A DNA stretch of 64,000 nt from Owenia fusiformis (Eukaryota; Annelida; Polychaeta; Sabellida; Oweniidae), in NCBI GenBank assembly GCA_903813345.2, contig CAIIXF020000010.1, forward strand, positions 7,743,169 to 7,807,168, given 5' to 3'. The position numbers and the translations under genes are program-made. Under the pieces are notes generated by a model. That model searched no databases and was not told the DNA's origin. It saw only the letters and a program-made list of their open reading frames with translations. Each line of letters begins with the position of its first letter. The stretch's first letter is position 1. This document shows, one piece after another, positions 1 to 64,000 of this stretch.

Positions 1-375
1 TGGATTTACAAAGTTGTATGGCATTTCAAAAGTGTAAAAGTTGCTTTGAAGCATTTTCCTATAGCCATTTTCAAACCAAATGTAGTGATAAGGCAATCGT
101 AGGCCCTGGTTGTCATTTCATTTCGTTTAGTATACCTATTGTACTAAGCCCCGGGTATCAAATTGGCCCTGCCTGTTGATGTTGTACGGAATGAACAAAC
201 GATCACATTTGAAGTTGTCATTTACCCATTAAAATGTATTCTTATTTCCAATTAAGGATTGGGGTTTACCAATATAACAAGCAAGATTGTCTGTATCAAA
301 TATGGGCTCCAGGGCCATCCTAGAACATAGCTAAAATCAATCACGTAATGAGCGACGTGTAATCACTAATCTATA

Positions 376-607
376 CGTAAAAACCTGTAACTTTCACGCT
401 TACCTGTAGAAAGTAGACTAAACTGACGTCATTTTCCTGCGCGCGCATAGAAGTACACGTTCATGCTTTGTTGAATACACGTCTGTAAATTGCACGAATA
501 TGATAATCTCATGTAAAAACCTGTAAACTTCACGCTGGACCACAGGAAATAAACAAATCCGACGTCATTTATCTGCGCGCGCATTGAAGTTCACGTTCAA
601 GTTTTGT
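376..607. repeat. Two-copy direct repeat of about 137 bp
   Basis: The segment starting GTAAAAACCTGTAA near 377 recurs near 514. Each copy carries GACGTCATTT followed by CTGCGCGCGCAT and an AGT(A/T)CACGTTCA segment. The copies are diverged. Position 1-375 shows nothing I recognise. Confidence 0.7.
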
Positions 608-632
608 TAAATACGTGTAGCTTAACCTCTCT

Positions 633-1980
633 ATTATCAGAAATAGGTCAAATAAAGTAAGTAGCTTACTTTGGGTGTATATTTGGCTGTTACATGGAAC
701 TTACTAACAAAACACACAATGTTCATTACAGTGTGACTATGTATTACGAATTGTATAAAACTGTAGATATGAAAGATGTGAAATCAATACAGGAAAAGTA
801 ACATTACAAAGTCTCTTGTTAGTTTTCATATTGGTTAACGCCTGTATGCAATAATCAAAAATTAACCTCTGTTCCTTTCGAAATGCATGTAAAAGGCTGT
901 AGACTTAAAATGGAATGTTTCCCATAAAGAGTGTTGATTGAATTAAATGCTTAGAACTAAAGATAGCAAACATTAAATGGATATTCAAACTGTATTATTA
1001 TTATATAGGATTTTCACAAAACAGGAAAATAATGAAGTATATGAATTTGTGAGTGAAGATCTTGAAGATCTGAAGTCTTCCAAAAGATCTTCTAGTGTAG
1101 CATCATGCATCTAAATAAGTTACATTGAGTTTTCCGATTCTTTTAGCTTGTCAAATTCCTTACATTTACTTCTCCACCATTCTCTATTTCAATGCAAACC
1201 TCAGTTCAGGAAATGTCCAAAACTGGTACCAATTTTTCAAGCAGTGTTTCATCGAGTCTGGACCCCTCCCACCAATCACTTTTTGGAGATAGGATATGTA
1301 ACAGGGTGGGGGATGCAAAGGCTAGAAGCAATACTATTTTCAACATTCTGAATCCTCAATCAGGCAGTTTTCAAATTCTTAACTGAGTACCAGTTGCTTC
1401 AAAGTTATAGCAATGTGAATGTTCATGCCCCTAAATCACAGGTCCACTGTGGCTTCTATCATAACTGCTCTGTCATAGAGGTCTGTTTCATAGCATTATA
1501 AATATATGTGTTGTTGAACGGCACAAACTGTGATGTCACAATCTTTATGGCTTCCTGAGCCGCTATTCCACCCATGAATGACGCAACAGAATGTAACTCT
1601 GCAGCTCCATAGCGACAACTAAAACATAAGAAAACTCAAGTTTTTCAAATACATGCAACAATATACTACTAGAAAATGGTAACTAGAAAACAATTTCTCA
1701 AGCAATAGAGTGCATTTAACTCTAAATCATTCACAACAAGATATTAAATATCCTTTAAAGGGTTGATTTGTTTTGTTTTTCAAATGCTATATCTTTGAAT
1801 ATAATAAAGCCAGACTTACATTTCATGGATCATATCATCTTTGATGTTTGAGGTGAGTCCCCATTCTTGTGTCATCTTACCCACGCATCCCTAATAAAAG
1901 CATAGAATGTACAGCCATTCAGATATTAATGTTATATTTTCTATCCTTTCCAATAGACTAGATGTGAGTGAGTGAGTGGA
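633..1980. repeat. Tandem-duplicated block, copy A (contains NAE1 exons 15-16)
   Basis: This block and 4468-5803 are near-identical direct copies, offset by about 3.83 kb. Both begin at TATCAGAAATAGGTC and end near GAGTGAGTGAGTGGAAAT. Each holds NAE1 exons 15 and 16, the intron between them and about 820 bp of downstream flank. A 14-bp indel in the 15-16 intron (present here, absent in copy B) is the largest difference I saw. The short plus-strand reading frame at 1192-1386 exists only because the flank is duplicated. Confidence 0.92.
1459..1890 (-). CDS. NAE1: NAE1 terminal exons 15-16, distal duplicate copy (A)
   Basis: Exon 15A (1890-1820; acceptor TTATTAG, donor GTAAGT) and exon 16A (1618-1459) encode exactly the same residues as the proximal pair. 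Six base differences in 231 coding bases are all synonymous: GGA/GGC, GAT/GAC, ATC/ATT, ATA/ATT, AAA/AAG and ACC/ACT. Both splice sites and the stop codon are intact, so the copy is usable if the proximal pair is skipped. It would give the same protein with a different 3' UTR. It could instead be a recent tandem duplication not yet decayed, or an assembly duplicate of two haplotypes. Confidence 0.85.
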
Positions 1981-4900
1981 AATAATCTTGATTTACGTCA
2001 TTAAATATTCAAAATTCAGCCAAAGTGATAAAATATTTGAAATCTACATGTAAAAGTAGTTTTAGAAATATGGTTTCGAAAATTGTTTATCAACTTTGAA
2101 AATTTAATCTTTTTGAAAATGTGACTAACAAAACACACAATGTTCATTACAGTGTGACTATGTATTACGAATTGTATAAAACTGTAGATATGAAAGATGT
2201 GAAATCAATACAGGAAAAGTAACATTACAAAGTCTCTTGTTAGTTTTCATATTGTATACCACTTTGCTGTTGGTTAACCCCTTGTGCAATAATCAAAATT
2301 TAACCTCCTTTTGAACTGCATGGATCAGGCTGAAGACTCAATACACAATGTATTTTTCCATAAAAAGCGTTGATTGAATTAAATACTTAGAACTAAAGAT
2401 CTGTAAGTGGAATAGGAATGATCAGTTTTGATCATCAAGATAGATTCCCTTTCCAAGGAGTTTCGCAAAACAGGAAGTTGTGAGTGAAGATTTTGAAGAC
2501 GAGAAGTCTACCAAAATGGGGTAATTAATTGTTCATTTTTTAAAACAATTCAAACCTATTAGCGCCTAATTATACATGCATCTGAATGTGTTAGTTTGAG
2601 GTGACCAATTCTTTTAGCATGTCAAGGTCCACCATTACTTTCCACTTTCTATATCAGAGATATAGAAAGTGGAAAGTAATGGTAATGGTAATTTCTATAT
2701 CAGAGATTTGATGCGACACAATGCTCAGTATAAAAATGTCCAAAACTGGTACCAGTTTTTTTCAAGTACTGTTTCATTGAGTCTGGACCCCTCCCTTCAA
2801 TTCACTTTTTTGAGATTGGGTGTGTAGGGGGTGGAATCTTATAATTAAAGGATAATTTAAAACTAACAAGTAATAATTTCACCAAAACTGCCATCTGAAA
2901 AAGAACAAGAAAATTCCAGAAGAATATATTTTTAAAATATTTTTCAACAATTAACTTCTATTTGGGGTGGAGGGCGGGGGGTGGTAATCTCTCATTGAAA
3001 GTTTGAATTCCTGAATATGTTTCCTGAATATGTGATATGGATATTTGTCAGATATTGATGGTTTGTTAAAGTGGTTGAACTTGAAAAGGCTTTGTGAATG
3101 ATTTATAAAAGACCTGCAAAAGATTAACGACCCCTTTTAGAAATCACAAATAACAGGCACTACAGAGTCCTCTTTTGATAATGCATTCAGACTTAACACA
3201 TGTACTATAATGTTTTAATAACATAGCTTGACTAGTACAGAATAAAAAGTAATAGGCTAATAGATGGAAACCTCACATAGAGTATCACGCGATAGAATTA
3301 CAATAAAATCGCAGTATATTTCTTTGTTTTTAACATGTATTATGTACATGTTTAAAAGAATTATTGGATTTCAATTGAACTCATGTCAACGTGTTGCCAG
3401 AGGTTTAGACTCCCAATATATTGATCACAAAGAGGAATCATTTTCTGTGCTCAATGTTTACTTAATGCTAAGAGAATATAGTGGAAAGGTAAATTCCTTG
3501 AAGTATATGAAGTCCTTATAGCTTTAAGTGTCCTATATAAGCCTAAGTATGCTTTGTGCGATATTGCAGATTGGCTTAGAAGCTGTTATTATGTTGAATG
3601 AATTAAATATAAGCGATATAGGTAGTCTCTAGGGACACGCAATTTGGAATCTGAGTGAGTTAAGGTGTTTCCTATGGTGGGTGTCTGGAGGCACATTAAG
3701 GGAGTGTGTCATCCAGACATGGGGTGAAGGTCAAGGCTAAGGCCATGGCAATCATCCCGATGATCACTGTTAAGGCTGATTTCCCTAGTCAGTAACTGAC
3801 AGTGGTTCCACTGGAGATAACCTTTTAATTTTGTTGTTGGATACAAGATACTTAGCTCTGACTTTTGAGTTTTGACAGCTGTAATACTCTGTCGAAGAGT
3901 ATGGACGCTGGATGCTGTCACGGGAGAGATTTACCACAAATCAGCTGATAGAGAGACAATGACTCTCTTGCAACCCATGGCCTCACTAACAATGTGAATA
4001 ATTATATTTCTAGTATAAGTTATAATGGCACAAAAACAAATTATAGAAATATCATAACATGTTCCCGAGGGAGGTGAGAACCAAACTGACGTAAAACTTT
4101 ATATCCATGGACAAGTGATTAAATTCTGTACAGTGCAGCGCTTTCATTGGTATTATGTCTAGTTTTAGAATTAACTGAATTCTAACAGGGAATTTGATGC
4201 AAAACAGAATAGTGTTAATTTCTGGGTTTTTTCACCTAAAATAAGTTGCTGTTAAATGTTTTAAGAAATATGTCACTTAACATCACACATTGTTAAAATT
4301 ATGTCACTGTATGTCATGTGCAGTACGAAAGAACTATGTCACATATTGTATGAATTATGTCACAGTATGTCACATTTTTTTAGAATTATGTCACTGTATG
4401 TCACATAGTGTAAGAATTATGTCACTGTATGTCACATATTGTAAGAATTGTCACTGTATGTCACATATTATCAGAAATAGGTCAAATAAAGTAAGTAGCT
4501 TACTTTGGGTATATATTTGGCTGTTACATGGAAATTACTAACAAAACACACAATGTTCATTACAGTGTGACTATGTATTACGAATTGTATAAAACTGTAG
4601 ATATGAAAGATGTGAAATCAATACAGGAAAAGTAACATTACATTGTCTCTTCTTAGTTTTCATATTGGTTAACGCCTGTATGCATTAATCAAAAATTAAC
4701 TTCTGTTCCTTTTGAAATGCGTGTAACAGGCTGTAGACTTATAATGGAATGTTTCCCATAAAGATTGTTGATTGAATTAAACACTTAGAACTATAGATAG
4801 CAAACATAAAATGGATATTCAAATTGTATTATTATTATATAGGATTTTCACAAAACAGGAAAATAATGAAGAATATGAATTTGTGAGTGAAGATCTTGAA

Positions 4901-7900
4901 GATCTGAAGTCTTCCAAAAGATCTTCTAGTGTAGCATCATGCATCTAAATAAGTTACATTGAGTTTTCCGATTCTTTTAGCTTGTCAAATTCCTTACATT
5001 TACTTCTCCACCATTCTCTATTTCAATGCAAACCTCAGTTCAGGAAATGTCCAAAACTGGTACCAATTTTTCAAGCAGTGTTTCATCGAGTCTGAACCCC
5101 TCCCATCAATCACTTTTTGGAGATAGGATATGTAACAGGGTGGGGGATGCAAAGGCTAGAAGCAATACTATTTTCAACATTCTGAATCCTCAATCAGGCA
5201 GTTTTCAAATTCTTAACTGAGTACCAGTTGCTTCAAAGTTATAGCAATGTGAATGTTCATGCCCCTAAATCACAGGTCCACTGTGGCTTCTATCATAACT
5301 GCTCTGTCATAGAAGTCTGCTTCATAGCATTATAAATATATGTGTTGTTGAACGGCACAAACTGTGATGTCACAATCTTAATGGCTTCCTGAGCCGCTAT
5401 TCCACCCATGAATGACGCAACAGAATGTAACTCTGCAGCTCCATAGCGACAACTAAAACATAAGAAAACTCAAGTTTTTAAAATACATGCAACAATATAC
5501 TACTAGAAAATGGTAACTAGAAAACAATTTCTCAAGCAATAGAGTGCATTTAACTCTAGATCATTCGCAACAAGATATTGGGTTGATTTGTTTTGTTTTT
5601 CAAATGCTATATCTTTGAATATAATAAAGCCAGACTTACATTTCATGAATCATGTCATCTTTGATGTTTGAGGTGAGTCCCCATTCTTGTGTCATCTTAC
5701 CCACGCAGCCCTGAAAAGCATAGAATGTACAGCCATTCAGATATTAATGTTATATACTCTATCCTTTCCAATAGACTAGATGCGAGTGAGTGAGTGGAAA
5801 TGATACAATACAATACAATACAATACTAGTTCAGGGAGATCTGAGTCATTGACATTGTAACGCACTGTGTATATACTATTGATAAAACATTTTATTCATT
5901 ATTTAAGCTAAAGATTGAAAAAGGACAATATGCAGGAGTGCTTATTAAAAATCACACCAGAAATGGTATTTCTAATTTCTTAGGAACCAGGCACTGAGGA
6001 ACTCAATAATATGGTAATGTCTGTTAACAGATATAGAATTTCAAGCAGAGAACAAAGTTTTTTACACTCTGAATTCCTGAAAATATCTGTATGGGAATTA
6101 TTAATTATGTATGGTAACTTAGTATGACTGTCTTTTATCTTTTATAACAATCAATAATCAGATATTGTAAGTACAAGAGTAGTGAGGCATTATGTTTTAA
6201 AGTCAATGAATACACAATAAAGAATCTAAATGGAATACCACACAAAGGTACTGATGAGCAAATACATATTACATATTTACTAGAAAATAGCAACTCCTGG
6301 AGAAGCAAATCCGAACAAACAAACAAAAAATCATTTATAAATCTGAAATATGTCCCAATGTACATTTTACTAGTTCATGTTAAAAAACCCCAATTTGGTT
6401 GTGCTGTTATTGACAAGGATTTGTGCTGATAAGGGTTGAGTTAACCAGTTACCCTTACAGCATACTCTGTGTTCCATTTCTAAAACAATTTAAATGTGTA
6501 AATTATGATTTAGTCATTGTTCATCTAAAAGCAGAAAATGGTTTCTAACAATAAGTTATGATCATACTAAGTATTTTGGGCACCACTGACCTTGAGTTTT
6601 GCTATGTCTGCCTCCACCTGATCGTCATATTGTCCAGGGTAGCGATTGTACTGGGCGTGAAATCTATCGACTGCTCTCAGCAGGATGTACCATGTGATGT
6701 CTTCACTCGATGGGTCATCCAATAGTGAAGCTGAAAGGAATAACATTATCAGAACTGTTTCATCAATAACTGAGTTAACAAAACCTCAACAAGGAACAAA
6801 TATTTCATCGATTTTTTTGACTGGGAAAGCATAGCCCTCATAAGAAAAATAGTTCAATTTAGTGTACTGTATACCGCTGTTATGATTGTGACAGTTGTTA
6901 ACTTGTGATGATCATGCAGAAACGTATTAAATCAATGATTTTATTATTACTTTACAAGCCAATTCATTCAACTTCAGCAGGCCCATAGCCAGGATTTGCC
7001 AAGGGGGGTTCACTTTTTGAAAATAACCGACCCCCCAACTGGCTATGGGCCTGTTCAGGATCTTTTAATACCAACTGGTCTGGTATGTTCATCAAACTTA
7101 CTTAATAAAATATAATTCATTTTTCATTTCTGATAGAAGCTTCCATATGACAGTGGGCAGTACTATTGTGTCTATCATTAAAACTCCTGTTCATTGAAAA
7201 TATACAGCTAGTAGTTGCCAAAAAATATTTGAACATAAAATGCCAAAAGGTCATTAGTGGTCAAATAGGTAATTTTTGAGTTCGTACAATGGGCTGAGAG
7301 AATCATAAAGTGTACCTGTATATATTAATTTGGATTTGGTGATTGTCTTATATTGTTGATATACAAGTATGAAAACTCTGATTTACCCACGATGGCCTGC
7401 AAGAGGTCATGAGGGGACAAAATTCTGTAACACTCATAAGACGTTGTAGCACCTTATCTCAAAATTAACTCCTAACTACATTGTAGTCAGTGCAGGAAGA
7501 GCTAAAAAGTTTTTAATCCAAAGTGGGAACACAAGGTTATGTCTATTACTCACCTATGTGTGAGAGACTATTAGGGTCTGGCGTGTGCTCCTCTTCTATT
7601 GACCTGCCACGTATCAGTCTGAGGAAATAACTATTTTTACAGAATAGTCTAACATCTTCTTCTTCAATGAAGTCATGTGGCTGAAACAAAAAATACACAA
7701 TTTCATTTGAAGGTAAATAGTGGTACATTTGATGTTTGTGCCTCCCTTAATGAAAGTGGGCTAGGGGCATATTATACAAATATTTAATTCTACTGAGATG
7801 AATACCTGTGCATCTTTCACAAGTGATATTCCAAGAAGCCTGAAGTGAAAATAGAATTAAATATTTGTTTTATTATTTACTATTATATTCTTTACTCAAA

Positions 7901-10900
7901 TTAATGGAATAACAAACTATTGATGTCTAAGTCACGTGAATTCCATTGAATATCGCGTGTAATCAGAGAGTGATGAATATGACAGTGATATAATAAATTC
8001 TAATATTATAATAAAATCTGTAGATCAGGTAATTCATTATTAATTAATAGAATAATAAGAATTATATCAATAGAAAAAACTATGAATTCAAAATACCTTT
8101 CACAAGACATTCCTTACCTTTCCATTAGCTTTCAGTAAGTTGACAACCCTTGCGTATACTAAACTCATGTCGCTATTTGCCTTGTCCTTATAAACATTTT
8201 GTAGCTTAATGTATCTCTCAGAGTCAGCAGTCATGTCTGGGATACTACCACGTAATGGCAACATGCCATCTCCTTCATGGTCCACAAAGTCCTTGACTGC
8301 ACGTGCCATGATCCAAAATGCTGAGCTCTGAAAATATAGGTAGTAAGCTTGTATTCGCGAATGCAAATAGCGGTTACCAGCTACCGGGTTGACTGCACTT
8401 AGTCTTATTAGATGCCAAACTCATTTAAATGTATATGACCCAGGTCAAAATAATAGCATACATATTCAGGGTAATCATTAGCTAATGATTATGAAACAAA
8501 TAGGTAACAAATAGTATAGCAATTTGACATGCAAATGAGATAATCATTCAGGGTAATCATTAGCTAATGATTGTGAATTTAATGAAACACTGATTTCTTT
8601 CTTCGTTAATCATTCAGTAATTATTCAGAAACAAATAGTTAATTATTCAGAAACAAATCAATAATTATTCAGAAACAAATCGGTAATTATTCAGAAAGAA
8701 ACCGTTAATTATTCAGAAACAAATCGTTAATTATTTAGTAATTATTCAGGTTATCTGACTCATTTTCTTCTTTATCAAAACCCTGTTGCCTCTCCTGGAG
8801 CTGTCTTGTATTATTCTGACTAATACATGCTCATATAGAGGTGACATATATATCTCCTGTTTTTTGCAAAATATCTCCTGGATTTTTTTTCTCTGAGAGG
8901 TTGGCAGGTATGCATTTTAGATACATGGGCGACGGTGTACAACGATACTCTTTTCTTATATGAATAGTGGGGTGGCAGGATTTCTTAGTGTTTTCAATTA
9001 TGGTGACAGAATAAGCTGCCCCGAGGGACCCATAAACGCCACTTCGAAAAACTTATGGTTGAAATTGAAAAATATCGTTTCTACACATGAGATGTTTTCG
9101 ACTCCCTACTATTAAGTCAACCATTATTTTAGGAGTGAAATATCATTTGTTAGAATTCTACATTTTCTAGGTTTAAGTAGAAAGATATGCATGTTCAAAA
9201 ATTAATCCTCAATTATTGAGGCTGGAATAGCATTGATTACTATTTTGGAAAGCAGTAAAATAGTTAGAATCACAAAATACTATTTATTTGTGACGGTTTT
9301 ATTTTAATATTTAATTAATATGAATGGCTTTAAAGAGAAAATGGATGTAAAAACAATGATGCTATTTGTCTCAAGGTTAAAATATACCATAGAAAAGGGG
9401 AAATGTCAGGAATGAGGTTGTAATGATAGGCTATTACAGACGTTTTCGAGTTTCAAAGTTAATAAAATAATGCTTTCATGAACAGGGGGCAAAATTTTGA
9501 CATTTTCCAAAAATCCAAAATAGAATCACCTTTATTTTTTTAGATAAAGGGTACAGAGATAAAGTGTACTTTATGACGGCCTTTGGCAGTCTGGTGTCTG
9601 ATGACGACTAATGATATGTTGTAACACAGAGTGTGCATTTTAACCTGTCAAGTAGGACACCTCCATGTAGACCACCTCTATAAGTAGAACACCTCAATAA
9701 GTGGAACACCTTCATAAGTAGAACACCTCAATAAATAGAATACCTCTGTAAGTAGAATACCTCCATAAGTGAAACACCTCCATAAGTGAAACACCTCCAT
9801 AAAAGGAACACCTCCATAAGTAGAACACATCAATAAGTAGAAGACCTCCATAAGTGGAACACCCCTATTAGTAGAACACCTTCATAAGTGAAACACCTCC
9901 ATAAGTTGAACACCTCCATAAGTGGAATACCTGATCCATAAGTGAAACACTTCCTTTATAAAGAACCAGGAGGGCGTTGTTCCATTTGTTTGACTGTCTG
10001 TGATTCTCGAGCATTTAAAATGTAGGCTACTGTCCATTTAAAATTGGCCGATATGGTTAGGAAAATGGCGCCAAATGCTCATTCTTTTATACCCCGGCAT
10101 AACTTTCTCTTAAAATGGCTGCTTGTCGGAAATGAACACTCTATAACTGTATATGCGACAATGAATGTTGCGGAAATTATGAAAAGCCTTTACTCAACTG
10201 AGACAAATCAAATATACCTTGTTTGGGACAACTTTAGTTATATATTTTGATCGTATCTATAAATAAATAAATTATGTCTGTGTTTTATTGGAGTTACTAG
10301 TAATTGCTCTTTATCCAGCAATGTAATGGATGTTTATTTGGTTCACATGGTTGACATGTAGAATCACCCGTCCGTCTGGCCGTAAGTATATATAAATATG
10401 TAACGTACGTACAATTTCCAGTATGAATTCTAATTGTAGTTGCAATAAATAGTAAACATTTTCCAACATTATGAATCCTTTTGTGAAGTATATTATTGAG
10501 CAGCTGCGTTCTCTGCTTCAGTATGGTTTTGAATGTTCGAGTGCGGGCCGATCTAATTTCCCTTCCTCCGCAACAGTTTTCGAAGATCCCGGCGAAACGT
10601 AGGACCAGATAGACAGTAAAGCAAAAAATTAATCGAATTATTTGTGTACATGAGTAAATTACATATAACAAAGTGAAGCTTCCTCTTAGCAATTGTTAAT
10701 TCATCACTACCCGGGTTCCACGTTTCGTAAAAATTTAGATAGAGAACAATAGGCGATGTGCAGATAATGAACACGAAATTCACAGTGAGGAGCATTGCCG
10801 TCATGAATGTCATCTTTGATTCGTTCGTTGAGCTCAGTTTCCGAACCTTGATAATAATTAGAACGTTGCTTGTGAACATGATGAAGAACGGGATAAAAGA

Positions 10901-13900
10901 GGCGATACACATGTCAAGCCATGGCCACGTGTACCTGGCGAAATGTTTATATTTTTCTTCAGCAATAATGCATGCAACAAAGATGTCACCACGATCATTT
11001 ATTTTGATGTATCCGTATGTCCAGAAGAAGTGAAGGTTAATAAAAAACAAAACGAAAGAGATGGCGCAAACTGTGATGAAAGTTGTAAAACTAGTACAGT
11101 ATACCCGAGCTTTGTAGGGAATATAAACTGCAACTAGCCTCTCAAACGTTACCGCAACTAAGATCCACGCAGATAAATCCAAGGAAAAGTAAACTAGGAA
11201 TATGTGAAATTTACATCCACCAAGTGTGATACTCCGTATGTCTATGTCGGAAATGTGACGTATCCAATGTCGCAAAAGACCAGTGTAAAGTACAGTTGAA
11301 TCGACTACAGCCAGGACGCTGAGATAAATACTAGACGTGCTTTTCCGCATGTTCTTCCTGGTGAGTATGATAAAAGATAAAGTGTTTCCTATTGTACCGA
11401 CAATAATGATCAGCGGTGCACAGTATGTCCATAATTCCTTGGCTATTGTTGCCTTGGTGACAATATCTGCCATCGTTGAGCTCATCCTGTTGGTAACTGA
11501 GCTTTCTTGAGTGACTAAACTCGTATCGTTGGTAGTAGCCATTTTGAAGAAAAATAGTGAACAAATATCTAAAAAACAAAATAAATTGATAGATTAAAGC
11601 TTTAGAACCTCTTACCATGTAACATCATAACAAAACTGAAATAATTCCGCTAAGTGCTTTTCCTGGAATCGCGATGACAAGATCTATCTAAAAACTTCCA
11701 AAATGGCCGCCAAAAAACAAGATAACCAAGGTGGAGTGACTTTTTCACATCAGCTCTACAACTTCTTACCATTGAGCATGTGAAAATTTGAAATAATTCT
11801 GTCAAGTGGTGCTCCAGGAATTGTGATGACGATAGCACCTGCCATGCTTCCCGTTTCCAGCTCTTGCCCAAAAGCAATAACTGACTCAAATAAAGATTTA
11901 ATCTGGTTATTAAAGCACCAACCATGACAGACTATCGAGGTGTTTAGAATTTTAAATAGCAGAAGTACATCTGGCGCATGTGCATAGACACAAGACACGT
12001 TTTAAATGAATTCGATCATTTGACAATGGGATAAGAAGTCACGTAGTCACTGTTAGTTGACAAATGGGTTGTTCGTAAATTACAACTTCAGACTAACGGG
12101 TTAATTTATGCAAATTGATCGGCTAATCTGGTAGCTGTTAGATGTATTCACGAATACAAGGTTAGGAACAGATTAACCCAATCTGCCAACTGGCATTTGA
12201 GTTATCACCTGGACAGATGAATAAACAGACAGATGCTTGATGGTTGATGAACAGAGTCAGGCAAAATGAACCTGAGCGACATCTATGTACTGTTCTGAGT
12301 ATGAAAGGCTCTATTATGGAGAGATAATAGAGCCTTACACACCTAGAACAGTATATAGATGTCGCTAAGTGTTCCTATGATGCAGGAAACTGAAATAAAT
12401 CAGAGTAGTAACATGTAGCTCCATGTACTTAGTAGTTAACAAGACCCCATTTTAACAATCAAGAGAAAGAAAGGCCAAGATATAAGCAATGTTATAAACG
12501 TAGTTGGATTATAAAATTACCACAATTGTTTTTCTCTAAGCTCATGGAAATTAGTTACCAAAATGTACATCTCTCAGTTACATTAAACAGGAAGTGGAAA
12601 TATTGACAAAGAAAGGTATTGAAGGGCATTTTACCAGATATTTAAGAATACTTATCTTCCTAAGTTCATTGATTGATACAAATGTAGACAATTACACAAA
12701 ACTGAAGGTACACGGACAGACTGTATGGCATTCACTAATCATATTTTGCATTTGAATAACAAATTATTTTGAATACAAATTACATTCAGCCTACAGTGGG
12801 GGACATAAAGAATTACAAAAGCTATGGAAATTACATGCTGTCGCATATGTAATAAATTCTTACCTCAGTGTATTCAGTGCTCTATTTTCTCCGTCCTAGT
12901 AAGTCCAGATATAGTGGAATTTGTGTCCATAATGACAAATAAGAACTTAAAAATTTGAAGTGCAATTCACATGTTAATGCCGACTCTTCAAATGTTGAGG
13001 TGATTTTGGAGCCCGATTTCGCCGCAATGTGCGTTGGCTCCCAGAATACAACATGACACGTGTCATCTTTCAAAATGCCGTTCCGCCATTTTGAAATCTG
13101 TCACGAATAAATAAGGTTACTTGATGTTGCATTCTGGGAGTTAATCCTCCTTGGATCACAAACATGGCGATTCATGAAAACATCAGTCCGATTTGGTAGG
13201 GATTTATCCAGCATTTGCAGGTATGAAGCTTTGGATTCATTTATTGTGCTACTTTAAGTGAATGGGAATTATTTTTCTACCGCTTGGGAGAGTTTGAGAC
13301 ACGAAACTTAGAATTTAGCTCAATGTGACAACTTTTGAGGGTTGAGATTTATTTTTGTCCCCCACTTTAGATCAGAGTCTATGTAATATGTCTCTGCATA
13401 GATTCGAGGCCTACTAAAAATATGTCAATCTAGGCCTAATACAGTGTGCAGAAGTATATCTTGGATTCAGTCAGGGTAAACCCCTAATAATAATGTTGCA
13501 CCCTGAGGGGTTCGCCGCATAAGATGCTGGTGAACTAAGATCTTGATAATCTCAGACTAAGTTACTTCTTTCAAAGGCTGACTGATTTGATCAGATAAGT
13601 CAGCCTTTGAAAAAGCCTTTGAAAGAGGGAAAATCTTATTACCCTGCACGCAGAGTCTAGTTTTAAACTACCCTCTGCATAGTATAGACTATATTACGGT
13701 TTAGCATCCCCACCCTCACCACCTATGCCCATTTCAAACCTACCACGCTGATCATTTCTTGACCAATCAGCAAGCTGGAAGGAACACATGGTAAATGTGT
13801 GCGCATTAAATTTGCGATAATGTCAAAGGAAATTTGTTTATAGAAAGTTGTCTGTATTTTGAGTGAGTTCAGACATTTATATAGTAAACTGAAAGATTGA

Positions 13901-16900
13901 AGATGAAGCCCTCTTTTAAGAAGGGAAGTCAAACGAATGGAAAGGGTAAAGATATTTATCCTATGCCAAGTAGAGTTTTAGGGAGATAAGTTGGTAAGAT
14001 ATATATATTTCTTTTATTGACATTTTGTATCAAAACATGACACATTAGTCTATGTACAAACTAGGCTGTCTTGACACAAGACAATACTACACTATTAACT
14101 AAATGCTAGACTACATTTAACTAAACTAAACTTTATACATGTAACATATAATCATTAGTATGAGGCTACAGGCTTTCTATTAAACTTGATGCATAAAAGA
14201 TAAAAAGAAGATATTAGCAGTGTAGCACAGTAATTGTAGTCTACTCTAAATTTTGGAAAGAATGGTAAACATATTTGCCAATATGCCTTTGAACAGTAAT
14301 ATTTTGCGAAGACAATAGCATTCTAAAATTTGTTTCATTGATTAGAAAATCGGGTCCAAATATTTCTTTCATTTTTTCTAGAAGGACACTCCTTTGTGCA
14401 TCATGTTTTTTACAATTAATAAAAAAATGTTTTTCATCTTCTACAGATTTACAAGTTAGGCAAAGTCTATCATTTATTGGAATAGGTTTAGGTTTAGAAT
14501 AGCGGCCTGTTTCAATTCGAAGTTTGTGTGAGCTTAGTCTAAACCTGGCTATTGATTGTCTATATTTTCTATTATCAAGTTTTGTATAAGTATCCAAGGA
14601 AAAGTCATTCTTAAAGGTGTTATATGTGCGAAGTATAGGGAAGTTGTGATTAATATCAGTTTTCCATTTATCAACAAAGTTACTCCTCAAGGTTTTTTCA
14701 ACATTGAATGGTACCATTTCTTTATTTTCTAAATTATCTTGATCCTCCCAGTGTTTTGTCATATTAGTTTTACATAAAATATCATAAACTTTTGTAGCCC
14801 AAGTTTGAAAACCTAATTCGTGCATTTCCTTTTCATAGGAATATGCTTTATGGAGTATATTTGTTGGGGGGAGTTGGAGGATTCTTATCCAGTATTTTAT
14901 TAATGCAGTCTCAAATTTTACAGAAATTGGAAAACGGCCTAAGTCTCCATAAATTGCTGGACTGGCAGTTTGTCTTTTTACTCCGAGAATTGATTTAATA
15001 AATCTCAAGTGCACCATTTCAAGATCATTTATATGTTTTTCTGTTTGCCATATCTCACACCCATATGTAAGAATGGGTGTTACTAGGGTGTCAAAAAGAT
15101 GTAAAGCTACATTGACTGGTACATCACCAAATTTCTTAAATTGGCTTTTTATTTTAAAAATTGCCTTTCTTGATTTACCAATTAGATGTTTAATATTTAT
15201 ATCCCGTATTCTGATTCTGAGGTTTCCATATCCTGAACCTCCATATCTCCCGCTCCAGGTCATATCTTCCCGCTTCGAAAAAAATTTGAAAAAATAAGAA
15301 AAAATTGAAAAAAAAAGAAAAATTGTGAAAAGAAATTTGAAAAAAAGAAAAAATTGAAAAAAATAGAAAAAAAATTGAAAAAATAAAAAAAATTGAAAAG
15401 AAATTGAAAGAAAATTAGAAAACTCTACTTGGTATAGGATAAAGCAGTTATGTACGATCGGTTTGGATATTGGGTTCATCCCTCGTGAGATATGCACATC
15501 TACCTTCGGTCCCTACGGTCCCTCAGGTAGATATGCATATCTCCCTCTGGATAAACCCCATATCCAAAACCTCCCAGTACATAACCCTTAAATATTCTCT
15601 CCAGAAAAAACATTGGTAAACTGGTTTTTCAGTCTGTTGGTTTCAGAATATGTTTGTTTACAGAACAAGAGTGTTAAAATAATCAGGATGTGAATATTGA
15701 AGTTTCTATCCATTTCAAATTCAACACTCTTAGTCAGAGGCTTCAGTAGAAAGAGTTCATTAAAAGATGGCAATAATTGAATGACATAAGTCATATCTAT
15801 TTTTCAGGTCTAATTAGTGGTGTCAACTCTGGGAAATACCCATCACCATGGCAGCAAAGCAACAAGGGGACAACTGCTGCAGAGTCATGGGAGAAGCTCT
15901 GACCAATCAGCACAGAGAATGCATGGACAGGTGTTGGAGTATCACCTTGACAACCAAACCTCCAGTGGACAATCTCAAAAACAACACAACCATATCTCCA
16001 GAACAACACATAGATGCATTAAGCACATACTTGCCTCGCACAGCAAAACAGGGGTACTATGCAGGTGTTAGATTCTTACTTTCAAAAGGTGCTAATGTCA
16101 ATTCACAAGATAGTAATGGTGGGACTGCACTTATGAAAGCAGCCCAGTCTGGGTATATCAACATTTTAAAATTGCTGCTAGAACATCGTGCTAGTGTGAA
16201 TATGGTGGATATGGATGGATACACTGCACTTATATATGCCACAAGTTTCAGCCACATTGGTTGTATACAGGCGTTGGTTGCTGCTGGGGCTTCCATTGAC
16301 ATTATGAACAATTATGGTTGGAGTGCTCTGATTCTTGCCGCTATTAATGGTGACACAGATTGTATTGAACTATTCCTTGCCAATGGTGCTAAGCCTGATC
16401 TGGAAGACTACAGTAAGTTAACAGCACTCATGCACTCTGCTACGGGAGGTAGAGCAAAGAGTATAAAGTTATTACTTGAAGCTGGGGCACAGCCAAATCT
16501 TAAAGACAGCTATGGTACAACTGCACTGATATGTGCAGCAGTCAATGGGCATTTAGACTGCCTTGTTTTACTTCTAGAAGCAGGCGCCTTGCCAAATTTG
16601 CAGAACTATGCTAAAAAAACAGCACTTATGGAATCATCGAAAAATCGTGAAATAGAGTGCACTGAGTTGTTACTTAAATGGGGGTCATTGCCCGATTTGC
16701 AAGACAAACCAGATCAACGAACAGCACTGATGTACGCTGTATTGCGAGGCCACCCAGTTATGGCAGAGGCTTTACTACAGGCAGGGGCTGACCCTGGGAT
16801 TACAGATCGCCAGGGCCTAACTGCATTCATGCATGCAGCAGAGAAGCGACATACAGACTGTGTTCTATTGCTATTGGCTCATGGCTCAGATGCAAACATT

Positions 16901-19900
16901 AGTGACAATAGTGAAAAACATTGTAAGGCAATTCATCATGCATTGGATCGGGCATTTAGTATATACGACCTTGAACTCATACAGATTCTAATCATCGCAG
17001 GGTGCTACATTAACACTGCTCAATTTTCAATTATTGTTCATAAACATTTTTATGATACACCTGCATTAACAAAAGACAGATTAATTCAATGGCTACAGAA
17101 CTACCAGAGTGTGCCACGGTCTTTACAACATATGTGCAGAATAAAAATAAGACAAACAGTACATCCAAAGTATTTCAAAGGGAACATAGAGGATCTTCCA
17201 TTGCCTGAGGTTATGAAAGACTACATCCAATTTGCAGAATTGGATGACTTTGAAACCTCAATCAATATACAGCCAAGCTAATACATGTAATATGAAATAC
17301 AGGCCCGTAGCCAGGGGGGGGGGGGGGTTGCAGGCCCCTCTGGCCACTCAAGTGATTTTAGCCATATTTGGGCCAAAATTGTCAAATGTGAACCCCCCTG
17401 GACATTTTTGAAAACTGAACCCCCCTTGGCAAATCCTGGCTATGGGCCTGTACTGGGTTGATCCAAATTAAAACATCTCTGGACAATACACAACTTTTGT
17501 TTCAAATAATTGATGTAATGAACCACTTTGTAATCAAAAACCAAAAAGTGCAAGTTATAAATTATTGCTCTATGTCAACTATGAAAATCTTAATCTTAAT
17601 TTCCTTGAGTCGTGCCCTGTAAGTCTATTGATAGTTTTCACAGACCCAGTTTACTTAGCTTGTTGGCTACCGGATTAACCTACACTTTTATGACCAACTC
17701 ATTAAAATATGATTACATACTTAAATGACTTGCGCTTGCCCATAAAATAGTGGGTTAATCCGGTAGCTGACAGGCATTAGTTGCATTCGCAAATACAAGC
17801 TTCGATTGATCCCTCTATTTATTTACGTGAGCTTAGAGGGACTTAGCTTGGCATGAGGCTGAGGCAATCGAGGCAATCTTCACAAAGTTTTCTGAAAATA
17901 TTTATTTACATATTTTTTTCAATTAAAACTGAAAATTTTATTCTTTTTAACTCTTGGCCCTGCTTTTTACTTCATGACTTTCACTTTGTCCCTGGCTCAT
18001 TACTAAATTGTGCATGTTTTTCTTGGAATTCTTGTAGATTTAATCACATTTAGAAGCTTGATAGATAATAGTGATTTTTACCCATTTGCCCTCATTCTGC
18101 TTCTGTCAAGTTTTGACTTGAAATTAAGTGAAAGAAAAATATATAAAATACATGTACTACGTTTGTTCTTGAAAGACAATGAATCCAAAACTAATATAGT
18201 TTCCAGCACATGAGAAACATGACACAACTTATTCAAAAATTGTCCCTTTTTAACATGCAGCCTCTCTGTACATGTATGTTATGATCTTCCAAAAAGTGAA
18301 CTGTTCACCTACCTCTGTATGCAGATTACAGCAAGCATTGTCATTGAAGATCTCACATACGCTGTCTGGTACCTAAAACATACCAAACATTATTAAACTA
18401 TATTAAACAAAGGAGGAGTTAAAATGTATATCCATATTTTGATGAACCTTTAGGAGCAGAATAACATGTTGAATAAGCGATGGTGCCCAATTATCAACAG
18501 CTGTGGAAGAAGGAAGTTAATTTTGTTAGGGGGAGGGCTTGGTAAATAATGATATTTGATTTCATTTTGTTGATAATTAGACGGCATCCCTAATGCCGAA
18601 GTCACAATTGCTCCCGGCATATTGCACCTTCAACATCAATTTACCCAATTTTTTTTATTTTATGGGTAATTGTTCACCTTTTACATTTTTTAGAAAATTT
18701 ATTGTTAAGCATTTACTTTTGATACTAAAGTCTCTTGACGATGGATCTAATTCAACTCAAGATTTAGCCCATTCAATCAAAACTTGATGACAAAAAAACT
18801 TATCTTTGTTGGAACAAGTACCGAGTTGACATATGTTACAGCTTATCTTTGTTGGAACAAGTACTGAGTTGACATGAGTTATAGCTTACCTTTCTTGGAA
18901 CAAGTACTGAGTTGACATGAGTTATAGCTTACCTTTCTTGGTACAAGTACTGAGTTGACATGAGTTATAGCTTACCTTTGTTGGAACAAGTACTGAGTTG
19001 ACATGAGTTATAGCTTACCTTTGTTGGAACAAGTACTGAGGTAGAAAGCAACTTACTTTTTCACCCATTGGAATACATGTAAAATTGACAAAGTTCAAAT
19101 CATAATTTCTCAAATCCCAGCCCATCGAATCCTCGCATCCATTCAGATCATGTAGTCCTATTCAAAAACTTCCCGTTCGGTTATATGGTGAAAAAAATAT
19201 CCCACGAACGAAAAAAGATTTTGCTACATTTGTAAGCGAGCATTGATTTCTGGGTCTGTAAAAAGCACGTAGGACCTGATTACCCCATTGATTTACTGAG
19301 ACCGCCAAAAATATAATTCAATTTTTTGGTTCAAAATTATAATCTGTCAGCGGTCCCTGGCACACCTACTAGCTATTACCAAACATTAATTGTCAATACA
19401 TGTACACATTTACGTGCCATACATCAACAAAGTAGCAAACTAGTGTTTTAACTACTAATTTTCCTATACCATGAACAAAACAAATCGCACGTGGGTTGTA
19501 TTGACCCTGAGTTGACATGAGTTATAGCTTACCTTTGTTGGAACAAGTACTGAGTTGACATGAGTTATAGCTTACCTTTCTTGGAACAAGTACTGAGTTG
19601 ACATGAGTTACAGCTTACCTTTCTTGGAACAAGTAATGAGTTAACATGAGTTATAGCTTACCTTTGTTGGAACAAGTACTGAGTTAACATGAGTTATAGC
19701 TTACCTTTGTTGGAACAAGTACTGAGTTGACATGAGTTATAGCTTACCTTTGTTGGAACAAGTACTGAGTTGACATGCGTTATAGCTTACCTTTGTTGGA
19801 ACAAGTACTGAGTTGACATGCATTATAGCTTACCTTTGTTGGAACAAGTACTGAGTTGACATGCGTTATAGCTTACCTTTGTTGGAACAAGTACTGAGTT

Positions 19901-22900
19901 GACATGAGTTATAGCTTACCTTTGTTGGAACAAGTACTGAGTTGACATGTGTTACAGCTTACCTTTATTGGAACAAGTACTGAGTTAACATGAGTTATAG
20001 CTTACCTTTGTTGGAACAAGCACTGAGTTGACATGTGTTATAGATTACCTTTGTTGGAACAAGTACTGAGTTGACATGTGTTACAGCTTACCTTTATTGG
20101 AACAAGTACTGAGTTGACATGAGTTATAGCTTACCTTTGTTGGAACAAGTACTGAGTTGACATGAGTTATAGCTTACCTTTGTTGGAACAAGTACTGAGT
20201 TGACATGAGTTATAGCTTACCTTTGTTGGAACAAGTACTGAGTTAACATGAGTTATAGCTTACCTTTGTTGGAACAAGTACTGAGTTGACATGAGTTATA
20301 GCTTACCTTTCTTGGAACAAGTACTGAGTTGACATGAGTTATAGCTTACCTTTGTTGGAACAAGTACTTAGTTGACATGAGTTATAGCTTACCTTTCTTG
20401 GAACAAGTACTGAGTTGACATGAGTTATAGCTTACCTTTGTTGGAACAAGTACTTAGTTGACATGAGTTATAGCTTACCTTTCTTGGAACAAGTACTAAG
20501 TTGACATGAGTTATAGCTTACCTTTCTTGGAACAAGTACTGAGTTGACATGAGTTATAGCTTACCTTTGTTGGAACAAGTACTGAGTTGACATGAGTTAT
20601 AGCTTACCTTTGTTGGAACAAGTACTGAGCTGACATGTGTTATAGCTTACCTTTGTTGGAACAAGTACTGAGCTGACATGTGTTATAGCTTACCTTTGTT
20701 GGAACAAGTACTGAGTTGACATGAGTTATAGGAATAAGTACTGAGTTGACATGTGTTATAGCTTACCTTTGATGGAACAAGTACTGAATTGATATGTGTT
20801 ATAGCTTACCTTTGTTGGAACAAGTACTGAGCTGACATGTGTTATAGCTTACCTTTGTTGGAACAAGTACTGAGTTGACATGAGTTATATCTTACCTTTG
20901 TTGGAACAAGTACTGAGTTGACATGAATTATATCTTACCTTTGTTGGAACAAGTACTGAGTTGACATGAGTTATAGCTTACCTTTGTTGGAACAAGTACT
21001 GAGTTGACATGAGTTATAGCTTACCTTTGTTGGAACAAGTACTGAGTTGACATGAGTTATAGCTTACCTTTCTTGGAACAAGTACTGAGTTGACATGTGT
21101 TATAGCTTACCTTTGTTCGAACAAGTATTGAGTTGACATGAGTTATAGCTTACCTTTGTTGGAACAAGTACTGAGTTGACATGAGTTATAGCTAACCTTT
21201 GTTGGAACAAGTACTGAGTTGACATGAGTTATAGCTTACCTTTGTTGGAACAAGTACTGAGTTGACATGAGTTATAGCTAACCTTTGTTGGAACAAGTAC
21301 TGAGTTGACATGTGTTATAGCTTACCTTTGTTGGAACAAGTACTGAGTTGACATGTGTTATAGCTTCATCAAAGTTTTCTTCATCTTCTGGAATATCTTC
21401 ATCTTTACTTCTTATTCCTACAATAACATATAGTTTCAAAATGTCAGAATATAAAGAAAACACCAACTCCACGGAGTAGCAAATCCCACCAAACAAAACA
21501 TGTTTTGATAAATAGCAGCCATAAAAAATGAACCGAATCCATCAACAGGTATTTGAGTTATTGTCCACACAAAAAGCAAACAGACGACATTCGTTCTATG
21601 GACAAATTATTGTTCTATAACAATAATTTAACAGCAACACAAGAGATAAAGAACATGCCTATAATGTTGTGGACCTTTAAAACCATTATTTAACTTAAAA
21701 CATTGGATACATATTTAGAGATAATTCATGAAATTCATTCTCCTAAACTCACCTGTTTTTATAAGTTCTTTGAATTCCTTTTTTTCTTTGTAATTTTTGG
21801 GTGGATCACCGTTATGCTGGAAATATGAATGCACCAATTGAAAAGCTGGTTATTTATTAAAAAATCAATATTTTTATATAACTATTTCAAAGACTAATTT
21901 TTATGATTTCCTTTCCTTGAACTCGTGACCTGTGTTGTCTAGATACAGTACTAAACCTAACCTAAAACTGAAAAGAAGAATATCAACCTACCCTCTCTTT
22001 CCATATTTGTAGGTATTTGTATATGATGACTAGCCAAGGTGTATGCATGTGGTCCTTCTTGCTCATTTCATCAAGATTTAGGCTATCGCAGAAGTCAACT
22101 AGGGCAGGGAATGGATGGTCTAGCCTCAAATCTTCATGTGAGCTGTCCGGATGGGACTCTGTCACTAAACCAAAAAAAAAGTCTCATGTCATCCTTAGCT
22201 GACTTCAATAAGTGCATATCAATCATAGAGCATAGTATAATGAAGGTGGAGACAATGGCTTTCAGATGATTTGAACTTGACCATTCTTTGGCTATTCTTT
22301 TGGAGAAGTGATATTTTATATTGGATAACAGTTATCAATGGAAATATCCGTCAAATTTTGGTCATGTGGTAATTATCAAGTTGAAAATCTGACATCTATA
22401 AATGTTGAACTTTTTGTTTGACATGTCTGCGCAGAAAGAATAAATACCTAATGAACGAAAAAACATAGCATTAGACATAGGAGTGAAATTATCTGGGCAC
22501 TAGAGGAAATGCTAAAGCGTATCCAAAAAGCAAAAAGCATTATTTTAGGCATTCAAGGATTTTATATTAGTCATACCTTGATCACTGTTATAAGTAGACA
22601 ACAAATATACTGAAACATAAAACTCATTTTCCTAAACATGGATGGGAAAGAAATCCATAAAACAATGGGCTTTCAAGAGACCCTTTTAAATGACACAGAT
22701 CATCAAGTAACCACATACATGTACTAAATTACTCAGGCCGGAGTAACTTCTCTGCATAAGAATGTTACCATTTCCAATAGCTGCAAATTGCATACCTGTA
22801 TGTTCTTTGACAGCCAACCTCATATATCCAATCAGTCCATAGCTTCTTGTTATCAATAATGGTACTCCATTTTTCCATAGTAGGTCCGCCAATGTTAGGA

Positions 22901-25900
22901 GACCCCTTAAATGCAAAGAACACATTTTATATACCCTTGTCAGTAGTTTGGTTTTTCTTCTTCAAAAGAGAGCTTCATTTTCACTCATTGAGTTAGAGAT
23001 AATTAATCCTTTGATCTAGCCTAACCCAATCTACAAAGACATAGCTAACATACTCCTCTGCCACCATTAGTTCAAATATGCCATCATTACACTGGACTAA
23101 TCAAGAGTATATGATCAAAATCCAGCTACCCAATCAAATAGCAGTTGGTGAATGTAATACTGTACTTTGAAAAGTACATGGCATTTCTTTCATATTGAAA
23201 CTCCCATTAGAGGCAGTGGCAGCTTTTTTGAGGTAATTTGGATCGCATAAGCATTAGAACATCCTCTTATTCAAAGTTTTACACTATAATTATAAAATGT
23301 TGATGTTGCCTTTTGGCAAAATCTACATCCATGACAACACACAATGCAAAAGAGTTATTAGATATTTTTTTGGAGGAGAGGTTCTTTGCTCGTAAGACAT
23401 TAGGCTGTAAAATTTGGACCAAACCACATAACAGATATTTGCAATTATCCAAAATTATATTTCATCTGAAAATGGTTGTTATTTTACCCTTTGCATTCGT
23501 TTGACTTCACTTCTTAAAAGAGAGCTTCGTCTTCACTCTTTCAAACTAAAATAAACCTCTGAACTCACCGCGCCAATCAGTGTTCGTCGGCCAAATTTGA
23601 CCGACGTTCTATATATGGTAATACCTTCTGATGTCATCGTTGAGCCCGGAATTGACCAATGACATGCGCATATTTAATAAGAACGCATTTGGCGTATGTT
23701 TCTTCAAGCTCGCTGATTGGTGGAAGAAAGGTCAGAGCGTAGGTCGAAAGTGATTTATTATCCAAACTGTCACCGGTACCCGTCGTGGGGGCGGGGCTAT
23801 TAAACTGTAATATGGTCTCTACTAGGCAGAGTGTAGTTTAACTAGACTCTGCACGCAGGGTATTGTTATTTTGAATTCAGTTGTCATCTTGGAAATTCCT
23901 TTTTGAGCAGACTCCTACAAACTCTTAACCATATCTGAGAGCTGGCATTTGAGCTTTTAAAATTCTTTTCAGATATATCAGTCCCTATGACAACTTATTT
24001 TTCAGTGATATGAGTCACTATGACAACTTACTTTTCAGATATGTCAGTCACTATGACAATGCTGAATGTGTTGAAAAATGTGGGGTTGTTCTCAACTAGA
24101 ACTTCTGGTTTCTGGAATAAGAAATTAATATCTGTTACTTCTGAAATAATACACTAAAAGTACATAATATACATATTAGAAGCTCACTCTGTTTCTGAAT
24201 TTTTTGAGTATTTGTTTCTTTATAATGAAACTTCAAGATGGTAATCCTTTTCACAATTTATAAGATCATTTCATCAGTGGAACATTGTGAGGATATCACG
24301 ATTTCTAGCCACTTGTGGACAATCTGGTCATAATGACCACTAGTGATGTCATAGAGCAAGCATACCTCATCCACAAAATCGCCACTGACATCTTCATTCA
24401 GTTCAAGCAACAACTCTGTGGCAACTTGGGCTCGACTCTAAAATACACAAGAATTACATATCAGCTGTTCTGTATCATCTCAAATATAACAACATGTAAT
24501 GCATCCATGTTATGATATATATTTATATTTATATATATTTATTTAAAAACTTTGGTCTTAAAAGTGATTATTGTACACCATAGTGTCTCATATGCCGACA
24601 CCGGCAGGGCCAGTGATTTTCTGTAGTTTTTAATAATATGTAATTTTATATATTGGCGTGACACTTAAATAAATAAATACATACATATATACCTGGTACA
24701 ATTTCATTTTTCATTCAAATAAGGAAATTACATGTGGATTGTTCCTTGTGAATTAAAATGTGGAGACAATAATAAAAAAACAGGTTTGAATAAAAATATT
24801 CTGTATTCCATATTCCATGGGGTTTCTCCCAAACTTAATGTGGTATTATTCTCAAAAATTTAGCACATGGCCATTTTATTCCTTAGTTTAGCATTTTCAA
24901 ATTAATTAAAAAGTGGAATTCTTACCTTTCCAAGACTGTCTTTGTCAAGGAAGAAACTAAAATAAAAAATAAGTAAATTTATTTACTTGTATAACTGATT
25001 TAATTAGTAAATGATTGTCCTATTTGTTTTATAATGGTTGGAAGGGGGTGTCCTAAATAACAACACAAACACAAATTTTAGCAAGTTACTTTAAAGTTTT
25101 CCTTTTTCTTATTTAGATGTATTTTGTATTCCTTACCAGTTGCCATAAGGCTTCTTATAGAATCTCAAGGAGCTCTATTTTAATATGGGATCATCCAAAC
25201 ATGGATCCATGTATGCTAGGGGTGCGATGCTCTCTTTAACTCTTAGAAGACATGTATTTATATTTCTTACTTGTTTCCAATATCTTGTCCCGTAACTTTG
25301 TTTCCATCAACAATGGTGAATGACCCCACTCCTGTCATAAAATGAGGAAATTACAGATAAATCAATGACTTACTCTCTGCATGCACTATAATCACTACAC
25401 CTGTAAAATGTACATTGTCAAAATAGAAGGAGGAAGATTGTATGATTTTGCAAGAAAATTCAACAAGCCTTCAAGATTTTCTTTTTTGTTAAATTAATAA
25501 CCATATGGTAAAATATGTTCAGATGCCTCCAATGGTTCACATTCTGGATTCTTTACTGCCAATTAAAATCACAAATCTAGAATATAGTTACAGAGATGAA
25601 AATTACCTGGCAGGATAAGATTCTTCAGGATTTCTGTCCCAGTTGCTGTAGCATTGACGAGGCATACTGTGGCTGTTTCAAGAGACTGTTGACCATGATC
25701 ACCCCACAGCCTACAATAGAAATTTATTTATCAGTCGTATACTACATTGTACTGGCCTCGCTAAGAGCATGGGCTTTCAACAGAAAGCCCATGGTAAGAG
25801 CGAAAATCAACAATGAAGCTCAGTTGTATTTTGGCAAAAGGTCTATGGTAAATTTTTTAATGTTGAGTGTCCCCAGTACACAGCAACAAGCCTGTACTAC

Positions 25901-27391
25901 TGGTAAAGAAGGGCGATGACAATGCGGTAGCACGGGGCGGTAGCCTGAGAGTAGTCTCTGTATTTCCCTGTGTATTTCAACATAAATGAGGTGAGACCCT
26001 ATCTGTTGCAAGACTAACGCCTGGTGTAACCGTCACCATGTTATTCAGTGTTTTTAAGTAGCGCAAGGATGCTGCCATGACCGTGGTAATGTTATACCAG
26101 GCTTTCACGATGAGGGTGGCAGGCCTGTCAACTGTCCCGCAATTTGCGTATTTGTCACGCATTTGCTGAAGAATTTGAAGTCACGCCAGTTATTTTTGCG
26201 TGACAGAAAATGTCACGCAAATACGCATTTTACCTGGTAATTGTCAAGCAAAAATATTTCTGTAGAAAATTTTCTAAAAAAGATCGTCTACACAGCAAAA
26301 ATACGAACGACGGGAAAAAACGTACGCATTTCGTTCGGACTTTTCACGCGAATTACGGATATGTCACGCATTCCGTTTGAAATTTGAGGCGAAAAATTTG
26401 AGGTGTTCAAATTTTGGCAAGATGTAATAAAATTTAAACCAAGGTGTTCAAAATTTGGATCAAGGTGTTCAGATTTGGACCAAGGTGTCCACATTTTGAG
26501 GGGAGGTGTTCAACATTTCCAAGTCACTCATGTTAGGTGTTCCCAAGTTGACAGGCCTGGGGTGGTAATGTAGAAATTTAGGCTTAGTCCTACTATGACA
26601 ATTACATATAATGTATTGCAATGAGTAGTAAATATGTATGACATTAATGCCAGGAATATCCTTAACAATTTTAAGTGATCGTCATTACAATTAAACAGTT
26701 TAATACTATGATCATGGTGTTTAACTACCTTAATCATGTCAAAATCAAAATTACTACTATACAACATTAATATCACATTCGCTTATAAACCACAATAAAG
26801 GCTACGGTCGTGCCAGGCTTCCACGATAACACTTCCAGGGTCATGACAGGCCTTGCAATATAATACAGCATTGTCACGGTTATACCAGGCTGTCATGGTT
26901 ATACTAGGCTTACACGATAACACTACCACGGTCATGGCAGGATCCTTGCACTACTTAAAAACACTGATTAACATGGCGACGGTTGTGGCAGGCATAAGTC
27001 TTGCAATAGATAGCATGTGCTGAGAGTAGTCTCTGTATTTCCCTGTGTATTTCAACATAAAGGAGGTACAGCGGCCAGACAGGGAGTTTCCTTTCAATAT
27101 TATTAATAGCATATATATAATATCTACTGTCTTCTGATACTAAGAGTATTGATATATAGGGACATAAGTGTAGTTAATAAATCTCCCGGGGAAAAACTAA
27201 AATGTGAATATTGAAAAAGAAAGTCGATTTTAGATCGCAAAAATATAAGAACAAATTTAACATTAGAATAACGGGCTTCGAAGATTGGCATTTCATCAAA
27301 TTGTACATACATATATATATTAACAAAAAGTGAGGTAATACCTGAGCTGACGGTCGTACTTCTTGTTCTTATCCATCTGTTTTGTTGACAT
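1459..27391 (-). CDS. NAE1: NEDD8-activating enzyme E1 regulatory subunit (APPBP1/ULA1), 16 coding exons
   Basis: NAE1 pairs with UBA3 to form the E1 that adenylates NEDD8 and passes it to UBE2M for cullin neddylation. The exons, in transcript order, are 27391-27342, 25710-25607, 25331-25271, 24956-24926, 24437-24366, 24111-24032, 22905-22796, 22164-21992, 21816-21753, 21417-21326, 18372-18313, 8327-8118, 7680-7554, 6730-6591, then a terminal pair present twice (5710-5640 + 5452-5293, or 1890-1820 + 1618-1459). All junctions are GT-AG, the phases agree throughout, and the sum is 1,605 nt: 534 residues plus TGA, the length I recall for human NAE1. Recognisable blocks are [79 protein letters not shown] and CRYGAAE. 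Being the E1 regulatory half, it needs no catalytic cysteine. Intron 11 holds other genes. The start codon follows no upstream in-frame candidate that I can see. Confidence 0.96.
2121..2840. repeat. Third, diverged partial copy of the duplicated flank
   Basis: From GACTAACAAAACACACAATG onward this matches about 695-1290 of copy A and 4535-5110 of copy B, with more substitutions and indels. It contains the downstream flank only, with no NAE1 coding exon. The 3' flank of NAE1 is therefore triplicated while the coding exons are duplicated. A perfect palindrome (2631-2683) sits inside it and is absent from the other two copies. Confidence 0.75.
2631..2683. repeat. Perfect inverted repeat, 25-bp arms, 3-nt loop
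   Basis: The left arm (2631-2655, starting ACCATTACTTTCC) and right arm (2659-2683, ending GGAAAGTAATGGT) are exact reverse complements around AGA. No mismatch was seen. It has no coding potential. Confidence 0.9.
2841..4268. other. Downstream flank of NAE1 copies: no gene seen
   Basis: This stretch between the partial third repeat and the 31-bp minisatellite has only short unconvincing reading frames (for example 3264-3521 plus and 3709-3921 minus). They lack family resemblance and adjacent splice signals. A G-rich patch lies near 2965-2985. Confidence 0.6.
4269..4470. repeat. 31-bp minisatellite (TTATGTCACTGTATGTCACA units)
   Basis: About six degenerate tandem units are built on ATTATGTCACTGTATGTCAC, separated by TTGTAAGA-like spacers. 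The overlapping reading frame at 4290-4541 (repeated LCHCMS-type peptides) is a by-product of the repeat, not a gene. Confidence 0.85.
4468..5803. repeat. Tandem-duplicated block, copy B (contains NAE1 exons 15-16)
   Basis: Direct copy of the block at 633-1980. Its left edge coincides with the end of a 31-bp minisatellite (4269-4470). Its right edge runs into an (AATAC)n microsatellite at about 5805-5826. Both repeat tracts are plausible duplication breakpoints. Confidence 0.92.
5293..5710 (-). CDS. NAE1: NAE1 terminal exons 15-16, proximal copy (B)
   Basis: Exon 15B (5710-5640) follows a TTTTCAG acceptor, encodes [20 protein letters not shown], and ends in phase 2 at GAAAT/GTAAGT. Exon 16B (5452-5293) completes an Ile codon, then reads [20 protein letters not shown] through [18 protein letters not shown] to MTEQL and TGA. 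This is the first terminal pair met by the polymerase, so it is the default 3' end. An almost identical pair lies 3.8 kb further downstream. I did not find a clear AATAAA on the minus strand close to the stop. Confidence 0.93.
5711..6590. other. NAE1 intron 14 (to proximal exon 15)
   Basis: Contains the right end of duplicated block B, an (AATAC)n microsatellite at about 5805-5826, and otherwise featureless AT-rich sequence. The minus reading frame at 6135-6365 shows no family signature. Confidence 0.7.
6591..21816 (-). CDS. NAE1: NAE1 exons 9-14 (residues 228-458): helical middle region
   Basis: Exon 9 encodes [20 protein letters not shown]. Exon 10 encodes the acidic [15 protein letters not shown] stretch and ends at PTK/gtaagc, phase 0. 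Exon 11 is 60 nt ([15 protein letters not shown]). Exon 12 (210 nt) holds [23 protein letters not shown] and [13 protein letters not shown]. Exon 13 has [22 protein letters not shown], joined to exon 12 directly: the 16-residue spacing matches human NAE1 as I recall it, so no extra exon is needed. Exon 14 has [22 protein letters not shown]. Intron 10 contains the 43-bp splice-donor minisatellite. Intron 11 is 9,985 bp and houses a GPCR, a LINE end and an ankyrin/SOCS gene. Confidence 0.95.
6978..7053. repeat. Short inverted-repeat element (CAGGCCCATAGCCAGG ends), in NAE1 intron 13
   Basis: The ends CAGGCCCATAGCCAGG and CTGGCTATGGGCCTG are inverted copies about 76 bp apart, with a G-run/C-run pair inside. 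Flanking TTCAG on both sides could be a 5-bp target duplication. A longer relative lies at 17300-17450. The rest of intron 13 (6731-7553) shows nothing I recognise. Confidence 0.8.
8341..8400. repeat. Fragment of the GCTACCGGATTAACC inverted-repeat family, next to NAE1 exon 12
   Basis: AAGCTTGTATTCGCGAATGC and CAGCTACCGGGTTGAC match, in opposite orientation, the right end of the element at 17655-17815 and the copy near 12100-12175. It begins about 14 bp from the exon 12 acceptor, so it may contribute branch-point or pyrimidine-tract sequence to that exon. Confidence 0.6.
8618..8749. repeat. 22-bp minisatellite (TAATTATTCAGAAACAAATC)
   Basis: About five tandem units with a period of 22 bp lie in NAE1 intron 11. 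They are AT-rich with no coding role. Confidence 0.85.
8750..9640. other. NAE1 intron 11, left part: nothing recognised
   Basis: AT-rich intronic sequence without convincing reading frames or obvious terminal repeats. Confidence 0.55.
9645..9955. repeat. 17-bp minisatellite (AACACCTCCATAAGTGG-type units)
   Basis: About 18 degenerate copies of a 17-bp unit. The tract starts AACCTGTCAAGTAGGACACC, which resembles the end of the TA-flanked element at 40092-41003 (AACCTGCTAAGTGGAACATC). The array therefore probably grew from one end of such an element. Confidence 0.85.
10284..10289 (-). terminator. Candidate poly(A) signal AATAAA for the GPCR gene
   Basis: The canonical hexamer lies on the minus strand about 265 bp after the GPCR stop codon. 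It is unproven, since the hexamer is frequent in AT-rich DNA. Confidence 0.4.
10553..11542 (-). CDS. Rhodopsin-like (class A) G protein-coupled receptor, intronless, nested in NAE1 intron 11
   Basis: The 329-residue single-exon protein has seven hydrophobic segments, at roughly residues 41-61, 71-94, 107-140, 152-173, 206-232, 245-270 and 288-311. Class A marks are GN in TM1 (52-53), LAVVD in TM2 (D81), a TM3 cysteine (C110) pairing with an ECL2 cysteine (C191), ERL at 134-136 in place of DRY, and NSINFLLY at 302-309 in place of NPxxY. The latter is followed by a basic helix 8 ([12 protein letters not shown]). An N-terminal NDT is a possible glycosylation site. The ERL/NSxxF combination is usual in invertebrate orphan peptide receptors, so a neuropeptide ligand is plausible but not demonstrable. 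It is transcribed in the same direction as its host gene NAE1. Subfamily is not assignable. Confidence 0.9.
   Translation of the reverse strand: MATTNDTSLVTQESSVTNRMSSTMADIVTKATIAKELWTYCAPLIIIVGTIGNTLSFIILTRKNMRKSTSSIYLSVLAVVDSTVLYTGLLRHWIRHISDIDIRSITLGGCKFHIFLVYFSLDLSAWILVAVTFERLVAVYIPYKARVYCTSFTTFITVCAISFVLFFINLHFFWTYGYIKINDRGDIFVACIIAEEKYKHFARYTWPWLDMCIASFIPFFIMFTSNVLIIIKVRKLSSTNESKMTFMTAMLLTVNFVFIICTSPIVLYLNFYETWNPGSDELTIAKRKLHFVICNLLMYTNNSINFLLYCLSGPTFRRDLRKLLRRKGN
11543..12060. other. GPCR 5' flank with a diverged internal duplication
   Basis: Segments 11612-11685 and 11764-11840 are similar. On the minus strand each reads ...TGAAATAATTC... and ends with ATG/GTAAGA, which looks like an exon end plus donor. 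They might be 5' UTR exons of the GPCR, but no acceptor could be tied to them. Confidence 0.35.
12065..12180. repeat. Copy of the GCTACCGGATTAACC inverted-repeat family
   Basis: It carries GGTTAATTT / GGCTAATCTGGTAGCTG, then ATTCACGAATACAAG, then AGATTAACCCAATCTGCCAA. This matches the arrangement at 17655-17815 but is diverged. Confidence 0.6.
12274..12366. repeat. Fold-back repeat with about 43-bp arms
   Basis: The left arm starts GAGCGACATCTATGTACTGT and ends GGCTCTATTA. The right arm starts TAATAGAGCC and ends ATAGATGTCGCT. The arms are nearly complementary with a loop of about 8 nt. It is probably a miniature inverted-repeat element. No protein is encoded. Confidence 0.85.
13032..13145. 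repeat. Short inverted-repeat element (CTCCCAGAAT ends)
   Basis: CTCCCAGAATACAACAT on the left and ATGTTGCATTCTGGGAG on the right are inverted. An inner CATTTTGAAA pair faces the other way. This is a typical non-autonomous hairpin element. Confidence 0.6.
13568..13700. repeat. Hairpin (TTCAAAGGCTGACT) followed by a GCAGAGTCTAGTT element end
   Basis: 13570-13611 is an inverted repeat (TTCAAAGGCTGACT ... AGTCAGCCTTTGAA). The adjoining 13631-13700 sequence (ACCCTGCACGCAGAGTCTAG ... ACTCTGC-like) recurs, reverse complemented, at about 23795-23870 in NAE1 intron 6. Both therefore belong to one dispersed family. Confidence 0.65.
13955..15443 (-). mobile_element. 5'-truncated LINE 3' end (reverse transcriptase C-terminus) bracketed by 25-bp inverted repeats
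   Basis: On the minus strand, 15265-14241 encodes the C-terminal part of a non-LTR retrotransposon ORF2. It shows ARKAIF-type [17 protein letters not shown], then [17 protein letters not shown], an [20 protein letters not shown] block, and a terminal [17 protein letters not shown] zinc knuckle before the stop at 14241. The first ~80 codons of the open frame (15497-15270) are only a translated T-rich tract. Catalytic RT motifs are missing, so the copy is dead. TTTATCCTATGCCAAGTAGA at 13955 and its complement ending at 15443 form a 25-bp inverted repeat (one mismatch) around the fragment, which is not a LINE property. Confidence 0.85.
15277..15417. repeat. A-rich low-complexity tract (GAAAAAATT-type)
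   Basis: About 140 bp of plus-strand runs of A interrupted by TTG, G and T. It lies on the 5' side of the LINE fragment, so it is not that fragment's poly(A) tail. Confidence 0.85.
15447..15585. repeat. Imperfect palindrome, about 60-bp arms
   Basis: The left arm starts GTTATGTACGATCGG and ends GCACATCTACCT. The right arm starts AGGTAGATATGCATATCTCC and ends GTACATAAC. The spacer is TTCGGTCCCTACGGTCCCTC-like. It looks like a miniature inverted-repeat element abutting the LINE-bracketing repeat. Confidence 0.85.
15848..17281 (+). CDS. Ankyrin repeat and SOCS box (ASB-like) protein, intronless, nested antisense in NAE1 intron 11
   Basis: The protein has 477 residues. From about residue 58 there are nine to ten ankyrin repeats with the TALM-A--G---I--LL--GA-pN pattern. 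They run from [20 protein letters not shown] to [20 protein letters not shown], with an irregular last repeat near 350-380. Residues ~421-463 form a SOCS box: [16 protein letters not shown] (the BC box that binds Elongin B/C) followed by [14 protein letters not shown] (the Cul5 box LPLP). ASB proteins are substrate receptors of Cullin-5/RBX2 ubiquitin ligases. ATG at 15848 sits in a good context (CACCATGG) and an in-frame TAG lies 33 bp upstream, so the start is secure. TATTTTTCAG just upstream could be an acceptor for a 5' UTR exon. Which ASB it is cannot be told. Confidence 0.93.
   Translation: MAAKQQGDNCCRVMGEALTNQHRECMDRCWSITLTTKPPVDNLKNNTTISPEQHIDALSTYLPRTAKQGYYAGVRFLLSKGANVNSQDSNGGTALMKAAQSGYINILKLLLEHRASVNMVDMDGYTALIYATSFSHIGCIQALVAAGASIDIMNNYGWSALILAAINGDTDCIELFLANGAKPDLEDYSKLTALMHSATGGRAKSIKLLLEAGAQPNLKDSYGTTALICAAVNGHLDCLVLLLEAGALPNLQNYAKKTALMESSKNREIECTELLLKWGSLPDLQDKPDQRTALMYAVLRGHPVMAEALLQAGADPGITDRQGLTAFMHAAEKRHTDCVLLLLAHGSDANISDNSEKHCKAIHHALDRAFSIYDLELIQILIIAGCYINTAQFSIIVHKHFYDTPALTKDRLIQWLQNYQSVPRSLQHMCRIKIRQTVHPKYFKGNIEDLPLPEVMKDYIQFAELDDFETSINIQPS
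17300..17450. repeat. Inverted-repeat element (CAGGCCCGTAGCCAGG ends)
   Basis: The ends CAGGCCCGTAGCCAGG and CCTGGCTATGGGCCTG are inverted. An uninterrupted G run follows the left end. It is flanked by TA on both sides. Same family as 6978-7053, in the 3' flank of the ankyrin/SOCS gene. Confidence 0.8.
17655..17815. repeat. Inverted-repeat element (GGCTACCGGATTAACC)
   Basis: TTGGCTACCGGATTAACC (17662) and GGGTTAATCCGGTAGCTGAC (17753) are inverted over about 105 bp, followed by GCATTCGCAAATACAAGC. Related fragments occur near 8341 and 12065. Confidence 0.75.
18797..21366 (-). repeat. 43-bp minisatellite built from the NAE1 exon 10 / 5' splice site junction
   Basis: About 49 head-to-tail units with a period of 43 bp fill most of NAE1 intron 10. 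On the transcribed strand each unit is the last 38 bases of exon 10 (ending TTGTTCCAACAAAG) plus GTAAG of its donor, followed directly by the next unit's CTATAACTCATGTC. The true exon 10 end (21326) is the first unit in the direction of transcription. A non-repeat stretch of about 470 bp (19042-19510) interrupts the array. The most distal two units have lost the donor (GATAAG), one near 20727 is shortened, and a few read GTTAGC or GTAATC. Units vary by single bases (for example CAACAAAG/CAAGAAAG), so the array is not a recent perfect expansion. Confidence 0.97.
21992..27391 (-). CDS. NAE1: NAE1 exons 1-8 (residues 1-227): N-terminal Rossmann-like half of the adenylation fold
   Basis: Exon 1 opens [17 protein letters not shown] and ends in phase 2 at a GTATTA donor. 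Exons 2-5 carry the LWGDHGQQ motif, the [13 protein letters not shown] strand-helix, the [11 protein letters not shown] strand and the NNFFL..DSLGK segment, all in the family's order. Exon 6 ends GAAAA/GTAAG, and exon 7 supplies one base for Lys before [15 protein letters not shown]. Exon 7 reads through [16 protein letters not shown], and exon 8 holds [14 protein letters not shown] and [18 protein letters not shown]. Intron 1 (1.6 kb) and intron 6 (1.1 kb) are the long ones here and carry mobile-element debris. Intron 6 begins with tandem copies of the exon 6 donor region. Confidence 0.95.
22165..22795. other. NAE1 intron 7: nothing recognised
   Basis: AT-rich intron without repeats or reading frames that I could assign. 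The antisense frames that overlap exon 8 (22017-22269 plus) are shadows of coding sequence. Confidence 0.6.
23550..23872. repeat. Dispersed element fragment in NAE1 intron 6
   Basis: A locally GC-richer insert (GCCAATCAG, CGACG, GGGGGCGGGGC). It ends with AGTTTAACTAGACTCTGCAC GCAGGGTATT, the reverse complement of the 13631-13700 sequence. Probably a miniature transposon. Confidence 0.55.
23959..24057 (-). repeat. Three 33-bp tandem units spanning the NAE1 exon 6 splice donor
   Basis: Unit 1 (24057-24025) is the end of exon 6 (GTCATAGTGACTGACATATC TGAAAA) plus GTAAGTT. Unit 2 (24024-23992) and unit 3 (23991-23959) repeat it inside the intron. Unit 2 has ATAAGTT where GTAAGTT stood, and unit 3 has GAATTTT, so only the first donor works. 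Confidence 0.9.
24438..24925. other. NAE1 intron 4 with a possible retroposon tail
   Basis: CCGACACCGGCAGGGCCAGT followed by an AT-rich run and (AAATA)n near 24665-24690 resembles the 3' end of a LINE or SINE. No coding part is present. An (ATTTATAT)-rich tract lies at 24515-24545. Confidence 0.35.
25945..27061. mobile_element. Composite element in NAE1 intron 1: 42-bp direct repeats, ~95-bp terminal inverted repeats, nested insertion
   Basis: Perfect 42-bp direct copies (25945-25986 and 27020-27061, starting CTGAGAGTAGTCTCTG) flank a pair of about 95-bp inverted repeats (26001-26095 and 26920-27011, starting ATCTRTTGCAAGACT). Inside lies a second element (26120-26559) with ends CAGGCCTGTCAACT / AAGTTGACAGGCCTG and a degenerate 21-bp GGTGTTCAAATTTGG repeat. 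CCATGACCGTGGTAATGTTA-like motifs recur. No transposase frame was seen. Confidence 0.8.
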
Positions 27392-27834
27392 TTTTCAAGC
27401 GACTTTTAGAAAAAATATCCTCCTCGACAGAAGAGCTCTTACTATTTCGTCCAGTGTGAAATCCGCATGCACTTACAAAATGGGAATAACAACAGATTTA
27501 CTGTTTCATTTTGTTTTATCTCCGATTCATGTCTGAATGTGGTAACCCAAACGACTGTCATTTAATATAATTGTGTTCAAGTATACAAATACACCGTCTG
27601 GAGCTATACAGAGCATTTCAAAGGTGAGGATAATACATCTAGATTTTTTCAGTTTTTTGTTTTCCTCATTCATTTCAAAAGTCAAATCTAAAATCAATAG
27701 TCTATTCATTGAATAGGCCAGTTGAATTTTATCAGTAAATATCTTTTCAACATTTTTTACAGTTACAAAGGCCTTAGTTAGGGATTCTTTTCTTCATCCT
27801 AGGAAAGGGCCTAAATGTTAGTTTGTTTAGAATT

Positions 27835-28360
27835 GTTTTCATTTACTTCCTGAGAAAGCTATTTGGATTTTGATATAATAGCTTTCCCACGGAGCATTTG
27901 GACAGCTCAATGATTGTGACCTTTGAAATCGAATTAAGTCGATCAGCGGCTTACTTTTGGTCTCTAACTGTGTCTTACATCAGTATCATGGCGGTTTCTG
28001 CTCGGACATTTTCGTAAATCTCCGGAGGTTGTCCGAACCTTACTAATTTTCAAAATTCATTTCGTTCGTTGCGTATCTCGCACCTAGCAAACCGCAATAT
28101 TGGAAATAGGTCTAAAAAACTTTCACTCGATGAACAATTTACAAGTCTTGATCGAAAAAGAAGTACTCCAGCGCTCCAATACTTACACGGATTGATGATA
28201 CTGATGTAAGACACAGTAAGAGACCAAATGTAAGCCGCTGATCGACTTAATTCGATTTCAAAGGTCACTATTGATCAGCTGTTCACTTCTCCGTTTGAGA
28301 GCCATAAGTTTCAAAATCTTACATGGCTCTCGAAGTGAGTAAGTTTTCATGGCCTGAGTT
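27835..28360. mobile_element. Fold-back element upstream of NAE1
   Basis: Arms of about 150 bp (27838-27990 versus 28190-28357) are inverted copies. The inner parts are the best preserved (CGAATTAAGTCGATCAGCGG and GTGTCTTACATCAGTATCAT). The outer parts are diverged. The interior codes for nothing. It lies about 450 bp upstream of the NAE1 start. Confidence 0.8.
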
Positions 28361-28594
28361 CGTCGCTAACATGCTAAATATAAGAGTTAGCTGACGTTTG
28401 GGAGTCTGACTTACCTTCTAAAGGTTAGAACCCGAATCTTAATATATTGTATATTTCAGATAGTATAATGTGCAGCAAACCCGAGCCCTTTTTAATTTAT
28501 TAATATAGGGAGTTTCAGCCATGTTAATCTTTCGAAAATAGCATGGCAGAGAAGCATCAAAATACAAGAGGCCACACATATGCAAGCCAAACTA

Positions 28595-29665
28595 CAGGGT
28601 GTCCCAGAACTCATGAGAATTTTTTGAGGGAGATATAAGGCATGAATGATTTTCCTTCAAATTAAGTGCAATTAATAAACAAACATTGAGGAATAACTGA
28701 CATGAATTTCAGGCACATATCTTTTATATTTCCGAATTTATTGACATTTGAATTCTACATCCCCACAAACCCTGGAGTAGTCAGAGAAATACAACAATTT
28801 ACGTCACATTTTGATAATATTTACACATCTTCTCTACTCAAATGGCATTGTTTTCATTGAATTATTTCAGCGTTTCAGTACATTAGTTAATAGGATCATA
28901 CACATTCAGCTAACGTATCTCTACAGATTTTTATAGCATATTATCTGCAGTTGATGTTGCCTATTCAGCTTCTCTTTATACACATTACCAAATCGTCCAT
29001 TAGCCATTTCTGTAGGATCCTCTGAAACAACATGACTCAATTCTTCCTCTGTTTCAGTGACATGGCTCACTAATCTTTGTTTAAGGTCCCCAAAGAAATC
29101 AAAAGTCTAGTAGAGCAAAATCTGGCAAGTATATGGAGCTACAATATACTGTAACGTTTCAATAGAAAGTAAATTGGATGCACTACTGGCATGCATGTAG
29201 TGACTTATTCACTGGTGCATTGTCAATATGCAAGATCATATTGGCTAGCAAATGGGGACATTTCTTTCAGTCCCTCAGGAACATGTCATTATGATCTTTC
29301 AGCAAACTAAATGTACAATCTGTTGATGTGTTGGGTCTCTATGAAAGTTTATATATCGTTTTATCAAAGTGCATCATCAATATGAGAAAAATGCTGAACT
29401 AAGCTTGTACAAAAACGTTGGTTTTATAGTTGAGAATTTGTATAAAATTGTCAAAATGTGACATAAACTGTTGTATTTTCCCGTTAACTCTGGGGTTTGT
29501 GGCGATGTAGAATTCAAATGTCTATAAATTCGGAAATATAAAAGATATGTGCCTGAAATTCAGTTATTCCCCGAAGTGTGTTTAATATGTGTACCAAATT
29601 TGAGGAAAAATCACCCATGCCTTATATCTCCCTCAAAAAATTCTCATGAGTTCTGGGACACCCTG
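28595..29665 (-). mobile_element. Degenerate mariner/Tc1-type transposon with ~240-bp terminal inverted repeats
   Basis: The ends are CAGGGTGTCCCAGAACTCAT and its complement, flanked by TA on both sides (28593-28594, 29666-29667), as expected for the superfamily. The inverted similarity runs about 240 bp inward. On the minus strand, between about 29350 and 28960, transposase remnants are readable: HIDNAP (second catalytic Asp region), then YLPDFALLDF and FLWG (third catalytic region), then DLKQRL in another frame. Stops and frameshifts are present, so it is inactive. Confidence 0.88.
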
Positions 29666-32363
29666 TACAAAACAAACCAAAATATAAAAAAGTTCAGCCA
29701 TATATTCTAAATGTTTCTATTTTTTCATACCATACTGTTTCAATATGGTCCTTTAATTGCTTATTTTTTAGATTCAAAGTACTCAAATGAATCTGACTTT
29801 AGATACATTCTATGGCAAGTTGTCAAGGTAACTTTAAGCAAACATCACACTGATGATTCTAAATTCCTTCTCATAATTTGTGATTTCGTTAACATTGTTA
29901 CATGTACCCTACCAACAACGAGACAAACATATAGTTTTTCACTGTCTTTCTCTTACCAAAAACGTAACAAACATGTAGTTTTGTCTTTCACTGGGTTATC
30001 TTGATGTGAAAGTGCCGAACTACCTTTAAATAGAATTGAATATTTAAACATGAGCATAGCCAAGTTTGGCCATGCCAATATTAATTTGCCTATTAATTAG
30101 TCCTCGGACCGGTAATGAAAAGTGGTGCCGATATTACCATATGTCATTACCGATATTTAGCAAGTATTTTGAAAAAAGCTAAAAAAAAGTTTTCCCCGGG
30201 TATATTTCGCCAAAAATCTCAAAGTACGCCATATGTACCACGTAATTTATCTGTAGAAACAGAAGAACCCACTCAGAATCATTTTAAACCACTAAACAAT
30301 CCTGATTCTAACAGTTCATGTGATATAAACTCGTAAAATAAATACGTTTTCGTTCGTTGTATTATCACTTTATGCGCGGTGTTGCATATCCGTTGTAATA
30401 ACAAGAACAGGCATAACAAAAAAGGTTAGTTATTTTTTCTGGTTTAATTCTGTTTATTTCACTTAGTAATATACACAAATCGGTTTCTTTACATACCAGT
30501 TTAGTTAAGTGAGAAAAGAAACTATAAAGATCATACTGATGAAGGAATTTGGCTTATTCCGCCCGAGAATCTAATTCAGCTGAATGCCATTTATTGCCGG
30601 TAAGAAGATTTTGATGCCGACATTAGGTCAAATTAGTACCGTTGTCGGTAATGCGGTATTACCTCTGACCACTACTATTAATCCAGGAAATTAGAAAATC
30701 AATTCCATACCAGTACATTTTTACAGATAACGTCATTTATAAGTTAGGTAAACCAATTTGGCCTGTAAGTGACATAATCCATCAAATATCAGCCAGGCAA
30801 CCACTAAAATAACTTATGGTTACAGCATACCTTACCTTACTATAAGGTACGATTTTGCAGCATAAGAAAACACTGTTAGACATATTAGAACACAAGTTTC
30901 ATTTTGGTAAAACACAACATAAAATGTCAGGTCTGTACTCAGAATGGTAAAAACTGCATGATTTTGAAAGAATTTTTGGCTAGGGGGGAGTTTCATTTGA
31001 ACCCCCACGGGGTACAGGCCTGATATGACATTTATGCTTTCTTATAATCAATCCTCTCATTTTTCTGAGATGATGAATTATGCAAGTATAAGAAATCAAT
31101 TCTATAAATAGTCTGCACTTTAAGATGAAAAATACTATACTAATTGTCATTCGTTTGTACTGCAAAAAACCCTCGGAGAAATGTTTTTGGCACTCTTAGG
31201 TAAATTAGAACCAGAAACAGAGCTTCTGAAACTAAAAATATAATGGTAAGGCTTTATCTTGATACCAGGACATATCTATCATAGAAGAGCATTAGAATTA
31301 CAAAGAAATTACTGAATTATTAATTTGCTTACTAATAAAAAGTATTTTATTTCTAAACTAAGAGGATAAACTCAAAGCAGTCTCTACTAACAAAAATGAT
31401 TGTTTTGTGTTAATGTCAGAATGACCTTTACTCCTGTAATATCTAACACTAATCAAATGCCTAGTGTTTTAGTTGATACTACAGTGTTTGTGAAACCAAT
31501 ACCAGTATGAACTCTGAACAGTCAAGTGGTTTTGGTTTTAGTTTCTTTATAGCAGGAGAGGTTAGTTTCACAACATGTAATGGATTTTTAGGAGGCCCTT
31601 CCATAAAGCATCTGTCTTTTGCATGACTATCTCAATATTTTTTAAACTTATCATTAACTTGATCGTATTTTTTTAATTTTTTGTCTTAAGCTCAAGAAAA
31701 ATCTAGCAAATTCACGAGGGAATTGAACTTTACTCATAGGATGCAGAAATTTACTGATTTTCAGTAGAGAAATTACTTTTAACCTTCAACACTTGATTTT
31801 TAATGTTGATAGATTATCTTTTGAAATACTTAAAAATCCTTCAATATAAAATCGACAAAAATCCTTTAATGTGATTCTAGGCTGTCACTGCAAATCAACT
31901 ATGAAATTACTCCACATGCGAATAAAATACTGTCATTTGTCAAGATTATGAGAGTCAGAAAAGATAAAAAGCTGTATTCTATTTAGAATTAACTATAGTA
32001 AATAGCCTTTATGTTGAAGTGGTAAAACCTCTTGAACGAAATATATTGAATTGTAAAGCATGTAGTGTATTTGAAAAGCTACTTTGTTGACATACTAAAT
32101 GCAAACCTTTCTTATCAATGATCGGGAGTATATAAATGGCGCAGAACTATATTCTAATACAGTAAGTACAAACGTCCATCAAATATGTTTGTGACTCTTG
32201 GATGCTATTTTAGTACATATCATATGACTTTTATATCTCTTTTTTTATCATGTATTACAAATTTTACATGTCTACTGTTTGGATTGAAAAAGTTCTGAAT
32301 TGTGAAAATATTGTATGGTAGGTTTCTAGGTGTGTACATTAATGAAATGACCTATATCTAGGC
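29666..32363. other. Intergenic region between NAE1 and the sulfotransferase
   Basis: No gene supported. A plus-strand frame at 30115-30336 has a hydrophilic tail and an AATAAA just after its stop. It lies between GGTAAT-rich inverted motifs at about 30105-30150 and 30640-30680, so it may be the end of a dead DNA transposon. The remainder is AT-rich. Confidence 0.45.
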
Positions 32364-33824
32364 TCAGTGTACACCATCACCAAAAAACCTTAAGTCATCT
32401 GAAAATGTATCTTTCAGTATTTTTATAAGTCTCTGTGGTAGATGTCTGTATGTCTCATCCTTTCTCCAACTGGGCAGCTTTAGTAAGGTTTCAGTTGAAC
32501 TTTGGTCTACCAGCTTCATAACATACTCAGTTAGTTCATCCTTGTTGAAGTCAACCACATCATTTTCCATTGTGTCAGGTATATGTTCAAGGTAGCCATG
32601 TTGGTAGAGGTTGTTCATAATACGTTTTGGTAAATCTGTTCTGTTCAAACATCTCCTTTTGTTGAGCTTGTCTTTCCATCCTTTGAAAGAGTTCTTAATC
32701 TCAAGCTCCATGATGTGTTTACGAACAATCAGCGATTCTTTATTGGGGAGTTCAACTTTCTCCTGAGCACCAATATTACATAGCATATACAGAATATCAT
32801 CATTGAATGAACTTAATTTTCCGATGATATCATAGTTGATATGACAAGGAGCGCAGGAACTTGTCATTGGTCGCCAATGTTGGTCCATATTGTATAAAGG
32901 ATTATCCATCATATTCTGATGCTCTGTAATGATAAATTGAAGAAATTCCTCAAATGTAATATTATGACCACATCTTTGTGAAGTCTTATCTGGACTGTGC
33001 CTCATCTGGGCAATGATTCTTCTACCATAGGCCCAATATGGAGGGTTGACAGTGACGAACTTATTGGAATACGCTGAGAAAAATCTACCCATTGGCTCCC
33101 TTGTAAAAATAGCTTTTGTGTATGTCCTTAATTTATCTACTGCATTTGCTGAACTGTTTAAATCACTTAACTTCTTAAATTTATAAGACTTCGAATCTTT
33201 AGTATTTGGTTTGCCTTCTTCTGACATCATGTAGATTACTTTCCTCAGAAAGGTGCTGCCAGCTTTGGGTATAATACAGATGAGGAGTTTGTGTTCTTCA
33301 CAGATCAAAATATTCTTGAAAACTGTTTTCCGATAGTTGTCTGTCATCATAGATGGCTGTGTTTGGCTGCATTCGTTCATAAGATGCATTTTCCTTCTTT
33401 TCATCTCTACTGAATATGTATTCATGAATGAGCAAAGTTTCTTATATTGATCATGTTTGTTCTCATTCACTGCTTCAGTAACTGTATCAAAAGTGCCTTG
33501 AAGATCTTTTTTCATACTGATTGGGATATCATGCTCTTGTTTGTTGTGTTTTCCTCTTAGTTGTTCATGATGCTGTTCTTTTCTATCAAACTGTTCTTTT
33601 CCATGATGTAGTCCTTGGTATTTGGTCATACTAAGCTTTGGTCTCATAGCTTTTTGAACGGTAAGGTCAGTATTTCTTATTTCACTTGTTTGTGACAAAT
33701 AAGAGCGTTGCTTTGTATTATATATCTTCCAGTTTATGTGTTCCACAATTACATGAAGCAATAGAATAAAACTGAAGATTAGAATGACAAATATTATTCT
33801 TATCCTCCTCATTTTTACATTCAT
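32364..33824 (-). CDS. Golgi carbohydrate sulfotransferase (Sulfotransfer_2, HNK-1ST / chondroitin 4-O type), intronless
   Basis: The 486-residue type II membrane protein has a short basic cytosolic tail (MNVKMRRIR) and one transmembrane anchor at ~9-27. A hydrophilic stem of about 120 residues is rich in His, Lys and Gln. The catalytic domain has the PAPS-binding 5'-PSB IPKAGSTFLRK at 185-195 and the 3'-PB FTREPMGRFFSAYS at 240-252. It also has the family-typical HWRPMTSSCAPCHINYDIIG at 316-335. This arrangement belongs to the CHST8-14 group, which transfer sulfate to chondroitin, dermatan, GalNAc or HNK-1 glycans. The exact acceptor cannot be read from sequence. N-glycosylation sites are likely at NSS (~223) and NIT (~288). 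The gene is divergent from TTC3, about 2.5 kb apart start to start, and its neighbours are unrelated in function. Confidence 0.93.
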   Translation of the reverse strand: MNVKMRRIRIIFVILIFSFILLLHVIVEHINWKIYNTKQRSYLSQTSEIRNTDLTVQKAMRPKLSMTKYQGLHHGKEQFDRKEQHHEQLRGKHNKQEHDIPISMKKDLQGTFDTVTEAVNENKHDQYKKLCSFMNTYSVEMKRRKMHLMNECSQTQPSMMTDNYRKTVFKNILICEEHKLLICIIPKAGSTFLRKVIYMMSEEGKPNTKDSKSYKFKKLSDLNSSANAVDKLRTYTKAIFTREPMGRFFSAYSNKFVTVNPPYWAYGRRIIAQMRHSPDKTSQRCGHNITFEEFLQFIITEHQNMMDNPLYNMDQHWRPMTSSCAPCHINYDIIGKLSSFNDDILYMLCNIGAQEKVELPNKESLIVRKHIMELEIKNSFKGWKDKLNKRRCLNRTDLPKRIMNNLYQHGYLEHIPDTMENDVVDFNKDELTEYVMKLVDQSSTETLLKLPSWRKDETYRHLPQRLIKILKDTFSDDLRFFGDGVH

Positions 33825-36336
33825 TAATTTGATGGACCTGTCTTTTAATTTGGATTTAGTATTTTTACCCTCTTGTTGATAATAATTTGACCCTGGACTT
33901 TGACTCTCATCGATCCAAGTTCACATTCTGTCAGTCATATTGTTATTAAAATGAACATTTCTGTTTAAGATAATGTTTGATTTTAAATCCTGTCCAAATC
34001 TACCGTAACATTTTTCATATGATTATGAATTCAAACTAAATTCACGTTTAAATTTAAACTTTATGGCTCTAAAATGAAATACATAAAAAATCTGCTCTTA
34101 ATGGTAACTAGTATTGTCTGGAGGGCTATGATTGCATCCTAACAATCATAAAATCGAAACTTGGAATTTGATGATTTTCATTACTATGTTTAATGTTCAG
34201 CAAGCTTTTATGAGAATGAGGGATTAATAAAAGTTAAAAGTTGAATTGTATGGTGTCGAAATGTATTTAATATATTACATGTGCATGGATATGCTAGTTT
34301 AAAATGTTGATTTAGTGCTACTTAACTCATTATAAAAATATTTTAAATCTCCCAAAGAACTTAAATGGTAAGATGTGTTGCATTATCATTATTTATGAGC
34401 TTTTTATTTAGTATTTATCATTAATTATTAATTTTTTAGACTGCACTCGAGATTCATGTTTGTAAACTCAAAGTGTGATGTTACGAGCCAAGAGGAGGAC
34501 TACTGGTTCCATCTTTCCTCATGTATATGAAATCTCGAAAAATACAGAAGAGGTACATGTTTAGCTATAAGAACAATCTCATCATATAGGCCTATATTAT
34601 ACACTTATGACCGCAACAAATATATAATTGAGTAATTTTAAAAAATTAAGAATTTTTTCATCAACTTACATGCCATTATGTTTAATTTTATAATATTAAC
34701 TATAAGCATTTTTAATGTCATGAAGAAATTCTTTTGATATCATAAAGGTAACTAATGTTGTATTTTTTTGAATTTCTGAAAACCAATTAACAATAAGGGA
34801 TCAGACTTACTCGAGTCTCTAGCTTACAGCTAGACGAAACTTCATTGATTTCGTATGTACTGTGCTACACGCACCTACACGCACCTAGAACTAATTTTTA
34901 ATAAATTTTATAAATATTTTTAAGAATATTAATCATATTTAGGATGAAGCGTTGCTTGTCTGGATTTAGATATTTCAAAATTTCATTTCGGAGTTTGACA
35001 CATGGTGAAATTTTCTCTCTGTAGCTAAAAATGGCTTCCGGTTCTGGACGTGAATAACATTTGAAATTATTCTCGCTTAAAGAAATCAAATATAACAATA
35101 GATTCAGACGGGGATGTGAGCTGATGTTCTTCAAATCTATACATAAAGGTATATTTCATATTATTATGCCATATTTACTGTGCGTGTGACACAATGATTT
35201 ACAATATTTATAATACTAAGGCAGCTCAATCTTCCTCCTCAAAGCCGGAATATAGAGAAGGCTTTGGACCGAAGTAAGATCAGACCATTATTTTATTCTT
35301 TTTTTCAAATTTGTTAATTATAAAAGTTTGTTTAAAACAGTAGCTTATAATAAATGAATCATGTTGATATGTTAGAATATATGATATATGTGTTATTCAG
35401 TGTTTTTATGTCGCCACCAAAAGTGGATGCATTTATTTTTAAAAATCTGCTTTGGGAATTGTTCTTTACTTCCAAAAGCATAGTGAAAATTTACATATTG
35501 ACAACATTGGGTAAGAAGTCTTATAGCAAGTCGGTTTAAACATCTCAACAAGCCTTTAAAATAATTATTTTATATACATACACTTCATTACAATCATTAA
35601 TCAATGAGGGAATTCTGTGAATTTCAGCAGTTGTTAAACAAAACATTTACATGACCTCAAATTTTTTCCCTCAAAAGGTCAAACAATAGAATAAGGAATA
35701 TGTTCTCTGATGATATTTTCCTTATATCACTCATTTACAACACTATGGCAATCTCTTTATGGAATCATATTTTGAAAAACATTTGTAAGAAAGAAGACAA
35801 CAATGTTTATTATGTAAGATAATAGCCAGGCAAGAACCAGGTGTCAGAAATACTGTTTATTCCAACAGTTTTTCTCAACTCAAGCGTAGAAATTTGTCGA
35901 AATTTGTCTTGCCTATTTTAGAACCTAGCTAGGGCCCTGTAATGTCTCCTACTCTGACATTCTTGCCATCTACATTCTTCACAATAGAGTCTGTGATTCC
36001 AAATGAAGAGATTCACATGATTGTAATTCATAATATACTGCATGTCTCCCCATTTGATATTATATTAGATAAAGCAATACACAAGCATCTGATTGTTTCA
36101 TAACTTTTGAAGAGAACATTCTCTTAGATTATTAATGATCTTGAATTATTAATGAACCTAAAATCATAAACTCTGAATAATTATGGGACTGAAGTTCCTC
36201 CTCTATATAGACCATATACATGTAGTACAATGGTGCATTGTATTTGTTATATGGTTTCAAGTGGTGTGTCATTGTGTCACCTTTTGATAAAGCTTCAAAT
36301 AATATTTCTCATGTCATATATTTTTTATGCTCTTAG
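33825..36336. other. Intergenic region between sulfotransferase and TTC3 (divergent)
   Basis: Must hold both 5' ends. A possible TTC3 5' UTR exon lies near 35220-35269 (AGGCAGCTCAATCTTCC... ending ACCGAA/GTAAGA), because TTC3 exon 1 starts with an acceptor directly at the ATG. The minus frame at 34898-35134 is not recognisable. Remainder AT-rich. Confidence 0.45.
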
Positions 36337-39300
36337 ATGGCCCATAGAAGTAATGAAGAAGATAAAATGCCTCATCTAATTGAGTGTACATCGGATGAGT
36401 CTGATGGGGAAACTCTCCCAAAGAGAGCCAGTAATATCAGTAAGTAACCTTTGTATATATTCATATATAATACAGGTTTTTCATTTAAAGATGGTAGTTT
36501 GCAAAATCTACCTGATGTTTTCGTCAAGTTCTCCCATTTTTGATGTCACTGTAATTTGATGATTACTCACTACAACTTTGGGACTTTTGAAATAGCTGAT
36601 GAGGTACATTCATCCAAGTCATATCTGGAACATTTAGAAAAACTTGTGAAGCATGAGGGATGATCTTTGAAATATTGGTTAAAGTTAGTGGTTCGGACCA
36701 ATTTTGGTTGGATGGCATTGGCAAAGCCCTAATACAAGTTTGCTATTTTACTTTTCATGTACATCTGTTTGTCACATCCAGTATGATTACCAGATTACCT
36801 CCTAATATGATACCCCTCAATGTAAACTCCATTGGCTGGTTACATGTGGCATCTAGCAGCATGATGTTATAGTGTATATATAATATATAAGCTATTATGA
36901 AATGAATATTAAAGCAAACTGTTATAAATCATGTCATGAAGTCAACTGATAAAACACCCTAAAGCAAATATTATGAACCATAAAAATACTAGAATGTGTC
37001 AAAAATTACAATTTGGCCATAAGGCAAGCCACAGGAGTAAAATACTGTACTCCCAGTATTTCTTGCATGCGATTAAATTTCGCGCTTTTCGCGATTGTGT
37101 CAAAATCGCGAAAAAAATAATCTTCTCGACATTGTCAATTCAATCCCGGGGATTTGTTAAAGATGTTAATTTAAGAGCAAAAAAGCCTCCAAAACTTAAT
37201 GAAATATGTAGTTTGGATGTTCATTTATGTCTGTGGATTATATTTTATACCACAAACACTTTATAAATACCTGAAATTTGCAATAAAAGTGCCCCAAAAC
37301 TGTTGTTTCGAAATTCCCATTTTTCCTGTATCGCGCTAGTCACGTGACCATTACGCGTAGCAGGCAATGTACAGATATTACAGTACATATAGTATGTTCA
37401 ATATGGCAAACATCAGCGATTCTGATTCCCGGGTTCTGGGAAATGGCTATATAAATCGGCGAGAGGGTGTAATTTGAATGAAGACAATTTAAGGAGGGGA
37501 AATGTGTGCAAGTATGGCAGTAAGAGAGCAGATATGGGGACTTTAGACAAGAGAATCAACTAAAAATGTGAGCTCTGGAATGAAGATTGACTGAAGATTC
37601 CAGCGATCCTATTATCATACTCAGTTTGAATCTAGACGAGGAAAACAGATTATGAAAACAGGTTTTCTGCAAAGTTATCAAATTTAGAAAATATGGATCT
37701 TGTTTTTGAGTGGCTTAACAAGCATTTAGATACAAGACTTGGCGCTATCTCTTGTCAAATACATGCACTGGACTTGCAGTAAATTGGCCATTGCAAATTG
37801 CAAAATCAGATCGTCAAATTAATCGCTTCGTTTTTAAACCTACGCTTCATATCTCCTTCCAAAACTTTAGGATTCGATAGAGATAAGTTATAACTTGTAC
37901 AGGAAAAAATGGCAGATCCTACCTTAATTTAGAATCGCTGATTTCTCTGGACAAATTCCGAGAAGAAATTGTTCAACATCGCGATCACCTCAGACAACAT
38001 GTCGCGTGCGTGTCACTCTGAACTCACTCTGAACTCACGTGATAAAATACGGCATCTTGATTGGTTACTACTCGTGTTGTCATGACGCGAAAAGCAGTAG
38101 TAAACACTGAATATGTTAATGAACTGCCATATATGGAACAATTGTCTTTCTGATTGGCTAACTTTACACGCGTCCTAAATGAATATAGTAGTCGTAGTAA
38201 ATGATTCATTGATAACTCTGAAAGTGGGCGTGACCAGCTTCATTTTGACACCAAATTCAAGATGTTTCAAATCAAAATGGCCTCGCAAGACGAGGTTGAA
38301 ATATCAGCAATTTGATACTGATATGGTCTACGATAGATCAAAATTGCCTGCCCTGCGTCACATGTCACGTGAGCCTATATTTGTTGAAAAGTGAAAGAGA
38401 TAGTGACACTTTTTAATCTTAAGTTTATACCAATATTACAAACAGATATCTATTTTTTCATTATATATTTATTTCTTCATTATACATACATTTGTTTTAT
38501 ACTACATTGATTTATTTTTGCTAAACCTTTGCTATTAGATCTTTAAATTTTTTATTACCTGGGATTCCATTGCATTTCGTGTTTTGTAAAATGTTACAGT
38601 CGAAATGTTGAGACATGCGCAGAGCTCTATTTAGTGATATTTTCATTTCAAATATGGCGGCCAATCCGATGTCTGACGACCCTTACAAAGAATCTAGGCA
38701 GTGTGCATTTTTACCTCCTGTGAAATAACAAGTGGAATTTAGTAGTTGTTCTGTGTTTTATTATCATTCTGCATCGTAATTCTATGTGATGTGGTGTTGA
38801 AATGTCAGCAGAAATACATATCCATACGATAATCGAGTGAATCAGATAACAGATTTTTCGAAAACCCGTCTCGTGCTAAGAGTGTAAAAACTTGTATTAA
38901 CATGCTCAAAAGTGCCAATGTGCACATCAATGTCAAGCTAAATCAATGTTGTGTCTAAAACAGGTATCTGATCTACTCAAAACAGCTTGTGATTCACGTA
39001 TACACGCTTAGCAAACACGGCGAAATGATCTGAATCTTGGAATTTCGTTCGAGAGCTAGTAATGTTTGCTCCGCTCTTCATCATAAGTGTTCATCAGACT
39101 TCACGCATGCTCATGACAAAAACCATCAACCAATAACGTTTATAAATCAATTTTGCGCATGCGCCTTACAACGGTAAAGAAATTCGTATTTAAAAACGAA
39201 CCAATTTGAGATAACCCGATATCAGTCGGAGAAATCTGACGATCTACGAAACTCACTTCAAAAAATCAAATGCGGACTGACGTCGTATTCTACTATGTTT

Positions 39301-42300
39301 GGATCTAAGATTTTCAGTATAGATAAAGTCTTTTATGATCTTTCGAATGAGGTAAGTCTCTAGTTCGAAAGACAATCGTATCAACTTGAACAAAAGTTGA
39401 GTTTTGACAAAAAATTTTAACATGCGCAGAAGTCCCATTTTCGTTGTACCATATTGACTGGTTAGTCAAGTGTTTTTAGGCAATAAATGGGAAACTAAGT
39501 TATAATGTCTGTTACAGTGGCTTATTAGATCAAATAAAACCAAAAATTACGATGTAATAGAGGTGAAGGTGCAGCGTGTCATTGACCAAGATGACAGAGT
39601 AGTAAGTGTACATAGTGAAATAGTGTTGCGAAAACACCTTTCAAATGATGCAATTAATGGTTAAAAATATCTCCTATAGCCTCATATTTGAAGGCCACGG
39701 GTGGTTTAAAATTTAAAATTTTTAATATTAATTAAGGGTAGAAAAGCCAGAAATCATGTTTTAAAGCTACCTCAGATCACCACTTATTTCTAGATCTGAG
39801 ATTGACCTTAATAGCTCTTAATATCTTTTGATAATTGTAATCAATAAGTCACCTGATGTGAACTCTGTAAAAATAAAGTTGTCAATCAAATCTGAAACAA
39901 TATGAGAAAATGGAGTTTAGGTTCATCTCATGGTCATGATTTTATTATAGATTCTGAACTACTGAAGTTGTGTCTTAATTTTGAAAAATGATAAAATAAA
40001 CACATGCTGAGGTTACTGTGACCCATTTGCAAAAAAATTAATGTTTAATTGACCCCAGGTTAATTGGATGTATGATAATTATATACATGTACAGTAGAAC
40101 CTGCTAAGTGGAACATCTCCGTAAGTGGAACACCTCGCAAGTGGAACGCTTTTTCAAAGTCCCGTTCTAAAAACCCATTGACTCAATGTTAATTGAACCT
40201 CTGTAAGTGGAACACCTCCAAACTTGAACAGTGAACACCCCATATTGAAAAATTAACCTGCTAAGTGGAACAGTCAATTTCCCGTAAATTTCAGTATTGA
40301 TACTTATGTAAACAAAATTAACCTCCTACAGTGATATCTGGGTATGAAAACAGGTAATAACGTGGTAATTAGCAAAATAGGATTTTAATGGATTACCATA
40401 AAGTAAATTGGATTAACCTCCTGTAGAGATCAACATGTGATGCTACCACTAATTAATTTGATAATTAGCAAATTAGAATTTCATAAGATTATCATTCAGT
40501 AAATTGGATTAAGAGATGGACATGTGATGCTCTTGCCTCTTACCTCTTGCCGTTTGTTTCATACTTAATAAGTAAGCTTAAGAATGTCAGTTAAAAAACA
40601 AATGAATTATTAGCATTAGGAGCAAGTCTTTAAAACTTAATTGCCTTATCTTAGTGTCTGAGACTGGCAGAATGAGGAGGATTGAGAATGTCAGATAACT
40701 TTTTGAGTAAAACAAATGGATAATTAAGGCTATATAGCTGCCCTGCAATGATCATTTTTGGCAGAATGAGGAGGATTAAGAATGTCAGATAACTTTTTGA
40801 GTAAAACAAATGGATAATTAAGGCTATATAGCTGCCCTGCAATGATCGGAGAATCTTATTTTCAGTGATACATATCAACTCTTTATTTAATCTTGTATGT
40901 TTGTTAAATCCCCGCGAACCCAAAACCTCTGTTAGTGGAACACCTCCTAAGTGGAACGCTTTTTGGCAGAACGGAAGGTGTTCCACTTACACAGGTTCTA
41001 CTGTATTACCAAAATTTGCATTAATGTTATTGTATTATGTTGAGTTAACCATCTGGATGAGACATTGTAAAATGCATATCTTTGATTTATATACCACTTT
41101 GATTATAATCATAATGTGTCCAATACCAAATCGTGGTAGTCTTTGATTTTTTTTTTATTTGTTTATTTTATCCACCATTTCTGATGTGTTATACATTGAT
41201 TTTTATATAAATTTTATATTAGATAGATTAACATATATACAGTTACACATGTACATTGGTAAACATATATACAATATGGTATTATGTGATGCCAGGCCCA
41301 GGGTCTGGTCTATTTATGTAAATTTTGTGAATATATACAGATATTTCTTTATACTGCTGTAAATTAAATACATCACAGGCTCCAAATATCCAGCCCAAAA
41401 GGATATCATTAGGGGTATCCTGTGATGTATTAACAACAGATTTAAGAATCCTTAGGATTGCATCCCTTTCCTCATAATGGCCAGGTCATCTGAGGATCAT
41501 GTGACTCAGAGTTTCAGGTTCTAGGTTACATACTTTACATATATTTGACGTCTTACCATTTGTCCATTTGTTAACATTTACCATAATATTTCCCTCTCCA
41601 ATAACCAATTTAATTACAGTTCTGCAACACTTTAAGACTCTTGGGTCTGATTTTGCAATATGCCACCATATAATGGGTTTAAAAATTGGGGAGATGAAAG
41701 AAAAACATTAAAAACATACATTGATACTTCTATGTTGGGATTCAGGACACCAGTCTCTTATATGAACACAACTCTATTAGAACACTTTTGTCAGTCCAAA
41801 TTGTTATCTCCCTATGACTCGCATTAAAAATCGATGAAATGTGAATAACACCTGCGTCCTGCTAATCCGACCACTTTTGAAAGTCCCAGTGGCATCACAA
41901 TTAGACAAGTTTTGCTGTATGCACTGTAACTGTACACTTGTATGTATGCCATATTTTTGTCATTTTTTAGGTGAAGGAATAGATATTTGGTTCAAACTTG
42001 CAAGAAAGGTTCGACAAAAGCATGAGGATGTTGCAAAGATTCATATGTTATCTTCGTTCATGTTTGGCGAGGTCTACCAGGATGATCTCTGGCTAGAGTG
42101 GGCCGAGCAGTGCAAGATTAGATCTCCAAATGCGTGAGTTGAATTGATATTCAAAAAATACCCCATATCAGATCCCATATTTGAGCCCATATCAGATCCA
42201 TATTTGATCCCGTATGAGCCAATATCCTGTATCAGATCCTGTATCAGAACTATTCCCTGTGATTTCTTTCGATTTTTACATTTTTCATTCATCACAAATC

Positions 42301-44076
42301 AATTTGAACTTGTTTGGAATTCATATTTAAAGGAATTTATATAGAGGAATTCATATTGACATTTGGGCTAACACCCTCGGCCAATATGATATTTTCTTCG
42401 CATTAAATAACCACCATGTATTTTAAATTATTCTGTAATTTCAGGGATGATCGAGTTGATGAGTTGACAGATAAGCAACTTGAGATTATTGACCAGCTAA
42501 TCAAAGCCATGGACCTGCTCAGTAAACAACTGGTAAGTTTTTTATAAGAATTATTGAACCCAAAAGGGCTGAAAATGAAATGTGAATGAAGACCTGATTG
42601 TACTTTTTTCTCTGTGATTTATATTTTTGTAAAATCTTTCCTCCTGAATTGATCACATCATCCGTCGAAGTTTATAATTGGTCAGACCATCCCTCTAATA
42701 TTATAAATTGGTCAAACTCTCCATTTTTAGATTCATATTTCTAATGTTACAACTGCTAGAAATCCTTAAAAACATGTGCAGAGCCAAATTCTGTGAAATT
42801 TTGCAGTCATTTTTGCTCTTTTTTGTGTCCATTGGTTTTGCCTGTTGCTTCTCTGTCCATCCACTCCGACCCTTCTGAGATTTTCCCTCGATATTGTTTT
42901 GACTTTGTGTTCCTTTTGTTTTCAGAGCAACAAGTCATCCCTTAAGGAGGTAATGGACTGCATCCAAACATGCGTAAGCATGAAGATGTCCTTAGATGAT
43001 ATGCTGACACATATGGAAAAATCAAAGAAATTTTTCTCAGTTGCGTAAGTATACAGACACTCCATTGAATTGGTTCGAATCAGTAGATCAGATAGAACAT
43101 TTATCTCTGTAGAAAATGAAGATTTTTATTTATCAGTAGAATGTGTTCATCATAGTATACACATATTTTGATTGCTGAATTCGGACTTTAAGCAACCTGA
43201 ACTTGATTGGCTGGGAAACATGAAAATTTGTATGCCTGGGAATATGTCTTCTTTATTAATCACTCTGTAGAACTTCACATCTGAAGGTTGAATCAGAAAA
43301 TCAACTTTTGAAGATAAAGTACAATATATAGTAAAACCTGTCTTAATGAACACCTCTCTCTAGTGAACACCTGTCCCTAGTGGACACCCTTGCTACGCAC
43401 ATAGTCCACTGACTTCTGTATAAATTACCCTCTCTCTAGTGAACACCTACCTACAGTGAACATTTTTTCTTGGCAAAAAAATGTTCACTATACACAAGTT
43501 TTACTGTATTCTGTGCCTGGGATATATGAAGAGGTAATCAGAGAATTAGATATTGTGTCAAATAACCTCAAACAGGTAAATCTTCTGTCGTCTTAAACTT
43601 AAGTTATTTAAAAATGTCAGTCCATGGGTGCAAATCTACTGATTTCTTTAAGGGCTGAGAATGGAGAATTTTGTCACATGTAAATATGTTTTTCAGATCT
43701 CAATTAGACCTGGCTGAAAAGAGACCTTCGCAAATGATAGTGATGCTGGCTGCTCTGCAATGTAAGTGTCACAATATTACATATTATTACAAATATTAAA
43801 CAATAGATCTAATAAATGTGAGCATATGGCTTCTTATGTCATCACAAAAAGTGGTGACATGTTATTAAGGTCTCCAACTTTTTTGAGAACGTTGGTCGGC
43901 AGTTGGAGTTCAGCGTTTGGTGCCTGTAGCAAATTTAAAAAATGGCACATGGTGACATTTTGCTTGTTAATGCCTTGTTTATATGTGTTTCAGACACTGA
44001 CAGTATTAAAAAGATGGTGCTTGAGGGGAAGAGTCTCCCTGATGAATATAAGCAAACTTGTAATGCTGATAAACAT
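36337..44076 (+). CDS. TTC3: TTC3 exons 1-6 (residues 1-207): N-terminal region
   Basis: Exon 1 (34 codons, acidic: LIECTSDESDGE) ends ATATCA/GTAAGT. Exon 2 begins after a 5.5-kb intron with EGIDIWFKLARKVRQKHEDV. Exons 3-5 are predicted helical (DKQLEIIDQLIKAMDLLSKQ; MDCIQTCVSMKMSLDDML; EKRPSQMIVMLAALQ). Exon 6 leads into the TPRs with DSIKKMVLEGKSLPDEYKQ. Similarity to the N-terminus of vertebrate TTC3 is weak, so exons 1-6 rest mainly on phase continuity and coding character. Confidence 0.82.
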
Positions 44077-47000
44077 GTAGGTTCATTTCAATCATTTGCC
44101 TTTTCTGCTGATTTTTTCTGCTTCTATCTACCATTCAAATCAGAATAATCAAGAGTTTTTCCTAAATTTGTGGGTTTAAGATTATTTTTTCAAAATTTAT
44201 ATGTAGTATTTCTAAAAAATATGAACATGGTCATCTGGATCAATACTTATGTGACCCATTAACTTTGTGATCTTGTTTGTTTTTAGAATATGGAGGAGTT
44301 GAAGAAGAAAGGCAATGACGAGTTCCTGAATGGCAATTATAAACGGGCAATTACTCAGTATACAAAAGCTATAAATCAGAGGTAAGGGATATTGTCTTCT
44401 GTATACTGATGTGCAAGAATGTAAATAATTTTGCTTTGGTTTCAGACCCCCTCCTTAGTGATAATGTTGTAATTTGATTGACGAGATTTTAGACTGTACT
44501 GTACTTTACTATGCCGTTGTATAATCAATGAAAAATCGATTGTCATAAAAAAGTTACTCCTGACCTTCCCTCACATATGGAATTACAGTTTACACCAAGT
44601 TTTTCGAAATATATGTACAGTATATTATAGCTGTAAAAATGTACATTGTATTCCTTCCTTTCCAGCCATTTTAATCATGTGTTGTATAGTAACAGAGCCC
44701 AGGCTTACCTGAAAAGTAATGAACACCGCAAGGCATTATCCGACAGCAAACGCTCTATAGTCCTAGAACCCACGTGGACAAAGGGTCACCACAGGTATGT
44801 ATCAAACTAACACTACCTCTCTACAGAATATTTTTAATTAGATAAAGTATTATGGTCTTTCGAATAGATGACGAGGCATTTCCATACAAATGAGGTAATT
44901 GATTATAAAAATGAGCCAAAATGAGTTAATTTGACAAACTTGTAAGAAAGTGTGTATGAGACAATAACAAAGCAACTAATTCGTAACTCAGTTTTGATCA
45001 AATAAGTTTGTAACCCCTATGATACATCTTATGCACCGTAAGTGATATTTATTACCCTTAGGTATGCACAGGCCCTGTTTGAGCTTGGTAAGAAGTCCGA
45101 GGCCCTTGCAGCCAACAAGAGAGGCCTGGATGTGTGTTCAAAGGGGGATAATAAGATGGTGGAGCTATTGGAACAACAGCGGAACACATTCTCAAACGGT
45201 ATATATCTATAGCAGTATATGATCTTGAATACTTAGAGTAACAAGAAAAATAAAAGCCGCTGTTTATCTTTTTTAGTTCACAAATTGGGTTTGAAAATGT
45301 GTGTATCAGGTCTTCCTTTATCATATTTACCAAATTGAACCTCACCTTTTAGTATGGTTTTGATATTTTGAGTGTCATTAAAGCAAGTTATTTAACAACT
45401 TTTAATGTCCAACCCTTTACATGTTAACTCTAAATTCCTCAATTCACTTAATATATGATGTACAGATTTGTAGAATTTTGTTCAAATTTTAGGAAGGATT
45501 TCAACAGAAAAAAAGTCAAATGAACCCAAGTTTAAGTTTGGAAGTGTTAGCAATGGTTTCCCTAAATCTGATGAGTAAGTATTTAGTATCTACTTTAATA
45601 ACTTCTGATTTTTAACTCATTTATGTTATCACTAAGAAGTAGTGATAGATTGCCATAGCAACTGTTTTAGTGTGACATTCATTTATTATTTGCATATTGC
45701 ATATCCACAAGGATTTGGCTCATATTTGGATTTGCATATTCTAATTTCTTTTTTAAAATGCAAAATGCAAACTGAAGTATTGGGTATAATATTATGATAT
45801 TTTAGAACCATATAGGTTAAATACATCCATGTTTTTCTACAGTATATCGAAGTATACATCAAAAACTTGTGTATAGTACTATATAGTCCATGGTTTATTT
45901 CTTAGGAGCGACAGTGATGTGCCTGAACTTGTGTCCTCAGACTCTGACAGTATGGATAGACTCACTGATGATGAAATGTCTCCTGTCAAAACAAAGAAAG
46001 AAGAAAAAACTAAAACACAGCCCAAGGCATGGAAATCTAGATCAGATAAAAAGGTATGGACTTTTGTCTTGTGTTGAAAAAATACTAGTACTGCTATTAA
46101 CAAGAAAAAATTGATATTCTATTCTTAGATGTCATGAAAAAATTCAATAAGATAAAAAGTCAGGACGAATTTGTTGCATTCACAGATGAAACAAGAAGTC
46201 ATGATTTTTTTTTTTTTCAAGTGGGTGAAAATGGATTTTCAGGTGGGTACAAGCCTGTTTTCAAAATCTCAGGTGGGTGCTGCACCTACTTGCTTTAATG
46301 CAGGGAAGATCACTGGATTGTGTTGATTAAAACATTTATTCTTTTGTAAGATTTGTAGGATTCTTGGTTGTCACTTCAGCACTACCAATACAAACCATAT
46401 GATCAAATTTACGTCATTTGATTGGCCAGTGATTTAGTTTGACATTATTGAATGAAAGATGGCTCCAAAATTTTTGATTTTATGCTTTTAAAGCTGATCT
46501 CAACTATAAGACAGTCTGTAACCTTTGAAATTTTGAGTTTTGAAATATCTTTGCGATGAAACATTTTAAAAATCATTTTTTCTTCTTAGCGAGTGTTAAG
46601 GGATGTTAGGCTACAACAAAAGCTATTTATATGAATTTTTTAAAAAAAATACCCATCAAAAATTTTAGGAGGTATGAATGGGAAATAATAGGGAAGGAGG
46701 TTGAAGTTCACCATTTCATCCATACTCATTCAATTTTTCTCTTAGGCTTTGTGAAAAAGAATATGGGGGTCATTCATTGCTTTATACCTATTTATTTATC
46801 ATATTAATCAATTTATTAATGGATGGGTTCTTTAGGATTTATAAAACCAGGGGATGTTAACCTTTACCTTCTTAAGTCCATACCCCAAAATCATTTATAG
46901 GGGACAGTGGGGGATGGGTTTACACAGCTTCAGATATCTTGGCTACATGCTTGCATATGAATTCCTCTGAAGGAAAATATGACAATATCTGTTACCATGG

Positions 47001-50000
47001 CAACAAATTATTAGACGTATAAGACATTCAGCATTTTGTAACATAAAGTCAATTCAAGGAGTAATGAGCTATTGTCTCCAGTTTAAGTTTCCATGATTTA
47101 AAATGTTTAACATTATTGAATATAATTTAAATATAAAAGTTATATGGTTAGAATTACAATTTGTCCCCTGAATCCGTTTTGATTCAAGTTAATGGGAACG
47201 TTCTGTATGCCCAAATGAGTCATCTGGTGGTGAAACTAAAAACTAATTAAAGGAATCTTGGAAATAATCTTGATTTATGTCATTGAATGTTCAAAATTCA
47301 GTCAAAGTGATATCATATTTGAAGTTGACATGTAAGATGATACCTTGAAATGTGGTTTAAAAAATTATTCATCAACTTAAACGTATTGATCAACTTTAAT
47401 TTCATCAAAATTTAATTTTCTTTGAAAATGAGACTTCTAGGTCAGGTAGATTCATCATAGACTCCATGTTATAATATATCTTTTCCTGCGTTGGGCAGAT
47501 CATTTTTTTTCTGGACATATTTTCATTTGTATAATTATCAGACACATAAGGGTCATATGAAAATTGATCTACTTAAACTGGTTAATATTCATATAAGTTT
47601 CTATCATATCTGCTATGTTATATGACCCAAATTAGCCACTTGGTGATGAAACTGGAAACTTCCTATTTGCATCTGGGTAATTACTATTGTAATGATGTAC
47701 TATTCATTTTTATTTTTATGCTCTCATTGATGTTATCACAATTTTTCTTTATTATCTCAAGCTAAGCATATGCTGTTTAATTAACTAATGCGAGCTAAAT
47801 AGTAGTCGAAGGAATTAATTTGTTCACACTGAGTTTATGATTCCATGGAGTATTGAGTAATTAAGTTCTATAAAGGGCAAATAAATAGAAAGGCAAATGC
47901 TTCCTGGGTTGCTGATAAATATCTCATTTTGCAAACAATACATAAGAGTATTTTGCTCGAAGATGTAGGAACCTCTCAGAAAACTATCAAGATAAAGTTT
48001 ATTGCATTACGGATTGTTGAATTAGCAAAGATGTTTGACGTTTTTACAATTATATGCAGACTTCACATAATATATTATTTCATACTGGTAATTTTTGCAG
48101 TTCTTAGTAATAGTTCATGATTTTGCATTCGTGTTGAAACGAATTAAAAAGATTAATTAAAAGGCCAGAGAATGTGACATAAGGAAATTTGTCATTTGGG
48201 CTATGTTTTAATATAGAATTGGAAAGAATGGAATAAAAGCGGAAAAAAGAGGAAAAAGAGGAATATCGGAGACAAATGTGCTCAACACTAAATAATTTAG
48301 AAATGTGTCAGTTCTTTTGAATTATTTTTATTCTTAAAACAGTAAAGTTTTGACATTTATATACTTCCTATAAAGATGTATGGTTGACCATGTTTAAAAT
48401 TTTAGATCCAAAATTAACAAGCTTAAAAATGACAAAATGAAAGTTAGAAACGCATGAAACTAGACTTACCATGAAAAGTAACACTCGCTTAATTCATAGA
48501 AACCATTTACTGAGTAATTTGATAAAGATAATTAGTAATACTCATTTACAAAACTCAGCCTGAGTCAGAAATTATCAGAATATTTTCATTAAGAAGATAA
48601 AGAGATCCACTTATTTTTTTATCAAGGCAAATCATGATTCAACTCCAGTATGATTTGAACTTGTTCAGACAGTGAGTCAATGTGTCAGTGTTTCAGTGTG
48701 TCAACAAGTTATTGTTCCACTGCATTTAGAATTAATCTCCTTTTCAGACTGAAACAGATGAAGCCCCGCCACCTCTGCTCACAGATTCCGATTCTGATGA
48801 TGATCATGTGAGTAGAAAATATAATAGTGTTTAACACAACTTGTGCATCCTTCACATTAGCTCTACGGCAACCGTATGGGTCATATTAGCTCTACGGCAA
48901 CGGTATGGGTCATATTACCTTTATGGCAATGGTATGGGTCATATTAGCTCTAAAGCAACTGTACATGTGGATGCTGGTTCCCAAAATCGAGAGAAATATG
49001 CAGCATAAACTATAGGGATAAGCAGTGCATTGTAGATTTTCTATATTGATTTTGTGAAGCTACGGTCGCCGTATGGTTACCGTTGATCAAATGTGACTGA
49101 GGTATTAGCCAGATCTGAAGGGGTTTAGTGAAATTTCATTGTGTCAGTTTTAGCCCCAACTTATATATTTTAAAGAAGGTTAAAAGCTCATTAGTTCATC
49201 ATTGAGTATGAAATTTAAAGGGTTCCGAATATTTCATTCATACCTAGGTACTACGAGTAGGTACCTAGTTAATACTTTTTTAGAAGTCATTAATTTTGAA
49301 ATCATCATAGTGAAGGTGAAAGTGCACAAAGGTAATATACGGCCAAGGAGTTATTGAATTAAACCATGTTGTGCATATTGTTGTGTAAATATAGTTACAC
49401 TTATATCAAGTTACCACCCTCAGGCTCGATTCTAATTAAAATGTTGTATACCTGAGAACTTACTTCTTGTTCTGTAATGAATCTCGCATCTCTTTTGAAA
49501 AATACCCACAAAAACGCACTCCTGTGTCTTTAGTTTTTTCAATAGATTTTGCAAAATATGGTAGAAGAAAATCAAATTAATTTGAAATAATATCTAGATA
49601 TTCCTTATAACTTTTATATGTTCAGTCAAATGTAATTAATTAGCAACTACCTCTGGTATTATCTATATTATAGTGTTTTTATAACTTTTAGTATTATTAA
49701 CTGCAAATGTATGACGTCAATCATATGTGAATGACATGCCAGGTTCCATGACAAAGTTTGCAATCATACTATGCCCTTAGGTTGTCCTTTATATTTATTG
49801 TAGGCTCTAATCCTTCCAGAAAAAATGATAGAGTCGTTGGTGTCCTTAGATTATTCCGTTCGAGAGAATCTCCACAGTTTTTCCACTCATTATGTTTTTG
49901 CTTCATCTAGTTTACACATTTCATTCTCAGTCCATCCTTTTTGTTGCTATCATCAATCCATTTGTTAGATTGCTTATTTTGCGGGGATGTTACAATAACA

Positions 50001-53000
50001 TGTTTTATGAGGATGTATTTTGATGATCATGGTTAATGCACATCTGAAATGTTAACCAGTTTTATTCTGTATTCAATCCATGGACGATAGGATTTTTCAT
50101 AAAACAGATACAAGAACTGAACATGGAATTAATACTAAGCTTATCAAGAAGTGCATTTGAAAAGGTAAATCACTCTTTTGACCAATGAAATTTAGATGAA
50201 ATGCATTTTTTCAAAATGATAAATACGTTGAAATGAAAAATAGAAGCTAGGAAAGATTAAAATCAAATCAATGTGCCATTATGGAATGATTTCTATGTCA
50301 CCACCTAAAGTGGTGACATATTGTTCTGGTCACCAACCTTTTTACAGACAGTGTTTGGTAGTTGGCAGTTGATATTTGATGGTTGGTGTTTGGCAGTTGG
50401 TGTTTGACATCTGTAGCCAATGGCTCAGTGGTGAAATTTTGCATGTTAATGCTTTGTATTTAGTTTGAAGTTTATAGGGTTTATCATACATATTTGTATT
50501 ATATAGTCTTTTCTGATGATGTTGCTAAAGTAAGCTCAACAGGTTTCAATTGAGGCCTTTGTTTTCTTCATTATTTTTTAAGGAATTAAAAGTGATAGAG
50601 AGGGTGAAATGATTGATGCAATCTTTTCAAAATCATTCCAGTGTTATCCTTCTAATCCTAATCATTTTAATTAATTAATAAATTAATGAAATTATTTTAC
50701 AGGCATTTTATCTTATACCTAACATAACTGCTTATTCCAATATAACATGCAGGTATAATTACCATATCCAGGCATAAGTACCCTACTGGGAGGGAAACCT
50801 AGCCAATTGATGAATTTATTTATGTCTTATTGCATCTCCTTTCAATTTGTGCCTATACCTATACTAAATACAATGTGATGAACAATGGGAGTGATCATTT
50901 TCATCTGTCCAGATGTAAAAAGTGAAATAACAAGATTCCATTTGAAAATTATATTTTTATTTATTCTGGTAGTTGTTACAAAGATGTCATTTCTCACAAC
51001 AGGCTAAATAAATGAAAAAAAACAACTGGCAAAATTAATGGGAATCATTAAATAATTTAAATTTGACATGGAAAAGTTGAAGTCCCTAAAATCAACAGGC
51101 GATTTTGTGAAAACAGTGGTGGAAATCGCCCCTTGCCTGCTGCTAATGAAACCCCTGCCTTGAGCTTAGACATGATACCTATTATATAGACAAGACACCA
51201 TTAGAAGAATTTGCAATTCAAAACTTACCAGAAGATGACGTTTCATCATGTTAATTTAATACCTTGTTTTCCTACAGGGAAGACACAACAGGAAATTACC
51301 ACCAAGGCAGGAAGCTGAGCTTATGAAAGGTATAGAAGAAAGAGAAAGCAAGCGACAAGCTGAGAAAAAGCGACTACAAGCTGAGAAAAGGTGTCAACAA
51401 GTAGATAGACTACTTTTGGAGCAGGAAAAACTGAAGAAGAAAGAAGCAGAATTAAAAAAGAGAAAGCAAGAAGAAGCTAAAAAGCGGACAAAGAAAGTGG
51501 AAGAAGAGAGATTACAGAAAAAAAGGGAAGAAGTATGTGTTGCTTAAATAATATTTCAAACTTTGCATAGGGCCTTTAAATGTTGATGATTCTTCTTGTT
51601 TGAGGGTTTATTGGAGTAAAGACTCCAGACAGCATATGACAATTATCAGTACAATCTTTGAAGCTAGAGTTCTGAAAGAGTAAAGCTAGATCTGTGGAGC
51701 ATATCATTTGTCTAAGTATAACATTTGTCACGAAACGTTACGGTATTATAATATGTATCTAATGAGTGACAAATTGCAAAATTACTTTTTTTTCTTTATT
51801 CCTGTTAATACATTTAAATATACAAAACATAGACTGCCTTTAGAAAACATTGGTGGCAGAATTACTCAGTTACATGTTTTCTATATTTTGAGAAATCATC
51901 CCAAAAACAGTCAAATTGGGAAGTGTATCTTAATGAGTGAAAAATTGCCAGAATACTCAGCCACATACTTTCTATATTTTGAGAAGTCAAGTTGGGAGAA
52001 TTTGATATCGCTTGTAGAATCTATAGTGCATATTATAGTGCTGGAAACAAGCATGTGAGAATATTAATAATATATAGTGTTTTCCTTGATGTAAAAGTAA
52101 TATTGTTCTGCCTGTTTCAGGATGTAAAGCATGTACTAATAAGTTTCATTACATGACAATACAAGAAATAATGCTTATTATCCCAACAAATGGAGGGTTG
52201 TTGATAAGCCTTCGTTCTGTCCATTCGTCCATCCATATGTTTATTCATCTATTTTTACTATTACTTACGAGATATCATATTATGACTTAATCGTAGATAC
52301 CAGTTGACTGTTGACTTGATTTATTTTATGATTAATTGTAAATTCTATAGGCTTATGCATTATGGGTATAGGACCTCTGTTATTAATATGGCAGAATGTA
52401 TCTATGATACCTTAATTACAGGTTGATGGCTTTGGTTCTAAATTTATTATGTCACCACAAAAAATTGGTGACATATTGTAGTGGTCTCCATTTTTTTTCG
52501 GCGGTTGGTGATCAGCGGTTGACATCTGTAACAAATTCTTGCAACTTCCAATAACTGTTTAGACTGACTTCAAATTTTTCAAAATCATCTACAAGTTTTC
52601 AGAAGTTGACCTTCAATGACATTTTCAAGGTCAAAAAAGGTCAAAAAGGTACTTTTCAACTTGCTTCAAATTGACCAATTTTTTTTCAAAATCATCTTCA
52701 AGTTATCAGAAGTTCAAATCTGACTCTAGATTTGAGATTTGACCTTCAATGACCTTCTCAAGGTCAAAAAGGTATTTTTCAACTTGTTTCAATTTGACCA
52801 ATGTTTTGTCAAAATCATCTACAAGTTCTCAAAAGTTTAAATCTGACTATAGATTTTACCTTAAATGACATTCTCAAGGTCAAAAAAAGATTTTACCTTC
52901 AATGACCTTCTCAATGTCACCTTGATTTGAATTGACCAATTTTTTTCAAAATCATCTACAAGTTCTCAGAAATTCAAATCTGACTTAAAATTGAACTCAT

Positions 53001-56000
53001 ACTGTTGTGAGCAACTAGGTGGTGACATTTTGTCATGGTAATGCCTTGTATGCTCTTGCCCAAGAAATTCTTAAGATGGCCACTGATCTCAAATTTTATG
53101 AAAAAATATAATCTTTGATAACTTGAATATTGATTGATGGCATTGATTTTATATACAATTCAAAAGACATAATCCTAGGGGTAGATTTAGCCAAAATGAA
53201 ACAATATCAGTGGTAGATTTAGCCAAAATGAAACAATATCAGTGGTAGATTTAGCCAAAATGAAACAATATCAGTGGTAGATTTAGCCAAAATGAAACAA
53301 TATCAGTGGTAGATTTAGCCAAAATGAAACAATACTTGTCCCAGTTGTTTCTTTCATGAATGTTTCAAAATGGCAAGTGATGTAGTAAAATATGTTTTGT
53401 TTGATGGAATTTGCTACTCTGGGGAGTTTCTATTTTTGTTGTTGGTTTTTCAGCCACATCTTGTAATTATGTGTCTATGCTATAGTTACCTGTGTTCATG
53501 TATTAAGAAATGTAATAACTTATTATAAGTCAATCTTGCCTTACTCTGTGCTGACCGCAGGTGGGACTATAGGCACACTGATTGAGAAAGTAGGTAGATC
53601 AGAGAATAATTAAACCTATACAGTTAACATATACATCCAATTCACAGTGAATGGTTCTCAGTGTTAATTGAGCTTATTTGGAAATACATAGAATGGTTTG
53701 ACATTGAATGGTTCTAAGTATTGGTAGAGTTTATTGAGAAATACATTGAATTGATTGGATTGTTACTTCTTTTAGGAGTCAGATTTTGCATCATGGTGGC
53801 TACAGTTGGTCCCTTGCCACTTGTAGATAATGGGATTTTTGAATCTTATTTTGACCATAGTATTTTTGCACCAAAATAATTACATGAGGAGGTTAAATCA
53901 AGAAATGTATTGAATGGGAGATAATTTAAGATGGTATATTGCTTGACAAAAAAAAATACAAAAATGATATTTTGTTCATTTCCTTAAAATTATTTTACTG
54001 TTTGTTTCAGGAGGCGAGACGGGCAGCTGAGAAGTTAAGGAAGTTAATGACCCCAGATGACATTGATCGCGAGAAATTCAACAATATATTATGGCAGGGA
54101 AGTGAGGCCCTAATAGAGAAGAGATATCGTAATGCCATTCAATACTATCAGGAATGTCTGGAAAAAATTGAGAAAAGATCAGTCAAGGTAGGATTGCACT
54201 AGACGTGTTATTATCTCAACAAACGAAGGAATAATAGAGAATTCCTTTGTCTGTCCGTCCATCCATCCGTATGTCCTTACATCCGTACGTCTGTCCGGAC
54301 GATAATTCAAATGCCGCTGGTCCGATTTTGTTCATATATTTAAAATACATGTGCCATATGTCAGTAGATGTTCTGCTCGAAAGTCAGTTTTCAAAATGGC
54401 AGCAGCTCATTTAAAAATGGTGCTTATTTAAGTGCCGATTTTACAGTAATATAGGTACAAATGTAAAACTGGAAAATGGCGGGCATTACACACTATTTTA
54501 CGATTTTTGCTATAATTTGAAAAGTAGTGGTACAATTCTTTTTGTTATGTCCCCACCACATAGTGTGGGGCCATATTGTCGGCCTAGGCGCGTCCGTCCG
54601 TCTGTCCGTCTGTCTGTCTGTCCGTCCGTCTGTCTGTCCGTACGTCCGGCAGTTTTCTCCAAAACCGCTACTGATATCACCTTCAAATTTTCAGGGATAA
54701 CTTATGAGTGCATACAGATGTGGATGAAAAAAAATTAACTCGATACCTACTTCCTGTCGGCCATTTTGAAGTCAAATGCTAAAATCCTTGTCTGCAAACT
54801 TTAAGAAAAACGGCTTCACAGTTGCTTTTAAAACTTTAATATCTTGTTCAGCTCACTTCATTCTAGATCTGATTAGGTTTTGGACCTGTTAGCTCAGTCA
54901 TGTCAGCCATTTTGAATGTTTTAAGAAAAGTTAGCGCACGATAATACTTCTACGCATTTTCAGGTGAACTGTTTGGTAGATCAATTTCAAATTTTCAGGG
55001 ATGATTCTCAGTATGAAAATCTAGATCTGATTAGATTTTGGGCATTCTGGGTAAATGTCAAGGCAGCCATTTTGGATTTTCCGTCCTAAAATCTTGTCTG
55101 TAAAGTCTTGTCTACGCATTTCCAGGTGAACCGTTTGGTAGATTAATTTGAAATTTTCAGGGATGATTCTCAGTATGAAAATCTAGATCTGATTAGTTTT
55201 TTGGCATTCTGGATAAATGTCAAGGCAGCCATTTTGGATTTTCCGTCTTAAAATCTTGCCCGTAAAGTCTTGTCTACGCGTTTTTAGGTGAACCGTTTGG
55301 TAGATCAATTTCAAATTTTCAGGGATGATTCTTAGTATGGAAATCTAGATCTGATTAGTTTTTGGGCATTCTGGATAAATGTCAAGGCAGCCATTTTGGA
55401 TTTTCTGTCTTCAAATCTTGTCTGTAAAGTCTTGTTTACATGTTTTCTGGTTAACTGTGTGACGGATCAATTTCAAATTTTCAGGGGTGGTTCTTAGTAT
55501 AATAATCTAGAACTGACTCATTTTTTGGCATTCTGGGTAAATTTTAAGGTAGCCATTTTGGATTTTCCGTCCTCAAATTGTGTCGGTAAAGTCTTGTCTA
55601 CTCATTTTTAGGATAACCATTTGACGGGATCACCCATTGGTGGGGACATTTTGTACACATTTGTGTTCTTGTATTTGATATGCGATGACTTGATGTGAAG
55701 CATGGCACAGTCTTTTGACACTTAAGTTCTAATGTGGCCATTTATGTTTGATTATTTACTACATAACACGAAATGTATAGAGTGATTTTGTTCATATATG
55801 ATGACTTATAAGCATGTCACATTGTTTAGGACACGTTGGCTGTTACATGGCCATTTTTAATTTGGCTGTCATTTTTACATGTTCTACTGCAATTCAAAAT
55901 GTAATAGAGAGTAATTTTTTCATATTTCACATGTGACTTTATATAAGCATCGTACATGTTTATTGACAATTTTGCTAGAAAGTGGCCATTTTGAAAAATG

Positions 56001-59000
56001 TTTTGTTTCGTGAAAGTGCAGAACTACCTTAAACTAAACAACTAAGAAACAAATATACATGTGCATGATAACTTGACCCAGAGTCTAACATTATTGCCTT
56101 CTTTGTTTACAGTTCTACAAGCTTGAGGATGATCAATATCTTGTCCTGCTCTACAGTTATGGTGTGGCAAATGTGGACACAGGATCACAAGTGGTAAGAT
56201 TCTATTAATACAATCAGGGGCCTGTTTCTTAAAAAATAATATCAAATTCCTGAAATTCAATTTTTTAATTTTTACATGAGAAATAGGAATTCTTCAAAGA
56301 TTTTTGGTAGAACATGGATATTTTGTACAGTATTATTGTTTATAACAGTTCTATAATCAGAAGTTATACAAATACAAAAAAATAAAATTAATAAAAAAAA
56401 GAATTTATACAAATAGAGCAGTTACATGTCCCTTGTACTACTCTGGCATAGTTTTCAAAAACAGCGGCATTGTATAATTTATATATATATTATTTCTAAT
56501 TTTGATCTATCTCACAGGAAATTTTGGAAGCAATTTCTAAATTTGAGCTGATTTTGAATCAGTACAAGCGCATCAAGTTTCCTCTGGCATACCTGGGACT
56601 TGGTAAAGCTATGATTAAACAAAACAGGTATGGCTTGCCAATAGTGATATATATCTTATATATGGCTAACAATAGAACTTATCACATATTGATCACCCAC
56701 ATTTTAGGAACACATGTTCATTCTGGTTTTACTCGCTTATTGTCTTGTACTTACATGAAATTAATTTCAATTTTCACCTAAGTAATGGTTTATGTTGAAA
56801 AGACTATCAGTCTATGTTATGCCTGCTTTGGACTATTTTGATATTTTTACATATTGTAGATTTAAATGTCCTCTTTTGAATATCCATAACTTAATTTGGG
56901 TGATATTTCTATATTTTTCATAAAAAAATTATTAGGGCAGTACACTTTTCTCTAAATTGAGACTTGTCTTTTATTTTTTTGAATCGGTCTACTGCATATT
57001 ACGCCTGCTCCAGACAGTTTTGATATTTTTACATCTTGTAGATTTGAATGTCCTCTTTTGAATATTCATTCATTTAATTTGGGTGATATTTCTATATTTT
57101 TCATAAAAAGACTTGTCCTTTATTGAAACACATGCTGATCGTAATTCTTTTGAATTACAATGTATCACATCAGTGTATTGCATTGATGGCAGTAGATTTG
57201 TTAAAATAAATGTTCAAAAATTATTTTTATAGATACACAGATGCCTTGGTGCCCTTGAATAAAGGGATATTTGTAGTGAAAGATTCTGCATCATTTGGAG
57301 TGTACAACTGGCCTGGAACATTGACTTTTATAGATGACACTCTACCTGGTAAACTTAAGGTAACCTAATTATGCGTGGATTATCTATAATTTCAAGACTT
57401 TGAAGAACTAAATAAGTATTCTACTGTATATTATCTATAATTTCAAGACTTTGAAGAACTTAACAAGTATTCTATATTAGTAATTTAAACGCTGCTCAAT
57501 CATTTACTTTTTAAGATAATATATATTGGATGGAACTAGGGATCTGAAGTTTTGCACCAAACAAAGAACATTACATAAGGTTTATAATCCAGCGTGTATT
57601 TGAAAAACATCCTGTATTTCCTATCAGAGTTACTTACAATGGTTGACTTTGACTGATTCTCTTTCTTTTTTTTAGATTGCATTTGAATGTGCCATGGAGA
57701 CTTGTAAACACCCACCTAAACCTGATGCCATCTGTCGCTATAGTGATTGCCATGGCTACTACAAAGTCCAGATCTACTTTACTGATCCTGACTTCAAGGT
57801 AAAATATCTAAACCTGAAACAGGGAACTTTATGTGCAATAAGATCAGATTTTTTTATTAAGAATATTGTCTGCACCATAATAAGGGTTGAGAACATGTGA
57901 CAGTTTTGATGTACATGTGTTAAACAGATGCCTTATAAATAATGTGCCATATTTGTGAAATCAAATATTTAATGTTTGATTTTCACAAGATTAGTAATTT
58001 CTTAGGCTTTCCTAAAAGTAATATTTTGTTTTATAATTTTGCAAAAAAACAAACTTAAACCTGAAATAAGGAAAGAAATTGTTTACTTTTCTGGGTTTGT
58101 TTACCTGTGAAAATGTCATTTTGATGATCATATGTGAATCAGTAATTTGTTGTATAATCTGTTGATGGATTTACTCAGGTCATTAGTTGCTTTAATTTAT
58201 CTTGTTCAAATAAACAATCTCTACAGAATAAACAGTCATATAACCTCTAAATAATGATTATGTTTTGTTCCTCTAGGGTTTTGTACGTACATTATGTTAC
58301 GCTAACTGTGCAGTGGATTTCCATCCCACATGCTGGAGAAAAGTGAAGTCTGCTGGGGGTGAAAAACTCTCTGACAAGGTACACAAGTTTAAATTGCCTC
58401 ATGTCGTGTACCAAAGTCAACATAGGGGATACAAATCAGATCTGTTATTTATATTAGCCTGTATGAATTTTGATTTTATGTCAATCCAGAATATCTCCTA
58501 TTCTCTCTGTTTTTAATGTCAAAACTCATATTTTGTGCATGCATTGAGGATTAAGTCTGCTATATAAACTCACTTTGTGAGCATAAGGGTCATGGGTCCT
58601 TAATAGGATAGTTTCTAAATAGCAGAAAAATCAATGAAATCTCGTGCTGCCATCTTTTATTCAGCTTTTAACTCTGGCTAGAGCTCCATTCACTTACATG
58701 CTAAAATCTTGGAAAAGTGGCTTAATTTCATGATTTATCAAAGTGTGTTTGTTGAATCTGTATAAAACTTGAATGATATACCACATGATGACCCTGTTTA
58801 TGAACATGTTGTGATTAAACATGCTAATGTTGATTGACATACAAATAATCCACGGTTTTAAAGAATTTTAGCATTGCATCTATGGACATTTGGCCCAACT
58901 TTTTTTAAATTGTCATAGAAAATTATTCAAATTACATAACTGTGTAAATCAAAGCTATTTTAGGAGAAAACATTCCACTGAATTCAAATATACCATTTAA

Positions 59001-62000
59001 AAGAAGGTAATGTAAGTCATTAGAGGTCTAATATGCAAGTCTCTTAAAATCTCACGAAAAACGAGATTTAGCGAGATTTCAAAAGCTATATGGAAACTAT
59101 ACTATTGATAAAATATAAAAACCTATATAAAGTTGACACTGCTTGTTGTGTTCTCATTCAAACTTATTCACTTCAAAATGTCGTGATAACATCACTTTAG
59201 AGATCAGCTTTCGATACATGTTCTGTGGTATATGAGATCTATTGGAGATGAATATTTCTAGGACTACCTGAATTTGTCATGTTTCACACCTGACTGTCCA
59301 GCTGCTATATATAAGATACAAGTCTATGAGGATACTGGCGATGTCAAGAAAACATTTGAAGCCCCTCCACTTATACCAGAAAGAAAAATTATCAAACCAC
59401 AGAAAAAGTTGCCTCCGTCAAGGTGAGAAAGGCTGTATTATTAAAGTTCAAATTATTGGTCAAATTATTAAAAGTGCAAATTTGAAAAATATTAAGAAAA
59501 TTATGTAAATCATGAACTATTTTAATCTTATTGACCATTTTTGTAGCAGAATGTATCGCAAAAATTGCAATTGTCATATGTTTACAGAAAAGTTTTAAAC
59601 TAGTTACCTGAACAGTGAATTAAAGACATGACTGTTTTGAATCAAAAGTAATTTATGCTTATTGGTGAATAGTAGTATGTAAAATATAGATTTGATTTAG
59701 TTTTGTTAAAACATAAGAAGTGATGTTTTGTGCTTCTTTCTAAATGGATGAGTTGAATGTAGATTTTTTTTATATGATTATAGATATTGGCTTTAAAGGA
59801 ATATTCCTTGCCAAAGCATTTCTCTCCTCATATGGTAGCTATAACCATATGTATGCTTGCCATGTTTAGCAAAACACGCAAAAATGTTTTGATATGGTCA
59901 AATTTGATCACTTAGAAATGTGATGCTCAATTCCAGTAAGCTGCCATCTTTTAAAATTTCACACAGGAAGTGATGTCATCGACTCTCAACTTTGCATATA
60001 GCATTAGGTGAGGAGCTATAAAGAATTACAAAACCAGCTAAATATTCTTTTTCAACTTTGTATCTTATTTAATCCTTTTGAAAATCTCTTCTTTTATTCT
60101 AAGTTGACAAGTCCTGAAAATATTTTTGCACAGAAAGTAATGATCACATGTCTAGAAGTGATTTTGAGCTACTTTCCTATCTGTTATGGGCAAGGTTATA
60201 GAAGTTGAGAGTTGATGACATCACTTCCTGCAAGAAATCTTAAAAGATGGCAGCTCACTGGAAATAAGCACTAGATTTTTAAATGATCAATATTGACCAT
60301 ATTAAAACATTTTCCCATGTTTTGCTGAATATGGAAACTATATATATGATTATAGCTACCATATCAAGAGAGAAAGGGTCTGGCAAGGAATATTCCTTTA
60401 ATGAAACACACATCTCTGCCCCCCCATTGTTGACAGCAGCTATGTAACTGAATACAATTTATTTATTTTCAGTCTTAAAGTTATTGAAAGAAGACGTGAG
60501 CGGAAAGAGACGAGAAAACGATTGAGAGCAGAGCAAGGAAAGAAATCTCACTCTATTATTGATGTTATTGATGACCTCAAAGATGGTGCAAATAGTGAAG
60601 CAACAAATACTGAAAACAAAGAGAATGACAAACCTAATGGTATGTCTTCAAGGAATAATTGATTTTTATCAAAAGTCAAATCACAAGTACTTTAAGTGAA
60701 ATCAGCAAATCATTTGATTTGATTTTATTGTGTAATATGAATTTGGATGTAAATTGGAGTTAGTGTGAAATTTTATGAAATACTAATACTTTTTCCTTAT
60801 TTTTCATGACTACATTTTGCTTGTTATGTCTTTTATGCAATTTGACTAGATTAGCAAATAGCTTGAATTTATGCTTATTGGTGAACAGTAGTAGGTAAAA
60901 TATAGAGTTTTGTTAAAACATAAGAAGTGGTGTTTTGTGCTTCTTTCTAAGTGGATGAGTTGAATGCAGATTTTTTTATTATAGATATTGGTTTTAATGA
61001 AGCTGACACACTTCTGCCCCCCATTGTTGACAGCAACTATGTAACTGTGCTGAAGAAGGACGAAGAAGAGGAAGATCTGTTTAAGGTATGCAACTAGAAA
61101 TTAATAACAAGGAATGGTGAAAGATAGAAAAAGGTTATTTAATGGGAGGTTTTTGATACAGGGTATTGGATTTACCGAGGGATATACCCTGTATCAAAAA
61201 CTGAGCATTTAATAGTAGATTATGAGGGTTTATAGTCAAGTCCCTTGGCTCAGTATCTACTCTCTGAATTTGTGACGTCATAGATCTGATGAGCTGGTGA
61301 TATATATATCACCCGCTCACTTCAGAAATCAATTATATTCTGCATGTTATTTACCTATAACACTACTAAGTATGGAATAAAGATTCTTATTCGTTAAATT
61401 TGAACTGTTGAATTTCGAGCATTTTTTACCCAATTGAGAGTGTTATACATGCTATTGCAAAGTTAAGAGAAATATTGCAGGCCGGGAATCTGGATAAACT
61501 GCAATTTAATTTTTCTTTAGGGTGTTAAGACAAAGTCTAAGAAGAAGAAAAAGGCTAAGACTCCAAGCGCAGTATCCCTTACAGGTTATTTCAGCCAAGG
61601 AAAGGGGCTTGAAGATTTAGAAGAAGACAAGTATGTTCACTTGCATTAAAGTCACTTTTGACTCCATAAAAAGTCATTTATACCCAGTTTATCTAAAGCA
61701 GGGTGTGTCATGAGAATATCAAGCCCAATGTTCAAATTGAGTTACAGACCAGTTGCAATTTTAATTTTCAATACATGTTCAAAGAAAAGGCATAGCATAC
61801 GCAGATCAAAACTGGTATAGATTAATTGTGACATCATGGTATAATCAGCATCGTTAATGGAATAAGCTGTAATTTTGATTATTCTTCTATTACATATGGC
61901 AATCAGTATACAGAACTTTGTTTGTAAAATTGATATTTTAGGATTTTTGCGAGTTCAAGGTATTGGCAACTCCTGTTATCTGTTCATTCTATTTAATTCC

Positions 62001-64000
62001 AGTGGCGGAGCTGTGAATGTAAAATACTCAGAACTGGACAGTAAAAATCCATTTTCTGTCCCCGTACACCTTAAGCAAGATATTGCCAAGTTTGAGAGTG
62101 AATACAGACCCCCGACCACCGCTGAAGTATTACAGGCCAGGAACCTGGATAAACTTCCATCGGAAACAATCAATATTCAGGAGAATTTATTCTCGTGAGT
62201 AAAACAAGTGTTATGTAAAATGCTATTTTGATGGTAAATGGACAACTTAGACACAAGACAACTCAAATTCTGGATAACTTTGACCACTATTTGAAACAAT
62301 CGATTTCATGTAATACATATGCAATATGTATAGTTTATTTGTATCATGATTTTATATATTGAATTTTTTACTCGAAAAGATACTGTGCCTCTTTTTTCAA
62401 AATTGTAAAGAAGTTGTCTGACATAATGTTTATCTTTTCCTACTGCAAGCCATAATAGAAGTATCAGCAAAGATGATTTCTACACTAAGGTGCAAGTACA
62501 TCACCTTTGTCTTTTTAATAATAGGATGTATGGATAATTTATATGTGGGGATGTTTCACGACCTCACATATAAAATTTTATTCACTTTCAGTTAAGGCAC
62601 CAAATTATGAATGATTGTACAAAGATTTCAAGTAATATTTGATACAAACAGTCATTTTATATCTCCAGGTTCTTTGCTGGTTACTTGAAGGAACATGGTC
62701 CCGTTGCTCTAGATGACATACAGCTACAACGTGAACTTGATCTGTTCCCTGCCGAGGCTTTGGAGCTTATTAAATCTACTGGTGGACTTGGACGATTTCT
62801 CAGGCAATCCCTCCAGTTTGCTCTCATGGACGATGTTGTGTGCCTTATGACTGACGCTGTTCATGCGAAAAAAATTGCAGAACAGCGTAAGCAAACATTA
62901 CGACAGAGTCAACTTGGACTTGACAATTTCCCTGAGATGGGAAGCATATCAAATGCTAGTGTTAATGTGGCACGTCAGGCCTCACTTGGCCTGGAGAACT
63001 TTCCTGAGATAGGAAGTGCCCCTAATGCTGGTGCTAGTATTGCATTCACACAGCAAAGTGTTAATTCCCCTCGTGGTATCATGCCAACAAAACCAATACC
63101 ACGGCGGGATAGCACAAGTAGCACATCAAGCAGTTTGAATTTTCCACCTTTCTCGGAGATATCTTCTGAACATAGTTCCAGATCAAACTCACCCGGAGCA
63201 CCAATCTTACCTGATGGGAAACAACCACTTGGGAATACATCTAGGAATACCCCTGTGCGTAATCCAAGCCCAGGATTAGGGCCCATATCAAAACCCCCAG
63301 GCATTGTCAGTAACCCAAGCATTATAAACAATCCCTTGAGTGCCACTGTAAGTTATCTGAACAATGGTCGGAACACAAACAATGGTTTTAACCCAAATGT
63401 GAACTTTCAAATCAATGGTAGCAACCAGAACAATAGTCATAATATAAACAATGGTTTCAACTCAAACAGTGTGTATGATCAGAGCAGTGATGACAAACAA
63501 AAGAATGGAAATACAAATGTGAACAATTTCCCATCAGTGCATTCAAGTTTAGATTGGACTTCTAGTGATCTAGTTACGGAAAAAAAGACAAATACTGTAA
63601 TGACGTTAGGTTCAATAGCAGATACTGTTGTGAAAACCTCAAATCTTGGGGAAGTATTGAATCCTCTACAGACACTGCCAAATGCAGAAATGACTAAATC
63701 TTTTTCTAAAAGTGCAGATCCAAAAACTAAATCCAATGATAAGAGTCCTGGTTTGGGCTCTGAAAATTTCAAAACTACTGATTTAAACCAACCTATAGGA
63801 GACATAGGGAAAAATATTACACCTCCTAATGTACCTGGTTTAATAGATCCAGAGACTCTATACTCTGCCGATCCCTTAGACATTCTAGGCCCAGATAGCA
63901 AAGGGAAAGGTCTGGAAATGACATATGACACTCCATCTGTTAATACTTCTAACAATAGCAATGGAAGCAACAAACCAACCAATGCAGACATTGACACTGT
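36337..64000 (+). CDS. TTC3: TPR protein / E3 ubiquitin ligase TTC3, 25 coding exons, 3' end beyond the window
   Basis: Exons: 36337-36439, 41971-42133, 42445-42532, 42926-43044, 43697-43761, 43994-44076, 44287-44381, 44666-44794, 45062-45198, 45493-45574, 45906-46053, 48748-48807, 51278-51532, 54011-54187, 56113-56193, 56518-56627, 57233-57359, 57676-57798, 58277-58378, 59262-59422, 60473-60639, 60985-61085, 61521-61630, 62003-62194 and 62669 to the edge. All junctions are GT-AG and phases are continuous, giving 1,436 codons so far. TPRs begin near residue 208, as in human TTC3 (about 231 as I recall). A second helical-repeat block at ~510-660, the CHGYYKVQIYFTDPDFKGF region, PVHLKQDIAKFE and EHGP...FP.E...I...GGL identify the family. 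Vertebrate TTC3 ends in a RING-H2 that ubiquitinates phospho-Akt; that part is off the window. The start is the first in-frame ATG and lies at the exon border. Confidence 0.93.
36440..40089. other. TTC3 intron 1, left part: no gene
   Basis: Holds CpG-containing stretches unlike the flanks, for example ATTTCGCGCTTTTCGCGATT near 37075, and CACGTGA sites near 37340 and 38036. A 44-codon open stretch after TCTGTTACAG at 39521 looks exon-like, but its downstream GTAAGT would not fit TTC3 phases and it ends in a stop. Likely transposon remnants. Confidence 0.45.
40092..41003. mobile_element. TA-flanked inverted-repeat DNA element in TTC3 intron 1
   Basis: The ends CAGTAGAACCTG and CAGGTTCTACTG are flanked by TA (40090-40091; 41004-41005), the pattern of Tc1/pogo-type non-autonomous elements. 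Sub-terminal AAGTGGAACACCTC repeats occur at both ends. The interior carries two ~95-bp direct copies (40665-40759, 40760-40850; 'GGCAGAATGAGGAGGATT'). No transposase. Confidence 0.88.
41147..41690 (-). mobile_element. 5'-truncated LINE remnant (ORF2 C-terminus) in TTC3 intron 1
   Basis: On the minus strand 41676-41282 reads WWHIAKSDPRVLKCC, INVNKWTNGKT-like sequence, CKVCNLEPETLSHMILR, then a TGA (41488-41486), then PGHYEERDAILRILKS and a stop at 41282. This is the terminal zinc-knuckle region of a non-LTR retrotransposon. The TGA stands exactly where the last Cys ligand is expected. A T run at 41147-41156 is the poly(A) tail. A different family from the copy at 14 kb. Confidence 0.82.
43327..43510. 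repeat. Inverted-repeat element (AGTAAAACCTGT ends) in TTC3 intron 4
   Basis: TATAGTAAAACCTGTCTTAA and TACACAAGTTTTACTGTA are inverted ends. The inside has TAGTGAACACCTCTC-like repeats reminiscent of the element at 40092. Non-coding. Confidence 0.75.
43835..43984 (+). repeat. GTCACCAC/GGTGACATATT family, copy 1 (fills TTC3 intron 5)
   Basis: Starts TTATGTCATCACAAAAAGTGG and ends GGTGACATTTTGCTTGTTAATGCCTTG-like, 9 bp before the exon 6 acceptor. Relatives are at 50295-50460 and 52448-53052, with a more distant one at 54544-55655. All are in sense orientation. Confidence 0.75.
44287..45198 (+). CDS. TTC3: TTC3 exons 7-9 (residues 208-327): TPR domain
   Basis: Exon 7 encodes EELKKKGNDEFLNGNYKRAI TQYTKAI, exon 8 NHVLYSNRAQAYLKSNEHRK ALSDSKRSIVLEP, and exon 9 RYAQALFELGKKSEALAANK RGL. 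These are three consecutive TPR helix pairs with the usual W/L-G-Y-A-F-A-P spacing. They resemble the Hsp70/Hsp90-type TPR clamp (KKKGNDEF ... YSNRAQAY ... KRSI), including Lys/Asn/Asn/Lys/Arg positions of the carboxylate clamp. Chaperone binding is an inference. Confidence 0.92.
45493..51532 (+). CDS. TTC3: TTC3 exons 10-13 (residues 327-509): acidic linker and charged coiled coil
   Basis: Exons 10-12 are low-complexity and acidic/serine-rich (SDSDVPELVSSDSDSMDRL; PPPLLTDSDSDDDH). Exon 13 (85 codons) is an uninterrupted charged helix of Glu/Lys/Arg, likely a coiled coil, from GIEERESKRQAEKKRLQAEK to ERLQKKREE. Introns 11 and 12 (2.7 and 2.5 kb) contain only repeats. Confidence 0.88.
46054..48747. 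other. TTC3 intron 11, with a dispersed repeat at about 47255-47440
   Basis: 47255-47440 (GGAAATAATCTTGATTTATG TCATTGAA...) matches 1976-2115 next to the NAE1 duplicated block, about 45 kb away. The remainder is AT-rich with no gene. Confidence 0.65.
48808..51277. repeat. TTC3 intron 12 with a 29-bp minisatellite (48856-48967) and copy 2 of the GTCACCAC family
   Basis: Four 29-bp units (ATTAGCTCTACGGCAACGGT ATGGGTCAT) start at 48856, 48885, 48914 and 48943. Copy 2 of the GTCACCACCTAAAGTGGTGACATATTG-type family lies at about 50295-50460. No gene elsewhere in the intron. Confidence 0.75.
51533..54010. repeat. TTC3 intron 13 with copy 3 of the GTCACCAC family and a 32-bp minisatellite
   Basis: 52448-53052 begins TATGTCACCACAAAAAATTGG and ends GGTGACATTTTGTCATGG. 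It contains four internal degenerate repeats of TTTCAAAATCATCTACAAGT ... TTCAAGGTCAAAAA. At 53180-53333 five 32-bp units (GGTAGATTTAGCCAAAATGA AACAATATCAGT) follow. The 51708-52058 open frame is unconvincing. Confidence 0.8.
54011..57359 (+). CDS. TTC3: TTC3 exons 14-17 (residues 510-674): second helical-repeat block
   Basis: TPR-like helices: FNNILWQGSEALIEKRYRNA IQYYQECLEKI (exon 14), YLVLLYSYGVANVDTGSQV (15), EILEAISKFELILNQYKRIK and LAYLGLGKAMIKQN (16), and RYTDALVPLNKGI (17). This corresponds in position and order to TPRs 3-4 of vertebrate TTC3. Exon 17 then has YNWPGTLTFIDDTLPGKLK, matching the conserved WP-x-I segment before the zinc region. Confidence 0.88.
54544..55655 (+). repeat. 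TGTCCCCACCA ... TGGTGGGGACA element with 162-bp internal tandem repeats (TTC3 intron 14)
   Basis: The ends ATGTCCCCACCACATAGTG and TTGGTGGGGACATTTTG bound the element. A (GTCCGTCTGTCT)n tract lies at 54590-54650. Four 162-bp direct repeats follow (attttcaggg anchors at 54991, 55153, 55315, 55477). The open frame at 54517-54738 is the translated CCGTCTGT tract, not a gene. Confidence 0.85.
56815..57110 (+). repeat. Two-copy direct repeat (~185 bp period) in TTC3 intron 16
   Basis: TTTTGATATTTTTACAT(A/C)TTG through TTTGGGTGATATTTCTATAT TTTTCATAAAAA occurs twice, at about 56838 and 57020. A further ~60-bp two-copy repeat (TTATCTATAATTTCAAGACT) lies at 57378-57478 in intron 17. Confidence 0.75.
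57676..59422 (+). CDS. TTC3: TTC3 exons 18-20 (residues 675-802): conserved Cys/His zinc-binding region
   Basis: Exons 18, 19 and 20 carry paired ligands: C694-x4-C699 (ICRYSDC), C722-x3-C726 (LCYANC), H731-x2-C734 (FHPTCW) and C756-x4-C761 (SCFTPDC). Eight ligands in four pairs suggest a two-zinc, RING-like cross-brace fold. The same spacing is in human TTC3 as I recall it. The core YKVQIYFTDPDFKGFVR is among the most conserved stretches of the family. Confidence 0.9.
57799..59261. other. TTC3 introns 18-19: nothing recognised
   Basis: Apart from exon 19 (58277-58378) this stretch is AT-rich intron without clear repeats or further reading frames. The 58313-58516 frame is exon 19 read through its donor. 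Confidence 0.6.
59651..60450 (+). pseudogene. TTC3: Fossil duplicate of TTC3 exon 22 and its 5' intron, split by an inverted-repeat element
   Basis: 59651-59796 matches 60867-60996: ATTTATGCTTATTGGTGAA ... GTTTTGTTAAAACATAAGAA ... TTATAGATATTGG. The match resumes at 60398-60446 with TTAATGAA ... CCCCCCATTGTTGACAGCAG CTATGTAACTG, corresponding to exon 22 codons for LLPPIVDSNYVT. Between them sits the 601-bp element at 59797-60397. The duplicate breaks off after TATGTAACTG and runs into the exon 21 acceptor. It has no donor and a one-base insertion in the C run, so it is not a usable exon. Confidence 0.88.
59797..60397. mobile_element. 601-bp inverted-repeat element with TTAA (or TA) target duplication
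   Basis: The ends AGGAATATTCCTTGCC and GGCAAGGAATATTCCT are inverted, with TTAA on both sides (59793-59796; 60398-60401). The sub-terminal parts are also inverted (CTCACTGGAA / TTCCAGTAAG; GAAGTGATGTCATCGACTCT versus AGAGTTGATGACATCACTTC). TTAA duplication suggests a piggyBac-type element, but TA with two extra bases fits equally. No transposase. Confidence 0.88.
60473..61630 (+). CDS. TTC3: TTC3 exons 21-23 (residues 803-928): charged linker
   Basis: Basic KVIERRRERKETRKRLRAEQ, acidic VIDVIDDLKDG-type sequence, exon 22 with LLPPIVDSNYVTVLKKDEEE, and exon 23 with a KTKSKKKKKAKTPS patch that could be a nuclear localisation signal (vertebrate TTC3 has a similar Lys run). Exon 22 also exists as a broken duplicate in intron 20. 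The linker is far shorter than in human TTC3. Confidence 0.87.
61150..61200. repeat. Perfect 17-bp-arm hairpin in TTC3 intron 22
   Basis: TTTTTGATACAGGGTAT and ATACCCTGTATCAAAAA pair exactly around a 17-nt loop. A second small palindrome (GGTGATATATATATCACC) lies at 61292-61309. Probably parts of a miniature element spanning about 61130-61470. Confidence 0.8.
62003..64000 (+). CDS. TTC3: TTC3 exons 24-25 (residues 929-1436+): conserved C-terminal segment and long disordered tail, truncated by window
   Basis: Exon 24 has NPFSVPVHLKQDIAKFESEY. Exon 25 opens FFAGYLKEHGPVALDDIQLQ, then LFPAEALELIKSTGGLGRFL, both strongly TTC3-like. After KKIAEQRKQ it becomes disordered: a 24-residue repeat (LGLDNFPEMGS / LGLENFPEIGS), Ser/Pro/Asn-rich stretches, and an NNGFNPN/NNGFNSN patch. 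The frame stays open to base 64000. The minus-strand frames at 62975-63346 and 63479-63997 are shadows. The RING domain is expected downstream. Confidence 0.93.

Follow-up and report, generated by a model that had tools for sequence, protein, structure and literature searches.

A tandem array of 5′ splice donors in intron 10 of Owenia fusiformis NAE1, probably a minisatellite born at an exon edge

The exon 10 donor of NAE1 and the array behind it

We analyzed a window of 64,000 nucleotides of Owenia fusiformis DNA, the whole stretch under study, and located NAE1 in it with a human NAE1 probe. The gene has an intact reading frame and GT-AG introns throughout. By itself, exon 10 matches human NAE1 in the PDB (3gzn_A, E = 0.0021); its junction with exon 11 is in frame, and the joined protein still matches human NAE1. 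The exon 11 acceptor has the top score among the 188 AGs scored in intron 10, under a scoring model that includes that acceptor. The features of the locus are as follows.

5293-27391, minus strand: NAE1 (NEDD8-activating enzyme E1 regulatory subunit), 16 coding exons
23965-24059, minus strand: second exon-edge repeat of NAE1, 33 bp × 2.9, beginning in the end of exon 6 and spanning the exon 6 donor
21326-21417, minus strand: exon 10, 92 nt, its last 37 nt within repeat unit 1
21320-21362, minus strand: unit 1, the last 37 nt of exon 10 plus the authentic donor GTAAGC (GT at 21325-21324)
18798-21362, minus strand: 43-bp donor-bearing tandem array
20731-20760, minus strand: unit 15, truncated to about 30 bp, without a donor
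19039-19508, strand not given: interspersed repeat of about 470 bp inside unit 44
18798-18883, minus strand: the two units most distant from exon 10, donor GT changed to AT
18313-18372, minus strand: exon 11 of the 16-exon gene model

The authentic exon 10 donor is the first donor of the array. A preliminary description of this DNA had counted about 49 duplicated 5′ splice sites directly after it, and had read the 43-bp unit as the end of exon 10 followed by GTAAGC in sense orientation. Both statements are borne out by the composition of unit 1 and by a count of 49 unit positions (47 full, one truncated and one split). The same description spoke of 2.6 kb of donors, which is right for the span but not for the array proper: the interspersed repeat interrupts it, and about 2.1 kb is left once this insert is discounted. 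Successive units are 43 bp apart, the truncated unit and the insert being the exceptions. The units lie head to tail with 95-96% matches in 43-bp rows, a unit size and identity that place the array among minisatellites (VNTRs; roughly 10-100 bp). A search of 141 array bases against the genome gave matches confined to the NAE1 locus. The insert has 39 other genomic copies at 95-97% identity among the matches listed, and on our reading it appears to be bordered by a 3-bp TCA duplication; unit 44, which it splits, still has its donor. In the repeat at exon 6, GT is absent from the donor position of both later copies.

Variation among the units and the outcome of each donor

The donor word AAGGTAAGC is exact in 40 of the 47 full units. 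GT itself is present in 45 of them, and at 46 of 48 donor positions when the split unit 44 is counted and the truncated unit 15 excluded. Both losses fall in the two full units farthest from the exon, a placing also expected under weak selection on near donors. Among the 46 full intronic units we counted 58 changed cells, eight of them within the nine donor columns; the rate of change is 8/414 (1.9%) in donor columns and 50/1564 (3.2%) elsewhere (p = 0.19), a comparison that is a weak test of neutrality within a single homogenised array. Moreover, 28 of the 42 adjacent column pairs are equally invariant, the GT pair among them. Adjacent units are more similar than shuffled ones, differing by 1.84 positions at lag 1 compared with 2.27, and none of 2000 shuffles was as low.

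The choice of donor has definite consequences for the reading frame. Use of donor 1 keeps the NAE1 frame intact. Use of donor 2 leads to a frameshift and a stop after 299 codons, and use of any of donors 3 to 9, the range computed, places a stop within the added bases after 294 codons. The unit length of 43 is 1 mod 3, and the earlier prediction that later donors bring a frameshift or a stop thus agrees with our computation for donors 2 to 9. Because a conserved gene keeps its frame beside about 45 rival GT donors, we infer from the sequence that donor 1 wins over them. Donor 1 is probably preferred through exon definition and because it is recognised first as transcription proceeds.

Donor-bearing arrays at other exon ends

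We searched the genome for triplets of the word AAGGTAAG spaced 20-50 bp apart, with the reversed word as control. There were 240 triple-word matches and 101 for the reversed word; as single words the donor octamer is the rarer of the two genome-wide (23421 vs 28713). Counted by hand as arrays, in the region listed for both (from C1 to position 20.7 Mb of C6), the excess is 17 over 10 and not significant (p = 0.08). A second word, CAGGTAAG, had 339 matches and its control 63; among the matches listed, which run to C4, most belong to one array, so we draw no rate from this word. On the acceptor side, a search with TTTTTCAG is dominated by dispersed repeats among the matches listed, which run to C2; of six other acceptor-side arrays that were fetched, one (L047) ends at an exon, which we take to be that of a TMEM144-like gene, and we draw no rate from this side either.

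Altogether 32 donor arrays were fetched: 17 found with AAGGTAAG, nine with CAGGTAAG (among the matches listed, to C4) and six new ones with AAGGTAAGT. Eighteen of the 32 have a first donor that marks the end of an exon-like open stretch, picked by eye, and unit 2 copies the end of this stretch up to the donor. The homology between exon and unit 2 extends over 23-45 nt in 12 of the 18 and over 6-16 nt in the other six, so that six of the 19 exon-born cases, NAE1 included, rest on 6 to 16 nt. The exon has database support from Pfam or the PDB in 14 of the 18, five of them weak. The strong matches, with their E-values, are listed here.

L004: tRNA-binding domain, 2.8e-12
L005: SLC6 family, 2e-14
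L006: UDP-glucose/GDP-mannose dehydrogenase family, 6.3e-11
L050: NCS-1, 2.6e-9
L016: ABL1, 2.1e-9
L041: KIAA0895-like, 7.3e-8
L052: CRIPT, 9.3e-8 (locus assigned by reading)
L038: peptidase M24, 1.7e-7
L017: Ig, 4.2e-6

The five weak matches (L012, L014, L037, L043 and L054) have E-values from 0.0069 to 2.4e-5 and are below Pfam's cut-off. Searches of Pfam for L001, L010 and L039, and of Pfam and the PDB for L051, returned no match; L001 presumably resembles ABHD13, and L051 presumably DIP2. In five arrays (L004, L005, L017, L050 and L016) the match reaches the codon at the first donor. The remaining 14 of the 32 arrays are undecided or not exon-born; next to one of these, L036, a tRNA-synthetase-like exon stops some tens of bases ahead of the array.

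The controls define how these counts may be read. By hand count there are at least 22 reversed-octamer arrays, and 17 of the 22 were fetched. Two of them, L028 and L034, extend beyond the fetched piece, and L034 yielded no stretch long enough to scan; across 113 six-frame stretches from 16 control loci, four families were matched. Exons are therefore common near control arrays as well, and nearness alone proves nothing. Homology between exon and unit is the stronger test, and it covered the donor arrays alone. An upstream Pfam match was found for 7 of 23 array octamers and for 6 of 40 random octamers, the latter all taken within 2 Mb of the start of C1; the difference is not significant (p = 0.20; p = 0.08 without the two transposon genes among the six), and neither is that in open-stretch length between array and random octamers (p = 0.18). 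In these alignment scans the matching member is unnamed, and loci were counted by reading which stretch had matched. The Pfam scans of the donor set partly used a by-eye frame where an exon had been recognised, which favours that set, and the rule-based comparison applied one frame rule to both sets on a smaller sample. Two automatic frame-choice rules, which missed several exons, were dropped. Overall, donor-octamer arrays are not depleted in this genome; these comparisons all lean towards a small surplus beside donors and real exons, and none reaches significance.

The spacing of the donors was compared with the codon length across the 18 arrays and NAE1. Three divides the first donor spacing in 6 of 19 cases, the share expected by chance. 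The main period is a multiple of three in 2 of 17 (p = 0.07) without L039 and L010, and in 3 of 19 with both. Neither count departs clearly from one third.

Origin of the array and its meaning

We consider it probable that the array is an exon-edge minisatellite, born by slippage and hidden by first-donor splicing. Every unit consists of the exon 10 end and a donor, and the minisatellite would have arisen across the exon-intron junction. To the left of the donor, unit 2 repeats the exon without a mismatch for 41 nt, and it departs from the exon only at the GT that precedes AAGC. Because letters are shared at the joint, the initial duplication probably fused two AAGC words lying 43 bp from each other, one exonic and one in the donor GTAAGC. 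Slippage or unequal exchange would then have enlarged the array into the intron, a local process suggested by the fact that neighbouring units are the most alike. The spliceosome is predicted to take the exon-proximal donor and to remove the whole array with the intron, leaving the protein unaltered; we favour first-donor use because the frame is intact and later donors bring a frameshift or a stop. The later donors would be mostly idle, and their occasional use would expose the mRNA to decay.

Donor arrays that stand at other exon ends in the genome probably arose in the same way. Heavy use of later donors should favour units that keep the frame, and the first spacings are as chance would give them; harm from extra donors should make donor-word arrays scarce, and they are not scarce. 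The simplest account is therefore a passive, recurring product of mutation that splicing hides. A tolerated slippage product was among the roles first proposed for the array, and it is the one favoured by the donor columns, by the 18 similar arrays and by the lack of depletion of donor arrays.

A bolder extension of the passive account is rather unlikely in our judgment. It would have 5′ splice sites act as recurrent birthplaces of minisatellites in this lineage, with scores of unrelated genes carrying long, rapidly changing arrays of equivalent donors; strict use of the first donor would conceal these arrays, and a low level of splicing from later donors would let copy number tune gene output in a heritable way.

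The two regulatory roles that had been suggested, a brake through nonsense-mediated decay and a U1 sink, find no positive support. In the first, which we regard as unlikely, part of the transcripts would use later donors, meet a premature stop and decay, so that unit number would control how much NAE1 is made. Pairing of the consensus donor with U1 comes to −9.5 kcal/mol, inside the range of the 15 NAE1 donors (−4.5 to −12.2 kcal/mol), and the units with the exact word pair as strongly as the authentic site; the computed outcomes of donors 2 to 9 also agree with a brake. However, the donor columns are not significantly better kept than the remaining columns, and genes unrelated to NAE1 have a like build whose spacings fall in every one of the three frames, with no clear sign of selection. 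In the second role, U1 bound to the array would shield the intron from premature polyadenylation. The GT kept at nearly all donor positions would suit such telescripting, but intron 10 is only 2953 nt long and contains four AATAAA words, two of them created by variant array units, and the array itself contributes most of the length to be protected. Intron 11, of about 10 kb, is the needier of shielding, and no tandem array with a GTAAG unit was found in it. A U1 sink is very unlikely.

An assembly artefact, with the copy number inflated or the array misplaced, is likewise very unlikely. The copy number of this 2-kb array, with units about 96% alike, comes from one assembly and may be inexact. 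Against an artefact, the units differ from one another, one is cut short and an interspersed repeat divides another, and 18 comparable arrays stand at other exon-like ends. Finally, we give almost no credence to units acting as microexons or recursive splice points (CTCAG, 17 nt, GTAAGC; or AAAG/GTAAGC): intact units each have an AG upstream of the donor, as the preliminary description had pointed out, and variant units 13, 17 and 18 hold an AG scoring 5.1, inside the real range, but CTCAG scores −2.0 and AAAG/GT −4.1, both under all 15 real NAE1 acceptors (1.2 to 14.9) in a small model built on those 15 sites.

The closest working parallel to the NAE1 array would be the minisatellite of the human interferon-induced gene IFI6, whose repeat sits at an exon end with an in-frame unit of 12 bp. 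In both genes the repeat starts in the exon and its units carry the donor. Unlike the IFI6 unit, the 43-bp NAE1 unit is out of frame, and its later donors lead to a frameshift or stops. The IFI6 minisatellite (6-16, G1P3; Turri, Cuin and Porter 1995, cited in PMC4526556) supplies several splice donors, and two downstream repeat units serve as donors to give three mRNA species (PMC4526556); on this evidence, the initial statement that no system like the NAE1 array had been described does not hold. In a known mode of intron gain by tandem duplication, exon sequence with AG/GY is duplicated and one copy turns intronic (2010; PMC2891723). There the new intron lies inside an exon, whereas in NAE1 an existing donor is copied in dozens of units and an existing intron lengthened; judged by the in-frame junction with exon 11 and the match of the joined protein to human NAE1, the array only lengthens intron 10 and would create no new intron position. 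Minisatellites also lie in introns of working genes, including fish growth hormone genes (cited in PMC3045353) and intron 1 of earthworm metallothionein (PMC12783039); unlike for NAE1, an exon origin or a copied donor is unstated in the available parts of these sources. A literature search, with subscription papers mostly outside its coverage, did not find exon-born donor arrays as a genome-wide class. Within this partial coverage, the recurrence of an exon-edge donor build across many genes of one genome seems to be new.

Donor choice by the spliceosome is usually studied in constructs with few sites. Hodson et al. in 2012 reportedly found that surplus U1 snRNPs at competing 5′ splice sites are purged on entry to complex A. 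Those were reportedly laboratory constructs with few sites, whereas NAE1 offers 46 natural donor positions with GT. The array is thus a natural test of choice among equals, with about 45 near-identical GT donors behind the real one in a conserved gene. As the build recurs at other exon ends, ordinary RNA reads from this one animal could show which donor is chosen, be it the first, the nearest or one at random, and the same reads could give the error frequency and its dependence on copy number. The exon-edge minisatellite also illustrates how an intron can lengthen from exon-derived sequence while the protein is left unharmed.

Repeat arrays at exon ends

Elsewhere in the same genome, locus L037 carries, after an exon-like end, an array that spans ~4.3 kb in roughly 90 units and exceeds in length the donor-bearing array of NAE1 intron 10. 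A second locus, L047, is the acceptor-side counterpart of the donor-side arrays: its repeat copies run up to an exon resembling TMEM144. Within NAE1, a short repeat starts from the end of exon 6, donor included, and the GT is absent from its later copies.

C1:53780640-53784944, L037, 48-bp CAGGTAAG units
C2:24400849, L047, copies of TTTTTCAGGCAATT
Window 23965-24059, NAE1 exon 6 end, 33-bp repeat, 2.9 copies

Exon-like stretches (a ZZ finger and an asparaginase, assigned to locus by reading) are also found near L022 and L030, two control arrays of the reversed donor octamer, but there they and the pattern occupy opposite strands.

Other repeats

Tandem repeats are abundant in the window, with 26 rows in the tandem-repeat listing of the 64-kb stretch, among them the two arrays below.

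53180-53334, perfect 32-bp array, 4.8 copies
54949-55623, 162-bp array, 4.2 copies

The interspersed element found inside the NAE1 array has 15 further occurrences at C9:7202394-7221567, spaced by ~1336 bp.

NAE1 intron 11 and 3′ flank

Intron 11 (window 8328-18312, ~10 kb) contains the following open frames, labelled by what they resemble.

10553-11542, 329 aa, GPCR-like
14241-15497, reverse-transcriptase-like
15848-17281, strand opposite NAE1, 477 aa, ankyrin-repeat-like

Downstream of the gene, the last two NAE1 exons have a second copy at window 1462-1890, where the tblastn matches are nearly the same as those at 5296-5716; the sequence points to a partial tandem duplication of NAE1.
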